NCBI GenBank assembly: GCA_021816455.1
Contig: JAKAXU010000009.1
Coordinates: forward strand, 21,995 to 85,994
From: Acidobacteriota bacterium
GTDB taxonomy: Bacteria; Acidobacteriota; Terriglobia; Terriglobales; Acidobacteriaceae
DNA length: 64,000 bases
Direction of reading: 5' to 3'
The notes below the pieces were generated by a model, which worked only from the letters and a program-made list of their open reading frames with translations, did no database searches and was not told the DNA's origin. Made by a program: the position numbers and the translations under genes. Positions 1 through 64,000 of this stretch are shown here, in pieces (the stretch's first letter is position 1; each line of letters starts with the position of its first letter).

Positions 1-1
1 A

Positions 2-163
2 GAATGGACTTCAGAAGATGATCCCGCACCAACCCATCTCGGCGCTTCTCTAGCGGCTTCCGCCGCCGACACTGTTTCTGCGCCTGTTTCCCCGTCCCAA
101 CATCCGGTATCAAGAAGAAAAGCACACGCGTTGCTCGTGTATGGCAACGCAATTGGCTGCTGA
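2..163 (+). CDS. Possible C-terminal end of a truncated upstream protein (product unknown)
   Basis: Frame 2 is open from the window edge to TGA at 161-163; no recognisable domain. Confidence 0.25.
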   Translation, partial: EWTSEDDPAPTHLGASLAASAADTVSAPVSPSQHPVSRRKAHALLVYGNAIGC

Positions 164-179
164 ATGCGAGAGTTGAATC

Positions 180-1256
180 ATGTTTGACCGTTTAGAACAG
201 ATGGAGATCCGTTACGTCGAATTGGGCGAGCAGCTCGCTCTGCCCGAAATCCAGCAGGACCGCGAAGCCTACCAGAAGACTGCGAAGATGCATCGCGACC
301 TCGAGGGTACGGTGGAGAAATATCGCGAGTACAAGCAGGCGAAACAAGGCCTTGAAGACGCGCGCCTGATGATGGCCGAAAGCGATGCCGAGCTGCGCGC
401 GATGGCCGCCGAAGAGATTGCCGCGCTGGAGCCGCGGGTGGTCGAGATCGAAGCCGAGTTGAAGATTCTGCTGTTACCGAAAGACCCCAACGATGAGAAG
501 AACGTCATCCTCGAAATACGCGCGGGCACGGGTGGCGATGAGGCATCCCTGTTTGTCGCCGAGGTCTATCGCATGTATCTGCGCTTTGCCGAGCAGCATC
601 GCTGGAAGGTGGAGATACTTTCTTCGTCTGAGTCCGCCGTCGGCGGGCTGAAGGAAGTGATTGCACTGATCGAAGGCGACAGAGTGTATTCGCAGATGAA
701 GTACGAAAGCGGCGTGCACCGCGTGCAGCGCGTGCCGGCGACCGAGACGCAGGGACGAGTACACACCTCGGCCATCACCGTCGCTGTCTTGCCGGAGGCC
801 GAGGAGGTGGATATCAAGATCGAAGCCAAGGATCTGCGCATCGATACCTTCTGTTCGTCCGGGCCGGGAGGTCAGAGCGTGAACACGACGTACTCGGCGA
901 TTCGCATCACACACCTGCCCACCAACACGGTGGTGAGCTGCCAGGACGAAAAATCGCAGATCAAGAATCGCGAAAAAGCGATGCGCGTGCTGCGCTCGCG
1001 GCTCTATGAAGTCGAGATGGAGCGGCAGCATGAGGCACTGGCCAAAGAGCGCAAACAGCAGGTGGGCACCGGCGATCGCAGCGAAAAGATCCGCACCTAC
1101 AACTTCCCGCAAAATCGCCTGACCGATCATCGCATCGGACTGACGCTACACCAGCTTGACCTGATCATGGAAGGCCGCTTGCAGGCGATCGTCGATGCGC
1201 TCATCGCGCACGATCAGGCCGAGCAGTTGAAGGCCGACACAGCACATGCGGCCTGA
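180..1256 (+). CDS. prfA: Peptide chain release factor 1
   Basis: GGQ motif ([20 protein letters not shown]), PAT tripeptide ([15 protein letters not shown]), full length 358 aa. Confidence 0.97.
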
Positions 1257-2145
1257 CACAGACACAGTGCGCGCGTTGCTGCGCCGCGCCGAATCCGTTC
1301 TGCTTGCAGGACCGCATCCAGACCGCGCGCGCGCCGACGCAGAACTGCTGCTGCGTAACGCTCTGAATCGCGACAAAGCATGGCTCATCGCCCACGCGGA
1401 CGACCCGGTTCCTTCCGATTCCGGAGCGCTTTTCGAGCAGTGGCTGCGCAGGCGATGTAACGGCGAGCCGGTGCAGTACATCCTTGGCGAAGCGGAATTT
1501 TTCGGGCTTGCCTTAACGGTCGATCCGGCCGTGCTCATTCCGCGCCCGGAGACCGAAGTGCTGGTCGAGCACGCGCTCGATTTTCTTCGCGGACGGGAGC
1601 ATCCGCGCATCCTGGACGTAGGAACCGGATCTGGCGCAATCGCCGTGGCACTGGCCGTCGCGCGGCAGGACGCACAGTTGACCGCCGTCGATCTCTCGGA
1701 TGTTGCGCTGCGCGTTGCCGCTGCCAACGCCGCGCGTCACGGCGTGGTCGATCGCATCACCTTTGTGCAGAGTGACCTGTTTTCCGCGCTGGCCGACGAG
1801 CGCTTCGACTGCATTGTCTCCAACCCTCCCTATGTAGCCCGGCAAGAGCAGGCGACACTTACCGTCGAGGTGCGCGACCATGAGCCTGCCCTTGCGCTCT
1901 TTGCCGACAACGAAGGACTGGCGATCTACCAGCGCCTGATTCCCGCCGCGCGCGCGCATCTCGCACCCAGCGGCATGATTGCGCTGGAGATCGGTTTCGG
2001 ACAGCACTCTTCTGTTTCTGCGCTCCTGGCTGCCGCTGATTTTCATCCAATCGAAACTCTCACCGACTATCAGCAGATTCCGCGCGTTCTGAGCGCTCGC
2101 AATATCTTTCCGTTGCGCGCAGAGGCGGCCACATCGTGCAACTAA
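1246..2145 (+). CDS. prmC: Release factor glutamine N5-methyltransferase (HemK/PrmC)
   Basis: NPPYV motif, SAM motif [15 protein letters not shown]; overlaps the prfA 3' end, typical synteny. Confidence 0.95.
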
Positions 2146-2200
2146 ACTGGAATTGGAGCATCTCTTGTAAGGTGCCATTTTCCCATCCCTGAGGTTTCCC

Positions 2201-3244
2201 ATGACTGCATCCCGAGGCTACGCCGCGACCAGCGCGCAATCTCCACTCGCGCCGTTTTCCTTCCAGCGGCGCGAACCGCTTGCAACCGACATCGTCATCG
2301 ACATTCTCTACTGTGGCGTCTGCCACAGCGACCTGCACATGGCGCGCAACGAGTGGGGGCAATCCACCTATCCTCTCGTGCCTGGGCATGAGATCGTGGG
2401 CCGAGTGACCGCAGTCGGCTCTGCGGTCTCGCGCTTCAAGGTGGGTGAGATCGCAGCCGTCGGCGTCATCGTGGACTCCTGCCGCGCCTGCGCTCCGTGC
2501 AAAGGCGGCGAGGAGCACTACTGCGAACAGGGAGCGACGCTCACCTATGCCGCAAAAGACCGCGTCGATGGCTCCATCACCATGGGTGGCTACTCGAGCA
2601 ACTACGTTGTGGACGAGCGTTTTGCGCACACTGTTCCGGCCAACCTCGATCTCGCCGGCGTCGCTCCGCTGCTATGTGCCGGCATCACCACTTACTCGCC
2701 GCTGCGCCACTGGAAGGTTGGCCCTGGCATGAAAGTCGGCATTGTCGGCCTGGGCGGACTTGGACACATGGGCCTGAAGTTTGCTCACTCCTTCGGCGCG
2801 CATGTCGTCCAACTCACCACGTCGCTCAAGAAGAAAGATGACGCACTGCGTCTCGGCGCAAAAGAGGTCCTGCTCTCAACGGACTCCGCAGCGATGGCAC
2901 GCCACGCACGCAGCTTCGACTTCATCCTCGACACTGCCTCGGCGCCGCATGACCTTGACCCCTACCTCTCGCTTCTGAAACAGGACGGAACGCTGACTCT
3001 TGTCGGACTGCCGGAAAAGCCTCCCGCCGTCAGTGTTTTCTCGCTCATCACCAAGCGGCTTTCGATCGCCGGATCGATGATCGGCGGAATGCCGGAGACG
3101 CAGGAGATGCTCGACTACTGCGGCAAACACAACATCACCGCGGATGTCGAAGTGGTTCCCGTCCCGCAGATCAATGAAGCGTTTGATCGGATGCTGCGCC
3201 AGGACGTGAAGTATCGCTTCGTGCTCGACATGAAGACGCTCTGA
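2201..3244 (+). CDS. Zinc-dependent NAD(P) alcohol dehydrogenase (YahK/cinnamyl-alcohol dehydrogenase-like)
   Basis: CGVCHSDLH, GHEIVGRVTAVG, VGLGGLGHMGLKFA motifs. Confidence 0.92.
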   Translation: MTASRGYAATSAQSPLAPFSFQRREPLATDIVIDILYCGVCHSDLHMARNEWGQSTYPLVPGHEIVGRVTAVGSAVSRFKVGEIAAVGVIVDSCRACAPCKGGEEHYCEQGATLTYAAKDRVDGSITMGGYSSNYVVDERFAHTVPANLDLAGVAPLLCAGITTYSPLRHWKVGPGMKVGIVGLGGLGHMGLKFAHSFGAHVVQLTTSLKKKDDALRLGAKEVLLSTDSAAMARHARSFDFILDTASAPHDLDPYLSLLKQDGTLTLVGLPEKPPAVSVFSLITKRLSIAGSMIGGMPETQEMLDYCGKHNITADVEVVPVPQINEAFDRMLRQDVKYRFVLDMKTL

Positions 3245-3279
3245 AGCTGCCTGCATTGATGCAGCCATTGATACAAAAT

Positions 3280-3317
3280 ATGGGGGACAGGCATCGCGTA
3301 CTGTCCTCCATCTTTTT
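3280..3317. terminator. Rho-independent terminator between convergent adh and his operon
   Basis: ATGGGGGACAG/CTGTCCTCCAT stem (one G.U), 10-nt loop, followed by CTTTTT; 3' flank A/T-rich on both strands. Confidence 0.75.
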
Positions 3318-3326
3318 GCGCAACAC

Positions 3327-4013
3327 TCAGGCTTTCAGCAGATTGGTATAGATCGCCATCCCCGCCACGGCATCCACTCCCATAGCATCCAGCGCGTCAA
3401 TCTCGCTCTGACTGCGAATGCCACCGGCCACAATCAGTCTGCGCCGGGTGCACACGCGCAGCCGTTCGGCTGTCTCCAGCGGAAATCCCTGTAAAAGGCC
3501 CTCGCCATCGATGTGCGTGTAGAGATAGCCCTCCACGAAGGGATCCAGTTGCGTCATGGCTTCCTCAGCCGTCAATGCAATCGACACCGTCCAGCCTTTG
3601 ATCGCGATTCTTCCACCGCGCGAATCGATACCCGCCAGCACAAACTTCGCGTCAACGGCTGCGGCTATCTCCTGAGCGAACTCCGTACGCACCACGCCAC
3701 GGCCCTCTCGCTCCGCGAACAACGCCGAACCGAGAATCACCTGCCGCGCGCCCGCTTCCAGTCTGCGACGCGCAGCTTCCACCGTGCGGATGCCGCCGCC
3801 CACCTGCACAGGCAACCGTCGCGCAATCCGCTCCACCAGCGAGGTATTCTCGCCCTTGCACATGGCCGCATCCAGGTCGATCAACTGCACGCGCGGATAC
3901 GCTGCAAAGCGCTCAATCCAGTAATCGATATCGTCGGAGGCAACGCGAAGGCGCTCGCCCTGCTCCAGTTGAACAACACGACCGCCCATCAGATCAATCG
4001 AAGGAATCAGCAT
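3327..4013 (-). CDS. hisA: 1-(5-phosphoribosyl)-5-[(5-phosphoribosylamino)methylideneamino]imidazole-4-carboxamide isomerase
   Basis: [16 protein letters not shown] start; [14 protein letters not shown]; start overlaps hisF stop. Confidence 0.95.
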
Positions 4014-4786
4014 GGAATCCTCACCGGAATTTTCTGAGCGGCAAGCTGTTCTTTCAGCACGCGCGCGCTCGATACACCGAAGTGGAAGATGCTTGCCGCG
4101 AGCGCCGCATCCGCGCAACCAGCAGTGAACACCTCAGCGAAATGCTGCACACTGCCTGCTCCGCCGGAAGCGATCACGGGAATCTGCACCGCACGGCTGA
4201 CCGCCGCAGTCAGCTCACAATCGAAGCCCGCGCGTGTACCGTCGGCATCCATCGACGTCAGCAGAATCTCGCCCGCGCCGTGCTGCTCGGCATCGCGCGC
4301 CCACTCGATCACCGTCCGCCCGGCATCGCGCCGACCGCCGTGCGTGAAGACACGGGCATCTCGCACGGGATCCGCAGCCCCAACATTCCGCCTTGCATCG
4401 ATCGCAACCACGACGGCCTGCGCGCCATATTCTGCGCCAATCATCGTAATCAGTTCCGGATTCTGCAATGCCGCCGAATTCAGACTCACCTTATCCGCGC
4501 CCGCATCGAAGACCGCCGCTGCGTCCTCCAGCGTGCGAATGCCGCCGCCCACCGTGAACGGAATGAAAAGCTGCTGCGCCGCGCGCCGCACTGTTTCCAG
4601 CAGTGTTGCACGGCCTTCGTGCGTCGCCGTAATATCCAGCAGCACAATCTCATCGGCTCCGTCTTCAGCATGGCGATGCGCCAGTTCGGCAGGATCGCCG
4701 GCGTCGATCAGATTCACAAACTGAACGCCCTTCACCACACGTCCATTCCGCACATCCAGGCAAGCAATCACGCGTCGCGTCAGCAT
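4007..4786 (-). CDS. hisF: Imidazole glycerol phosphate synthase cyclase subunit
   Basis: [40 protein letters not shown]. Confidence 0.97.
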
Positions 4787-5382
4787 GCGGAAAACTCCAG
4801 AAAGTTACGCAAAATCTGCAACCCGGTTGCGCCGGATTTCTCCGGATGGAACTGCACGCCGCAGACGCGCTCGCGCTGACAAGCCGCCGCAAATGGGCCC
4901 ATATACTCCGTCGTGACAATTGTCTCTGTGCCCACAGGCGCGCGCCACGAGTGAGTGAAGTAGGCGAAGTCTCCGCTCGCCACACCCTTCAGCAGTGGCG
5001 TCGCTGCCAGTTCATTCAGTTGGTTCCAGCCCACGTGCGGCACTTTTTGCCCGTTCGCCGGAAAGCGTGAAACCGTCTGCTGAAAATATCCCAGTCCCGG
5101 ATGACCCGGCGCTTCCGTGCTGCCTGCATAGAGCCACTGCATTCCAACGCAGATGCCAAGAAATGGCACGCCCCGCGCGATTGCGCGACGAATGGCCTCG
5201 GCGAGTCCACCCTGCTCCAGGCGCGCAGTGGCGGCGAAGTGCCCTACACCCGGAAGCACCATGCTCGTTGCCCGCTCCATCGCTTCGGCCTGCGACGTAA
5301 CGAATACTTCCGTTCCCAGAAAATGCAACGCCTTCACCACCGAGGTCAGATTGCCCGCCTTGTAGTCAATCACGGTCAGCAT
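4780..5382 (-). CDS. hisH: Imidazole glycerol phosphate synthase glutamine amidotransferase subunit
   Basis: [28 protein letters not shown] glutaminase motifs. Confidence 0.97.
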
Positions 5383-5409
5383 CGTTCACCCCGCGCGCAA
5401 TCCTCTCCA

Positions 5410-6054
5410 TTACAGCAATCCCTTCGTACTCGGCAGCAGATCCGCCATCTGACGGTCGCGCGAACAAGCCCCGCGCATTGCGCGTGCAAAGGCCTTGAAG
5501 CATGCTTCAATTTTGTGATGATTGCTGCGGCCATACATCACCTTCACATGCACATTGGCCCGAGCGCCGCGCGCAAATCCTTCAAAAAAATCTGTCACAA
5601 GCTCCGTTTGCAGATCGCCGATCAGCCGCGTCCGCACCGCCGTATCCACAACAAACGCAGTGCGCCCGGAGAGGTCCACGGCGGCTACTGCAAGCGTCTC
5701 GTCCATAGGCATTACAAAATAGCCAGCGCGCAGGATTCCATGCTTGTCACCAAGCGCGCGATCGAACGCCTCGCCAAGCGCAATCCCCACATCTTCCACC
5801 GTGTGATGCTGGTCTACGTCCAAATCGCCTTTGCACATCAACTCCAGATCGAATCCACCGTGCCGCGCAAACGACTCCAGCATGTGATCGAAGAAGCGGA
5901 TCCCCGTACGCACGTTGTACTGTCCACGCCCTTCAATCGTCAGTCGCAGCACAATCGTCGTCTCCGTCGTATGCCGCATGATTTCTGACTGTCGCACCGT
6001 CACATCGTGCAACGGAAACTCCGGCTCACTTTCTGATGTTTTGAGTTGCTTCAT
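5410..6054 (-). CDS. hisB: Imidazoleglycerol-phosphate dehydratase (monofunctional)
   Basis: [17 protein letters not shown]; starts with a 4-bp ATGA overlap with the upstream fusion gene; no phosphatase domain. Confidence 0.96.
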
Positions 6055-8456
6055 CGTACTTCTCCATACGTAGATTGCATTTCGCTTTTCAATTCACGCA
6101 GCGCTTCTTCGATCGTCATCAAGGCCCTGCGCATCTGCGTGCGTGTGCCCACCGTGATGCGAACCAGTCCATCGCAGCCAGCATCCGCGGAACGATCGCG
6201 CACCAGCACACCCGCATCCTTCATTCGAGCGCAGAATTCTCTGTGTTCTCTGCCGATCTTCACCAGTACAAAGTTCGCCCGGGAAGGCCAGTAGCGCACG
6301 CCCATCCGTTCCAGCCCGGTGCAGAACTCTTCGCGCGCCGCGCGCACTTCACGCACATACGCATCCACGCCTTCGCTGTCCTCAAGCGCTGCGCGCAGCG
6401 CCACCAGTCCCGCAGCATTCACGCTGTACGGCGAAGCCATGCGCCGCACCCAGCGCAGGTTTTCTTCGCGGGAGGCGAGCAGTCCAAGCCGCAGCCCCGC
6501 CAGCCCATACGCTTTGGAAAAGGTACGCGCCACCACCAGGTTTGGGATCCTATCCAGCGCGTCGATCATCGTCTCCTCAGAAAACGGCACGTACGCCTCG
6601 TCCACCAGCAGAATGGCCTGTGGCGCAGCGGCGGCCAGTGCCAGCAACTGTTCCCGCGTCGCCGCTGTTCCCGTCGGGCTGTTTGGATTGGCAATGGCAA
6701 TCATCCGCGTTGCGGGCGTGATGGAGGCGAGCAGTCGCTCGGCGGGAAATGCAAACCCCGCGTCCGCTGGCACGTGCACCACCCTCGCGTCGGTGGCCGC
6801 TGCATAGATTTCGTACATCGTATACGTGGGCACCGGCAGCAGAAGTTCGTCGCCCGCATCGAGATACGTCTGGCACAGCAGGTGGATGGCCTCATCGACA
6901 CCGTTGGTGAGCAACACCTGTTCGGCTCGCAGTCTGAAGCGCTCCGCCACCCACGCCTCCACCGGAGTCCGCTCCGGATATCGCGTCCAATCCTCTGTGC
7001 TCAGCGCTGCCAGAGCCTCCTTCACACGCGGCGAACAGGCCACGGTGTTTTCGTTGAAGTCCAGCCGCAGCACGCTGCGATTGCCCAGCGGAGGATGATA
7101 TTCCGGCATGCTGCGCACCCGAGCGCGCGGCACCGGAAACACTTCGTTCACCTCCTCGCCTGCCGCCGTCGCTGCACGCACTCGCTCGCGAATCGCAGTC
7201 TCATGCCCGCGCAATCCCTCGGCCTCGGCCAACCGTGCTGCAAACGGACCAAGCCGAGCCAGTCCAGCGGCGGAATACTCCTGTACCGTCATCAGCTTCA
7301 GAAAGTCGTAAACGCTTAGCCCTCCGCGCTGCATCGCCTGTCCGCCTGTCGGCAGCGTGTGATTCGGCCCGGAGATGTAGTCGCCCATCGGCTGCGGCGA
7401 CCACGCGCCGACAAAGACGCTGCCCGCATTCCGCACCCACTCCACATCCGCTGCCGCATCCACCGTCAGATGTTCCGGAGCAAGTCGATTGACGATCGCT
7501 CGTGCTTCCTCCTGTGTCGCCGCGACGAAGATATATCCGTTGGCGGCAATAGCCTGCTGCGCCACAGAATTCTCTGCCGCCGCGCGCAACGTCTGCTCAC
7601 GCACGTCCTCCGCCAGCGCTGCCTGCGTGGTGACAAAAACAGCCTGCGCATCGGGATCGTGCTCGGCCTGCGCAACCAGATCGGCGGCGATGGCACGCGC
7701 ATCGCCTGTCTCGCTGGCAATCACGATCTCCGTTGGCCCGGCCTGCATATCGATGCCGCATCGCGACTGGCGCGCGACCAGTGCCTTAGCCGCCGTCACC
7801 CATCGATTTCCCGGCCCCACAATCTTGCTCACCGGAGCAATCGTCTCCGTACCCCAGGCAAGTGCTGCAACCGCCTGCGGGCCACCTACGCGATAAAACT
7901 CTGTCACACCCAGCAGATGCGCTGTCGCCAGCGTCTCCAGCGCCGGGTTTGGCGACACCACGACGATGCGCTCCACGCCCGTCACCTGCGCCGGAATCAC
8001 CGTCATCAGCATCGTCGAGGGTAGCGGATGACGGCCCCCTGGCACATAGCAGCCCACTGCTTCCAGCGCGCGGATTCGCTGGCCGGTACGCAACCCGCTG
8101 GCCTCCAGTTCTTCAAATTCCCGCGGCATCTGTCGCTCGGCAAAGCGCCGAATGCGCCCCACCGCAGCGCGCAAAACATCGCCCAGCGAAGCGTTGATCT
8201 GCTCCCATGCCTGTCGCATCGCTTCCGCCGAAACACGCAGAGTCGCCTCCGCCGGAAGTCGATCCAACTTCACTCCGTAACGTCGTAACGCCGCGTCTCC
8301 GCCTACCCGGACAGCGTTCACAATCTCCTGAACCTGAGGCAGCAGCTCGTCCAGAGCCGTGCTGCCTCGATTTTCCAGCCGCCGCAACGCCGCATCTCCC
8401 TGCCTGCGATCTTCTACGCATCCGGCTCGCATGTCGTACAGTTGCATCCTGGCCAT
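6051..8456 (-). CDS. hisD-hisC: Bifunctional histidinol dehydrogenase / histidinol-phosphate aminotransferase (HisD-HisC fusion)
   Basis: Single uninterrupted frame. HisD half: [54 protein letters not shown]. HisC half: [34 protein letters not shown]-lysine. Start taken at ATG 8456 (8447 also possible); the ORF track runs to 8591. Confidence 0.93.
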
Positions 8457-8473
8457 TCTCCCGTTCGTACCGT

Positions 8474-9349
8474 TTACAGCACCACTTTGTTCAGCGGATA
8501 CTCCACGATTCCCGTAGCTCCGCTTTCCTTGAGTCGTGGCACCACGTCCCTCACCGCAGACTCCTCCAGGATCGTGTTCACCGCAACCCACTCCGGATTG
8601 CTCTGCTCGGAGATCGTCGGCGAGTTCAGCGCCGGCAGGACCGCAAGCACACGCTCCAGATCCGAGCGACGCACATTCAGCATCATGCCCACCTGTGACT
8701 GCGCGTTAATCGCCGCGCACAGCATCAGCGCGAGGGATTCCAGCTTGCGCCGCTTCCATGCGTCGTCGCATGTCGCCTGGCTTGCAATCAGGTGCGTCTC
8801 GCTCTCCATCACCGTATCGATGATCGCCAGTCGATTCGCGCGCAGGCTGCTTCCTGTCTCGGTCACCTCCACGATGGCGTCGGCAAGCATCGGCGGCTTC
8901 ACCTCCGTTGCTCCCCAACTGAACTCGACCTTCACGGAAACACCCTTCTTCGCAAAGTAACGCCGCGTGACCTCCACCAGCTCGGTCGCGACAATCTTTC
9001 CTTCCAGGTCTTCCGCGCGCGTGATCCCAGACCCCTCCGGAACCGCCAGCACCCAGCGCACCTTTCGCCTGCTCTGCTTGGCATAGGTCAGTGATGCGAT
9101 GCTGGTCAGCGTCAAACCGCTCTCCACCACCCAGTCGATCCCGGTCAACCCCGCATCCAGCGCGCCGTGATCCACATACCGCGCCATCTCCTGCGCGCGA
9201 ATCAGCATGCACTCGATCTCCGGATCATCGATCGAAGGAAAGTACGAGCGACCGTCGGTATAGATATTCCAGCCCGCGCGCCGGAACAGCGCAATCGTAG
9301 CATCCTGCAAACTTCCCTTCGGAATTCCCAGCCGCAGTTTAGCGGGCAT
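8474..9349 (-). CDS. hisG: ATP phosphoribosyltransferase, long form
   Basis: [20 protein letters not shown]-terminal regulatory-type region [12 protein letters not shown]...[12 protein letters not shown]. Confidence 0.95.
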
Positions 9350-9704
9350 TTGCCACCTCCGCATTCTCTGCCTCAGCAACAGGAATCGCCTTCGTGAAGC
9401 ACGATACGGTTCCCTCGTGGCAGACCAGACCGTCGCCCTCCACTTCCACTTGAAAGACAATTGCGTCGTTGTCGCAATCGGTCGCCGCGGTCACGATCCG
9501 TAGCCGATTGCCGCTGGACTCGCCCTTCATCCACAGCTTCTGCCGCGTCCTGCTCCAGAACGTCACATAGCCCGATTGCAGGCTCATCGCATAGCTTGTT
9601 TCGTTCAGAAAACCAAGCATCAGTACTTCTCCGGTTCGAGCGTCCTGCACGATTCCCGGAATCAGCCCGTCCATCTTGTTGAAATCAATCTCAGGGTTCG
9701 TCAT
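9339..9704 (-). CDS. hisI: Phosphoribosyl-AMP cyclohydrolase
   Basis: [44 protein letters not shown]; no PRA-PH (HisE) domain; AAGGA SD upstream of ATG 9704. Confidence 0.95.
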
Positions 9705-9760
9705 TTTTTTCCTTTTTGGTCTCACTTTTTCAGATGCATGATCGCGTATCCATGCGGGTT

Positions 9761-9794
9761 AAAAAATAAAGCCCGCCGATTGGCTTCGGCGGGC
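9761..9794 (-). terminator. his attenuator terminator
   Basis: Minus strand GCCCGCCGA-AGCCAA-TCGGCGGGC (9-bp perfect stem) followed by TTTATTTTTT, 57 nt before the hisI start codon. Confidence 0.9.
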
Positions 9795-9828
9795 AGTCCA
9801 GAGGAGGATATTTTACTGTCTATATACC

Positions 9829-9906
9829 TCAGCTAAGATCATGACGTCCCGCCAACATGAAATGTCCATGCGTATGGTGGGGATCAGGATGGAAGCTGCG
9901 ACTCAT
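9829..9906 (-). CDS. hisL: his operon leader peptide MSRSFHPDPHHTHGHFMLAGRHDLS* (6 His in 25 codons)
   Basis: Read directly from the reverse complement; His codons at 9889-9891, 9877-9879, 9874-9876, 9868-9870, 9862-9864, 9841-9843; located between promoter and attenuator. Confidence 0.85.
   Translation of the reverse strand: MSRSFHPDPHHTHGHFMLAGRHDLS
9848..9855 (-). promoter_or_regulatory. Putative antiterminator arm (UUGGCGGG) competing with terminator 5' arm (CCCGCCGA, 9793-9786)
   Basis: 8 pairs including one G.U; lies inside the leader ORF, immediately after the His cluster. Confidence 0.75.
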
Positions 9907-9914
9907 CTTTTGTG

Positions 9915-9944
9915 AAGATAAGCAAACTGTATTCTTCTTGTCAA
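9915..9944 (-). promoter_or_regulatory. Putative sigma70-type promoter for the his leader
   Basis: TTGACA (9944-9939), 18-nt spacer, TATCTT (9920-9915); the leader ATG begins 9 nt after the -10. Confidence 0.7.
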
Positions 9945-10007
9945 ATATATTTTTCTAAAATCATAGACTGATTTTAGTGAAAACATTTATGAAAAGGATG
10001 GCTTTTG

Positions 10008-10289
10008 GTGAAATCCACGGCAACCTCCTTCATTGCCCTGCTTCTTCTGGCGGCAATTTCTCTTCCGCACTCTCTTTCCGCCAATGCAAATTTGCCGGTC
10101 GATATCAACTCCGCCAGCCTCTCCGCACTCCTCCGGATCGACGGCATGACGGTTGTCTGGGCGCAGCGCATCGTCCGCTTTCGGCCCTATTCTGCAAAGT
10201 CGGATCTGGTCCAGCGCGGCATCGTTTCCCGGGAGGAATACCAGCGCATTGAGAATCGCATCGTCGCGCACCGGCTTCATCGTCCATGA
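10008..10289 (+). CDS. Small secreted helix-hairpin-helix (ComEA-like) protein
   Basis: Signal peptide ATSFIALLLLAAISLPHSLSA; DINSASLSALLRIDGMTVVWAQRIVRFRPY; GTG (10008) or TTG (10005) start with AAGGA upstream. Confidence 0.65.
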   Translation: MKSTATSFIALLLLAAISLPHSLSANANLPVDINSASLSALLRIDGMTVVWAQRIVRFRPYSAKSDLVQRGIVSREEYQRIENRIVAHRLHRP

Positions 10290-10296
10290 AGCCGGT
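10270..10296 (+). terminator. Hairpin overlapping the stop codon of the HhH gene
   Basis: ACCGGCTTCAT-CGTCC-ATGAAGCCGGT 11-bp perfect stem; no U tract. Confidence 0.4.
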
Positions 10297-10364
10297 CCGG
10301 AGCAGGGACACAAGGAAACAGGGTGCCGAATGGCGCCCCGCAGCATGCTCTGTTTTCCGCCGCT

Positions 10365-13300
10365 TCAGTGTGTCTGCAGGACCGGATCTTTCGCTGGCCG
10401 CAAACGGGCGAGCAGGCCGCTGAGCGTGACGTAGAGCACGGGGATGAAGATCAGGTTCAGGATCGTTGAAACCAGCATTCCTCCCACGATCGTCGTGCCC
10501 ACCGAGTGTCGTCCCAGCGCTCCTGCGCCCGTCGCAAAGACCAGCGGCAGAATGCCCAGGATGAAGGCGAAGGAGGTCATGAGAATAGGCCGTAGCCTCA
10601 GCTCCGCGGCTTCAATTGCAGCCTCGGCGATGCTCCGTCCTTTTTCGCGGAGCTGCTCGGCAAACTCCACAATCAGAATCGCGTTCTTCGCCGAGAGACC
10701 AATCAGCATCACCAGACCGATCTGGCAGTAGACATCGTCGGAAAGTCCCCGCGCCGCCACCGCGCCCAGCGCGCCCAGCACGGCCATGGGCACCGCCAGC
10801 AGGATGATAAACGGCAGCGCAAAGCTCTCATACTGCGCAGCCAGCGTCAGGTAGACGACAATCAGACCCAGTGCGAAGATCAGCACCGCCTTGCCGCTGG
10901 ATTCAATCTCTTCCAGCGTCAGTCCCGTCCACGAGAAGGTCATTCCAGGCATCATCGCGCGGCGCGCCAATGACTCCATCGCGGCAATGCCTTCGCTGGA
11001 ACTTTTGCCCGGCGCGGCCGATCCGTCAATCTCCACCGAACGGAAGAGATTGTAGTGGCTGATCACCTGCGGTCCGGAGGTGTTATCGATCATCACCAGA
11101 TTATCCAGCGGAATCATCTGGTTCGTTGTGTCCGAGCGGACATAGAACGAGTGGAGATCGCCGACCGTCATGCGAAATGGCTGGTCTGCCTGCACATACA
11201 CACGATACGTGCGATTGTTGTAATCGAAGTCATTCACATACTCCGATCCCATGAAGACATTCAATGTCGTCGCAATCTGCGTGAAGGAAACGCCCAGCGC
11301 CTTTGCCTTGTCGCGGTCCACACGCACCAGCAGTTGCGGGTCGCTGGCGGAGAAGTTTGTGAACAGTCCTGTCAGCCCCAGCTTCTGATCCTGGCGGCTG
11401 ATTCCGATCATCCGATGCGCAACCTGGTCCATGTCCGCCAGCGTATTCTGGCCCAGATCCTGCAATTCAAACTGGAATCCGCCAAACGATCCGATGCCCT
11501 GCACCGCAGGCGGCTGAAAGAGCGCCACCGTTCCACCCGGCACCATGAAGAGCTTCGGAGCCAGCGCAGCCACAATATCCGCCGCCGAATGGCCCTTGGC
11601 GCGCCGCTGGTCGGCTGGCTTAAGCGCGGCAAAGATCATGCCCGCGTTAGGCGAACTGCCGGTCAGCGAAAATCCCGAGACGGCAAAGGCTCCGACGATA
11701 TCCGGGTCCGTCGCCAGCACGCGCTGGGCGCGATCCGAGATCGCCGTGGTGTCGCTCAGCGAGGCTCCTGGAGGCGCCTGCACAATCACCATCAGCATTC
11801 CCTGGTCTTCCTGCGGAATGAAACCGGTCGGCACGTGCAGATACATCCATCCGGTTGCTGCGAGTCCAGCGAAGAAGACGATCACCAGCAAATATCGCAG
11901 CCGCAATGCGATGTGAATCAGCCCGGCATAGGTCCGCGAAATCCAACGGATAAAGCCGTCGATCCCACGGGCAGCCGCGGACCACGCGCGGGAAATCGCC
12001 GAAACGCGCAGAAAATCCAGTTGTTGGTATTTGGCTTCTTCGCCGCGCAGAAACAGCGCCGCCAAAGCCGGCGAAAGCGTCAGTGCGTTCAGCGCGGAGA
12101 TCGCAATGGAAAAGGCGATCGTCAGCGAAAACTGCCGATACAGAATGCCCGTAGTACCCGGAAAGAATGAAACCGGCACGAAGACCGCGATCAGTACCAG
12201 AGACGTCGCAATCACCGCGCTCGTCACCTCGCTCATCGCCACCGAAGTCGCATCGTGCGGGTCGGAGTGCTCGGCCGAGATGTGGCGCTGCACGTTTTCG
12301 ATCACCACGATCGCATCGTCCACCACCAGACCTGTGGCAAGCGTGATGCCAAAGAGCGTCAGTGAGTTGATCGAGAATCCGAAGGCTTTGATGAATGCGA
12401 AAGTTCCAATCAGCGAAACCGGAATCGTCACTGCGGGAATGATGGTCGCGCGCCAGTCCAGCAGGAAGAGAAAGATCACCACGATCACGATCACGATGGC
12501 TTCGGCCAGCGTGACCAGCACCTCATGAATCGAGTCTCCGACGATCGTCGTCGAGTCAAACGCGACCGCGTACTCCAGACCCGGAGGAAAATGCGCCGAA
12601 AGCTGCTTCAGTACGGCCTTGGCTTCTCGATCCACCTCTAGTGCGTTGGCATTGGACAACTGCTGCACACCGATGCCGACCGCCGCCTGCCCCTGGTATT
12701 TCAGGTTCGAGCTGTAGTCCTCCGCGCCAAGCACGGCATGACCCACATCGCGCAGATAGATCAACCCGCTCGGACTGCTCTTGACAATGATGTTGTCGAA
12801 CTGCTGCGGATCGCTCAGTCGCCCCTGTACGCGCACCGCCAGCTGGTATGCCTGACGGTCATCCGACGGCGGCTGCCCGAGCTGCCCTGCAGGCACCTCC
12901 ACGTTCTGCTCTGCCAGCGCATCCACCACATCGGTTGCGGTCAGCCCATGCGTCGCCATCTCGTTGGGATCGAGCCAGACACGCATCGCATACTTGCGCT
13001 CGCCGAAGATCTGCACATTGCCCACGCCCGGAACCCTCTTCAGCGCATCGGCAACATAGACGTCCAGATAGTTGGAAATGAACTCGTTGGAATACCGGTT
13101 GTCGGGCGTAAAGAATCCCGCACCAAAGACGAAGTTGCTGTTCGCCTTGGTGATCGTAATGCCCGCGGAATTCACCGCCGCCGGCAGTCGCCCGCTCACG
13201 CTAGCCACGCGATTCTGCACGTCCACCGCAGCAATCGAAAGGTCGTAGCCGGTCTGGAAGGTCACCGTGATCGTACTCACGCCGGAGTTGGTGCTGGCCG

Positions 13301-13541
13301 ACGTGATGTAGTGCATACCTTCAACGCCGTTGATCGACTCTTCCAGCGGGATCGTGACCGCCTTCTCCACCGTCTCCGCATCAGCGCCAATATAGGTGCT
13401 TGTTACAACCACCTGTGGCGGCGCAAGCTGTGGATAGAGCGAGATCGGCAGAGTTGGAATACAGATTGCGCCCGCCAGAATGATCAGCAACGCCACGACT
13501 GTGGCGAATACCGGGCGACGAATAAAAAAGTCTACAAACAC
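10365..13541 (-). CDS. RND efflux transporter, HAE1 (AcrB/MexB) family
   Basis: MFVDFFIRRPVFATVVALLIILAG; 1058 aa; GxxxxDDAIVVIENV, PxGFIPQEDQG. Confidence 0.96.
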   Translation of the reverse strand: MFVDFFIRRPVFATVVALLIILAGAICIPTLPISLYPQLAPPQVVVTSTYIGADAETVEKAVTIPLEESINGVEGMHYITSASTNSGVSTITVTFQTGYDLSIAAVDVQNRVASVSGRLPAAVNSAGITITKANSNFVFGAGFFTPDNRYSNEFISNYLDVYVADALKRVPGVGNVQIFGERKYAMRVWLDPNEMATHGLTATDVVDALAEQNVEVPAGQLGQPPSDDRQAYQLAVRVQGRLSDPQQFDNIIVKSSPSGLIYLRDVGHAVLGAEDYSSNLKYQGQAAVGIGVQQLSNANALEVDREAKAVLKQLSAHFPPGLEYAVAFDSTTIVGDSIHEVLVTLAEAIVIVIVVIFLFLLDWRATIIPAVTIPVSLIGTFAFIKAFGFSINSLTLFGITLATGLVVDDAIVVIENVQRHISAEHSDPHDATSVAMSEVTSAVIATSLVLIAVFVPVSFFPGTTGILYRQFSLTIAFSIAISALNALTLSPALAALFLRGEEAKYQQLDFLRVSAISRAWSAAARGIDGFIRWISRTYAGLIHIALRLRYLLVIVFFAGLAATGWMYLHVPTGFIPQEDQGMLMVIVQAPPGASLSDTTAISDRAQRVLATDPDIVGAFAVSGFSLTGSSPNAGMIFAALKPADQRRAKGHSAADIVAALAPKLFMVPGGTVALFQPPAVQGIGSFGGFQFELQDLGQNTLADMDQVAHRMIGISRQDQKLGLTGLFTNFSASDPQLLVRVDRDKAKALGVSFTQIATTLNVFMGSEYVNDFDYNNRTYRVYVQADQPFRMTVGDLHSFYVRSDTTNQMIPLDNLVMIDNTSGPQVISHYNLFRSVEIDGSAAPGKSSSEGIAAMESLARRAMMPGMTFSWTGLTLEEIESSGKAVLIFALGLIVVYLTLAAQYESFALPFIILLAVPMAVLGALGAVAARGLSDDVYCQIGLVMLIGLSAKNAILIVEFAEQLREKGRSIAEAAIEAAELRLRPILMTSFAFILGILPLVFATGAGALGRHSVGTTIVGGMLVSTILNLIFIPVLYVTLSGLLARLRPAKDPVLQTH

Positions 13542-13585
13542 TGGAACAATCCTTCCTGAGCGTACAGCGAACCGGCCATGGCGAG

Positions 13586-14707
13586 TTAAGCGCCGAGGGG
13601 CACAATTGGCATGTGGTCTACGAGAAATTGCGTCTTGGAGGTAATCACGCGATCACCCGCGCTCAGCCCGGAACTAACCGCATACGAATTTCCTACGGTC
13701 TGCGCAATTGTGATTCCCACCTGATGCGCGAACGTGTGTCCTCCTTCGCTGGCTACCACAAAGACAAAGCTCTGCTCTCCCTGTCGCACCACCGACAGGA
13801 TCGGAATTGTCGGCATCGGCCGCATGCTCCAGATCACGCGGGCCTTCACCATCTGCGCTGAGCGCAAACGCGCATCGTCTGAGCGCACAGCGGCCTTCAC
13901 CAGAATCCCCTGCAACGTGCTGTCCACCTGCGGCGAGAGGAAATCGATCGCCGTCGTCTCGATCACATTGCCATTCTGGTCCAGCAACTGCACTGGCATC
14001 CCCATCCGCACCTGCGCGCCACGCTCGGTCGGGATGTAGATATAGGCTTCAAAGTCCTTGTTCTCATCCACCGTTGTCAATGCCGTTGCGGTCGTTACGT
14101 AATCGCCCACATGCACCGGAATATCTCCGACCACTCCGTCAAACGGCGCGCGAATCGTGTAATAGGCAAGCTGCTCTTCGAGCGACTTGCGCGTGGCAAT
14201 CGCCGACTGCCAGTCAGCGCGCGTGTTCTGATACAACTGCTCGGCCTGGTCCAGCGCATCGCGACTCACCACGCCGTCGGCAAAGAGTTTCCGCTGCCTC
14301 TCAATCTCGATTGTGTTGTAGTCGAACAGAGCCTTCTTCTGCTTTTCGGTAGCCAGTTGCGCATTGACGAGTGCAAGCTGTTTGGCGGGATCGACCGTCA
14401 TCAGTACCTGTCCGGAGCGCACACGCTCACCGGAGCGGACTGCGATCGCAGTCAGATTCCCAGTCACCTGAGGCATCACCGTCACCGAGCGACGCGATTT
14501 GATCGTCGCCACGTAATCGCTGCTGGAAGCCACCTGTTTCAGATCCACAACCTCCGTTGCCACCGGCATCGCCTGCATGCCTGCCGCAGCCGCTGGAGCT
14601 GCCGACTGCGGTTTACACCCGGTCAGCAGCACTCCGGCCACTGTCGCCACTACCACCAAAGGAACCACGTGCTTCAAGTGAACCTCACTCATCTCTATCC
14701 ATCTCAT
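13586..14707 (-). CDS. RND efflux periplasmic adaptor (MFP/HlyD family)
   Basis: Lipoprotein-like N-terminus (LLTGCKPQSA), RAPFDGVVGDIPVHVGDYV; directly upstream of the RND gene. Confidence 0.94.
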   Translation of the reverse strand: MRWIEMSEVHLKHVVPLVVVATVAGVLLTGCKPQSAAPAAAAGMQAMPVATEVVDLKQVASSSDYVATIKSRRSVTVMPQVTGNLTAIAVRSGERVRSGQVLMTVDPAKQLALVNAQLATEKQKKALFDYNTIEIERQRKLFADGVVSRDALDQAEQLYQNTRADWQSAIATRKSLEEQLAYYTIRAPFDGVVGDIPVHVGDYVTTATALTTVDENKDFEAYIYIPTERGAQVRMGMPVQLLDQNGNVIETTAIDFLSPQVDSTLQGILVKAAVRSDDARLRSAQMVKARVIWSMRPMPTIPILSVVRQGEQSFVFVVASEGGHTFAHQVGITIAQTVGNSYAVSSGLSAGDRVITSKTQFLVDHMPIVPLGA

Positions 14708-14870
14708 TCAGTAATCCGTCGAGGGTCGATCCCGCTTCCACACCCGGCACAGGCGATTTCCTCCACATCCGCGCGGAAAACAAGCGATAGACTCAAGATG
14801 CGGCAGACCTCCGGTGCGCTTCAGATATTCCTGCGTGCGCCTCGTGGCGTGGCTGGAGATGGAGTATCCC

Positions 14871-15560
14871 TTATGAATGGAACGCAAATGGGCTGAAATT
14901 CGTTCCCTCGTCAAAGGCATCCGTCCCCTCGGCACGCTTCAGCCATCCCACCACCAGATAGGTCAGCGGCGTCGCCACCACTTCGTAGACCACCTTGAAC
15001 CCATAGGCCGAACCCATCATCACCAGCAGGTGGCGCGGAGTCTCCACGCCCCAGAAGGCAATCAGGATCACCACCATCGTATCCACCAGTTGTCCGGTCA
15101 CCGTCGAACTGACGGTACGAGTCCACAGATGCCGTCCTCCGGTCCAGAGCTTCATCTTCGCCATCGTATAGCTGTTTGTGAACTCTCCGGCCCAATATGC
15201 CACTAGACTGGCGATCGCAAAGCGCGGCACCAGCCCGAAGACCGTAACAAACGCCTGCTGGTTGTGCCACCCCGGCGAGGGAGGCAACAGCACGGCAACC
15301 TCGCCCATCACCGCCAGCAAACCCATTCCGAAGAATCCAAGCCAGATCGCACGCCGCGAGGCTGCGTAGCCATATACCTCGGTAAATACATCGCCGCAGA
15401 TATAAGTGACCGGAAACAGAAGCTGCGCGCCGCTGACCAGCAGCGGCCCGAAGCGGCATATCTTCGGCCCCACAAGATGGGAGACCAGCAGGATCACCAC
15501 AAACGCAATCGTCAGTGTATCCAAATAGCGGAACGGCGCCTGCTTCTGTGTCTGGTTCAT
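14871..15560 (-). CDS. VUT-family / YhhQ-like queuosine precursor transporter
   Basis: Multi-TM; FPVTYICGDVFTEVYGYAASRRAIWLGF; start MNQTQKQ at 15560. Confidence 0.85.
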   Translation of the reverse strand: MNQTQKQAPFRYLDTLTIAFVVILLVSHLVGPKICRFGPLLVSGAQLLFPVTYICGDVFTEVYGYAASRRAIWLGFFGMGLLAVMGEVAVLLPPSPGWHNQQAFVTVFGLVPRFAIASLVAYWAGEFTNSYTMAKMKLWTGGRHLWTRTVSSTVTGQLVDTMVVILIAFWGVETPRHLLVMMGSAYGFKVVYEVVATPLTYLVVGWLKRAEGTDAFDEGTNFSPFAFHS

Positions 15561-15636
15561 CGTCTGAGCATACCGCAACCGCTGCCGCGGCCTGTTCCAT
15601 TCCGGTAGCACTTTCTCCCGTACACTGCCAGCAATT

Positions 15637-15690
15637 TCCTTTCACACTCTTGAAACTTATTCCCCATCCGATATTCTCTGTGTGAAAGGA
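15637..15690. repeat. 11-bp perfect inverted repeat
   Basis: TCCTTTCACAC (15637-15647) / GTGTGAAAGGA (15680-15690), 32-bp spacer, in a divergent intergenic region. Confidence 0.7.
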
Positions 15691-15781
15691 CATTGAATGG
15701 CAGATGCGCAGTCCTTTTGCCGTTGTGTGCATTCGGCTACAGACTGAGACGCTCGTAACCCTTCCGCTGCATGCGGTGTGA

Positions 15782-16333
15782 TTGGAGACGACGATGCAAA
15801 CAGAGACACATCCCCTGGAACCTTTCTTTCAGCAGATGGTGCGCAACAGTTATGCCGGCAAGCTGGGCATCCACGATACGGACATCAATCATTACGTTGC
15901 TCACCTGCTCTGTGAATTCAGCGAATCCGACAATCTCTACAAAGTTCGCAATGAATCCGGGCATCCCGTTTACTCGCTGGAAGAGATGGTCGTTGCCGCC
16001 GACCCGGTCCACGGCACTGCACCCTCATTTGACGCCGAGCGCAGCGTGCGCAAACACATCGGCGATTACGCGCTCTTCATCTCGGGTATGTATCCGGAGT
16101 CGATGGACCCGTGGCGTCGCCGGCACGGCCAGCAGAGCTTCGAGGAACTTGTCAAAGTCGGCAAGGAAAGCTACTACATCGTCAGCCAGTTTGACATTGA
16201 CGAGTACGCCGAAGAGGCGCCGATGTTCGCGCGACTCTCGGAGTGGTTCGATCGCTGCATCTACGGGCTGCGGCTGATGCGCGATGACCTGACCGGCTCC
16301 AAGCCCGGCTTCCTGCCAGCGCGGGTGAACTGA
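15782..16333 (+). CDS. Hypothetical protein
   Basis: 183-aa ORF in a clear intergenic slot; start 15782 or 15794. Confidence 0.7.
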   Translation: METTMQTETHPLEPFFQQMVRNSYAGKLGIHDTDINHYVAHLLCEFSESDNLYKVRNESGHPVYSLEEMVVAADPVHGTAPSFDAERSVRKHIGDYALFISGMYPESMDPWRRRHGQQSFEELVKVGKESYYIVSQFDIDEYAEEAPMFARLSEWFDRCIYGLRLMRDDLTGSKPGFLPARVN

Positions 16334-16392
16334 AGCCGAAGATTTCCTCCGGATTGGTCTGCGCCCAGAACCGGCGCAACTCTGCGCGTGCT

Positions 16393-18303
16393 CTAATGCA
16401 GGCCGAGCAGATAGGTTACGCCACCGGTAATCGACCGCCCCGGCATCGCCACGCCTTCAATCTCCTGGTAGCCCGTGTTGCTCAGGTTGGCCAGCCGGAG
16501 ATACGGTCGCCACCGCTGCCGCGCACCGGCATCATATTCGAAGGCCAGATCCCAGACCGGGTACGCCGTCTGCTGATAACGCTGCGCCACCTGCAGGCTG
16601 TTGCGCACACGCAGCCGATTGCGCAGATTCATCGTCCACAGCATATGCGCGTTTTCCACCGGATAGTTGAAGATATATTCCGACTGCAAACCGTGCAGCG
16701 CGCTCTGCGCGCCATAGAGATTTGTCCAGTCCAGTTGCAGTTCCTGCGTGCGCGTCAGTTCGATTGTCGCACTGGTCTCCACGCCCTTGAAGCTAAACCC
16801 ATTCAGATTTGTCGCCTGCCATCGATCGGCCGCCGAGACGCGTACATAGTCGATGGTGTTGTGTTGCTGCGAATCGAATCCTGTTGCTGAAAAGCTGAAT
16901 CGCGACCCTGGATTCCAGTCGAATCCGGCCTCGCTGCTCCACGCCGACTCCGGCAGCAGATTCGGATCGCCAATCGTCGTCGGGTCGGAATAATACAGGT
17001 CGGTGTAAGTAGGAATACGGAATCCGTAACCGATGCTGCCGCGTAGCTTCAACGTATTCGTCAGCCGATAGCTCGCCGCCACATTCGGAGCAAACACCAT
17101 CTGCAAACCGCCGGAGAATCCCTCTTCGCGCGCGCCCGCCGAAAGACCCCATCGATGCTTCACCGGGTTCAGGTCCATGTCCACATAGCCAGCCGCGCGG
17201 TTACGTGCATGGTTGCCCAGATTGTTGCTGTGGATGCTGTCGCCGTCCGCCTCCATCCCCGTCAGCAGCACCGTGCCAGAACCGAAGTTCTGCGCCCTGT
17301 GCAACGATGCCTGCCACGATCCATCGATGTGATTGTTCTCATAGACTGCCGGATCGTTACGCAGCAGCACAAACTCATCCGTGTGGCGTCGATAACCAAA
17401 GTCCGCTTCCGTCCTCTTGCCCAGCTCTTGTCGAATGGAGCCAAACCATCCCTTCGTCCTCTCCCACGATGGGTATGGACCGTAAAACTGATTGGCTCCA
17501 AAGGATCGATCACTGCCCGCCAGCAGAATGTCCGTCAATCCCAGCCGCGATTCGATCCAGTCTTCGTCCGACGCCGTCTCGTTCCGATAATCGCGGTCAT
17601 ACATGAAGCCCGTGGAAAGATTATGCGTGCCTGTGATGCGACTGCTCCATTTTTGGCGGAGCAGTTCAACCATCAGCGATTGTTCATTCTCGCCGAAACT
17701 GCCGAATCCGGCACTTGCCTCTATCGAATTGCTGCGCGGAGCCGCGGTCAGAAAATCCACCACCCCGCTCAGCGCATCCACTCCATGCAGTGTAGAACCG
17801 GCTCCGTGCAACACCTGAATCGAATCCATTGCCTCCATCGGCAAGGGAAGATCGAGATTGTGATGCGCCGTCTGGCTGTCGTTGATGCGAAATCCGTTCA
17901 GCAGCACCAGCGTTTGCTCAAAGCTTCCACCTCGCAGAGTAAGATCCGTCTGCGCGCCTCCAGCACCACGCTGCTCCAGAAAAATCGAGGCGTCGTTTCG
18001 CAGTGGATCGAGAGGCGTGGCAAGCATGAACTGCCCAGGATGGAGCGGCTCCACCTCCACCACTCGCGCTGACTCCGACAGCGGTATCGGAGAACCGGAG
18101 CCAAGCACGACCACCGTCGTCTGTCCACCCTGATTCGCTTGCGTTGCATGTGGCTTCCGCGCGTTTCCTCCCGGCTTTCCATCCGGCAGTTCGAGCGGCA
18201 GTGTGTTCGTCTGCGCCTTGGCAGACTTACCGGCGATGCCCGCCAACAGGAGCATCGCAGACAGAGAAATCCATCGATGAAATCGTGCCATCTTTATCTG
18301 CAT
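16393..18303 (-). CDS. TonB-dependent receptor (BtuB-like outer-membrane protein)
   Basis: Signal peptide, plug domain (DLTLRGGSFEQTLVLLNGFRINDSQTAHHNLDLPLPMEAMDSIQVLHGAGSTLHG), beta-barrel C-terminus. Confidence 0.9.
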   Translation of the reverse strand: MQIKMARFHRWISLSAMLLLAGIAGKSAKAQTNTLPLELPDGKPGGNARKPHATQANQGGQTTVVVLGSGSPIPLSESARVVEVEPLHPGQFMLATPLDPLRNDASIFLEQRGAGGAQTDLTLRGGSFEQTLVLLNGFRINDSQTAHHNLDLPLPMEAMDSIQVLHGAGSTLHGVDALSGVVDFLTAAPRSNSIEASAGFGSFGENEQSLMVELLRQKWSSRITGTHNLSTGFMYDRDYRNETASDEDWIESRLGLTDILLAGSDRSFGANQFYGPYPSWERTKGWFGSIRQELGKRTEADFGYRRHTDEFVLLRNDPAVYENNHIDGSWQASLHRAQNFGSGTVLLTGMEADGDSIHSNNLGNHARNRAAGYVDMDLNPVKHRWGLSAGAREEGFSGGLQMVFAPNVAASYRLTNTLKLRGSIGYGFRIPTYTDLYYSDPTTIGDPNLLPESAWSSEAGFDWNPGSRFSFSATGFDSQQHNTIDYVRVSAADRWQATNLNGFSFKGVETSATIELTRTQELQLDWTNLYGAQSALHGLQSEYIFNYPVENAHMLWTMNLRNRLRVRNSLQVAQRYQQTAYPVWDLAFEYDAGARQRWRPYLRLANLSNTGYQEIEGVAMPGRSITGGVTYLLGLH

Positions 18304-18322
18304 GATTGTCTGTGCATCGAGC

Positions 18323-19828
18323 TTATAGAATGTAGCGGCTCAGATCCTGGCTCTTCACAATCTCGGCCACCATCTGACGAACGTAGACATCGCTCACCAG
18401 GAAGATTTTCTCTTTGCCGGTCGCCGTCTCGCGCTCCAGATACGGCAGCGGCACAGTGGTCTCGGCCTTCACCACCTCGGCCATCGCGTCCGCCTGCGCT
18501 GAATCGCTCGCCGCTCGCGCCAGATCCGGAGCAAGGAAGCTGATCTCTTCCAACACCCGCTCCATGATCGTGTGCAGCCGCCGCGCACCGATGTTCTCCG
18601 TCATCTCGTTGACGCGAAAGGCAAACTCTGCCATCTCCCGCAGCGCCTCAGGAGTAAACTCCAGCCGGATTCCCTCCGTCTCCAGCAGCGCTGTCGATTG
18701 CCGCGTCAGCGACGACTTCGGCTCCGTCAGAATGCGCAGAAAATCTTGCACCGTCAGCGACTGCAGCTCCACGCGAATGGGAAAACGTCCCTGCAACTCC
18801 GGAATCAGATCCGAAGGCTTCGAGACGTGAAACGCGCCCGCTGCAATGAACAGGATGTGATCCGTGCGCACCATCCCGTAGCGCGTGTTCACCGTTGTCC
18901 CTTCAACAATCGGAAGAATGTCGCGCTGCACGCCTTCACGCGAGATATCCGGTCCATGGCCGCCTTCGCGCCCGGCGATCTTGTCGATCTCGTCGAGAAA
19001 TACAATTCCGTTCGTCTCCACGCGCTCCACCGCCACGCGCGTCACCTGATCCATATCGATCAGTCTTCCTTCTTCTTCCTGGATCAGATAATCGAAGGCC
19101 TCGTTCACCTTCATCTTTCGCTTGCGGGTCGCTCCGCCAAAGATATTCGGCAACATATCCTTGAGACTCATATCCATCTCCTCAAGGTTCTGGTTGCTGA
19201 TGATCCCGAACTGCGGCGAATTGCGCTCGCGCGTCTCCAACTCCACCATGCGATCGTCCAGCTTGCCTTCGCGGAATTGCTGACGCAGTTTTTCCCGTGT
19301 CCGCGTGTAGCTCTCCGCACCGGGCAGTGTCAACTGGCCTTCCGCCTCTGGCTGCTGCACCTCGGGGGGCGGCGGCAACAGCAGGTCCAGCAGACGCTCT
19401 TCGGCATTCTGCTCGGCCTTGTCTTCCACCTCTTCCAGCCGCTCTTCGCGCACCATGTCGATGGCGATCTCAACCAGATCGCGCACCATCGACTCCACAT
19501 CGCGTCCCACGTAGCCAACCTCGGTAAATTTGCTTGCTTCCACTTTGAGGAACGGCGAATTCGTCAGCTTGGCCAGCCTGCGCGCGATCTCCGTCTTGCC
19601 CACACCCGTCGGCCCAATCATGATGATGTTCTTCGGCATGATGTCGTCGGCCAGGTCCGGTGGCAGCTTCTGCCTGCGCGTGCGATTGCGCAGCGCCACG
19701 GCCACTGCGCGCTTGGCCGCGCGCTGGCCCACCACATGCTTGTCCAGCTCCGCCACAATCTCTCGCGGCGTCAGTTCTTCCAGCACGATCTCCTGATCGT
19801 CCGCCACTCCGGGCAACGTAATCGCCAT
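18323..19828 (-). CDS. hslU: ATP-dependent protease ATPase subunit HslU
   Basis: [29 protein letters not shown]; Walker [10 protein letters not shown]-terminus DLSRYIL. Confidence 0.97.
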
Positions 19829-19862
19829 AGCTTCCACAAACAGGCCGAGCACCGCGGTGCTC

Positions 19863-20549
19863 TTAAGCCTGCAACTCCTCAATCGTGATCTTGTCGTTGG
19901 TATAAATGCAGATTTCACCTGCGATGCGCAGCGACTTCTCCGCAACCTCGCGCGCCGATAACTCAGTATTCTCAAGCAGCGCTCTTGCCGCCGCCGTCGC
20001 GTAACTTCCACCGGAGCCAATTGCGGCAATCGACTCTTCCGGATCGATCACGTCACCGGAACCGGAGATCAAAAAAGTCTGGCCGACATCCGCCACAATC
20101 AGCAGCGCCTCCAGATTGCGCAGCATCTTGTCGGTACGCCAGTCCTTTGCCAACTCGACCGCAGCGCGTCCGAGGTTGCCAGAGAACTGCTCTAGCTTCG
20201 CCTCAAACCGCGCGAATAACGAAAACGCGTCCGCAGTCGAACCCGCAAAACCTGCCAGAATCTTCTCCTGGTAGAGCCGTCGAATCTTCTTCGCCGTATG
20301 CTTAAGTACATGATCGCCGAGCGTCACCTGGCCGTCGGCGGCCATCACCACCGAGCCGTTGCGCCGCACACACACCACCGTCGTCGATCGAATCCGCCCG
20401 CGGTTCTGCGCAGCGCTGCCTTCGCTCGCAGTACTCCTCGAGTGTTGCTCGCCGCGCGCGAAGGCACCGCTGCCCGTTCTGCTTCTCGTTCTGCTTTGTG
20501 CCAAGAAACGTTGACCTCGACTTCCATTTTCTCCGCCACAGCCGCGCAT
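19863..20549 (-). CDS. hslV: ATP-dependent protease peptidase subunit HslV (start uncertain, N-terminal extension)
   Basis: [55 protein letters not shown]; nearest upstream in-frame ATG is at 20549. Confidence 0.93.
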
Positions 20550-20699
20550 TTCCGCGCAGATGGCGTAAAGATCGATTGTATCGCAGTGGCCGCTGCCGAC
20601 TTGTCTCTGCCGACCAGGGTGTCTTATCGTGAATGAAGCCGTTCGCAGGAATTTGCTCCCGGTATTTTCCTTCTCTGCTGACTGGATTTGAGGTGTCGC

Positions 20700-21725
20700 A
20701 TGGAACCAATGGATCGTCGCGTCTTCGTCCGCAGCTCTATCCTGAGCGCCGCTGCACTGACCCAATCCTTCACACATCTCTCCGCTTTGGCCGCGCAGCA
20801 GCCGCAGACTCGTGAGTCCAACGGGATGCTCTACCGCACGCTTGGCACAACCGGCGAACGCGTCTCCGCCATCGGACTGGGCGGCTACCACATCGGCAAA
20901 CCATCGCTCATCGAGCAGGAATCCATTTCGCTCATCCGCCAGGCCATTGACAGCGGCATCACCTTCATGGACAACTGCTGGGATTACAACGGCGGTGTCA
21001 GCGAAATCCGCATGGGAAAGGCTCTCCGCGACGGCTACCGGAATCGCGTCTTCCTCATGACCAAAATCGACGGTCGCACCAAAGCCGCCGCAGCACAGCA
21101 GATTGACGAGAGCCTCCAGCGCCTGCAGACCGATCACGTGGATCTCATGCAGCTCCATGAAGTGATTCGCCTCGAAGACCCCGACCGCGCCTTTGCCCAG
21201 GACGGCGCCATGGAAGCGCTCACCGCCGCGCGCCAGGCAGGAAAAATTCGCTTCATCGGTTTCACCGGCCACAAGGATCCATACGTTCATCTGCGCATGT
21301 TGGAGATGGCGCGGAAACACAACTTCCACTTCGACACCGTTCAAATGCCACTCAACGTTATGGACGCGCACTTCCGCAGCTTTGCGCATGATGTGCTTCC
21401 CGTGCTCGTACGCGAGCAGATCGCTCCGCTTGGCATGAAGGCCTTCGGCGACCACTTCATTCTGGATAGCGGCACCGTCCAGCCCATGGAGTGCCTGCAC
21501 TATTGCCTCAACCTTCCGGTCTCCGTGCAGATTACCGGCATCGACAGCGTTCCCATCCTTCAGCAGGCACTCGAAGCAGCCCGCACCTTCCACCCACTCA
21601 CGCAAAGTGAGGTAGCTTCCATCCTCGATCGCACGCGCTCGGCCGCCGTCGATGGGAAGTATGAGTTATACAAAACGACCACGCACTTCGACGGAACGGC
21701 TCATAATCCGCAGGAGCTTGGATAG
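20700..21725 (+). CDS. Aldo/keto reductase, predicted exported (twin-arginine-like leader absent/weak)
   Basis: [30 protein letters not shown]; start MEPMDRR at 20700 or MDRR at 20709. Confidence 0.88.
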
Positions 21726-21806
21726 CATCTCCAGCCGCATACTTACCTGAAGAAACAATTTCCGGATCAATTCCTCCCCGGTTTTGGGTAACTGAATAAG
21801 CTTCGC

Positions 21807-21858
21807 TCATCCTTCGTTCACCATTTATTCATCCTTCGTTCACCCTTTGTTCATCCTT
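21807..21858. repeat. 22-bp tandem direct repeat
   Basis: TCATCCTTCGTTCACC[A/C]TTT[A/G]T x2 followed by a partial TCATCCTT. Confidence 0.8.
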
Positions 21859-22065
21859 GCGGATTGCGTGCAGCCAATCGATTGATTCCAAATGTTGCAT
21901 GTTTTTTCATCTCCTCAAGCATTCATTGGAAACTCCTTTTCTTCATTATTTTTTCCCATAGACAACAAGCTTGGATTATTCCTATATTCAATGTGCTAGC
22001 GTCTCTGCGCTCTCATCGACGTGGAAAACGGAACTACCCTTATAACTCCAAGCGAGGTCTTTCCG

Positions 22066-23184
22066 ATGCACACAGCACCCTCCGCCCGATCTCTACAACT
22101 CGGCGCATGCGTTCTCACACTAAGCTTGCTTACCGCCACTGGATGTTCGAGTGGTGGCACGACCGCTACCCCGACTCCCACGAGGAACGGCGTCCTCAAC
22201 CAGATGGCGACTGTCGAGACGATAGGTTCCACAGTTGATCCCAAGAACGGCGACAACAACCCATACGGTCTCGGCATTGTTCCGATAACTACCGGCAATC
22301 TGACCCAGGGCAACCTGCTGGCCTGCAACTTCAATGACTCGAGCGGCAATGCGGGCAATGGGACGACCATCGTTCAGCTTGCGCCGATGCCGAATTCCAA
22401 GCCAACGCGTTTTGCCCAGGATCCGAGCCTGCAGGGCTGCGATGCACTCGCCATCAATACAACCAACGACTACACTTGGGCAGCCGCTTACACTGCAGCG
22501 GACAACCCTATCGTCCTGCCAACCGGCGCGATTGCAAATACTCTGAAGACCTCATATACATGGATGCATCCCTGGGGGGAGGTCTTCGCCGTTCCCATGG
22601 CGACACTCACCACGGCGGTTCCCACGTTTTATGTTACCGACGCGGGTGACGGTTCGGTTGTCGCCGTTCGCATCACCAAGACCGGCTTCATGTTCCAGAA
22701 AATCGCCAAAGGCTTCCCGGTCAATCTGACCTCGGCTTATGGCATTCTTGCCCCAGCCGGGCTTACCTATGATCAGCCTTCAGATACGCTCTACGTGGTT
22801 TCAAGCGACACCAACAGCGTCGTCGCTCTGATGAATGCTTCCACGCTGATGGATGGCGGCATCATGGTCTCTGGCACGGCGTCCACCGGACTCAGTTTCA
22901 GTGGTCCGCAGGCCAGCCAGGCTAAGGTTGTGTATAGCGGCCCGCCGCTCAACGCTCCCGTCAACATGGCAGAGTTGTATAACGGTGATCTGGTGGTTGG
23001 TAACACCGCGGATAATAATCTGATTGAGATCACCCAGGCGGGTATCGTCGCCGCCACCAAGCTGGTCGACCCCGGTGCGCCGGGCGCGATCTTCGGTATC
23101 GCCACCATGGGAACCACCGTCAACACTCAGGCCATCTACTTCAACGACGACAACACGAACTCGGTCGTTCAGGTCAGTCGCTGA
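22066..23184 (+). CDS. Secreted lipoprotein, beta-propeller/NHL-like
   Basis: Lipobox LLTATGCSSGG; repeated DTLYVVSSDTNSVVAL / NGDLVVGNTADNNLIEI strands. Confidence 0.75.
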   Translation: MHTAPSARSLQLGACVLTLSLLTATGCSSGGTTATPTPTRNGVLNQMATVETIGSTVDPKNGDNNPYGLGIVPITTGNLTQGNLLACNFNDSSGNAGNGTTIVQLAPMPNSKPTRFAQDPSLQGCDALAINTTNDYTWAAAYTAADNPIVLPTGAIANTLKTSYTWMHPWGEVFAVPMATLTTAVPTFYVTDAGDGSVVAVRITKTGFMFQKIAKGFPVNLTSAYGILAPAGLTYDQPSDTLYVVSSDTNSVVALMNASTLMDGGIMVSGTASTGLSFSGPQASQAKVVYSGPPLNAPVNMAELYNGDLVVGNTADNNLIEITQAGIVAATKLVDPGAPGAIFGIATMGTTVNTQAIYFNDDNTNSVVQVSR

Positions 23185-23192
23185 CGGCCTCA

Positions 23193-23240
23193 GGCCTGTT
23201 CACACGATCCGGATGGTGGCGACGATCGTGTGAACAGGCC
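23193..23240. terminator. Bidirectional terminator-like hairpin between convergent genes
   Basis: Perfect 17-bp stem GGCCTGTTCACACGATC / GATCGTGTGAACAGGCC, 14-nt loop; no obvious U tract. Confidence 0.65.
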
Positions 23241-23245
23241 CGAAT

Positions 23246-24025
23246 TCATATCTTCGGCGTCGCCTCAATCAGTTTTTTCGTGTAATCCGCCTGCGGATTC
23301 CGGCACAAGAACTCCGACTCGCCCGTTTCCACCACGCGTCCCTGCTCCAGTACCGCGATCCTCGTCGCCAGATAGCGCACCAGCGGCATTGAATGGCTGA
23401 TGAATAGATAGGTCATCCGCAGTTCCTGCTGCAGGCTTCGCAGCAGATTGATGACCTGTGCCGCCACGCTGACATCCAGCGCCGAGACCGGCTCATCCAG
23501 CACCAGAATCTCCGGCTTCAACGCAAGCGCACGCGCAATGTTGATCCGCTGCTTTTGTCCGCCGCTGAACTCATGTGGATAGCGCCGAAGCGCCGACTCA
23601 TCCATCCCTACCGACCGCAGCAGTTCCGCTGCAGACTGCGTCAACCGGGCACGATTCACGGAGCCTTCAACGCTGCTCCGGTGAATCAAGAGCGGCTCGG
23701 TCACCAGATCCACAACGCGCATCCGCGGGTCCAGCGCAGCGGCCGGATCCTGAAAGACCGGCTGCATTCGCCGCCGCAAGCTCTGGATCGTTGCCTGACG
23801 AACCGTCACGCCATCGATCCGTACCCTGCCTTCATCGGCCTCCACCAGCCCCAGCACGATCCGCGCTAATGTGCTTTTGCCGCTGCCGGATTCGCCCACC
23901 AGTCCCAGCGTCTCCCCGCGGTCGATGGCGAAGCTGACCCGATCCACGACCGTCGTCTCGATGCGGCGCAGCCCTGCCCACCGGAGATATCGCTTCGAGA
24001 CGCGCTCGACCTCGATCAGCGCCAT
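23246..24025 (-). CDS. ABC transporter ATP-binding protein, DppF/OppF type
   Basis: GESGSGKST, HEFSGGQKQRINIARAL, LDEPVSALD; NPQADYTKKL C-terminus typical of oligopeptide ABC ATPases. Confidence 0.92.
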   Translation of the reverse strand: MALIEVERVSKRYLRWAGLRRIETTVVDRVSFAIDRGETLGLVGESGSGKSTLARIVLGLVEADEGRVRIDGVTVRQATIQSLRRRMQPVFQDPAAALDPRMRVVDLVTEPLLIHRSSVEGSVNRARLTQSAAELLRSVGMDESALRRYPHEFSGGQKQRINIARALALKPEILVLDEPVSALDVSVAAQVINLLRSLQQELRMTYLFISHSMPLVRYLATRIAVLEQGRVVETGESEFLCRNPQADYTKKLIEATPKI

Positions 24026-24029
24026 CCGC

Positions 24030-25901
24030 TCAATCCAGCCTGGGGTGCAGCTTGTGGAAGCCGGTTGCTTCCTGATATGCGCGACCAAACGCCAGCAGCT
24101 TCGCATCCTGGTACGGCGCCGCCAGCATCGTCAGGCTCACCGGTGTCCCCGGCCCACCGATGTTATCGTCATTGCCGTCATCCACCTTCGGCGGCTTCGG
24201 CGCGTCAGCTCCCCGCAGTCCGTTCGGCAGGATCAGCGCCGGATTTCCGGTGAGATTCGTAGCCACCAGTTGCTCGCCGTAGGTCGGTGTCACCACGATA
24301 TCGACCTGCTCGAAGAGCTTCGCCCACTGCTGAATCGCCAGCGTTCTTGCACGGTTCGCCTGAATATATTCGACCGCTGGATAAAGCCGCGCCACACGGA
24401 AATCATTCGGCCAGTCGCCCGGCCCCTGCTCGGTCAGCAGGCTGTCTCGTCCAGTCATCGTCAGCTCGTCAAAGGCGGCCGCTGCCTCGGCCGTCAGTAG
24501 CGGAGTCATGGCACCGTAGGGCAGCTTCGGCAGTTCGACCGAAATCAATGTTACGCCCATTTTGCGCAACGCATCCAGCGCCGCCAGATCGTATCGCTGG
24601 TCATAGACGCGCCGTGCATGTCCTGCGGCATTCCTCGCATTGCGCTCTTCGCGAGCCTTTTTCTGCTCCGCCGTCTCACCCGGCTTCGCCTCTCGCGGAT
24701 GGAAGGTGCCGATGGGCTGAAATTCGCTCTTGAAGTACCCGATACGCAGGCTTTTCCAGTCGAACCCGGCATCCCAGTTGAAGGCAGCGTTGCGCACCGC
24801 CAGGTCGATGCCGTCCGGACCGAAGATCGCCTGCAACGCCATCGCACAATCCTCCACACCGCGGCAGATTGGCCCCAGTTTATCCATTGTCCAGCTCAGG
24901 GCCATGGCGCCGGTACGCGGTACAAATCCGAAGGTCGGCCGCAGTCCGGTATCCCCGCAGCGGGTAGAAGGCGAGGAAATCGATCCCAGCGTCTCCGAGC
25001 CAATTGCAAAGCCGACGCATCCGGCTGCAACCGCACTTGCCGGCCCCGCCGATGAGCCGCTCGACCCCTGCGCAGGATTCCACGGATTTCTTGTCTGCCC
25101 ACCAAACCAGTGATCGCCCATCGCGAGGGCACCCAGCGTCAGCTTTGCCACCAGAATCGCTCCCGCCGCATCCAGCCGCTGCACGACCGTTGCATCTTCG
25201 TCGATCACCTGTTTTTCAAAACCACCAGCGCCCCACGTTGTCGGATAGCCTTTGACCGCCAACAAGTCCTTAGCACCCCATGGGATGCCATGCAGCGGAC
25301 CCCGATACAGCCCCGCTGCAATCTCAGCGTCTGCAGCCTTGGCCTGGGCGCGGGCGCGCTCTTCGGTGAGTGTGATGACGAAATGCAGCTTGGGATCGTA
25401 ACGCTTCAGCCGCGCCAGATACATCTCTGTCAGCTGAATTGCCGTCACCTTGCGCGCCTTCACCAGCGCGGCCAACTTACCTACTGGAGCAAAGGCCAAC
25501 TCTTCGAGGTTTTCCGGGACGGCGTTTACCGTTACGGAAGTCCATCGCGGTTCGGTGATACCCGTTTCAACCACTGCTCCGGCCGGAAGTGGATCGAAGA
25601 CAAAGGCCGGCGCCACGCTGTTCGGCATCTTCAGCTTGCGAATCTCGTCATAGCCTTCGCGCAGCGATTCCACACCGTCGAGCATCATCGTCCGCTGTGC
25701 TTCCGTCAGTTTGACTCCGGCCAGTTCGGCCGCCTGGTCGATCAGCTCCGGTGTGACCCGGAGCGCCTCAGAACCAGCCTTCTCTTGCGCCTGAACCGCC
25801 AAGGTATACAACGCTCCCGGCAAGAAAGCCGAGACTACGCCGGCGCGTGTGCAGAGCGAGAGAAAACTCCTGCGATCCGCTCCCCGTTCTTTCTTTGTCA
25901 T
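24030..25901 (-). CDS. Amidase-signature-family amidase, Tat-exported
   Basis: DRRSFLSLCTRAGVVSAFLPGAL leader; LHGIPWGAKDLLAVKG; GSSGSSAGPASAVAAG amidase signature. Confidence 0.92.
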   Translation of the reverse strand: MTKKERGADRRSFLSLCTRAGVVSAFLPGALYTLAVQAQEKAGSEALRVTPELIDQAAELAGVKLTEAQRTMMLDGVESLREGYDEIRKLKMPNSVAPAFVFDPLPAGAVVETGITEPRWTSVTVNAVPENLEELAFAPVGKLAALVKARKVTAIQLTEMYLARLKRYDPKLHFVITLTEERARAQAKAADAEIAAGLYRGPLHGIPWGAKDLLAVKGYPTTWGAGGFEKQVIDEDATVVQRLDAAGAILVAKLTLGALAMGDHWFGGQTRNPWNPAQGSSGSSAGPASAVAAGCVGFAIGSETLGSISSPSTRCGDTGLRPTFGFVPRTGAMALSWTMDKLGPICRGVEDCAMALQAIFGPDGIDLAVRNAAFNWDAGFDWKSLRIGYFKSEFQPIGTFHPREAKPGETAEQKKAREERNARNAAGHARRVYDQRYDLAALDALRKMGVTLISVELPKLPYGAMTPLLTAEAAAAFDELTMTGRDSLLTEQGPGDWPNDFRVARLYPAVEYIQANRARTLAIQQWAKLFEQVDIVVTPTYGEQLVATNLTGNPALILPNGLRGADAPKPPKVDDGNDDNIGGPGTPVSLTMLAAPYQDAKLLAFGRAYQEATGFHKLHPRLD

Positions 25902-25943
25902 GCTCTGGCCCTTTCTGTGATCCGCTAGAGTGGGTTACTGACC

Positions 25944-25979
25944 AACAACAAGAGCCTCCGGATGGAGGCTCTTGTTGTT
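25944..25979 (-). terminator. Terminator downstream of TPR gene
   Basis: Perfect 16-bp stem AACAACAAGAGCCTCC-GGAT-GGAGGCTCTTGTTGTT. Confidence 0.8.
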
Positions 25980-25995
25980 CTCTCTGAGACTGGAA

Positions 25996-26832
25996 CTACT
26001 TCATGTTTCCGTTGGAGTCCATGACGATACCGCCCGGACCCTGATTCTTCTTCGCCTCATTGGCTTTGCGGGTTCCCATCGCCTTGTCGCGCCATTCATC
26101 CGCAGAAGCGACATCTGCCTTTCGCGCTGCTTCGTCACCGCAGTCCAGGTCCGCCTTGCGACGATAGAGGAGGTTGATATAGGCCATCGCATCGTCATAG
26201 TTCGGGCGATTTTCAATAGCCATGTTCAGATACTTGAGACCTTCCGTCACGAGCGGAGCATTCTCCTGCTGCAATGCCAGGCACTCCTTCTTCGGGAGCT
26301 TGGCATTGCCCAAACCGTCATCGTTGATACCGGCCGGGGCCAGAATCTTCAATGCGTTTTCGTGCGCTTCCGTCCAGTCGATCACGCCGACTGTGTAGGC
26401 TGCTTCAGGATCTTTGGGATCGACAGCCAGTACTTTCTCCTGCCACTCCTTCGCATCGTCCAGCTTCTTGATGTTGAAATAGAGGCTCGCAATTCCCTTC
26501 AGACTGTTAATGTCGCTCGGATCCTGCTGCAGCACCTGTTTGAAGATGTCGATAGCCTGATTCGCTGTCTTGAGGTTGTCAGGGGTGTCGAGGCCAGGAA
26601 CAACGTTCTGCGAAAGTGCTGTCCCCAGGTAGTTTTTAGCCATAGGCAGGGTTGGATCGTCTTGAATTGCCACCTGGAAGTGCGCAATCGCAGCCTCGAA
26701 CTTTCCGGCCTTGTATGCTTCGACGCCCTTGTTCAACTGATCGCGGGCAGCCAGACGTTTACATCCAGTGAAGGTGACCGTCATCACAACCAGGCTTGCC
26801 GCAAGGATCGGCAGACGTACGCTTCGATTCAT
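25996..26832 (-). CDS. TPR-repeat lipoprotein
   Basis: VTFTGCKRL lipobox-like; multiple TPR repeats. Confidence 0.85.
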   Translation of the reverse strand: MNRSVRLPILAASLVVMTVTFTGCKRLAARDQLNKGVEAYKAGKFEAAIAHFQVAIQDDPTLPMAKNYLGTALSQNVVPGLDTPDNLKTANQAIDIFKQVLQQDPSDINSLKGIASLYFNIKKLDDAKEWQEKVLAVDPKDPEAAYTVGVIDWTEAHENALKILAPAGINDDGLGNAKLPKKECLALQQENAPLVTEGLKYLNMAIENRPNYDDAMAYINLLYRRKADLDCGDEAARKADVASADEWRDKAMGTRKANEAKKNQGPGGIVMDSNGNMK

Positions 26833-26916
26833 GTTCGTTTCCTTCTCCTTCGAGTCGTGGCCAGTGAATCCACGCCTGGCTTACCCGCGTTGTGCTTCAG
26901 GACGTGCGAGTTCCGG

Positions 26917-27351
26917 TCACTGCCCCGCCATAATCTTCGGTGTCATCAGGCCCACGTGGTCCACACCCGCCGCAGTCCCAATGTCGATCACTTCTGCGAC
27001 TTTGGCAAAATCCACATCATCGTCGCCCTTGACGAACATGACGCGCTCAGCGCGATTTGCATAAATGGCCGTCAGACGCGACAGTAGCTCTCTCTTCGCC
27101 ACGTCGTCCTGATTGATCTTATATGCGACCTGATTTCCCCCGGTATGCAGAACCGAAACGACAATCGTGCGGTCATCCGGCTGCGATTGCTGCGGATTCT
27201 TCGGCGGCTGCGGAACCAGTGCTTCCAGCCCTTTGGGCGTCACCGGAACGATCACCATGAAAATAATCAGAAGAACGAGCAGTACGTCGATCAACGGGGT
27301 AACGTTGATGTCGGAGGAGAGGCCACTAGGCCCGCTTGATCCCATTGCCAT
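26917..27351 (-). CDS. exbD: Biopolymer transport protein ExbD/TolR
   Basis: SDINVTPLIDVLLVLLIIFMVIVPVTP. Confidence 0.93.
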   Translation of the reverse strand: MAMGSSGPSGLSSDINVTPLIDVLLVLLIIFMVIVPVTPKGLEALVPQPPKNPQQSQPDDRTIVVSVLHTGGNQVAYKINQDDVAKRELLSRLTAIYANRAERVMFVKGDDDVDFAKVAEVIDIGTAAGVDHVGLMTPKIMAGQ

Positions 27352-27404
27352 AACTTTGACTCCTTCAGAAAATTCTTTGCGTCCCGACCGTTACTCGCCA
27401 ACCG

Positions 27405-27845
27405 TCACTCGCCGGAAGATCCCGGTCCCTGCCGTTTTTCGGTCAGGAGGCCGACGGAGTCAACACCGGCGGAACGAACATCATCGATCGCATTCTCTAC
27501 ATCCAGGTAGCGCGCTCGCGCATCCGCACGGACAAAGATCTGTTTTCCCGGCTTGTCTGCGAGCATATCTCGCACCTTCTGGCCAATCTCAGAACTGGCG
27601 ATTCGGTCCTGTCCCAGGTAAAGAGTTCCATCCCGGGTGATAGCGACGACGATCGCATCTTCCTTGTCTGCATCCGGCATTGCGACGGGATTATCCGTCT
27701 GCGCCAGATCGACGTTCACCTTATTCTGCAGCATCGGCGTGATGACCATGAAGATGATCAGCAACACGAGCATGACGTCCACCATCGGCGTGACGTTGAT
27801 ATTCGAGTTGACCTTTGCGCCTTCGTTTCGAACTGCAAGTGCCAT
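27405..27845 (-). CDS. exbD: Biopolymer transport protein ExbD/TolR (second copy)
   Basis: SNINVTPMVDVMLVLLIIFMVITPML. Confidence 0.93.
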   Translation of the reverse strand: MALAVRNEGAKVNSNINVTPMVDVMLVLLIIFMVITPMLQNKVNVDLAQTDNPVAMPDADKEDAIVVAITRDGTLYLGQDRIASSEIGQKVRDMLADKPGKQIFVRADARARYLDVENAIDDVRSAGVDSVGLLTEKRQGPGSSGE

Positions 27846-28029
27846 GTGTGCGCTCCAAATCTGAGTTTCGACGCCTCCGAGCCACTTCCTCGCCGGTCCG
27901 CGCCCTGCACCCTGATCTTTTTCAGGCTCTGGCAGAGCGGAATGCGCACTGCCAGAGCTTCTGTCCCAGTTTCAGAGTGAACGACCTTGAGCCGAGAGCG
28001 AACTGTGCCCAAACGCTCCCGGGGATCGA

Positions 28030-28761
28030 TTACTTGTGGCTCTGCTTGATGAAGTAATCCACCAGCTCGCTGGAGGAGTTGTCCATCTCCACGTCAAAGG
28101 CTTCCACGCGGCCGCTGAAGTAGTTGAAGCACATCACGGCGGGGATGGCCACGAGCAGGCCGAAGGCCGTCGTAACCAGCGCTTCGGAGATGCCGCCTGC
28201 CACCGCGCCGATGCCGGAAGACTTCTGCGTGGCGATCTGCTGGAAGGCGTTCAGGATGCCCATGACCGTTCCGAGCAGGCCGACGAAGGGAGCCGTGGAA
28301 CCGACCGTGGCCAGCACACTGATGCCCTTCTTCAGCTTCGCGTGAACGATGGCCTCGGCGCGCTCCAGAGCGCGCTTCGCGCTCTCGATCGTCTCTTCAT
28401 TGACGCTTCCACCCTGGCTCTTGAACTCCTGCAGGCCAGCCTGGACAACTTCCGCCAGATGCGATTTCTTGCTGCGATCGGCGATCTTGATGGCCTCTTC
28501 GAGCTTGCGATCCTTGAGCGCGCCAGCAACTTTGGGCGCGAACTCACGCGACTGCTTGCGGGCTGCCGAGAAGTAGAGATAGCGATCGATCATAACGGCC
28601 AGCGACCAGACCGACATGATGAACAAGATCACTGCGATTCCTTTTGCGAAGTAGCCCATGTGTCCCCACAGACCCATCAGGCTGAAATCGACGTTTTCCT
28701 CCTGGAACATAGCCAGGGCGGATGTGGCGTGAGTAAGGTGTGCAAACTGAGTGAGAATCAC
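28030..28761 (-). CDS. exbB: MotA/TolQ/ExbB proton channel protein
   Basis: ISVLATVGSTAPFVGLLGTVMGILNAFQQIA; TTAFGLLVAIPAV. Confidence 0.94.
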   Translation of the reverse strand: MILTQFAHLTHATSALAMFQEENVDFSLMGLWGHMGYFAKGIAVILFIMSVWSLAVMIDRYLYFSAARKQSREFAPKVAGALKDRKLEEAIKIADRSKKSHLAEVVQAGLQEFKSQGGSVNEETIESAKRALERAEAIVHAKLKKGISVLATVGSTAPFVGLLGTVMGILNAFQQIATQKSSGIGAVAGGISEALVTTAFGLLVAIPAVMCFNYFSGRVEAFDVEMDNSSSELVDYFIKQSHK

Positions 28762-28900
28762 TGAATCGTTCCTCCTGGGAATTGCTGAATACTGGGTGAA
28801 AATCTGCGGTTATTACAGGCTACAGGACAAGGCACATACGGTCCCAAGCCCGCGTACGATTGGCAACCGGAGATCCGGCAAGCCGCGAGCGAAAGAGTTC

Positions 28901-29623
28901 TCAGCCTCCCAGGCTGAAGACGACGTTGACTGTGGTTTCCACCTCAACCGGCTCATTGTTAAGCAAATACGGGCGATAACGCCAACGGCTGACCGCCTGG
29001 ATCGCCGCCTGCTGTAGCATGGCAGGGCCGCTGATCACGCGAAGATTCTGAATTTCGCCCGTCTTGGAGATCGTAGCCTGCAACACAACTGTCCCCTGCA
29101 TACGGGCCGCTTTGGCGATTGCGGGATAGATGGGCTGAATCTTCTCAATCAGCAGGCCTTGCGCGACGCCCTGAGAGATGGCAATTTTCTTCGGCGGAGC
29201 AGCTTTCACAACCGGAGCAGCAGCGCCGGCAAACAAGCCGCCGATCACGCCCCCCGGTGCTCCACCGCCCATACCTTCCATTCCCGCCACGCCAAAGCCC
29301 TGCGACGGAGGGGCTTCTTTCTCCGTCACCATTTTGATCTGCTTGGGGATCTTGGTAGGAGCCGTGAGCTGATTGTTCATCATCTGCGGCTTCACGACCA
29401 CCTGATGCACCTCCGGAGGCGGTGGTGGCGGCGGTGGCGGCGGTGGCGGCGGTGCAACCAGCAGAGTTGCCATGGCCTGCTTGGGCAGAGCTTCCGGATA
29501 AATCAGCGGGATCAGGACCATGACGCCAATCACAGAGCCGCACAGGATGGTCGTAAGGATCATCCAGTACCGGCTCTTGCTCTTGATCCGATTGCTGGAT
29601 TCGAATGTTGCATCTTCAAACAT
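28901..29623 (-). CDS. tonB: TonB-family energy transducer
   Basis: One N-terminal TM, poly-proline stretch, C-terminal TonB domain (MQGTVVLQATISKTGEIQNLRVISGP...AVSRWRYRPYLLNNEPVEV). Confidence 0.93.
   Translation of the reverse strand: MFEDATFESSNRIKSKSRYWMILTTILCGSVIGVMVLIPLIYPEALPKQAMATLLVAPPPPPPPPPPPPPEVHQVVVKPQMMNNQLTAPTKIPKQIKMVTEKEAPPSQGFGVAGMEGMGGGAPGGVIGGLFAGAAAPVVKAAPPKKIAISQGVAQGLLIEKIQPIYPAIAKAARMQGTVVLQATISKTGEIQNLRVISGPAMLQQAAIQAVSRWRYRPYLLNNEPVEVETTVNVVFSLGG
29415..29453 (-). repeat. Short in-frame GGCGGCGGT repeat encoding ~13 consecutive prolines in TonB
   Basis: GGCGGCGGT x3 at 29427-29453 plus degenerate units. Confidence 0.85.
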
Positions 29624-29809
29624 GGCCGACCTCGAATCGCGTTGGATTTCTTATTGTGACAGACACCGCGACACGTCAGTTTGTTCCCGGAATTTTCAGG
29701 CTTGAATCCCCGACGGTGAAACTGATGTGCTCAACCTATATCAGAAGAGCCGGTGAGCTGCAAAATATCCTTCAAAAGTGTCCCAGAAACAGTGCAGCTA
29801 AAGGGAATT

Positions 29810-30766
29810 TCACCGACTGCGCTTGGCAGCGGGCAGGCTGACAGCCTTGCCTCGTCTGGCGCGCCAGTCCTGATAGGCGACCAGCATCGGCGCCGCCACT
29901 GCGATCGACGAGTAGGTGCCAATCAGGATTCCTACCACCAACGCGAACGAGAAGCCACTGAGCACCTTGCCCCCGAAGATATAGAGCGCCAGCACCGTCA
30001 GAAATGTCAATCCCGAAGTGAGCACGGTCCGGCTCAACGTCTGGTTGATGCTGCGATTGACCACATCGGTCAGACCCTCGCGGCGGCTGATGCGGAGATT
30101 CTCACGAATTCGATCGAAGACCACGATCGTGTCGTTCATCGAGTAACCGACCAGCGTGAGGATTGCCGCGATCACCGTCAGACTGATCTCCTGACCGGTG
30201 AGCGCGAAGGCTCCGACAGTGATGAGCGTGTCATGGAAGACCGCGACAACTGCGGCGACGCCGTAGATCAGTTCAAAGCGGAACCAGAGATAAACCAGCA
30301 TCCCGACCAGCGAGTAGAGCGTGGCAAGTCCAGCCTGCTTTTCCAGTTGTCGGCCCACGGTGGGGCCAACAGCCTGCACGCTGCTTTCGAGAATCGGGTT
30401 GTTGTAGTGCTGATGCAGAGCGTCCAGAATGCGCTTGCGGCTGCTGTCCACATTCACATCGGACTGCTCCGGCATGCTGATCAGCAGCTCATGCTTCGCC
30501 GGCACATCGTAGGCGACGATCTTCACGTCATGAATGCCAGCCGCATCCGTTGCATTGCGCACCTGGTTAGCATCCGGAACATTTGCAAAGGTCACCTGCA
30601 CCTCAGTGCCGCCTTTGAAATCCACGCCCAGCGGTACGGGGCTGCCCGTGCGCGCAAAGTGCACGCCCATGGAGATCAGGCCAGAAACGCTGAAGAGGAG
30701 CGAAAAGGCAAGGAAGTACCACTTCTTGCCGAGCCAGTCGATAGTCACGCCAGTAAAAAGTTCCAC
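29810..30766 (-). CDS. secF: Protein translocase subunit SecF
   Basis: GTG start with GGAAAG SD; GVDFKGGTEVQVTF, VGYSMNDTIVVFDRIREN. Confidence 0.94.
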   Translation of the reverse strand: MELFTGVTIDWLGKKWYFLAFSLLFSVSGLISMGVHFARTGSPVPLGVDFKGGTEVQVTFANVPDANQVRNATDAAGIHDVKIVAYDVPAKHELLISMPEQSDVNVDSSRKRILDALHQHYNNPILESSVQAVGPTVGRQLEKQAGLATLYSLVGMLVYLWFRFELIYGVAAVVAVFHDTLITVGAFALTGQEISLTVIAAILTLVGYSMNDTIVVFDRIRENLRISRREGLTDVVNRSINQTLSRTVLTSGLTFLTVLALYIFGGKVLSGFSFALVVGILIGTYSSIAVAAPMLVAYQDWRARRGKAVSLPAAKRSR

Positions 30767-30837
30767 GATGCTTTCCGTACCTTCCCAATCGCGGCGGCCA
30801 GGCAATCCTCAGCCGAAACCGCCGCGCATTGCAATCG

Positions 30838-32463
30838 CTAAATGGAGATCCGCGCTCCGGCTTTCATGTTGTTCAGGTGCGAGTCAAAGATGACGCGCGA
30901 AACGAAGACTGCGGTAAACAGATTGGCCAGCAGACCAAAGAAAAGCGTAACCGCAAAGCCTTTCACCGGCCCGGTGCCGAACATGAACAGAATGGCGGCG
31001 GAAACGATCGTGGTCACGTGCGTATCGACGATGGTGACCCAGGCATGCGCAAAGCCCTGATCGACGGCCTGTGCGGCACCTTTTCCGGCCCGCATCTCTT
31101 CCCGGATACGCTCAAAGATCAGCACGTTCGAGTCCACACCCATACCGATCGTCAGGATGACGCCTGCGATGCCGGGCAGCGTAAGCGTCGACTGGCTGAA
31201 GCCCATGAAACCCAGCAGAATAACCAGATTCAGAAACAACGCCAGGTCCGCATTGATGCCCGCGCCACGATAGTAGAGCAGCATGAAGAACATGACCGAG
31301 AGCGTGCCCGCGATGGCTGCAATCACGCCTTGACGAATGGAGTCTGCGCCGAGCGAAGCACCGACCGTGCGCTGCTCGATGGGGATGAGACTGGCCGGCA
31401 GCGCACCGGTGCGCAGCGTAAGGGAGAGCGCGTCGATCTGCTCTTTACTGAACTGGCCTTCAATCTGCCCATTATCGCGAATGGCGGACTGGATGACGGC
31501 AACGTTCTTCACGCGGTCGCCGAGAACGATGGCCATATAAGTTCCCACGTGCGACGATGTGTAGTCATAGAAGCGCTGGCCGCCTGCGTTGGTCAGCACG
31601 AAATTCACACCCTGCCGCCCCGAATCATTCGGACCAATGGCGCTTGCATCGCGAAAATCGCGTCCGCCAACAATCGAAACCCGCTTCAACAGGAAGACGC
31701 GATCCGTGCCATCGGAGCTGACGCCCTGCGGGTCGCCATGGACAAGATACTCATCTGGCGGAATTGTACCGCCAAGACTGGTCATCGCTTCCTGCTCGGT
31801 CGCGTAACCGTCCGGATTGCCTGCAACCTCATGCACCTCCAGCCGCGACGTGGACTGGATGATGTCCTTGATGCGGTCCAGATCTTCCACGCCGGGCAGC
31901 TCCACCAGAATCTCATTCGCGCCCAGTCCGTAACGCTGAATCACCGGTTCGCTCACGCCCAGCCTGTCCACGCGGTCGCGGATTGTCTCAATGGACTGAT
32001 CGAGCGTACGCGACTCCAGATCGGCAAGCTGAGAGGGCTTCATGGTCAGCGTAAAGCTGTGATCATTGCTGTTGCTGGCGATGTCGTACTCGGCGCCAAA
32101 GCGATCGGAAAGCTCGCTGCTGACGGCGCTGGAGTGGGCGGGATCGACGCCTTCCACGCGAATCGTCTGTGGCGTATTCGGATCCGGTTTCAGCACCTGC
32201 GTATAGGTCAGATGACTATCCGCCATCGCCTGCTCGATGCGAGCAACCGTGTTGTCCGTCTCGGCGTTGATGGCGTCCTTGACCACCACCTGCAGGATCA
32301 GATGCGCACCGCCGCGCAGATCCAGACCCAGGTGAATGCGCTGCGTGATGGCCTGCTCCAGAGCTGCGCCGCTGACGCCTTTCGGAATCCCGAAGATGCC
32401 GTACAGAAACACGAGCAGCGTACCGATGATGAGTGCAATCTTACCGTTCAGATTCTTCTTCAT
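30838..32463 (-). CDS. secD: Protein translocase subunit SecD
   Basis: MKKNLNGKIALIIG start; LGLDLRGGAHLILQV; GMGVDSNVLIFERIREE. Confidence 0.95.
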   Translation of the reverse strand: MKKNLNGKIALIIGTLLVFLYGIFGIPKGVSGAALEQAITQRIHLGLDLRGGAHLILQVVVKDAINAETDNTVARIEQAMADSHLTYTQVLKPDPNTPQTIRVEGVDPAHSSAVSSELSDRFGAEYDIASNSNDHSFTLTMKPSQLADLESRTLDQSIETIRDRVDRLGVSEPVIQRYGLGANEILVELPGVEDLDRIKDIIQSTSRLEVHEVAGNPDGYATEQEAMTSLGGTIPPDEYLVHGDPQGVSSDGTDRVFLLKRVSIVGGRDFRDASAIGPNDSGRQGVNFVLTNAGGQRFYDYTSSHVGTYMAIVLGDRVKNVAVIQSAIRDNGQIEGQFSKEQIDALSLTLRTGALPASLIPIEQRTVGASLGADSIRQGVIAAIAGTLSVMFFMLLYYRGAGINADLALFLNLVILLGFMGFSQSTLTLPGIAGVILTIGMGVDSNVLIFERIREEMRAGKGAAQAVDQGFAHAWVTIVDTHVTTIVSAAILFMFGTGPVKGFAVTLFFGLLANLFTAVFVSRVIFDSHLNNMKAGARISI

Positions 32464-32500
32464 GATGAGGTTTATCCGTGCCTTCCGCGATGCCAGGCGC

Positions 32501-32830
32501 TTACTTGCCCGCATCCTCCTGGGTGGTGACTGCGGCAATTGCGCTCTTTACGACTTCCAGTTTCAAACCATCCGGCGCCACGCGCAACACAAGAGTATCG
32601 TCTTTCAGACTGAGGATGGTTCCGCGAATGCCGCCGGTGGTCGTCACCTTGTCGCCGGTCTTCAACTGCGCCAGCATCTCGCTCCACTGCTTCTGTTTGC
32701 GTTGCTGCGGGCGAATCATCAGAAAATAAACCACGGCGATCATCAGCAGCGGCAGCAACAACGAGATCGCCGAGCTTCCGGCGCCAGCCGGTCCGGCAAA
32801 GATCATGGCCAGTCGAGTCAACACACACAT
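32501..32830 (-). CDS. yajC: Preprotein translocase subunit YajC
   Basis: YFLMIRPQQRKQKQWSEMLAQLKTGDKVTTTGGIRGTI; exact start uncertain. Confidence 0.95.
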   Translation of the reverse strand: MCVLTRLAMIFAGPAGAGSSAISLLLPLLMIAVVYFLMIRPQQRKQKQWSEMLAQLKTGDKVTTTGGIRGTILSLKDDTLVLRVAPDGLKLEVVKSAIAAVTTQEDAGK

Positions 32831-32836
32831 CCTTCT

Positions 32837-32858
32837 CTGTCCAGCGCTCTGGCGCTGG
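32837..32858 (-). promoter_or_regulatory. Leader hairpin directly upstream of yajC
   Basis: GTCCAGCGC-TCTG-GCGCTGGAC 9-bp perfect stem adjacent to the yajC SD (AGAGAAGG). Confidence 0.5.
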
Positions 32859-33147
32859 ACTCAACCGCGGGCAAAAGTACATCCAGGGCTGGCATTGCTT
32901 TGAATTTGTCTCCCGGAATGGCGGACGACGGCGCGCTACGCCGCGTTACGCCCGAACTCTCGAAGCAGTCGCATCGATGCGCTTTGACTGTCTTCGTCGT
33001 TTCACTTCCTGTTCGACGCTGCAACCAGGCGACCCTTCCGGGAGCAGACAAAGATTTGGATTCCCCTGAAAAGCCGCGCATTCAGTCTAACAAACCGCAG
33101 GCCCGCACGGCCGGGAAAACGCCGGGGCATTCCCGTCGCGGCGCATC

Positions 33148-33771
33148 TCACGCCCTTTCAACCGTTTTGTCCACAGCCCGCCAGTAGCGCAACTCCGGAC
33201 AGGCGCAGCTCCGGCACAGAAGGCGCTCCGAGCCGTCAGCAGCGATCTGTCGCTCATAGCGCCCGAAATTTACCCCTTCGCCGCACTCGGCACAGCGCAC
33301 GCGGCCACCCCTGTAGCCCGGCATCTCTTCCGGCTGTAGCTCGACCCGGACCCATTGCCCGGCAAACAGCTCTTCATCCGTCAGTACGCGATAGGCAAGC
33401 TTCTGCTGGGCAGCCGCAGGTTCCACCCCAGGAAATCGCTCCCTCGCCAGTTCGCGCGAAGACTCCAGAGCCACCACGCGCAGCGCGCGGCCGGAAGCAA
33501 GATCGACAAAGGTCGCCGCCATCTTGCCCCAGTCGCGAAACTTCAGCGCCCTTCGGCCCAGACGACAGCCTGTCACCAGCCCAATGGCGTCCGTGGCACA
33601 GCGATCAATCTCCACAAAGCAGACCAGGCGCTTGCGATCGGCACCGCGCGGCTCTTCGACGCCCAGCATGCGGCAAGCCATCCTGGCCATGCGAACACCC
33701 AGAATCTGCCCGGCGCACAGATGCCCGTGCGCAACCTCAGCCTGCCGCAGGAGTTCGTCCAGCGTTTCCAT
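33148..33771 (-). CDS. FmdE-family protein (formylmethanofuran dehydrogenase subunit E-like)
   Basis: HGHLCAGQILGVRMARMA; CFVEIDRCATDAIGLVTGCRLGRRALKFRDWGKMAATFVD; C-terminal four-Cys zinc-finger (CAEC...CRSC). Confidence 0.88.
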   Translation of the reverse strand: METLDELLRQAEVAHGHLCAGQILGVRMARMACRMLGVEEPRGADRKRLVCFVEIDRCATDAIGLVTGCRLGRRALKFRDWGKMAATFVDLASGRALRVVALESSRELARERFPGVEPAAAQQKLAYRVLTDEELFAGQWVRVELQPEEMPGYRGGRVRCAECGEGVNFGRYERQIAADGSERLLCRSCACPELRYWRAVDKTVERA

Positions 33772-33797
33772 CTAACCTCCGATCTCGGTCTGCGTCA

Positions 33798-34625
33798 TCA
33801 GCGCTGCGGCCCATTGCCGGGTGGCGATACGCCGCCGGATTTCGGCGCACCCTCCAATTTTGGAGTACTGCCCGCCGGGCCATCCGACTGTCCGGTACGG
33901 CCCGACTGCGAGCCATCTCCCGATTGCGGCTCGTCCTGCTCCACCAGCACGGCAGCGCTTTCTTCCAGACCGAAACTCTTCGCCTTTGCACCCGTCGGCT
34001 GAAAAGTGACCTGCAGCGGATCGCGCTGCCAGACCGGCTCGGCACAGACCGGCCACGAATGATGCGCAACGTCGAAGGCCGCGAGCCTGCGATGCAGCAC
34101 AGCCTTGCGCACCGCAATCTTGGCCACCACCGCATAGAGACTTTTGCCGGAAGCCGTTACACCGCAGTACGCGGCATAATCACGAAACCAGACCGCGTCG
34201 CTCACCGACGGATCGTAATTCGGCAAGCGAAGCTGCGTCACATGGCCGGTCGCCCGATCGATCAACAGCCACGGCCCACGCTGCCACACCCAGTCCCCGC
34301 TCTTGCCTGTCTTCTCGCCGGGCAGCGCGTCGTTGATGCGCTGTGCGCGGCGCACGACAAAGCTGCGCTCGGTCACCTCATGCACCTCGCCTGTTGTCCA
34401 CTCTGTTACGTGACTATCCACCACCAGCGGTCGCAAAGCAAGCTTGTTTTCGTCGCCGTTCGATCCTGCCGGATCGCCTGCGTGCGAATACGGCACACTC
34501 CGCACCGCGCCCAAGGTGACTGCGTGATGACCACGCTCGGCAACCGCCGGGGCGGTACCCATAACCGCCATCGCCAGAGCGACGGCTACAACTCCGGTCA
34601 CACCGCGCAAACGGATCCTCGACAT
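33798..34625 (-). CDS. Hypothetical secreted protein
   Basis: Signal peptide GVVAVALAMAVMGTAPAVA; no recognised domain. Confidence 0.7.
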   Translation of the reverse strand: MSRIRLRGVTGVVAVALAMAVMGTAPAVAERGHHAVTLGAVRSVPYSHAGDPAGSNGDENKLALRPLVVDSHVTEWTTGEVHEVTERSFVVRRAQRINDALPGEKTGKSGDWVWQRGPWLLIDRATGHVTQLRLPNYDPSVSDAVWFRDYAAYCGVTASGKSLYAVVAKIAVRKAVLHRRLAAFDVAHHSWPVCAEPVWQRDPLQVTFQPTGAKAKSFGLEESAAVLVEQDEPQSGDGSQSGRTGQSDGPAGSTPKLEGAPKSGGVSPPGNGPQR

Positions 34626-34644
34626 TTGCCGCCCCTGTCTGCGT

Positions 34645-36183
34645 TTACGCATCCACGCCGTTCATCGCCCGCTCCACTCCCGCAGCCACGCGGAAGATCG
34701 CACTCTCGCCGAAGTGCGGCCCCAGCACCTGCAAACCTACCGGCAATCCAGCCGCGGTTGCGCCGCAGGGAACCGAAAGCCCGCAGATTCCAGCCAGGCT
34801 GGCCGTCACGGTGTAAATGTCTGCCAGATACATGGCCAGCGGATCTTCGCTTTTTTCGCCCAGCCGGAAGGCCGCCGTGGGAGCCGTCGGCGCCACGATT
34901 GCGTCTACCTCGCCGAAAGCCGCCATGAATTCCTCGGCCAGAATGCGCCGCACCTGCTGCGCCTTGCGATAGTAAGCGTCATAATAACCGGCGCTCAGAG
35001 CATACGTCCCCAGTAGAATCCGGCGCTTGACCTCAGCGCCGAAACCCTCTTCGCGCGAGAGCCGATACATCGAGGACAGATTCGTGGCCGACTTCGAGCG
35101 ATGCCCGAATCGCACGCCGTCAAATCGCGCCAGATTCGCACTCGCCTCCGCCGTCGCCACCAGATAATAGACGGGAATCGCATACTGCGTGTGCTTCAGG
35201 TGAATGCGCCGAATTTCACAGCCCTGCGCGCGCAGAGCATCAATCCCCGTCTCGACAGCAGCGCGTACCTCCGGGTCAAGCCCTTCGCCGAAATACTCTT
35301 CCGGAATGCCGATCCGCATTCCCTTCACGTCCCGCTCCGTGGCAGTCGCGTAATCGTCGACCGGCTGCGTGGCACTGGTTGCATCCAGCGAATCGTGTCC
35401 GGCCAGCACACAGAGCACCTGCGCAGCATCCTCTACGGAAGCCGCAAACGGTCCCACGCGATCCAGCGACGAAGCAAAGGCGATCAACCCATAGCGCGAG
35501 ACGCGTCCGTAGGTGGGCAGCACGCCCACCACTCCGCAGAAGCTTGCCGGCTGGCGAATCGACCCTCCGGTATCGGTTCCCAGCGTGACCACAGCCAGAT
35601 TCGCCGCCACCGCAGCCGCCGACCCTCCGCTTGATCCGCCCGGTACCCGCTCCGTATCCACCGGATTGCGTACCGGCCCATAGGCCGAATTTTCATTCGA
35701 TGAACCCATGGCGAACTCATCGCAGTTCAGCTTGCCCAGCAGCACAGCGCCAGCTTTGCGGAGCCGTGCAACGGCCGTTGCGTCATAGGGCGGCCGATAG
35801 CCTTCCAGAATCCGCGAACCGGCCGTCGCCGGAGCACCACGCATCGCGAGCACATCCTTCACGCCAACCGGAACTCCGCCCAGCGGCGGCAGCGGATCGC
35901 CCTTGCCTGCCAGCGCGTCGATGGCCGCAGCCTGCTCCAGCGCCTGATCCCGCGTGAGCGAAAGATATGCGTTCAGCAACGGGTTGTATCGCTCGATCCG
36001 CGCAAAATATCCTTCGGCGACTGCGGTTGCGCTCTCGTTTCCTTCGCGAATCGCAGTGCGCAATGCACGAATCGATCGCGGCTTCTCCAGCAACTGGCCG
36101 GACGTTTCCGGTGGATTGATCGTCAATTTTGCGCTCCCATCCTCGTGTTCTTCGCGCACCGCGCTCCGCCTTTCAACGTTCAA
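34645..36183 (-). CDS. gatA: Asp-tRNA(Asn)/Glu-tRNA(Gln) amidotransferase subunit A
   Basis: [50 protein letters not shown]. Confidence 0.96.
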
Positions 36184-36505
36184 TCACCTTTGGAGTCTTG
36201 AAGAATGCGCCATCCGTCTCCGGAGCCGAGGCCATCACAGTTGCCCGTTCCAGCGACGCCGACACCGCATCGGCTCGCAGCGATTCTCCATGCCCGTTCG
36301 CCTCTGCGCCTGCAAACAGATCGCTGACCTGCGCCATCGGCTCCACTTGGCTGGTGTCGATCTGGCGAAGCTGATTCACATAGCCCAGGATGGCGTTCAA
36401 ATCGCGCTGCATGCGCATCGTTTCATCGGCACCTAGTTCCAGATTCGCCAACTCCGCCACTCGCTCCACATCTTCCTTCGAAACCGTCGCAGCACTTCCG
36501 CTCAT
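36173..36505 (-). CDS. gatC: Asp-tRNA(Asn)/Glu-tRNA(Gln) amidotransferase subunit C
   Basis: [40 protein letters not shown]; overlaps gatA start. Confidence 0.94.
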
Positions 36506-36741
36506 CCGTCACCGCCTGAGAAACAATCTCTTGAAATTTGAGTATAGAAGCAAGCGCAGGATGACCCAACTCCGTCTTCGTTTTCGCGTCCGCGGACAGA
36601 CAGGAGGCCGCAATGTTTCCCGCTGATTTTCGGTTCGATAGAGCGAACGTGTGTGATAGCTTTAGGCTACGCTTTTCGGGAATCCGTGAGTCCGCCGGAT
36701 GTTTTTCCATCGGCAATCCAAGCAAACAGGGGGAAACGTTT

Positions 36742-39372
36742 ATGTCGCTGTGGAGTGTTCGGGTTTGGTTTCCTGTTGTGGTTTTGTGTGCCGCGGTCGG
36801 CTTGCAGGGATTTGCTCAAGCTCCCGCCTCCACAGTTCCCAGCCCCATTTCTGTCCTGGGACACAACCCCGGCGACGATTATTACCTGGCCAACTACGAA
36901 GAGGAGATTCAGTATTTTCACGCGCTGGCGGCGCACTCTGACCGGATCAAATTGTTCACCGTCGGCAAGACCACGGAGGGCCGTGATATCGAGATTGCCC
37001 TGATCTCATCTCCGCAGAATCTGGCTCGGCTCGACGAATGGAAGGCCGACACCAAAGAACTTTCCATGGATCAGGGACTGGAGGATGCCTCCGCAAAAGC
37101 GCTAGCCGAGAAAGCGCGAGTGATCATCCACATCGACGGCGGACTGCACGCCAACGAAGTGGCCGGGCCACAGCACTCGATGGTTCTGGCCTACAAGCTG
37201 CTATCGGCGCAGGGCGATCCGGAAGTGGACAGAATTCTCAACAACGTCGTGCTGCTGCTCTATCCAACGCTCAACCCGGATGGGCAGGATATGGTCGTAT
37301 CCTGGTACAGGAAGAACCTGGGAACGCGCTTCGAGGTCAGCCCCATGCCCTGGCTCTTTCAGGATTATGTCGGGCACGACAACAATCGCGACGGCTACAT
37401 GCTCAACATGAAAGAGTCGCAGGTGGTGACCAAGACCGAGCTGGAGTACAGCCCGGCGATCTTCTACTGCCAACATCAGACGGCTCCTTTCCCGGCGCGC
37501 ATCTGGATTCCACCCTTCTCCGATCCCATCTCGTCGAATATCAGTCCCTACGTGCGAAGCTGGTTCAACGTCGTCGGTACCGGAATGACGGCCTACCTGA
37601 ACGAGCGCCAGATGTCCGGAGCCATCAGTGAGTCCAAGTTCGACAACTGGTATCCCGGCTTTGTCGATTACGCTGGATCCTTTCGCAACGAGATTTCCTT
37701 CTTCACCGAGACGGCGCTTTACCGCTATGCCACGCCCAGGTTTTATACCGTCGATGAGTTTCCAAAAAACATGCAGGACCTGAAGGCGCTGACCATGTAC
37801 ACCACACCCTGGCAAGGTGGCTGGTGGCGTCTGCGCGATGCGGTCGATTACATGGTGGCCGCGTCGATGTCTGTGCTCGATACCGCGGCCCGATACCGCG
37901 AAACACTGCTTTATAACCAGTATCAGGCGGCCCGGGATAACATTCGGCGCTTCACCCAGGCACCGCCTTACGCCTATGTGATTCCCAGCGTGCAGCGCGA
38001 TGTGCCGGAGGCTGCTCAACTGGCACGTATCCTGCTGGAAAACGGTCTTCAGGTTCACGCCGTCACGAGCAGATTCACCGCCAACGGCAGGGAATATCCC
38101 GCAGGATCGTGGGTGATCCTCATGAACCAGCCCTACTCTTCGCTTGCCAAAGAATTGTTTGAGGTGCAGCACTATCCGGACGCCATGGGAGTTGGCGGAA
38201 CAAAATCCGTCGATCTGCCCTATGACGTAACCGGCTGGACTCTTCCGCTCCAGATGGGCGTTCAGGTGGATGCCGTCTCCGACCCGATCGCACCCGGCCA
38301 GTTGAGCAACCTGAAGCTGTTGACAACGATCGATCTGCCCCCGGCGAAAGTGGATGGGGCAGGCACAACATTTGTGCTGAGCCATGGAGTGAACGCAAGC
38401 CTTCACGTGATCAATGACGTGCTTGCAAGCGGAGGTTCAGTTGCGCTCGACAAGGATCCGATCCAAACGCAAAACGGCACCGAGACCGGCGCGCTGGTGG
38501 TCAGCGGGATGAGCCGCGCAACGTTCGGCGACCTCGCTACGAAATATGGCGTCTCCGCGCTTGCCATCGACCACGCGCCCGCCCATGAAATCTCTCTGCA
38601 TCGCGCGCGCGTCGGTCTCTACCGCCCATGGCAACCCTCCATCGACGAAGGGTGGACGCGTTGGATACTGGAGCAGTACGGCTACAAACCCATCAGTCTC
38701 TACAACGCTGATATGCGCGCCGGCGACCTTGGCAGCCGAGTCGATGTCCTCATCCTTCCCGACATGCCTCCCGCCTCGCTGGTCAACGGCTTCAAGCCCG
38801 GCATCGTACCCGGAGAGTACGCCGGAGGACTCAACGAAGAGGGCTTGGCCAGCCTGCGGGAATTTGTGCGCAATGGTGGAACTCTGGTTGCCTTCAACCA
38901 ATCCGCTGCCACGATCATTCCGCTCTTCTCGCTGCCGGTGAAAAACGTGCTTGACGGCCTCAAGAGCGACAAGTTCTTCTGCTCCGGAGCACTGCTCCGC
39001 GTCAGTACCGAGTCGCGCGACAGACCCATCCTCTACGGCCTGCCCTCCGAGCTGACCGTTATGTTCGAGCGCGGTCCGGCTTTTGCGACGCTTCCGGGTT
39101 TCAAAGGCGCAGTTCTTGCCCGTTATCCCACCGAATCCAACCCTCTTGAAAGCGGACTGCTGCTGCATCCCGAAGCGATCGAAGGCAAGATCGCAGCCCT
39201 GGAACTTTCCTACGGTCAGGGACGTATCTTCCTCTACGGATTCAAACCGCAGTGGAGAGCACAGTCGCATGGAAGCTACAAGTTCTTTTTCAATGCGCTT
39301 TACCGATTTGACGCGCCTGCTTTTGCTGAGGACAAGCCAGCAGCCACTGCAAAGTCCAGGCAAGCCGAATAA
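36742..39372 (+). CDS. M14-family zinc carboxypeptidase, secreted
   Basis: Signal peptide at MSLWSVRVWFPVVVLCAAVGLQGFAQA; HANE zinc ligand motif, NPDGQDM. Confidence 0.9.
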   Translation: MSLWSVRVWFPVVVLCAAVGLQGFAQAPASTVPSPISVLGHNPGDDYYLANYEEEIQYFHALAAHSDRIKLFTVGKTTEGRDIEIALISSPQNLARLDEWKADTKELSMDQGLEDASAKALAEKARVIIHIDGGLHANEVAGPQHSMVLAYKLLSAQGDPEVDRILNNVVLLLYPTLNPDGQDMVVSWYRKNLGTRFEVSPMPWLFQDYVGHDNNRDGYMLNMKESQVVTKTELEYSPAIFYCQHQTAPFPARIWIPPFSDPISSNISPYVRSWFNVVGTGMTAYLNERQMSGAISESKFDNWYPGFVDYAGSFRNEISFFTETALYRYATPRFYTVDEFPKNMQDLKALTMYTTPWQGGWWRLRDAVDYMVAASMSVLDTAARYRETLLYNQYQAARDNIRRFTQAPPYAYVIPSVQRDVPEAAQLARILLENGLQVHAVTSRFTANGREYPAGSWVILMNQPYSSLAKELFEVQHYPDAMGVGGTKSVDLPYDVTGWTLPLQMGVQVDAVSDPIAPGQLSNLKLLTTIDLPPAKVDGAGTTFVLSHGVNASLHVINDVLASGGSVALDKDPIQTQNGTETGALVVSGMSRATFGDLATKYGVSALAIDHAPAHEISLHRARVGLYRPWQPSIDEGWTRWILEQYGYKPISLYNADMRAGDLGSRVDVLILPDMPPASLVNGFKPGIVPGEYAGGLNEEGLASLREFVRNGGTLVAFNQSAATIIPLFSLPVKNVLDGLKSDKFFCSGALLRVSTESRDRPILYGLPSELTVMFERGPAFATLPGFKGAVLARYPTESNPLESGLLLHPEAIEGKIAALELSYGQGRIFLYGFKPQWRAQSHGSYKFFFNALYRFDAPAFAEDKPAATAKSRQAE

Positions 39373-40897
39373 CCGGACCTCCTCAACCACGGCCGGATTG
39401 GCACCTGCGCCGATTCGGCCCCTCGGCTCCGACCTGGTGGTCCTCAGCCTCTGCTCGGCGTTGCTCGTCGTCCTTCATTTTGCTCTTGGCAATGGATACG
39501 GTTTTCACCGCGACGAGTTGCAGTTCCTAGATGATGCGCGTCATCTCCAATGGGGCTATGTTGCCTTTCCACCTCTGACCTCATTTTGCGGGCGCATCGC
39601 CATTGCGCTCTTTGGCATTTCGCCTGCGGCGCTGCGTCTTCCCGCAGCCATTGCTAACGCCATCACGCTGGTGCTTACGGGACTGGTTGCGCGCGAGCTG
39701 GGCGGGCACCGGGCAGCACAGCTACTGGCCGTGGCCGCAGGCTTTCCTGTGGCGCTGTTGTTCAGCTCCCTGCTGCAATACAACACCTTTGACCTGCTCG
39801 CCTGGTCGCTCGTCATCTATTTCACCGCGCGCCTGTTGCGCAGTGAAGACCCACGCAACTGGATTGGCGTGGGCCTGGGAATCGGCCTCGGCGTGTTGTC
39901 AAAATACACGATTGCATTCCCTGTCCTGAGTCTTCTGGTTGCTCTCGCCATGTTGCCGTCACAGCGTCACGCGCTGCGCAGCCGCTGGCTCTGGCTGGAC
40001 GCGCTCACCGCCGCTGTCATCGCAGCGCCCAATCTGCTCTGGCTGGCGCAGCACCACTGGATCACGCTCCAGATGGAGCACTCTATCCATCTTCGCGACA
40101 TTCGCATCGGTCGCGCAGACGGCTATTTCACCGATCAAATCAAGTTCACGCTGCTGGCGTTGCCGCTGGCTGTGGCGGGTCTGGTCTCTCTTCTTCGCAG
40201 CGCGCGCTTCCGCCTGCTGAGCGCGTTTTATATCGGCCCGCTGATTCTCCTCGCGCTGATGAAAGCTCGCGGATATTATCTGATTCCCGCCTATCCGCTG
40301 CTCTACGCAGCCGGGGCTGTCGCACTGGAACGCGTACTCTCTGCGCGCTCTCGGTGGCTGCGCGTCGTGCTGCGCTCGACTGTGATCGCAGCCATGCTGG
40401 TGGATGCGGCAGCAGGAGCCTGGGCCTACCTGCCCATCTGGCCTGTTGGCTCGACTGGATGGAACTGGCAGATGCAGAACAATCCGGATATGGCCAACGA
40501 GATCGGATGGCCGGAGTTCGTGGCCCAGGTGGCTGCCGTACGCGACACGCTGCCGTCGGCGGACCGAGCGCATCTGGGCATCCTTGCCAACAACTTCGGC
40601 GAGGCTGGCGCACTGGCCCTCTACGGCCCGCAATACAACCTGCCCACACCCATCAGCAGCACCAACGACTTCCACACGCGCGGATACGGCCCCTATCCGC
40701 CCGACCCGGTCATCGTCACCGGCAGCGAACTCGACGACCAGCTCCACAACTTTGAAAGCTGCACGGTGGTCGCCCACGTAGCAATCCCCTACGGCGTCCG
40801 CAACGAAGAATCCGTTGACCACCCCGACATTCTTCTCTGCCGCCACCTGCGCCATCCATGGCCCGAGGTCTGGAGCCACTCGCAGGAGTTTGGGTGA
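39293..40897 (+). CDS. Glycosyltransferase family 39-like membrane protein (start uncertain)
   Basis: FHRDELQFLDDARHLQWGYVAFPPL; multi-TM; extends out of the M14 3' end in another frame. Confidence 0.85.
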   Translation: MRFTDLTRLLLLRTSQQPLQSPGKPNNRTSSTTAGLAPAPIRPLGSDLVVLSLCSALLVVLHFALGNGYGFHRDELQFLDDARHLQWGYVAFPPLTSFCGRIAIALFGISPAALRLPAAIANAITLVLTGLVARELGGHRAAQLLAVAAGFPVALLFSSLLQYNTFDLLAWSLVIYFTARLLRSEDPRNWIGVGLGIGLGVLSKYTIAFPVLSLLVALAMLPSQRHALRSRWLWLDALTAAVIAAPNLLWLAQHHWITLQMEHSIHLRDIRIGRADGYFTDQIKFTLLALPLAVAGLVSLLRSARFRLLSAFYIGPLILLALMKARGYYLIPAYPLLYAAGAVALERVLSARSRWLRVVLRSTVIAAMLVDAAAGAWAYLPIWPVGSTGWNWQMQNNPDMANEIGWPEFVAQVAAVRDTLPSADRAHLGILANNFGEAGALALYGPQYNLPTPISSTNDFHTRGYGPYPPDPVIVTGSELDDQLHNFESCTVVAHVAIPYGVRNEESVDHPDILLCRHLRHPWPEVWSHSQEFG

Positions 40898-41041
40898 GCC
40901 GCATGGCGTCCATGCCGTAACGCCTATGCCCATAGCAAGCCACCCCGCATTCTGGGGTGCGCAGAACGCTTCCGTCACACGTGCAACCCTGTGAATCTGT
41001 TATCTTTCTCTCGTCCGCAAATCTTCCCGCACGGAGTCTGC

Positions 41042-42127
41042 ATGCGCATTGCCCTTTCCCTTGTACTCGTAGCCTCGCTCACCGCATCCGCACAAACCGC
41101 AGCACCAAAACCGCAACCTACCACTGCCGCCACAGCCGCGCAACGCGACACCACCTACATTGACGCACACGGCACGGCGCACATTACGCGCATTGTGCCG
41201 GTGCCGGACGACCTCAGCCCGGAGGCACAGCGTTCCGTCTCCCACGCACAGCCGGACGCCACGCCGCCCGAGTCGCTTGCCCATCGCCGTTCCCACACCG
41301 ACGCCTGGCAACTGACCGCGCGGGACGCGTGGCTGAAGCTTTATCCAGCAAAGATCACAAACACCCGCATCGCCGGAGTTCCGGTGCGGGTGGTCGATCC
41401 TGCACGACCCAACCCCGCGCTGCGCGATGACGTGTTGCTCAATGTGCATGGCGGCGGCTTTGACTCCGACTCCGGCTCCTATACAGAGACCGTTCCGATT
41501 GCGGGCATGACCGGCGTCCGCGCCATCGCCGTGCTCTACCGTCTCTCGCCGGAATATGCATTTCCCGCCGCCGTCGACGACTCCATCGCCGTCTACAAAG
41601 AGTTGCTGAAGACGCACAAGCCAAGCCAGATTGTCCTCTACGGAACCTCTGCCGGGGCGATCCTCACCGGGGAACTGGCCTCGCGGATCAAGCAGCTTGG
41701 ACTGCCTGAGCCTGCCGCACTCGGCATCTTCTCCGGCTTCGGTGACTTCACTCGCGCGGGTGACTCCGGCTACCTTTTCACCATCTCAGGAAACGGCTTT
41801 GCCGGCCCCCTGGCGCCAGTACGTGTTTCGCAGGTGCTCCCCAGCTATGTTGGTAAAACCAGTCGCCGCGATCCCGTGCTCTCTCCCATTTTTTCCGATC
41901 TTCACGGCATGCCGCCCACGCTTTTCGTCACCAGCACCCGCGACATCCTGCTCAGCGGCACTTCGAACCTTCACCGCGCCTATCTTAACGCTGGCGACGA
42001 CGCGCGCCTGATCGTCTTCGACGGCCTGCCACACGCATTCTGGTATAACTCCTCGCTGCCCGAAGCACTCGAAGCCAATCACGACATGGCCGCGTTTTTC
42101 GTGGACCAGCTCAAGCGTTCGCATTGA
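41042..42127 (+). CDS. Alpha/beta hydrolase (HSL/lipase-like esterase), secreted
   Basis: LNVHGGGF oxyanion motif, GTSAG nucleophile elbow, LPHAFW His. Confidence 0.9.
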   Translation: MRIALSLVLVASLTASAQTAAPKPQPTTAATAAQRDTTYIDAHGTAHITRIVPVPDDLSPEAQRSVSHAQPDATPPESLAHRRSHTDAWQLTARDAWLKLYPAKITNTRIAGVPVRVVDPARPNPALRDDVLLNVHGGGFDSDSGSYTETVPIAGMTGVRAIAVLYRLSPEYAFPAAVDDSIAVYKELLKTHKPSQIVLYGTSAGAILTGELASRIKQLGLPEPAALGIFSGFGDFTRAGDSGYLFTISGNGFAGPLAPVRVSQVLPSYVGKTSRRDPVLSPIFSDLHGMPPTLFVTSTRDILLSGTSNLHRAYLNAGDDARLIVFDGLPHAFWYNSSLPEALEANHDMAAFFVDQLKRSH

Positions 42128-42141
42128 TCCAGAGACCCGCC

Positions 42142-42750
42142 ATGTTCGTTCACTCAGCGTTCCCTTGCCGCTGGTCAGCAGAGATTCTGACGGCGCGCCC
42201 ACCCATTCTTCCGCCGCGTCACTTCACCTATCCCGCGCAGGTGGAAGAGGTGGAGCGCGGTGCGCTGGAGGTGATGGCGCGTCCGGAAGACGCTCCGCCA
42301 TTTCTGGCCACCTTCGCGCTCGGCTTTCGTGACCCCATCGTGCCCACCGGCGTCTGGTCCACGCCCAATCCGGACGAACTCTGCGCACTCTCCGGAGGTT
42401 ATGCCTACCTCGTCTCCGTCTCACAGCCGCAGCGCTTCACCATGCTTCCCATGCGACCCGTCCTTGCCGTTCACGCCGCGGTGGAAGCCGGGCTTCTTCT
42501 CTTTGTCGGCCATCGAAGCATTGTTGCCTGGGGCGTGCAAGGCAAAGCATGGGATGCCGACGCGCTTTCGTCAGAGGGCATCACGGTCGAGTCCATCGCG
42601 GGCGCGCAACTCACGGGTAAAGGTTGGGATATCCGCACGGATCGCGAATTTCTCTTCCTGCTCGATCTCAACACTGGTCAGCGACTGGACGCACCGTCGG
42701 CATCCCCATCCGATGGCGGCCCTCCTGCGCGTTCAAGCGCATTAAAGTAG
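42142..42750 (+). CDS. Hypothetical protein
   Basis: ORF between the esterase and cytochrome c genes in the same direction; no recognised domain. Confidence 0.7.
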   Translation: MFVHSAFPCRWSAEILTARPPILPPRHFTYPAQVEEVERGALEVMARPEDAPPFLATFALGFRDPIVPTGVWSTPNPDELCALSGGYAYLVSVSQPQRFTMLPMRPVLAVHAAVEAGLLLFVGHRSIVAWGVQGKAWDADALSSEGITVESIAGAQLTGKGWDIRTDREFLFLLDLNTGQRLDAPSASPSDGGPPARSSALK

Positions 42751-42766
42751 AAATCGGGAGATTTGC

Positions 42767-43162
42767 ATGAAGCGTTTCGCAGCCCTGCTGCTGCTTTCTC
42801 TTTCACCGGTCGCGCTGCTGGCCGCCGTCACCGGAACATGGCTTCGTCGAGTGCCCGAAGAGGATCATCGCCGTCACGATCCGTATCTCGGGCAGACCAC
42901 TGCGATTGCCGCCGGCAGGCAGCTCTTCCAGCACAACTGCACTCCCTGCCATGGCTTTGACGCGATGGGGCGCTACGGCCGACCCAGCCTGCGCAGCGTG
43001 CGCATCCGTCGCGCCACAGATGGCGATCTTGCCTGGATGCTGCAACACGGCGATCCCTTCAAGGGAATGCCTCCGTGGAGCAGCCTTCCCGACCAGCAAC
43101 GATGGCAGATCATCGCCTACCTGCGCACGCTTCCGCCCATCGGCAAACCCATGCCCCGTTAG
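42767..43162 (+). CDS. Monohaem c-type cytochrome
   Basis: N-terminal signal anchor; CTPCH haem motif; KGMPPWSSLPDQQRWQIIAYLRTL. Confidence 0.92.
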   Translation: MKRFAALLLLSLSPVALLAAVTGTWLRRVPEEDHRRHDPYLGQTTAIAAGRQLFQHNCTPCHGFDAMGRYGRPSLRSVRIRRATDGDLAWMLQHGDPFKGMPPWSSLPDQQRWQIIAYLRTLPPIGKPMPR

Positions 43163-43220
43163 AAGCAGTGCGCGCCGAATCGTCTTTCGATTGCATGAAG
43201 TCTTTTTGCTGCATTTTCGT

Positions 43221-46200
43221 CTACCTGGTGGGCACAATCTCTTCGGTCGCCTTGCTCATCACAGCCGTGCGCTCCAGCTTATCCCAGTTGAAGGGGCGAC
43301 CGTCGATGGCGCGCTTCAGCGTCTTCAGCAGCACGATGGAAAAAACCTGGCGATAGGCAAAGCGTTGCAGCCAGATATGGAACAGTAGCCATCCATCGCC
43401 CTTGTTGGCCGGGTGCCGACGCTCCAGGCTGAAGGCCAGCGCTGAGGTCACGAAGTCGATCACCATGAAGGCAAGAAAATACGCAACCAGCTTCTCAAAA
43501 CTGGCTGAACTTGCCGTCTCCGGATGGTAGTAGCGATTGATCCCGTACTGCACCGCGCCAATCAGAAACATCAGATCGATGAATGGCGAAACCAGCGGAA
43601 GCAGCATCTGAAAAATCACAATGTTCGGCAGGGCGAAGAATCCCATCGCGCGATTCCGCATAAAAGCGGCGCGATGCTTCCACACCGCCTGCAGCGTTCC
43701 AAACGACCACCGGAAGCGCTGGCGCATCAACCCTCGCGCGTCGATGGGAGCCTCGGTAAAGGCCAGCGAGCTGTCCTCGTAAATCACCTTCAATCCCTGC
43801 TCCAGCAGGCTCATCGTCAGGTCTGCATCCTCGGCAACCGTGTTGATCGGGTAGCCATGCGCGCGTTTGACGGCCTCCGTCCTCCATGCCCCAATGGCCC
43901 CAGGCACCACCGTCACCACATGAAAAAGATTCAGCGCGCGCCGCTCAAAATTCTGGCTCGTGATGTACTCCAGCGCTTGCCACCGCGTCCACAGATTCAC
44001 GCGATTGCCCACCTTGGCATTGCCCGCAACTGCTCCGACGGTGGCATCCGAAAAATGCGTGACCAGCTTCCGGATAGCATCTGAAGCAATGACCGTATCG
44101 GCGTCGATTCCCACATAAATTTCTTCGGAGACCTGTTCCAATCCAAAATTAAGCGCCGCTGCCTTGCCTCCATTCGGCTTGGTCAACACCAGTACCTTAC
44201 CCGCGGCGATCTCACTTCGAAACGCTTCTCGCGCCACCGCCATCGTCCGGTCACGGGAACCATCATCGATCACGATCACGCGAAGCTCCCTATAGTCCGA
44301 GTTCAGAACCGAACGCACCGTGCGCACGATTACCGCTTCTTCGTTGTAGGCCGGCACCAGCACGGCTACTGCGGGAGCGTACCCATCCTGAACCTTAGTC
44401 CTCGGCTTCAGCCGGTCGATCAGCGCCAGAATTCCAATCAGCATCAGCCGCAGGCTCATCAACACATCGCCGACGAAGAAGATCGAAACAATCATCGTGC
44501 CCAGAAACGCAAGTCCGGAGAAGGCAATCGAATCCGGCAGCGATCGCAGGTACTGGTGCATCGTCAAGCGCGGCATCACCTCCGCCGCCGTCTTGTCCAT
44601 CAGCGCGGAGACCGGCACAATCCTGTAACCGTGTGCGCGCAGGGCATCGATCAGCACCGGCAGCGCGGCAACCGTCGCCGAGCGGTCGCCGCCGCCATCG
44701 TGCAGCAGGATGATGCTGCCGCGAAACTGCGGCTTGGTCTTCATCACCTCAAGCTGCGAAAGCACAGAGTCGCGAATCTCTTCCGGCGATTTGCGCGGAT
44801 GCTCGTTCCAGTCGTCGGTATCGATCTTGTCCCCGATGATCGTATATCCATCCTGCTGGATGCGTTCGATCGGTGTGGCCTGATCGTCTGTATCCGGCTC
44901 CTGATCGATCGAATACGGCGGCCGGAAATACAGTGGCTGCACACCCAGCTTGCTGGCAAACAGCCGCTCTGTCAGTTGCAGCTCGATGTCGAGCTGGCGC
45001 TGAGAAATCTCGCTGATATCCGGATGCGTGTAGGTGTGATTGCCGATCTCGTGTCCTTCGCGCAGCACGCGTCGCATCAGGCCCACCTGGTCCTGCGCTT
45101 CGCTGCCAATCATCATGAAGGTTCCCTTCACGTTCTTGGCTTTCAGCACATCCAGAATCTTCGGCGTCCACTTCGGATCCGGCCCATCGTCGAAGGTCAG
45201 CGCCACTTCGTCCGGATGGTAGCCGTACTGCCGCACCGTGTACGTGTGCGGATACACCTGCATCTGTTCATCGACAATCAACTGCCTGGTCGGGTCCTGA
45301 CTGTCATCGGTATCCACCGTCACCGTACGTCGCCCTGGCTGCGGCGTTCCCGTCACGCGCAGAATGTCTCCTTCGCCCTCCGTATCTACGTCATGACCGG
45401 GAGGCACACTGCCCAGCGCGCGGAGCGCATCCGCACTGCCCGGCCTGTCCCAGATATTCCACAAGGAGCTATCCTCGGATCCGAGCCGCCACAGCGCAAA
45501 GGTCTGGATGCCCAGCGCACGAGCGCCACGCATTTCGTCCAGCACCGTAACAGCATCCAGAAACCAGACAATGTGGCGTTGATGATCGTCCTCATCGACA
45601 TACTCATAATGCGCATTCAGGGAATCGTAGTCCAGATCCAGGTCGGCATCCGCGTCGGCAGCGCGCTGCCAGGCATCGGAGACGGACAACACATCTGTAT
45701 TCACAACCTTTGGCTTGAAATGCCGTTCGCGCTTACCGGCTGGCATTGTCTCTGCCCAGTCGTAACCGTAACTGCCGATCGCGCAGATCAGCTTCTCGCG
45801 CGGAACCGACTTGAGTGCCTGTGTCAGATTTGCAATGAACCACTGCTGGTCGGCGATCGGCCCGGGGTCGCTCGACACCTCATGCTCGTCATAGTTCATC
45901 AACACGATGCCGTCGGAGTTCGCGGCAATGTTGGAAAGATCCTTCGCCTGCGTGGAAACGGAAAGATTCACGTAGAGTCGCAGATTGCGCGGATGCATCT
46001 GCGCATAAAGGTCCGCAATCAAAGCCTCATAACCTGGAAGCGCCGCATCGGGAAGATTTTCCAGATCGAGCGAAAGGCCGTGATACGCCGGAAACGCCGC
46101 ATAAAATCTCATTAGTTGCGTTTCCAGTCGCGCGCGCTGCGCGGGGTCTTCCACCACCTTTGCTGCGCTTGCGTCGAAGTCTTGAATTGCCGGGCTGAAG

Positions 46201-46748
46201 TTCTGCAGGACGGGATAAATCTCCGTATCTTCCTTCGCCGTCTGAATGGCCCGCTTGATCTTGTCCTCCTGATCGGGGTCGCGCGCCGATGCTCCGCTGA
46301 AGATGGAAAACTCGTGACCTTCGTCAGTAGTTCCCTTCAGTTGGTAATCCGGCCCATCAATGTGCAGCCAGACAGGAAACAAGAAATCGATCTGATGAAT
46401 GTGCTCCTTGAACGACGAGTAGCTCGCCGCATCGTCCGGCGTGTAATAGGCGGCGCGCAATCCTTCCCCGTTGTTCATCACAATTGCTGAGGCCCTGCCG
46501 CGCGGCCTGCGTCGCAGAGCGCGCTGTAGGCGCACCGACCGCAACTCGGAGTTATGATCAGGCAGAGCGCGATAGTTATGCTTGGGGACCGGCAATAGCA
46601 GATTGGGCAGGTTCTGATGCCGAAGCACATTGAAGCTGAAGGCTACCAGAACAAGCGTCGAAACCACGGCCGTCACGTCAAAGAGTCGGCGCAGGCGCTT
46701 CCATCGCTTCCGCTCCGGATCGGCAAATATCTGCTTGTCGCGCATCAT
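43221..46748 (-). CDS. Three-domain GH18-like / NodB polysaccharide deacetylase / GT2 glycosyltransferase
   Basis: GH18/YaaH-like YHGLSLDLENLP; CE4 motifs LTFDDGPDP, NHTYTHPD, RPPYS, LLHDGGG; GT2 motifs VPAYNEE, IDDGS, DADT, RQRFRW; C-terminal TMs. Confidence 0.92.
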   Translation of the reverse strand: MMRDKQIFADPERKRWKRLRRLFDVTAVVSTLVLVAFSFNVLRHQNLPNLLLPVPKHNYRALPDHNSELRSVRLQRALRRRPRGRASAIVMNNGEGLRAAYYTPDDAASYSSFKEHIHQIDFLFPVWLHIDGPDYQLKGTTDEGHEFSIFSGASARDPDQEDKIKRAIQTAKEDTEIYPVLQNFSPAIQDFDASAAKVVEDPAQRARLETQLMRFYAAFPAYHGLSLDLENLPDAALPGYEALIADLYAQMHPRNLRLYVNLSVSTQAKDLSNIAANSDGIVLMNYDEHEVSSDPGPIADQQWFIANLTQALKSVPREKLICAIGSYGYDWAETMPAGKRERHFKPKVVNTDVLSVSDAWQRAADADADLDLDYDSLNAHYEYVDEDDHQRHIVWFLDAVTVLDEMRGARALGIQTFALWRLGSEDSSLWNIWDRPGSADALRALGSVPPGHDVDTEGEGDILRVTGTPQPGRRTVTVDTDDSQDPTRQLIVDEQMQVYPHTYTVRQYGYHPDEVALTFDDGPDPKWTPKILDVLKAKNVKGTFMMIGSEAQDQVGLMRRVLREGHEIGNHTYTHPDISEISQRQLDIELQLTERLFASKLGVQPLYFRPPYSIDQEPDTDDQATPIERIQQDGYTIIGDKIDTDDWNEHPRKSPEEIRDSVLSQLEVMKTKPQFRGSIILLHDGGGDRSATVAALPVLIDALRAHGYRIVPVSALMDKTAAEVMPRLTMHQYLRSLPDSIAFSGLAFLGTMIVSIFFVGDVLMSLRLMLIGILALIDRLKPRTKVQDGYAPAVAVLVPAYNEEAVIVRTVRSVLNSDYRELRVIVIDDGSRDRTMAVAREAFRSEIAAGKVLVLTKPNGGKAAALNFGLEQVSEEIYVGIDADTVIASDAIRKLVTHFSDATVGAVAGNAKVGNRVNLWTRWQALEYITSQNFERRALNLFHVVTVVPGAIGAWRTEAVKRAHGYPINTVAEDADLTMSLLEQGLKVIYEDSSLAFTEAPIDARGLMRQRFRWSFGTLQAVWKHRAAFMRNRAMGFFALPNIVIFQMLLPLVSPFIDLMFLIGAVQYGINRYYHPETASSASFEKLVAYFLAFMVIDFVTSALAFSLERRHPANKGDGWLLFHIWLQRFAYRQVFSIVLLKTLKRAIDGRPFNWDKLERTAVMSKATEEIVPTR

Positions 46749-46871
46749 TCCGCTTCCCCTTGCATCGGCAACCCATCTTTCTGCGTGCTGCTTTCAGGAT
46801 AACGGGTAAGCCGTCGTTCCGCTCACGTTCTCTCATCCGGCTTCGCGATCAATCGCTTATAACTGAAACAT

Positions 46872-48329
46872 ATGCTGCATTGCAACAACGACAACAGAGC
46901 CGCCGCGCAATCGTTCCATCCACCCACATGGATGCGCATCAGCGCCGTCTGTGCGCTCGTGGTCGGCCTGCTTCTTCGCCTGGCGGCGTTTCACTTCTTT
47001 CCGCAAACCGATGGCGATGTCCTCGTCTATTCCGATCTGGCTGCAAATCTCGTCCGCCACGGTCAGCTTGCACTCACCAACGCTTCAGGCTCTCTTCATC
47101 CCAGCCTGATCCGCCTGCCCGGCTATCCGTTTTTTCTTGCCGTATGCTTTCGCTTTTTTGGCGTTGGCAACAACCTTGCCGTCTGCGTCATGCAATCTCT
47201 GCTGGATGCGGTCACGTGTCTGCTGCTTGCAGATCTCTCCCGCCTGCTCACCCTCGAGCTTGCTGCGCGACGCAGACTGGTCCGCGCGGGTTGGGGCGCG
47301 GCCCTTATTGCTCTCTGGATCGCCGAGCTTTGTCCCTTCACGGCGATCTACGTCTCCGCCCCGCTCACTGAAGGGCCAACTCTCTTCTGTATTGCGCTTG
47401 CATGCTGGGCTGCGCTGCACTTTCAGGACCGGCCCGTCTGGCGCAACGCCTTGCTCTTCACCGCAGCCGTCACCTGGGCAGCGCTGCTCCGCCCCGATGG
47501 AGCGCTGGTTGCCGTGGCGCTTGCGCCAGCGCTGTTTTCCCGCAGCGCTCGCGCACGCATTCCCGCGGCGCAACTGGCGCGAATGTGCCTGATCTGCGTG
47601 GCGCTTGCGCTGCTTCCATTCGCGCTCTGGGCTGCTCGCAACTGGCGGGTCTTCGGCGTCTTCCAGCCGCTTGCGCCGCGCTATGCCAGCGACCCGGGAG
47701 ACAGCAGCGATCTGGGTTTCGAGCGCTGGGCCGGAACCTGGACGCTGGATTTCGTCAACACTGTCGATGTTTACTGGCCCGTGCCTGGCGCTGCGGTTGA
47801 CGTCGCAGGCATTCCCCGGCGCGCCTGGAGTACGGAAGAGGATCACCAGAAGCTTCTCGCGCTCTTCGCCGCCTACAACCAGGACGGCTTCCACACCACG
47901 AAAGCTATGAACGCCGCACTGACTCGGATTGCGCTCCACAATCGCGCAGACCATCCGTGGCGTACGCATCTCTGGGTTCCCGCACTTCGCTCCGCCGATA
48001 TGTGGCTGCGTCCACGCGTGGAAAATCTTCCCATCGATCTCGACTGGTGGGTCTATCGCCACCATCACAACGAAACCATCTTCAGCTGGTGCTACGCCGG
48101 ACTGAATCTGCTTTTACTGCTTGTCGGCTTTGCAGGACTGGCCCTGCGGCCTCGGCTCGGCGCGTGGATGCTGCTCTATATGCTGCTGCGTTCTCTGTTG
48201 CTGGCCACGGTTCAGGGGCCAGAGGCACGTTACACGCTGGAGTGTCTGCCGCTGCTCCTCGTGACCGGCTCAGTCTGGCTCGGCGCACTTGCCTTCCCCG
48301 TCGGAAAGATCCGGGTCAACGCTGCATGA
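46872..48329 (+). CDS. GT39-like / ArnT-like membrane glycosyltransferase
   Basis: Multi-TM; FPQTDGDVLVYSDLAANLVRHG...PSLIRLPGYPFFLAV. Confidence 0.82.
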   Translation: MLHCNNDNRAAAQSFHPPTWMRISAVCALVVGLLLRLAAFHFFPQTDGDVLVYSDLAANLVRHGQLALTNASGSLHPSLIRLPGYPFFLAVCFRFFGVGNNLAVCVMQSLLDAVTCLLLADLSRLLTLELAARRRLVRAGWGAALIALWIAELCPFTAIYVSAPLTEGPTLFCIALACWAALHFQDRPVWRNALLFTAAVTWAALLRPDGALVAVALAPALFSRSARARIPAAQLARMCLICVALALLPFALWAARNWRVFGVFQPLAPRYASDPGDSSDLGFERWAGTWTLDFVNTVDVYWPVPGAAVDVAGIPRRAWSTEEDHQKLLALFAAYNQDGFHTTKAMNAALTRIALHNRADHPWRTHLWVPALRSADMWLRPRVENLPIDLDWWVYRHHHNETIFSWCYAGLNLLLLLVGFAGLALRPRLGAWMLLYMLLRSLLLATVQGPEARYTLECLPLLLVTGSVWLGALAFPVGKIRVNAA

Positions 48330-49071
48330 CGCGCGTTCCGGAAGCCATTCTGATTGCAAATGCGTTCGCAGGAAGGCCGCTGTTCAAATGCAGCTGCGTA
48401 TAGTTCACCAGGCGATAGTTGCCCGATGGATCGAACGACTGCTGTCGAATAGCGATGCCGTTCTGCATGTCGATCCACAGCACAACCTTGCTCACATTCT
48501 GCTTGGTCGCCTCGGTGCGCGGCAGCAGTTGCAGCTTCTCGGTCGCCACGCCGCCGATTGTCTCCGCGCCAGCATAGCTCACCGTCCAGTCCTGTTGCAT
48601 CTCTGCGCTGCTTCCCCCAAATCCAAGCGCAAGAAAGCTCTCGATCTGTGCCTCTTTGCCCGCCGTGTGAAAGATCGTCATCTGCTTCAGCAACGGCTCA
48701 TAGAGCTTGAATTCGCCGCCGTCGTAGACCATCTCCTTGGGCACGGGCTTGCCATCCAGCGTCTTCAGATGCAGCGCCAGCGAGACCTTTCCCTTGTGCC
48801 GCTCCACATCGAGGCTGCCGGTCTGCGTATCCTTGTCAAAGATCGGCTGCGTCTGCACGTTCTCCCACACCACATCCGCCTTCGCCGTGTGGAACTTCGC
48901 TGCCGTCTCATCCAGCCGCGCCAGTACCTTCTGCAAATTGCCGTCTGCGCTCTGCGCCTGTGCCACCGCGGTGAATGCCAGCACAGCCATCATGCTCACA
49001 CCGACGTGGCGAAACCATCTTCCGCTGCCGCGCTTCTCTGCGCTGCGGCAGCCCATGCTTTCCGGCTTCAT
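48316..49071 (-). CDS. LolA-like outer-membrane lipoprotein carrier protein
   Basis: Signal peptide; LQKVLARLDETAAKFHTAKADVVWENVQTQPIFDKDTQTGSLDVERHKGKVSLAL. Confidence 0.8.
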   Translation of the reverse strand: MKPESMGCRSAEKRGSGRWFRHVGVSMMAVLAFTAVAQAQSADGNLQKVLARLDETAAKFHTAKADVVWENVQTQPIFDKDTQTGSLDVERHKGKVSLALHLKTLDGKPVPKEMVYDGGEFKLYEPLLKQMTIFHTAGKEAQIESFLALGFGGSSAEMQQDWTVSYAGAETIGGVATEKLQLLPRTEATKQNVSKVVLWIDMQNGIAIRQQSFDPSGNYRLVNYTQLHLNSGLPANAFAIRMASGTRVMQR

Positions 49072-49081
49072 TCCATACTCC

Positions 49082-49456
49082 TCAGCGCCGCACATGCACG
49101 CGCCACTCCGTTGGCTGCCCATTCGGACCGGTTACCGTCTCCCAGTGCGTCACAAACACCGCATCGCCCGTCACCGGCTCGATCGCCCGATGCAGAGCCT
49201 TGCGAATCAAGGCATCGTTCGCGTCGGCGGCCACATGCACATCTGCCGCATCCACCGTCACCAGCAACCCGCGCCCATGGTCGCTGACCACCTCGATCGG
49301 TTTGGAAAATCCCGAGATCGGGGTCGGTTTGTCGCCATAATTCCAGACTTGAGGAGTCACAAAGATAAACGCTAGAATCAGTGTGACCATCACGTCATAG
49401 TGGAAGCTGCCGCGCGCGTGTGTCCAGAAAAAATAACTCTTCAGCGTCTTGCCCAT
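49082..49456 (-). CDS. Small single-TM hypothetical protein
   Basis: MGKTLKSYFFWTHARGSFHYDVMVTLILAFIFVTPQVWNYGDKP; between serS and lolA-like gene. Confidence 0.75.
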   Translation of the reverse strand: MGKTLKSYFFWTHARGSFHYDVMVTLILAFIFVTPQVWNYGDKPTPISGFSKPIEVVSDHGRGLLVTVDAADVHVAADANDALIRKALHRAIEPVTGDAVFVTHWETVTGPNGQPTEWRVHVRR

Positions 49457-49463
49457 ACTCGTT

Positions 49464-50798
49464 TCAACTCTTCCTCCGCGCCTCTGTCGGCGCAATCGCA
49501 TCCATCCCGTTCATGTACGGCCTCAGCGCCTCGGGAATCCGCACCGATCCATCGGCCTGCTGATAGTTTTCGAGAATCGCTAGCCACGTCCGCCCCACCG
49601 CCAAACCGCTGCCGTTGATGGTGTGCACAAACTCCGTCTTCCCTTTATTTCCCGGCTTGTAACGAATGTTTGCCCGTCGCGCTTGAAAGCCTTCAAAGTT
49701 GGAACACGAGGAAATCTCGCGGTACACCTGCTGCCCCGGCAGCCAGACCTCAAGATCATAGGTCTTGGCCGAAGAAAATCCCGTATCTCCTGTGCATAGC
49801 AGCATACGCCGATACGGCAGCCCAAGCAGCTCAAGAATCGTCTCGGCGTCGCGCGTGAGCTTTTCGTGCTCGGCGTCCGACTCCTCGGGCCGCACAAACT
49901 TCACCAGCTCCACCTTCTGAAACTGATGCTGTCGAATGATGCCGCGCGTATCCCGGCCCGCCGCTCCCGCTTCGGCGCGGAAGCACGGCGTATACGCCGC
50001 GTAACAGATGGGCAGCAGCGCATCGTCGAGAATCTCGTCGCGAAAGAGGTTGGTGACCGGAACCTCAGCCGTCGGAATCAGCCAGTGATCGTTGTCGCGA
50101 TACTCTCCTTCGACAAACTCCTCTCCATCGGAGCAGCGAAAGAGATCCTCGGCGAACTTGGGCAACTGCCCGGTCCCGAAGAGCGAGTGGCTGTTCACCA
50201 GAAACGGTGGAAGCACCTCGGTATAGCCGTGACGCAGCGTGTGCTGGTCGAGCATGAAGCTGATCAACGCTCGCTCGAGCCGCGCGCCTGCGCCTTGATA
50301 GACGGCAAATCGCGCGCCGGAGAGTTTTGTTGCGCGCTCCAGGTCCAGAATGCCCAGCAACTCGCCAAGTTCCCAGTGTGGTCTGGCATCAAAACCAAAC
50401 TCCTGCGGCGCGCCCCATCTCTTCACCACCACGTTCTGCTCTTCGCTTCGTCCTTCAGGAACCTCATCGCGCGTCAGGTTCGGGATGCGTGCCAGCGACT
50501 GCCGCATCTTCTCGTCGAGCGCTGAAGCTTCGGCGTCCAGCCCGTCGAGCGTCTCCTTGATGGAGCGCGTCTCCTCCATCAGACTGCTCGCGTCCTCGCC
50601 CGCACGCTTCTTCGCGCCCACCTGCAGGCTCAGTTCGTTGCGCCGGGCCTTCAGGTGTTCGGCGCGCGTAATGGCCTCGCGTCGTGCCGCGTCCAGCGCA
50701 TGGAAATCCCCCAGCAGTGCGGACGGATCGGCGCCGCGCTGGCGCAGTTTTTCTTCGACTAATTTCAGATTGTTGCGTACAAAACTCAGATCAAGCAT
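49464..50798 (-). CDS. serS: Seryl-tRNA synthetase
   Basis: [18 protein letters not shown]; class II motifs [48 protein letters not shown]. Confidence 0.97.
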
Positions 50799-50823
50799 CG
50801 CATCTCCAGCTTACTAGAGCCTG

Positions 50824-52179
50824 TTACTCACCCGTCGATGGAGGCTTTCCGGACGCATCGATTTTCTTCTGCCAGCCGGGCAGTGTCTGGTCACCGGTAA
50901 TCAGCCGCGCGCTGTCTGAAAACGTGAAGTAGGTCCACGCCCACGAAGTCAGAATCCCCAGCCGATTGCGAAAACCGATCAGGAAATAAATATGCACCAC
51001 CAGCCAGGTAATCCAGGCCACGAAGCCACCCCATCGCGCCTTGAATGGCCACTCGATTTTGGCCACTGCGGCCAGCCTGCCAATCGTCGCCATGTCACCT
51101 TTGTCAAAGTAGCGGAAGCCGGGACGCGGCCTTCCTGCAAGATCTGCGGCAATCAGGCGCGCCGCGTGACGCCCCATCTGCATCGCTGGCTGGGCCACAC
51201 CCGGCACGGCGTGTCCATCCTGCTCGAAGTGCGCCAGATCGCCGCAGACGAAGACCTCGCGCAGCCCCTGGGGATTCAGCTCCGCGTTCACCGGGACGGC
51301 ACCGCGTTTCGTTACCTCGACGCCCAGCATCCTGCCCAGCGGCGAAGCTGCGACGCCCGCCGCCCACAACACAACAGCCGCATCGATGCGTTCCTCGCCC
51401 ATCATGATCCATCCTGCCTCCACGTTCGTTACGTGCGTGCCGGTGCGCACCACAACGCCGAGCTTACGAAGCTGTTTTTCGGCCAGCGCGGAAAGCTCCT
51501 CGGGAAAGCTGGCCAGCACACGCGACCCGCCTTCGATGAGAATCACCTCCGACTCAGCCGGATCGATGTGGCGAAAATCCCGACGCAGGAAAAGCCGCGC
51601 AATATCGGAGATCGCGCCCGCCAGTTCCACTCCCGTCGGCCCGCCGCCGATAATCACAAACCGGAGCGGTGGATGCCAGCCCTGCTCGACCATCTGGCGC
51701 TCGGCCAGCTCGAAGGCCAGCAGCACGCGCCGCCGAATCTCCGTCGCGTCTTCAAGCGTCTTCAAGCCCGGAGCATTCGGCTTCCATTCGTCGTGGCCCA
51801 GGTAGGAGTGGGTTGCGCCCGTCGCCAGCACCAGATAGTCATAGCCAAGCCGCGCGCCACTCGCCAGCGCGAGAGAACGCCCGCCCGTGTCGATGCCCAT
51901 CACCTCATCCATCAGCACTTCGATATTCGAGTATCGGCGCAAAATGGTGCGGATCGGCTGGGCAATCTGCGCCGGAGACAGTACCGCCAACGCCACCTGG
52001 TAGAGCAGCGGCTGAAAGGTGTGATGGTTTCTACGATCCACCAGCGTCACGTCCACCGACAGCTTGCCCAGCGCCTCCGCAGCGTTGATGCCGGCAAAGC
52101 CTCCGCCCACGATGACTACGCGTGGTCGTCGCGTGCCAGTTCCACCCTGCCACCTCGCATTTTCGTTCGCTTCGCCCAT
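50824..52179 (-). CDS. ndh: Type II NADH dehydrogenase
   Basis: VVIVGGGFAGINAAEALG; LATGATHSYLGHDEW; VFVCGDLAHFEQDGHAVPGVAQPAMQMG. Confidence 0.93.
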   Translation of the reverse strand: MGEANENARWQGGTGTRRPRVVIVGGGFAGINAAEALGKLSVDVTLVDRRNHHTFQPLLYQVALAVLSPAQIAQPIRTILRRYSNIEVLMDEVMGIDTGGRSLALASGARLGYDYLVLATGATHSYLGHDEWKPNAPGLKTLEDATEIRRRVLLAFELAERQMVEQGWHPPLRFVIIGGGPTGVELAGAISDIARLFLRRDFRHIDPAESEVILIEGGSRVLASFPEELSALAEKQLRKLGVVVRTGTHVTNVEAGWIMMGEERIDAAVVLWAAGVAASPLGRMLGVEVTKRGAVPVNAELNPQGLREVFVCGDLAHFEQDGHAVPGVAQPAMQMGRHAARLIAADLAGRPRPGFRYFDKGDMATIGRLAAVAKIEWPFKARWGGFVAWITWLVVHIYFLIGFRNRLGILTSWAWTYFTFSDSARLITGDQTLPGWQKKIDASGKPPSTGE

Positions 52180-52256
52180 CTCGATTCCACGCTCCTCTTT
52201 CGAGAATGGCAGAAGCCTGACCGAAAATACGGAAAATCCTGGGAATCGGCTCGGAT

Positions 52257-55256
52257 TTACGGATGCTGCTCAACCGCGATCGTCAGCGTCGAAGTATCGC
52301 CTGTAGCCGCTACAGCGGTGAGATTTGTCGCCACGCCGGGAATCGACAGCGGCAGGAAACTCACCGTCCCGTCCAGCGCTGAGGTCAGCGTCACGCTCTG
52401 CTTTTCCAGCAGGGGTGCTTGCGCGCACCGCCCATGCGTCGGGCACGGCGGCGACCACGCATATAGCGCCTCAAACACCGCCACCGTCCCACCCCCCATC
52501 GGCACACCGTCCATATCCCGCACACGCAGTACCACCGGCATCGGCAACTGGTTTGCTACCAGGCTCTGGCTCGCGCCGCTCACTGCCTCCACATACGCAA
52601 ACTCCGGCCGGGATCCCAGCGCGGCAAAATTCACACAGTTCGACGTACCCACGACACAGGCCATCGAAGCCGTCGTCTGCCCTTCGGCCAATGGCCCGGC
52701 GATCAGCATGACGGTTGCCATTCCGCTCGCGTCCGTCTGCACCGACGCTGCCGGAGCCACCAGCCCGCTGCCACTCAGCCACTGCACCGCGATTCCGCCC
52801 GCCGGTGCCGCCCCCGCAAGGGCCAGCGCTTCGACCGGCCAGCTCACCGTCGCTCCTGCGGCCAAATGCAGCGTCGGCGTCAGTGCGGCAAGCGCAGGAG
52901 CCACACCGCCATAGAAATGCGCCTGCACGTTACTTCCGTTGTCCAGCCCCGCTGTCACCACCACCAATGCCGTGCTGATCGGCGTCACACTCAGTGTCGC
53001 CAATCCGTCGCCGCTCGTGGTCACCGTACAACTGCTGCGCCCGCAGCCCAACTCCGCCGTCGTCCCTCCCACGGTATACGTCACCGTCACGCTTCCGGCA
53101 GGCAACCCATTCCCTCCGTTCACCACCACCGAAAACGGTACCGGAACGCCCAGCGGAACCATATTCTGCGGTGCTCTCACCACTCCGATCACGTCGTTGG
53201 TTCGCGCGTCGAAGCTCACGCCGCCCGGAATGACCGTCGCCGCATTCCGACCCGCAAGATCGTCCACCTCCACGTCCTGCGAACCGATCGCCGTGGAAGC
53301 CGTCACCGTTGCCGTAATCTCCGTCGGCTCGATGCTGATCGCCGTCGCCGGAATCCCACCCACCTTCACGGTGTCACCGGAGTGAAATCCAAAACCGCGA
53401 ATCACAATCGTCCCGCCGGTCGAGGGCAGCCGCGCAGGTATCACAGAATCTGCATAGAGCACCCATCCCTGATAGGTGTAATCCGGCCGCCCATCCCCGC
53501 GCTGATCCGCCACGGCCAGCCGCACGATGTCGCTGCCGCGGCTGTTCACCTCCAGATACGTCACGCCGGTCGCCGTGTCATTCTGGGCCGGAGCGAAGAC
53601 CGCCGGAGCCGCGCCAATCAGCGCAAATCCGTCCCACACTCCGATGGTCGGCATCGCCTTCGTCGTCGTCGGCTGCCCGGCTTCGTTCAGCGCCTGCGTC
53701 ACCACGGTGAAGCTCCGGTTCGCGCGCACCGCAAAGGTGAACCAGTCCGTCTGCCCCACCGCGCCCAGGCGCCCGCTCCAGGCGCCCGTGCCAGGCAGTT
53801 GATGCGGATTGCCCGCAACTCCGATGGGCAAACGCGGCGCATATCCCTCCGGCTCACCCGCAGAATCCTCCACTGTCACGTTCACAGGCTGAATCGTGCC
53901 CGCCGACAGACCATTCAGCGTCAGAGTCGGCATCGTCCCTGAAGGCGCAGGATTGCCAATCTGATACGGACCCACCGAACTATTCAGAATATTCAGCGGA
54001 TTGATCGCCTCGAAGCTCACCTGATAGCTGGCCGCACTCATCCCCGGCGGCAGGGGAATCGCGCTCAGGTCGAAGAATCCCTGTTGCGACGGATCGCTGC
54101 CGCCAAACCGATCCAGCGGATTGCCCAGCGCATCGTTGTAGCCTGTAATCGCATTGCCTCGATTCCCCGCAAAATACTCCCCGGAGACCGCCGTCACCGT
54201 GTACTCATACATCGGGTTGCCGTTCGCATCCAGCGGACGAACGATAACGTTCACTCCCTGCATGCCTTGCCCGTTGCGAAACGAGATGGTCCCCTGAATG
54301 GAAACCGTATTTGCCGCCGTCAGCAGGTGCCCGGGATACTCCGACTGGTTGACCGAGGTCACCGGATACAACCGGCTGATCGCCGCCTGGTCGTCATAGC
54401 GCAGAGTCGTCGGATCTGGAATGCAGACTCCACCTGTCGCGCCGCAGGCTCCATTATTCGGCTGCATCACAGGCCAGCCCAGCGTTCCGTTCGGCTCGGC
54501 TGCCGGGTCCGTCAACGCCAACGGGTTTACCTGCGCATTATCCAGCCCCAGAATCCGCCCAAAGGCGCGCTGCAGTTGGAAATTCATCATCTCCACCAGC
54601 GACGGTTCCGTCGCGCACAGCCCGTTCAGCACGATCACCCCATGTGCGAAAGTCGCCTGCGGATTGAAGTTGTCGATCCACGCAAGCACTCCATTCTGCG
54701 CGCAGTTGTCCGGCACGCTTGCGCCAGCGCCCAGCAGCGCATTGATCACTGAGCCATCCGCGTCAAAAACCACGGCAATCGGCGTCGCCGTGGCCTGCGG
54801 CGTCACGTCCGCAGGAGCCGTAAACTGCTGATTCGCCGCCTGAACGTTGCTTCCGTTCACGTCCTCGGCCAGGCTCCCGGCATCGGTCAGATTCACCCCT
54901 GCCGTCGGCACCGCATTCCAAAAGGCGGCCGCCGCATCCACCATCCCCACCGCCTGCTGGTTGCTGATCGCTCCACTCAGCGACCCCTGATCGACGAAAT
55001 AGGAGATCGGCCCGTCGGCCAAGCGAATCGGCTGCCCCACCACCGCCGGGTTAAAGTACGCCACACCTGCCACATACTTTGGCCCACCCGCCTGCGCGGA
55101 GGAATTTGCCATGCCGACCAGCGCGATGAGCAGAATGGCACGCAGCCACCCGCGGCGCGAAGAGAGCGTTCCGGATTGCGGCAAACAAGGGCGCATTGTC
55201 GGGATGGCCGGCGATGAAGTGCAGCCACAAACCACCCCTTGCAATTCCGTGCGCAT
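52257..55256 (-). CDS. Large secreted surface protein with degenerate matrixin-like N-terminal domain and IPT/TIG/Ig-like repeats
   Basis: Signal peptide near AILLIALVGMANSSAQA; IPARLPSTGGTIVIRGFGFHSGDTVKVGGIPATAISIEPTEITATV (IPT/TIG); true start probably downstream of 55256. Confidence 0.82.
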   Translation of the reverse strand: MRTELQGVVCGCTSSPAIPTMRPCLPQSGTLSSRRGWLRAILLIALVGMANSSAQAGGPKYVAGVAYFNPAVVGQPIRLADGPISYFVDQGSLSGAISNQQAVGMVDAAAAFWNAVPTAGVNLTDAGSLAEDVNGSNVQAANQQFTAPADVTPQATATPIAVVFDADGSVINALLGAGASVPDNCAQNGVLAWIDNFNPQATFAHGVIVLNGLCATEPSLVEMMNFQLQRAFGRILGLDNAQVNPLALTDPAAEPNGTLGWPVMQPNNGACGATGGVCIPDPTTLRYDDQAAISRLYPVTSVNQSEYPGHLLTAANTVSIQGTISFRNGQGMQGVNVIVRPLDANGNPMYEYTVTAVSGEYFAGNRGNAITGYNDALGNPLDRFGGSDPSQQGFFDLSAIPLPPGMSAASYQVSFEAINPLNILNSSVGPYQIGNPAPSGTMPTLTLNGLSAGTIQPVNVTVEDSAGEPEGYAPRLPIGVAGNPHQLPGTGAWSGRLGAVGQTDWFTFAVRANRSFTVVTQALNEAGQPTTTKAMPTIGVWDGFALIGAAPAVFAPAQNDTATGVTYLEVNSRGSDIVRLAVADQRGDGRPDYTYQGWVLYADSVIPARLPSTGGTIVIRGFGFHSGDTVKVGGIPATAISIEPTEITATVTASTAIGSQDVEVDDLAGRNAATVIPGGVSFDARTNDVIGVVRAPQNMVPLGVPVPFSVVVNGGNGLPAGSVTVTYTVGGTTAELGCGRSSCTVTTSGDGLATLSVTPISTALVVVTAGLDNGSNVQAHFYGGVAPALAALTPTLHLAAGATVSWPVEALALAGAAPAGGIAVQWLSGSGLVAPAASVQTDASGMATVMLIAGPLAEGQTTASMACVVGTSNCVNFAALGSRPEFAYVEAVSGASQSLVANQLPMPVVLRVRDMDGVPMGGGTVAVFEALYAWSPPCPTHGRCAQAPLLEKQSVTLTSALDGTVSFLPLSIPGVATNLTAVAATGDTSTLTIAVEQHP

Positions 55257-55342
55257 GCATCGAGATTGCGCTTTGAAATCTCTACGTTAAAGAAAATCAA
55301 TGCGATAGAAGCACAATTGGCGCGCAAAGCGCCTTGGCGACG

Positions 55343-55370
55343 TAAGAAATTTCTCATGAGAGATTTCTTA
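55343..55370. repeat. 28-bp near-perfect palindrome
   Basis: TAAGAAATTTCTCATGAGAGATTTCTTA (one T/G mismatch pair across the dyad). Confidence 0.8.
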
Positions 55371-55397
55371 TCGGAATCCTCACATCCATACGCCGAC

Positions 55398-55598
55398 TCA
55401 TATCTCCGGGTAAAAATCGAAAAATGCGTCGATGCTCATCCGCAGCTGCTTTTCGATCTCTTCGCGCGAGCCTTCCAGAACGTGCATGGTCACGCGTCCC
55501 TCGTTTCCGCTGGCCAGCTCCAGCCGCGCATCTTCCACGCTCTTCACTTCGCCTTCCGGCACCAGTCGCAATCCATAAATCAGAGTCAGATTCGCCAT
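55398..55598 (-). CDS. Small hypothetical protein
   Basis: MANLTLIYGLRLVPEGEVKSVEDARLELASGNEGRVTMHVLEGSREEIEKQLRMSIDAFFDFYPEI; possible longer start at 55649. Confidence 0.7.
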   Translation of the reverse strand: MANLTLIYGLRLVPEGEVKSVEDARLELASGNEGRVTMHVLEGSREEIEKQLRMSIDAFFDFYPEI

Positions 55599-55708
55599 GT
55601 CCTTCATCCTATTCCTATAGATTCGTTCCGAATGGGTCGTACGCGCCACAACCGGGGCAAACTGCTCAGCTACAATCGAACCGAGTCACACAAAGATATC
55701 CATTATGA

Positions 55709-56698
55709 GTGCACAGCATGAGTGAACAGAGCGCCGCAGCCAGCCAGACAGGCAACCAGAACAACCCGACCGAAACCCGCGACGCCGTCATTCTCGGCTC
55801 CGGTTGCGCCGGCCTCACCGCCGCCATTTACACAGCGCGTGCCAACCTCAAGCCGTTGGTGCTTGAAGGTCATGAGCCTGGCGGGCAGCTTTCGATCACC
55901 ACACTGGTCGAGAACTTTCCCGGATGGCCCGAGGGCATTCAAGGCCCTGAGCTGATCGAAAACATGAAGAAGCAGGCCGCGCGCTTCGGCGCCGAGTTCC
56001 GTACCGAGCACCTGGTCTCTGCCGACCTCAGCGTCAAACCCTTCCGACTGAAGACCTCGGTCGGCGAAATCTGCACGCGCACACTCATCATTGCCTCCGG
56101 CGCGAGTGCGCGCTGGCTTGGACTTCCCAGTGAGCAGGCGCTCATCGGCCACGGAGTCTCCAGTTGCGCCACCTGCGACGGGTTCTTTTTCAAGGACCAG
56201 CAGATCGCGGTCGTGGGCGGCGGCGACACGGCCATGGAAGAGGCGCTGTTCCTTACGCGCTTCGCCTCAAAGATTCACCTGCTCCATCGTCGCGACAGCT
56301 TCCGGGCCAGCAAGGTGATGCTGGAGCGCGCCATGGCTCACCCGAAGATCGAGATCTGCACCAACACCGTCGTCGAAGAGGTGCTTGGCGTCGAAGAAAC
56401 GGCCATGCGCGGCCTTGTCGTCCGCAACACCCTCACGCATGAGACAAGCACGCTGCCCGTCACCGGACTCTTCCTCGGTATCGGCCACGAACCCAACGCC
56501 AAAATGTTCCATGGCCAGATTGATCTCGATGACGACGGCTACATCCTCACCCATTCCAATGTGCTCACGCGCGTTCCCGGCGTCTTTGCCTGCGGCGACG
56601 TGCAGGACCGCCGCTATCGCCAGGCCATCACCGCAGCCGGCACCGGCTGCATGGCCGCGCTTGAGGCCGAGAAGTACCTCGAAGAACATGGACACTGA
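55709..56698 (+). CDS. trxB: Thioredoxin reductase
   Basis: GSGCAGLTAAIYTARANLKPLVLEG; SSCATCDGFFF redox motif; VGGGDTAMEEA. Confidence 0.96.
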   Translation: MHSMSEQSAAASQTGNQNNPTETRDAVILGSGCAGLTAAIYTARANLKPLVLEGHEPGGQLSITTLVENFPGWPEGIQGPELIENMKKQAARFGAEFRTEHLVSADLSVKPFRLKTSVGEICTRTLIIASGASARWLGLPSEQALIGHGVSSCATCDGFFFKDQQIAVVGGGDTAMEEALFLTRFASKIHLLHRRDSFRASKVMLERAMAHPKIEICTNTVVEEVLGVEETAMRGLVVRNTLTHETSTLPVTGLFLGIGHEPNAKMFHGQIDLDDDGYILTHSNVLTRVPGVFACGDVQDRRYRQAITAAGTGCMAALEAEKYLEEHGH

Positions 56699-57413
56699 CA
56701 GCCAGTTGCGTGAGCGCCTGCTCCGGCTTGAGGAGTCTATCGCCGCAGCCTGTCGCGCCGCTGGCCGTTCCCGTTCTGAAGTCTCGCTGATGGCCGTCTC
56801 CAAGACGCACCCCGCCGAGGCGATGCTTGCTGCCGCTCAACTCGGCCTCACTCTCTTCGGCGAGAACCGCGTGCAGGAGTTTGCGCAGAAATCCGCGCAG
56901 CTCCAGCCCGGCCAGCGCACGTCGCTGCGCGTTCATCTCATTGGCCATCTGCAAAGCAACAAGGCAGCTCGCGCCGTCGAACTCTTTGACGGCATCGATT
57001 CGCTCGACTCACTGCCGCTCGCGCTGCGCCTCAACTCGGCCGCCGGAACCTGCGGCAAGCGTCTGCCCGTCCTGCTCGAAATCAAACTGAGCGACGAACC
57101 CACGAAAACCGGCCTTGCGCCCGGTTCGCTAACACTCGGCGAACTCCTCGAGCGTCTGCCTGAACTCGCTCATTTGCGCGTCGATGGGCTGATGGCCATC
57201 GCGCCGCTCGATGCTTCCCCGCAGCAAACATCCGTCTGTTTCCGCGCCCTGCGCCTTCTGCGCGACCAGATTGCGGCCGCGCACCAGCGCCTCAGCCTGC
57301 CCGAGCTTTCGATGGGCATGAGCGGGGACTTTGCGCTGGCCATCGCTGAAGGCTCCACGCGCATCCGCATTGGCACGGCGCTTTTCGGCGCGCGCCCTGC
57401 GCCTCTGCCATGA
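56688..57413 (+). CDS. YggS-family PLP homeostasis protein
   Basis: LMAVSKTHPAEAM, LFGENRVQEF, VHLIGHLQSNKAA, LSMGMSGDFALAIAEGSTRIRIGTALFG. Confidence 0.95.
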   Translation: MDTDSQLRERLLRLEESIAAACRAAGRSRSEVSLMAVSKTHPAEAMLAAAQLGLTLFGENRVQEFAQKSAQLQPGQRTSLRVHLIGHLQSNKAARAVELFDGIDSLDSLPLALRLNSAAGTCGKRLPVLLEIKLSDEPTKTGLAPGSLTLGELLERLPELAHLRVDGLMAIAPLDASPQQTSVCFRALRLLRDQIAAAHQRLSLPELSMGMSGDFALAIAEGSTRIRIGTALFGARPAPLP

Positions 57414-57721
57414 ATCCATCCTCTGCCTTGCGCGACCATCCCGAAGGCTGCACGCTTTCCGTGCGCGTTCAGCCCGGCGCGCGCAAAACCGCGTTCCTGG
57501 GCCTCAGCGCGGACGGCGCACGCTGGCGCATCGCCATCGCAGCGCCGCCCGTCGAAAACGCTGCCAACCACGCGCTCCTGCGTTTCCTGTCCGATCACTT
57601 CGCGCTTTCCCGCGCATCCGTCCGGCTGCTCAGCGGAGAACACGGCCGCGACAAGGTAATTTTGCTGCGCGGCGTCCGGCCGCATCAGATCCTCGCCCTG
57701 CTGCCCGCTGCCCCGCGCTGA
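57410..57721 (+). CDS. DUF167 (YggU) family protein
   Basis: VRVQPGARKTAFLGLSADGARWRIAIAAPPVENAANHALLRFLSDHFALSRASVRLLSGEHGRDKVI. Confidence 0.93.
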   Translation: MNPSSALRDHPEGCTLSVRVQPGARKTAFLGLSADGARWRIAIAAPPVENAANHALLRFLSDHFALSRASVRLLSGEHGRDKVILLRGVRPHQILALLPAAPR

Positions 57722-57796
57722 CTTCACCCGCGGCCATGGCAGCGGGTACACTCGCTGTGACCGCACTTCAACACTCCGCCTATCGCAGGGATCCGT

Positions 57797-59230
57797 ATGT
57801 CCTCGCTCTACGCACTCTGTCTCGCCGTCATAGTCGTTGCGCTGCTGGCCATCGCCATCTATCGCGCGACCACCGTCAAGACCAAAGCAGATTTTCTGGT
57901 CGCCGGCCGCTCTCTGCCCGCCATCGTTCTGGTCTTCACGCTGCTTAGCTCCTGGATTGGCGCCGGCTCGCTCTTTGCCGGCGCTGAAGCCGCATACCGC
58001 AACGGCTTCGCCGCGCTATGGATTCCCGCCGGGGGATGGATCGGCCTTCTGCTCATCTACTTCATCGCGCCGCGGGCGCGTCGCTTCGCCCGCTTCACCA
58101 TTCCCGATCTGCTCGAAGCGCGTTACAACCAGACGGCGCGTGTCCTCGGCACCATCGCCATCGTCTTCGCTTATACCGGAATCGCCAGCTATCAGTTTCG
58201 CGGCGGCGGAGATGTGCTCCATCTCATCTTTCCCGACATCGTCACACCCGCGCTCGGCACCTACATGATCGCCTTCTTCGTCATCGTGCTCACAGCGCTG
58301 GCCGGCATGTCCTCGGTCGCTTACTCGGACGTGCTCATCGGCAGTGTCGTCACGGTCATCTGCATCGTCGCCGCGCCGTATCTGCTGATTCATGCCGGCG
58401 GCTGGACGGGTGTCCGCGCCGCGCTGCCTGCCACCCACTTCCAGGTGCTTGGCAACCTCACTCCCATTCACGCACTGGAATTTCTCTTCCCCACGCTCCT
58501 GCTCATGCTGGGCAACCAGGCCATGTATCAGAAATTCTTCTCCGCGCGCTCCGAACGCGACGCGCGCATCTCCGTCGTCGGCTGGATCTTCGGTACAGTG
58601 ATTCTCGAATCGCTGATCGTCGTCATCGCTGTCTTCGGCTCGGCTTTGTTTCCCTCCGGGGAAGTCGCACAGCACCCGCGCGAGATCATCGCCTACACCG
58701 CGCGTCACGGCCTGCCTGCGATGCTCGGCGCGCTGCTGCTGGCCGCTGTCTTCGCCAAGGTCATCTCCACAGCTTCGAACTTTCTCTTTTCCCCGGCCAC
58801 CAATCTCGTCAACGACGTCTTCGTCCGCTACATCGCACCTGAAGCCGGCAACAAGCGCGTGCTCATCGTCAGCCGTATGATGGTCGTTCTGCTCGGCTGC
58901 TGGGCACTTTATCAGGCCGTTTATGCCGAAAGCATCCTGGAAAAAATGCTCTGGGCTTACACCATTTATTCCGCCGCGCTTACGCCTGTCATCCTTGCCG
59001 CGTTTTATTCGCGACGCGTCACCGCGTCGGCAGCCGTCGCCGCCATCGCCAGCGGAACTGCCATCACGCTGGCCTGGGATATGCCTGCATTTCGCAATTT
59101 CTTTCCCGCCTGGATTGCGGAGCGTGACGCGATCTTTCCCGCGCTCTTTGTCGCGCTCGCTGCGATGATTTTGCTCAGTTTCATCACAGCACCACCCACA
59201 GCCGAGCAGTTGGCCAGCCTCGGCGAGTAA
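57797..59230 (+). CDS. Sodium:solute symporter (SSS family)
   Basis: VKTKADFLVAGRSLPAIVLVFTLLSSWIGAGSLFAGAEAAYRNGFAALWIPAGG; multi-TM. Confidence 0.93.
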   Translation: MSSLYALCLAVIVVALLAIAIYRATTVKTKADFLVAGRSLPAIVLVFTLLSSWIGAGSLFAGAEAAYRNGFAALWIPAGGWIGLLLIYFIAPRARRFARFTIPDLLEARYNQTARVLGTIAIVFAYTGIASYQFRGGGDVLHLIFPDIVTPALGTYMIAFFVIVLTALAGMSSVAYSDVLIGSVVTVICIVAAPYLLIHAGGWTGVRAALPATHFQVLGNLTPIHALEFLFPTLLLMLGNQAMYQKFFSARSERDARISVVGWIFGTVILESLIVVIAVFGSALFPSGEVAQHPREIIAYTARHGLPAMLGALLLAAVFAKVISTASNFLFSPATNLVNDVFVRYIAPEAGNKRVLIVSRMMVVLLGCWALYQAVYAESILEKMLWAYTIYSAALTPVILAAFYSRRVTASAAVAAIASGTAITLAWDMPAFRNFFPAWIAERDAIFPALFVALAAMILLSFITAPPTAEQLASLGE

Positions 59231-59235
59231 CCGCC

Positions 59236-59565
59236 ATGCCAATCGCCCGCATGCTCGTCGAGTTGCGCATCCCCACCGCGCGCTCGCTCAAAGATCGCCG
59301 TCAGGTCGTCCGTTCGCTCAAGGATCGTCTGCGCCACGGCTTCAACCTCTCGGTTGCCGAACTCGACGAAACCGTCCTCTGGCAAAGCGCGACGATTGGC
59401 ATCGTCGCCATCTCCTGCTCGCGCGACTACCTGCGCGCAGAAATGGAGATCGTCGAGCAAGCAGTCACCCGCATGGCCACCGAACTCGGCGCAGAGATCG
59501 AAGACTGCTGGTGGGAGTTTGTCGAGCCGGACGCAAGCGATAACATTACCGACAAACTATCCTGA
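59236..59565 (+). CDS. DUF503 family protein
   Basis: LRIPTARSLKDRRQVVRSLKDRLRHGFNLSVAELDETVLWQSATIGIVAIS. Confidence 0.92.
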   Translation: MPIARMLVELRIPTARSLKDRRQVVRSLKDRLRHGFNLSVAELDETVLWQSATIGIVAISCSRDYLRAEMEIVEQAVTRMATELGAEIEDCWWEFVEPDASDNITDKLS

Positions 59566-59652
59566 AACCGTTCCAAACTGCGCGTGGTACCCTACTTTAC
59601 ATTCCTCCCGCCGACCGGCGTGACCATCGTCCACGTTTTCGCAAGGAGCTTC

Positions 59653-61359
59653 ATGGTTTCTCTTCGCACACTCGCCTTTGCCTCCGCGCTCGCAGCAATT
59701 GCTTCGCCTATGCGCGCACAGCAGGCTCCTGTCAGCACGGCAAACGTTCCCTACGACATCGTCATTGAAAACGGCCATATCCTCGACGGCACCGGCTCGC
59801 CCTGGTACGCGGCCCAGATCGGCATCCGCAACGGAAAGATCGCCGCCATCGGCAAGCTCGACGGTCAGCCGCGCAAACAAACCATCGACGCCGCGGGCCA
59901 GGTGGTCGCGCCGGGATTCATCGACATGCTCGGCCAGTCCGAACTGACCCTGCTCGTCGATCCTCGCGCTCCCTCGAAAATATTTCAGGGCATCACGACC
60001 GAGATCACCGGGGAAGGAGACTCCGTCGCCCCGCTCAACGCCACCCTCATCGCAGACAACCAGAGCGATTACCAGCACCTGCACATCACCCCGGACTGGA
60101 CCACGCTCGGCCAGTACTTCGCTCGCCTCGAACGTCAGGGTATCGGCATCAACTTTGCCACGTACGTTGGAGAAACCGGCATCCGGCGCATCGTCCTTGG
60201 AGAAGGCGACGTGCAGCCCACGCCCGCGCAACTGGACCAGATGCGCGCGCTGGTCCGTCAGGCCATGCTCGACGGAGCGATGGGCCTGTCCACCTCGCTG
60301 CAATACGCTCCCGCGCCCTATGCCAAGACCGCCGAGATCGCCGCACTGGCCACTGTCGCCGCGCAGTACGGCGGCATCTACGCCACGCATGTTCGCTCGG
60401 AGAGTGATGAGATTCTCTCCGCGCTCGATGAAGCCGCAGCCATCGGACGTCAGGCGCACGCCTCGGTCGAAATCTGGCATCTCAAGGCCGCTGGACACAC
60501 CAACTGGGGACGCATGCCCGAGATCGTCGTTCGCATCGATCAGTTCCGGGCGCAGGGTCTCGACATCGCCGCCGACACCTATGCCTACACCGCCTGGGGC
60601 AATCCGCTCTCGGCTTTCATTCCGCCCTGGGCGCATGCCGGAGGCGTCGATGCTCTTCTGGCACGGCTTCAGGATCCCGCCACACGCTCCCGCATCCGCG
60701 CCGACATGCTCCAGACCCACTCCAACTGGGACAACGAATGGCACGAGATCTCCGGACCGCAGGATGTTCTCATCACCGACGTCCATAACCCAGCGCTCAA
60801 GCCGCTGCTCGGTCAGCGTCTCTCACAGATCGCCGCCCAATGGAAGGAAGACCCCATCGACGCGCTCTGCGATCTGTTGGTGAAGGATCATGCAGGCACC
60901 GAGGTCGCCGTCTTTGCCATGAGCGAGCCGGATGTCGAACTGGCGCTCAAGCAGCCCTGGGTCTCCATCGACAACGATGCCGGCAGCGTCTCGCCCGACG
61001 GTCTGCTCGGCCAGCAACACACCCATCCGCGCGCCTACGGAACCTTCCCGCGCATCCTGCGCAAATACGTTCGCGAGGATCACCTGCTCACGCTGCCCGA
61101 CGCCATCCGCAAATTCTCCGCGCTGCCCGCCGAACGGCTTCATCTGGGAGATCGCGGCGTTCTGAAGCTGGGCCTGGCCGCCGACATTGTCGTCTTCGAC
61201 CCGGCCACGATTCAGGATCGAGCCACCTACGAAAACCCCAACCAGCTTTCCACCGGCATGGATTATGTTCTCGTCAACGGTATCCCCGTCATCGCTCACG
61301 GCCGGATGACCGGCGCGCTGCCCGGCAAAGTTCTCCGCGGACCAGGCTATCGCCCCTGA
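59653..61359 (+). CDS. N-acyl-D-amino-acid deacylase (D-aminoacylase), secreted
   Basis: Signal peptide; IVIENGHILDGTGSPWYAAQIGIRNGKIAAIG; APGFIDMLGQSEL; YATHVRSES. Confidence 0.93.
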   Translation: MVSLRTLAFASALAAIASPMRAQQAPVSTANVPYDIVIENGHILDGTGSPWYAAQIGIRNGKIAAIGKLDGQPRKQTIDAAGQVVAPGFIDMLGQSELTLLVDPRAPSKIFQGITTEITGEGDSVAPLNATLIADNQSDYQHLHITPDWTTLGQYFARLERQGIGINFATYVGETGIRRIVLGEGDVQPTPAQLDQMRALVRQAMLDGAMGLSTSLQYAPAPYAKTAEIAALATVAAQYGGIYATHVRSESDEILSALDEAAAIGRQAHASVEIWHLKAAGHTNWGRMPEIVVRIDQFRAQGLDIAADTYAYTAWGNPLSAFIPPWAHAGGVDALLARLQDPATRSRIRADMLQTHSNWDNEWHEISGPQDVLITDVHNPALKPLLGQRLSQIAAQWKEDPIDALCDLLVKDHAGTEVAVFAMSEPDVELALKQPWVSIDNDAGSVSPDGLLGQQHTHPRAYGTFPRILRKYVREDHLLTLPDAIRKFSALPAERLHLGDRGVLKLGLAADIVVFDPATIQDRATYENPNQLSTGMDYVLVNGIPVIAHGRMTGALPGKVLRGPGYRP

Positions 61360-61377
61360 ACGCGCATCCGCTCACGC

Positions 61378-63735
61378 CTAATCGTTCCGCATTGACGCTT
61401 GCTCTTCCCTCTTCTGTTGCTTGCGCAGATACATTGCCATATCCGCCACACGCTGCAGCTCGTCCTTGTCCATACTGTCTTCCGGCGCCACCGCCAACCC
61501 GATGCTTGCCGAGCCGCGCATTCGGTATCCATCCAACTCAAACTCGCTGGCGAAACATCGCTCCAGTCGCTGCGCCACTTCCTCCACATCCTGGCGGCTC
61601 TTCACACCCTGAATCAGCGCAATGAACTCATCTCCGCCGATACGCGCCAGCATGTCTTTGCCACGCATTTGCCCTTTCATGCGCTTCGCCACCTGCTGCA
61701 GATATATGTCGCCTACGCGATGCCCATACTGATCGTTCACTTCCTTGAATCGATCCAGATCCACGTAAATCAGTCCCAGATTGCCACCTTGTTCTGCAAT
61801 CTTCTCCAGCAGCTCCGTCACTCGCCGCTCAAAGCTGAATCGATTCGGAATGTCCGTCAACAGGTCATATTCCGAACGATGGCGCAGTTCCTGGCTCAGT
61901 CGCTGCGTTGTGATTGCAAGCTCAACGAGCCGCGCGCCCGCCCGCAGTGCCTCTCGCATCTCCTCCGGGTCCGTGATGTGGAAGGCATGCGACAGATGCA
62001 GCGCGCCCAGCCGCTCGCCGTCCGGTCCCAGCAGCGGCTCGGAAGCGATCGACATCTTCCCCGGCCTCTGCGTGCGCGCGCCTGGCTCCCATCGTTGCTC
62101 CAGCTCAATCCAGCAATGCGCTCCATGCAGCCGAAATGATACCAGCCCCACAATTGCGTCCAGAATTGCGCTGACCGGCTGGGCACGGCTGATCATCTCC
62201 AGAATCTCTCCGCGCCGTTGTTCGTAAAGGGCAAACCGTCTCTGAATCGCAGTCTCTTCGCTGCTCTTCTCCTTCAGCACCCGCGTCTGCTGCCTCACTT
62301 TGCGTTCCAGCAGGACCACCCAGGCCGCCGATGCCAGCATCAACAGCCCTAATCCGCCAATCACCCCCATCAGTCGCTGTAATGTCCACCACGACGGCAA
62401 TTCCATCAACGTCACGTCGCGCGGAGAACGCATCCGAAGATCGAACCACAACTTATCGCGCCAGTGGTTCCCATTCTCCACAATGCAGATTCCCGTCACG
62501 CGCACCAGACTGCCCACCTCAATCTTCTGGCTACTTTTCGCATGACCGTCGCTTCCACCTCCGGCGTCGGCCGAATTTGCCCGCATCGTCGCGGAGAATA
62601 GATGGCTGCCCGTGCGCAACACATACATCGTCATCCGCGCATCCTTCACCTCCGCCACGACGTAGCCTTCCATCGAAACCAGATCGAACGCGTAACGACC
62701 CGCAGCCGCATCGTCCCAGTGAATCGCCTTCGGCTGCACGGCACCCTGATCCACAGAATCCGCCGCGCGCCGCAGTTGCCCGTCGATCAGCCGCAGCGAC
62801 CTCTGTTCCGCTTGTGGAAACCCAGTCACCTCTACCGCATCTCCCGCATGCAATGGCTGCCGCGAATGCGTCAATACCAGCAACGAGTCGTCACCCTTCT
62901 GCAACACCGCTAAAGTGCCTGGTTCAAAATATGTCAGCGTTCCTTGCAGCCGGATGCGTTGGCTCTTGTTTGTCTCCTGATATCCAAACCCTGCCTCGGA
63001 AATTGGCGTCCGCGGCGCCTCCCACACGCTGCGGAGTGGCCGATGCAACACCGTCACCTGATCCGGAGATCCCACATCGATCCAGACTCCGGCCAACTCC
63101 ATTTTGCTGTCGAAGTCTCCGCTTACTGTCCCGTTCACGCGAATGTCCGCTCCCAACAGCGCATCCCGCGCATTCGCATCCTCATGCAGAATCGTCACCT
63201 CGATCGTTCCACCCTGTATCTGCAACTCCAGGCGCAATCCGGGATTTGGCTCTTCCATGTCGTACTCCGCGGCCAACACCCGTCCCGTCACCGTCACATA
63301 TCGGCAGTCCAGCCGCGCATGCATCAGGTCGCTGAAGCTCGTAGACACGGGCTGCGGCAACTGGCCGTGGCTCAGCAGCTTCACAGATTTCCCTGTCACG
63401 GTCGGTCGAAAACTCGCCGCCGTCTCGCCGATCACCTGGACACGATCCCCGGGCCGCAGCCCGATATTCTTCGCAAAAGTTACATACAGTCCGATCCCGC
63501 CATCGATAAGAAACAACGAAGAATCGCTCGGACGCACATAGGTCACCGTCCCGGTGATCTCCACCGGCAGATGCTGAGCCGCCTCTGCATTGCTCAAAGC
63601 CGTGACCTGCTCCAGCCGCATCAGAGGCGCTGGCGCGGCAAAGCAACGCGGCGCGCACGCCGTCGTCGCCAGCACCACTGCCAGCGTCAGCGGCAAAGAT
63701 CGCGCACTCACTCTGCCTTCACTCGATGCCTTCAT
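61378..63735 (-). CDS. Membrane diguanylate cyclase with repeated OB-fold-like extracytoplasmic sensor and GAF-like domain
   Basis: RGKDMLARIGGDEF (I-site RxxD plus GGDEF); TM WTLQRLMGVIGGLGLLMLASAAWVVLLERKV; repeated ITGTVTYV/VTGRVL/LQGTLTYF/MEGYVV segments. Confidence 0.9.
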   Translation of the reverse strand: MKASSEGRVSARSLPLTLAVVLATTACAPRCFAAPAPLMRLEQVTALSNAEAAQHLPVEITGTVTYVRPSDSSLFLIDGGIGLYVTFAKNIGLRPGDRVQVIGETAASFRPTVTGKSVKLLSHGQLPQPVSTSFSDLMHARLDCRYVTVTGRVLAAEYDMEEPNPGLRLELQIQGGTIEVTILHEDANARDALLGADIRVNGTVSGDFDSKMELAGVWIDVGSPDQVTVLHRPLRSVWEAPRTPISEAGFGYQETNKSQRIRLQGTLTYFEPGTLAVLQKGDDSLLVLTHSRQPLHAGDAVEVTGFPQAEQRSLRLIDGQLRRAADSVDQGAVQPKAIHWDDAAAGRYAFDLVSMEGYVVAEVKDARMTMYVLRTGSHLFSATMRANSADAGGGSDGHAKSSQKIEVGSLVRVTGICIVENGNHWRDKLWFDLRMRSPRDVTLMELPSWWTLQRLMGVIGGLGLLMLASAAWVVLLERKVRQQTRVLKEKSSEETAIQRRFALYEQRRGEILEMISRAQPVSAILDAIVGLVSFRLHGAHCWIELEQRWEPGARTQRPGKMSIASEPLLGPDGERLGALHLSHAFHITDPEEMREALRAGARLVELAITTQRLSQELRHRSEYDLLTDIPNRFSFERRVTELLEKIAEQGGNLGLIYVDLDRFKEVNDQYGHRVGDIYLQQVAKRMKGQMRGKDMLARIGGDEFIALIQGVKSRQDVEEVAQRLERCFASEFELDGYRMRGSASIGLAVAPEDSMDKDELQRVADMAMYLRKQQKREEQASMRND

Positions 63736-64000
63736 CCCGACCCATCATTCCTACTCAGAGCACCAGCGTACATCGGTTCATCTGCTTGCTGCCTGCACCA
63801 TGATTCCTTATCGGCAAAATTTCAGCGATACCATGCAATATGCCTGATGCCTGCCCCTTCGGAAACATCTTAACCTGCATATCTCACACGCCGCGTGTTA
63901 AAGGGTAGAGTCTGCGGGCAAAAATATAGCTGGAAAGGCCGTCATTTCTGTGGCATAACTACGTTGACGAAGCGTGTTATGGCTGCGGAAAGGGCGGCCT

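What the first reader, a model, noticed from the sequence alone, without database searches (positions are those of the whole stretch)
9761..9944. Complete His-codon transcription attenuator in front of the his operon
On the minus strand, in order: TTGACA-N18-TATCTT, then ATG AGT CGC AGC TTC CAT CCT GAT CCC CAC CAT ACG CAT GGA CAT TTC ATG TTG GCG GGA CGT CAT GAT CTT AGC TGA (6 His in 25 codons, four of them within six codons). This is followed by a 9-bp GC stem with a 6-nt loop and TTTATTTTTT, ending about 57 nt before the hisI ATG. The segment UUGGCGGG (9855-9848), inside the leader ORF and just past the His cluster, can pair with CCCGCCGA (9793-9786), which is the 5' arm of the terminator. 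That gives the mutually exclusive antiterminator/terminator pair expected of ribosome-mediated attenuation. Classical leader-peptide his attenuation is established in enteric and other gammaproteobacteria, and T-boxes serve this role in Firmicutes. I am not aware of a characterised case in Acidobacteria; that novelty statement is from memory and not searched.
Basis: partly seen in the sequence, partly recalled or inferred. Interest (0 to 1): 0.93.

Follow-up and report, generated by a model that had tools for sequence, protein, structure and literature searches.

The report
Histidine attenuator of Acidobacteria his operon
A short histidine-rich reading frame that begins almost at the transcription start, followed by a switchable terminator hairpin, sits in front of the histidine genes of this soil bacterium and of every relative in its family that could be checked, so a well-known starvation sensor (ribosome-mediated attenuation) appears to run this pathway in a phylum where I found no published case.

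Summary
In the window's family, 107 of 108 genomes carry a His-rich leader ORF upstream of hisI; the exception is cut off by a contig end. Shuffled sequences gave 5 of 2160. A sigma-70-type promoter lies within 55 nt of the leader start in 104 of 107, and a strong terminator follows in 102 of 107. His codons vary mostly at the wobble base, so translation is selected. The next three codons vary least at the wobble base and pair with the 5' arm of the terminator, so that stretch is constrained as RNA: the antiterminator. A stall model of the window element gives antiterminator pairing (P about 0.9) with the first His codons in the A site. The element also occurs in other families of the class and a few outside it. 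Rfam's His_leader does not match. No acidobacterial case was found in the open literature; one subscription survey could not be read. No expression data exist. Verdict: real; a new variant of a known kind.

The parts
9939..9944 (-). -35 hexamer TTGACA
   Evidence: TTGAC conserved at this place in 104/107 family members
9915..9920 (-). -10 hexamer TATCTT (spacer 18)
   Evidence: TANNNT conserved
9906..9909 (-). predicted transcription start region: 0-3 nt before the leader ATG, i.e. leaderless or nearly so
   Evidence: inferred from the -10 position; the ATG lies 6-12 nt after the -10 box in 88/104 relatives and an SD-like motif is seen in 4.7%
9829..9906 (-). leader ORF, 25 codons, MSRSFHPDPHHTHGHFMLAGRHDLS
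   Evidence: conserved as His-rich ORF in 107/107 readable family members
9862..9879 (-). regulatory His codons 10, 11, 13, 15 (further His codons: 6 at 9891-9889, 22 at 9843-9841)
   Evidence: sequence; stall simulation
9830..9898 (-). segment 1:2 hairpin that ties up the antiterminator arm when no ribosome is present
   Evidence: fold of -26.3 kcal/mol, z -2.5; fold only, covariation not tested
9848..9855 (-). segment 2, antiterminator 5' arm UUGGCGGG (extended by GUC 9845-9843)
   Evidence: pairs with 9793-9786; matching codons are conserved at the wobble base in the family
9804..9830 (-). small hairpin between leader stop and terminator; stays folded inside the antiterminator loop
   Evidence: role unknown
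9786..9793 (-). segment 3, CCCGCCGA: shared 3' arm of the antiterminator and 5' arm of the terminator
9771..9794 (-). terminator hairpin, 9 bp, 6-nt loop (segment 3:4)
   Evidence: -18.8 kcal/mol, z -4.8; conserved
9761..9770 (-). U-tract UUUAUUUUUU
9339..9704 (-). hisI, first gene of the operon
8474..9349 (-). hisG
   Evidence: start codon inferred from where the model match begins
6051..8591 (-). hisD and hisC in one open reading frame
   Evidence: TIGR00069 at residues 87-470, TIGR01141 at 489-829
5410..6054 (-). hisB
4780..5382 (-). hisH
4007..4786 (-). hisF
3327..4118 (-). hisA (the true start lies inside this ORF)

Best explanation
It is a ribosome-mediated transcription attenuator of the his operon with an (almost) leaderless leader ORF. 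RNA polymerase starts 0-3 nt before the leader AUG and a ribosome loads on the 5' end. If His-tRNA is scarce, the ribosome stalls on the early His codons. It then covers segment 1 and leaves segment 2 (9855-9848) free to pair with segment 3 (9793-9786) before segment 4 is made; the terminator cannot form and hisI-hisG-hisDC-hisB-hisH-hisF-hisA are transcribed. If His-tRNA is plentiful, the ribosome runs over segment 2 to the stop codon; segment 3 pairs with segment 4 and transcription ends in the U-tract at 9770-9761. With no ribosome, segment 1 holds segment 2 and the terminator forms. Shown here by sequence, conservation and folding: promoter, ORF, His codons, both alternative helices. Inferred: transcription start, leaderless initiation, stalling, termination and the physiological response.
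For: Conservation: a His-cluster ORF upstream of hisI in 107/108 family genomes, the last being a truncated contig; shuffles 5/2160, opposite strand 0/108. A terminator 20-50 nt after the leader stop: 102/107 at score >=28 versus 2/535 shuffled. Promoter TTGAC...TANNNT within 55 nt of the leader start: 104/107 versus 1/1070 shuffled. Translation is selected: His columns differ by codon position 0.14/0.21/0.46. RNA-level selection at segment 2: 0.29/0.31/0.19 by codon position; Ser is TCR in 62/65 versus 30/183 elsewhere in the leaders (p 2e-31); Ala is GCG in 88/90 versus 73/119 (p 3e-11). Frame-shifted leaders (L015, L025, L078) change the peptide but keep GYCGGCGGA. Segment 2 is the best or joint best partner of segment 3 among about 91 possible 9-mers in 93/105 leaders, and own pairs beat all 5000 permutations. 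Stall model: window P(2:3) 0.88-0.96 with His6, His10, His11 or His13 in the A site and 0 from codon 16 on (RNA upstream of the ribosome was masked too); family 99% above 0.5 versus 36% with shuffled linker. The strand and the divergent upstream gene exclude a terminator of that gene.
Against: No transcript, ribosome or expression data. Tree-aware covariation of segment 2:3 is thin: two independent compensatory C-G to U-A changes on 45 tips, because most of the helix is invariant; the permutation effect is small in size (7.24 versus 7.08 pairs of 9), and permutations ignore relatedness. In the set of 36 loci mostly from outside the family, the 2:3 helix is clearly better than shuffles (z below -2) in only 10. 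In the static model 3:4 is favoured over 2:3 in the complete transcript, so the switch depends on order of synthesis. If only the footprint of a ribosome at the stop codon is masked, segment 2 lies just behind it and the model still allows some 2:3 pairing (0.35 in the window); the replete state relies on the ribosome physically separating segments 2 and 3. Without a ribosome the model also leaves much 2:3 pairing in many relatives (mean 0.53), so the no-translation state is not clear-cut.
Confidence: 0.93

Rival explanations
1. The leader ORF encodes a functional small His-rich (for example metal-binding) peptide that happens to precede hisI; the hairpin is an ordinary terminator of that small gene.
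For: The ORF is conserved, with a conserved promoter of its own and a terminator after it. A leader peptide with a trans role is known for trpL of Sinorhizobium meliloti (PMC7298713).
Against: A terminator between promoter and hisI with no second promoter evident would leave the operon off. The peptide after the His run changes freely and even shifts frame while the RNA arm stays. It is tied to his operons and not found where hisI does not lead the operon. No Pfam match.
Confidence: 0.03
2. A different sensor works here: a T-box, or a metabolite or protein that binds the leader RNA, and the His-rich ORF is incidental.
For: Histidine T-boxes and the HisR repressor regulate his genes in Gram-positive bacteria (PMC9413887).
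Against: No T-box or other Rfam family overlaps the element at gathering score; permissive E-values give only chance matches. The His codons are conserved at the amino-acid level while their wobble bases vary.
Confidence: 0.02
3. Ribosome-dependent control acts mainly on translation or on Rho rather than on the intrinsic terminator.
For: Such variants of attenuators exist (PMC9413887).
Against: The hairpin is followed by TTTATTTTTT and is conserved with a T-run. The hairpin ends 66 nt before hisI and does not overlap its start.
Confidence: 0.02

Closest known systems
his operon attenuator of Escherichia coli and Salmonella (Rfam RF00514 His_leader)
   Same: His-rich leader ORF, mutually exclusive antiterminator and intrinsic terminator, in front of the his operon.
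   Different: RF00514 does not match here. Leader is 25 codons with dispersed His codons, no Shine-Dalgarno, ATG almost at the transcription start. Three alternative helices (1:2, 2:3, 3:4) from four segments instead of the six-segment enteric leader (the latter from memory). First gene is hisI, not hisG.
Predicted His-leader attenuators of some Firmicutes (B. cereus group, Peptostreptococcaceae, Erysipelotrichales; PMC9413887)
   Same: Leader peptide with His codons, terminator and antiterminator, outside Proteobacteria, not matched by RF00514.
   Different: Different phylum and scattered small groups there; here the element was found in every readable member of a whole family and through much of a class. 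The passages of the paper that I read do not describe a leaderless start.
trpL attenuator of Sinorhizobium meliloti (rnTrpL/peTrpL)
   Different: Senses tryptophan, alphaproteobacterium, unrelated sequence.

Membership tests
Ribosome-mediated (leader-peptide) transcription attenuators | short translated ORF rich in codons of the end-product amino acid, upstream of its biosynthesis operon | tested here: met
   (translation inferred from codon-position pattern)
Ribosome-mediated (leader-peptide) transcription attenuators | intrinsic terminator between leader ORF and first gene | tested here: met
Ribosome-mediated (leader-peptide) transcription attenuators | mutually exclusive antiterminator that forms when the ribosome stalls at the regulatory codons | tested here: met
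   by sequence and folding model only; covariation modest
Ribosome-mediated (leader-peptide) transcription attenuators | readthrough rises on starvation for the amino acid | not testable with these tools
   needs term-seq or reporter assays
Rfam RF00514 His_leader (enteric his attenuator) | match to the covariance model at gathering score | tested here: not met
   no match in the own genome at E<=1, none of 12 genomes over the cut-off, while one control genome was over it
T-box leaders | match to a T-box covariance model | tested here: not met
   searches list no T-box
Leaderless leader mRNAs (trpL-like) | transcription starts at or within a few nt of the leader AUG | tested here: inconclusive
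   promoter position says so in 88/104 relatives and in the window; no start-site mapping

The most novel reading that the evidence does not exclude
Acidobacteriota carry their own class of his attenuator, independent in origin from the proteobacterial one, in which sensing is done on a leaderless mRNA: the ribosome must load on a 5'-terminal AUG as RNA polymerase leaves the promoter, so the switch would read both His-tRNA charging and the cell's capacity for leaderless initiation.
Probability: 0.55. Interest if true: 0.65.

Novelty: new variant of a known kind. Interest (0 to 1): 0.55.

Why it matters
Leader-peptide his attenuation has been described for Proteobacteria and, by prediction, a few Firmicutes. 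Here it appears in every readable genome of an abundant soil family and through much of its class, with a near-leaderless leader. That extends the classical mechanism to a poorly studied phylum, gives over a hundred natural variants for studying how stalling, segment spacing and leaderless initiation combine, and offers a candidate histidine-responsive switch for genetics in Acidobacteria. It also suggests a function for some of the attenuators that an earlier survey counted in Acidobacteria with almost no functions assigned (PMC2965389).

Tried and rejected
Rfam at gathering and permissive thresholds: nothing at the locus except chance matches. RF00514 over whole genomes: no match over the cut-off. 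Other amino-acid operons: the same promoter-plus-leader scan directly upstream of trpE, ilvB and leuA in about 18-19 relatives each found nothing, and the ilv/leu cluster of the own genome shows none; other first genes were not tested. Lineages of the class where hisI is not the first gene (families f4, f9, f10 of the search) lack a leader within 4 kb of hisG. An automatic choice of the antiterminator arm by best complementarity was biased and mis-set the window itself, so fixed codon columns were used.

Full report
OBSERVATION. The minus strand of the window reads, in order, TTGACA (9944-9939), 18 nt, TATCTT (9920-9915), an ORF from ATG 9906 to TGA 9829 (MSRSFHPDPHHTHGHFMLAGRHDLS), a 9-bp, 6-nt-loop hairpin (9794-9771) with TTTATTTTTT, and hisI from 9704. 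The promoter-like site is the only one found in 9300-10400 (0.7 expected by chance), so on its own it would be weak evidence; its conservation decides. The genes behind it are hisI, hisG, hisD and hisC in one frame, hisB, hisH, hisF and hisA (hisA below its curated cut-off but clearly of the family). The gene upstream (10005-10289) is divergent, so a minus-strand terminator cannot belong to it.

CONSERVATION IN THE FAMILY. HisI was found in 114 of 151 genomes drawn from the window's family. I took the DNA upstream of hisI from 108 of them. 107 have an ORF with at least five His codons in 13 within 400 bp; the remaining one (L061) has only about 60 nt before the contig ends. Shuffled sequences gave 5 of 2160 and the opposite strand 0 of 108. 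Typical relatives read like MQIHLHHRHHHHHGTSVSADLSGLRN, so the window copy, with its dispersed His codons, is one of the least His-dense. A terminator with the core GCCCGC[CT]G...GCGGGC and a T-run follows, mostly 20-50 nt after the leader stop; 102 of 107 reach a score seen in 2 of 535 shuffles. Named relatives place the family at or near Acidobacteriaceae.

NEAR-LEADERLESS START. A strict TTGAC, 17-20 nt, TANNNT lies within 55 nt of the leader start in 104 of 107 and in 1 of 1070 shuffles. The distance from the -10 hexamer to the ATG peaks at 8-10 nt, with 88 of 104 between 6 and 12. An SD-like motif precedes 4.7% of the leader starts against 42% in the region just before hisI, the latter measured approximately. 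Since transcription usually starts about 7 nt after the -10 hexamer (established knowledge), the leader mRNA has 0 to a few nt before its AUG. In the window this puts the start at 9909-9906. Leaderless genes were estimated at about 13% on average in three acidobacterial genomes (PMC3160421), and trpL of S. meliloti is a leaderless leader ORF (PMC7298713), so the idea has precedent; start-site mapping is still needed.

TRANSLATION AND RNA-LEVEL CONSTRAINT. Pairwise differences at codon positions 1, 2, 3 are 0.14, 0.21, 0.46 in the His columns, as expected if His codons are kept but the wobble base is free. In the three codons that hold segment 2 (usually V-S-A, DNA G TCG GCG GA) they are 0.29, 0.31, 0.19, the reverse. 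Ser there is TCG or TCA in 62 of 65 against 30 of 183 elsewhere in the leaders (p 2e-31) and Ala is GCG in 88 of 90 against 73 of 119 (p 3e-11). In L015, L025 and L078 the reading frame after the His run is shifted, so the peptide differs, yet the same RNA arm is present. This is strong evidence that segment 2 is an RNA element inside a translated ORF.

ANTITERMINATOR. With segment 2 fixed by the peptide alignment and segment 3 by the terminator, the two form on average 7.24 of 9 standard pairs; none of 5000 permutations among species reaches this (mean 7.08), and segment 2 is the best or joint best partner of segment 3 among about 91 possible 9-mers in 93 of 105 leaders. The permutation effect is small because the arms are similar in all species, and permutation ignores relatedness. 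On a tree of 45 members only two independent compensatory changes were found for 2:3. In a set of 36 loci, nearly all from outside the family, the helix is clearly better than shuffles in 10. The antiterminator therefore rests more on codon-level constraint than on covariation.

STALL MODEL. For the window, masking RNA up to the leading edge of a ribosome with His6, His10, His11 or His13 in the A site gives 2:3 pairing of 0.88-0.96 in the transcript before segment 4 is made; from codon 16 on it is 0. In the family, 99% of leaders exceed 0.5 when stalled at the first His of the cluster, against 36% with a shuffled linker. In the complete transcript 3:4 wins, so the switch must be kinetic. Free RNA folds the leader into a 1:2 hairpin (-26.3 kcal/mol, z -2.5), the antiterminator (-22.9) and the terminator (-18.8, z -4.8). 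If only the footprint of a ribosome at the stop codon is masked, segment 2 lies just behind it and the model leaves it partly free (0.35 in the window); this is the weakest step.

DISTRIBUTION. All 30 loci examined from the order have the leader, including eight from a second family. In other families of the class it is present in the loci where hisI begins the operon and enough upstream DNA is held: eight at the strict threshold and four more with 3-4 His codons. In the loci read in full where it is missing, hisI follows another his gene, and no leader was found within 4 kb of hisG in those lineages. Outside the class it is found before hisI in three of 30 loci, upstream of hisG and a preceding gene in two related ones, and in MAGs labelled Bryobacterales and Vicinamibacterales. 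Three MAGs with other labels (Cyanobacteria, Ferrithrix, Armatimonadetes) also carry it, but those labels were not verified.

COMPARISON. It works like the enteric his attenuator but is not a member of Rfam RF00514. Firmicutes his attenuators have been predicted (PMC9413887), so presence outside Proteobacteria is not by itself new. An earlier survey counted attenuators in Acidobacteria with almost no functions assigned (PMC2965389). Searches of the open-access library found no acidobacterial his attenuator. Lopatovskaya et al. 2010 could not be read and may contain one.

VERDICT. The element is real, and ribosome-mediated attenuation is the best explanation by a wide margin. It is a new variant of a known kind: new phylum as far as I could find, family-wide, near-leaderless. 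Expression evidence is missing.

Noticed in passing
window 6051-8591 (minus): hisD and hisC form one uninterrupted ORF (846 aa). The same fusion is in a same-genus relative (L409), while five other relatives (L410-L414) have two adjacent ORFs that overlap by a few bases.
   Followed up: partly
window 9804-9830 (minus): A small hairpin between leader stop and terminator is nearly identical in the same-genus relative L003 although the leader ORF has diverged; possibly a pause or spacer element.
   Followed up: no
L002, L003, L200 leaders: The window and close relatives have dispersed His codons and altered peptides (MSRSYHHDLHHLHELHACGQP, MSLGFHPDLHHLHGLHACGQS), unlike the long His runs elsewhere in the family; in L003 the arm appears to be kept in a shifted register (GCGGGC with GCCCGC).
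   Followed up: partly
L031:165-346 and L031:517-703 (minus): Two tandem cobalamin riboswitches in the neighbourhood of hisI in one relative.
   Followed up: no
L224, L204, L212: MAGs labelled Armatimonadetes, Cyanobacteria and Ferrithrix also carry a His-rich leader and terminator before hisI; either the labels are wrong or the element is in other phyla.
   Followed up: no
window 10005-10289 (plus): The divergent neighbour encodes a 94-aa protein with a helix-hairpin-helix motif (PF12836); its promoter must share the 300-bp intergenic region.
   Followed up: no
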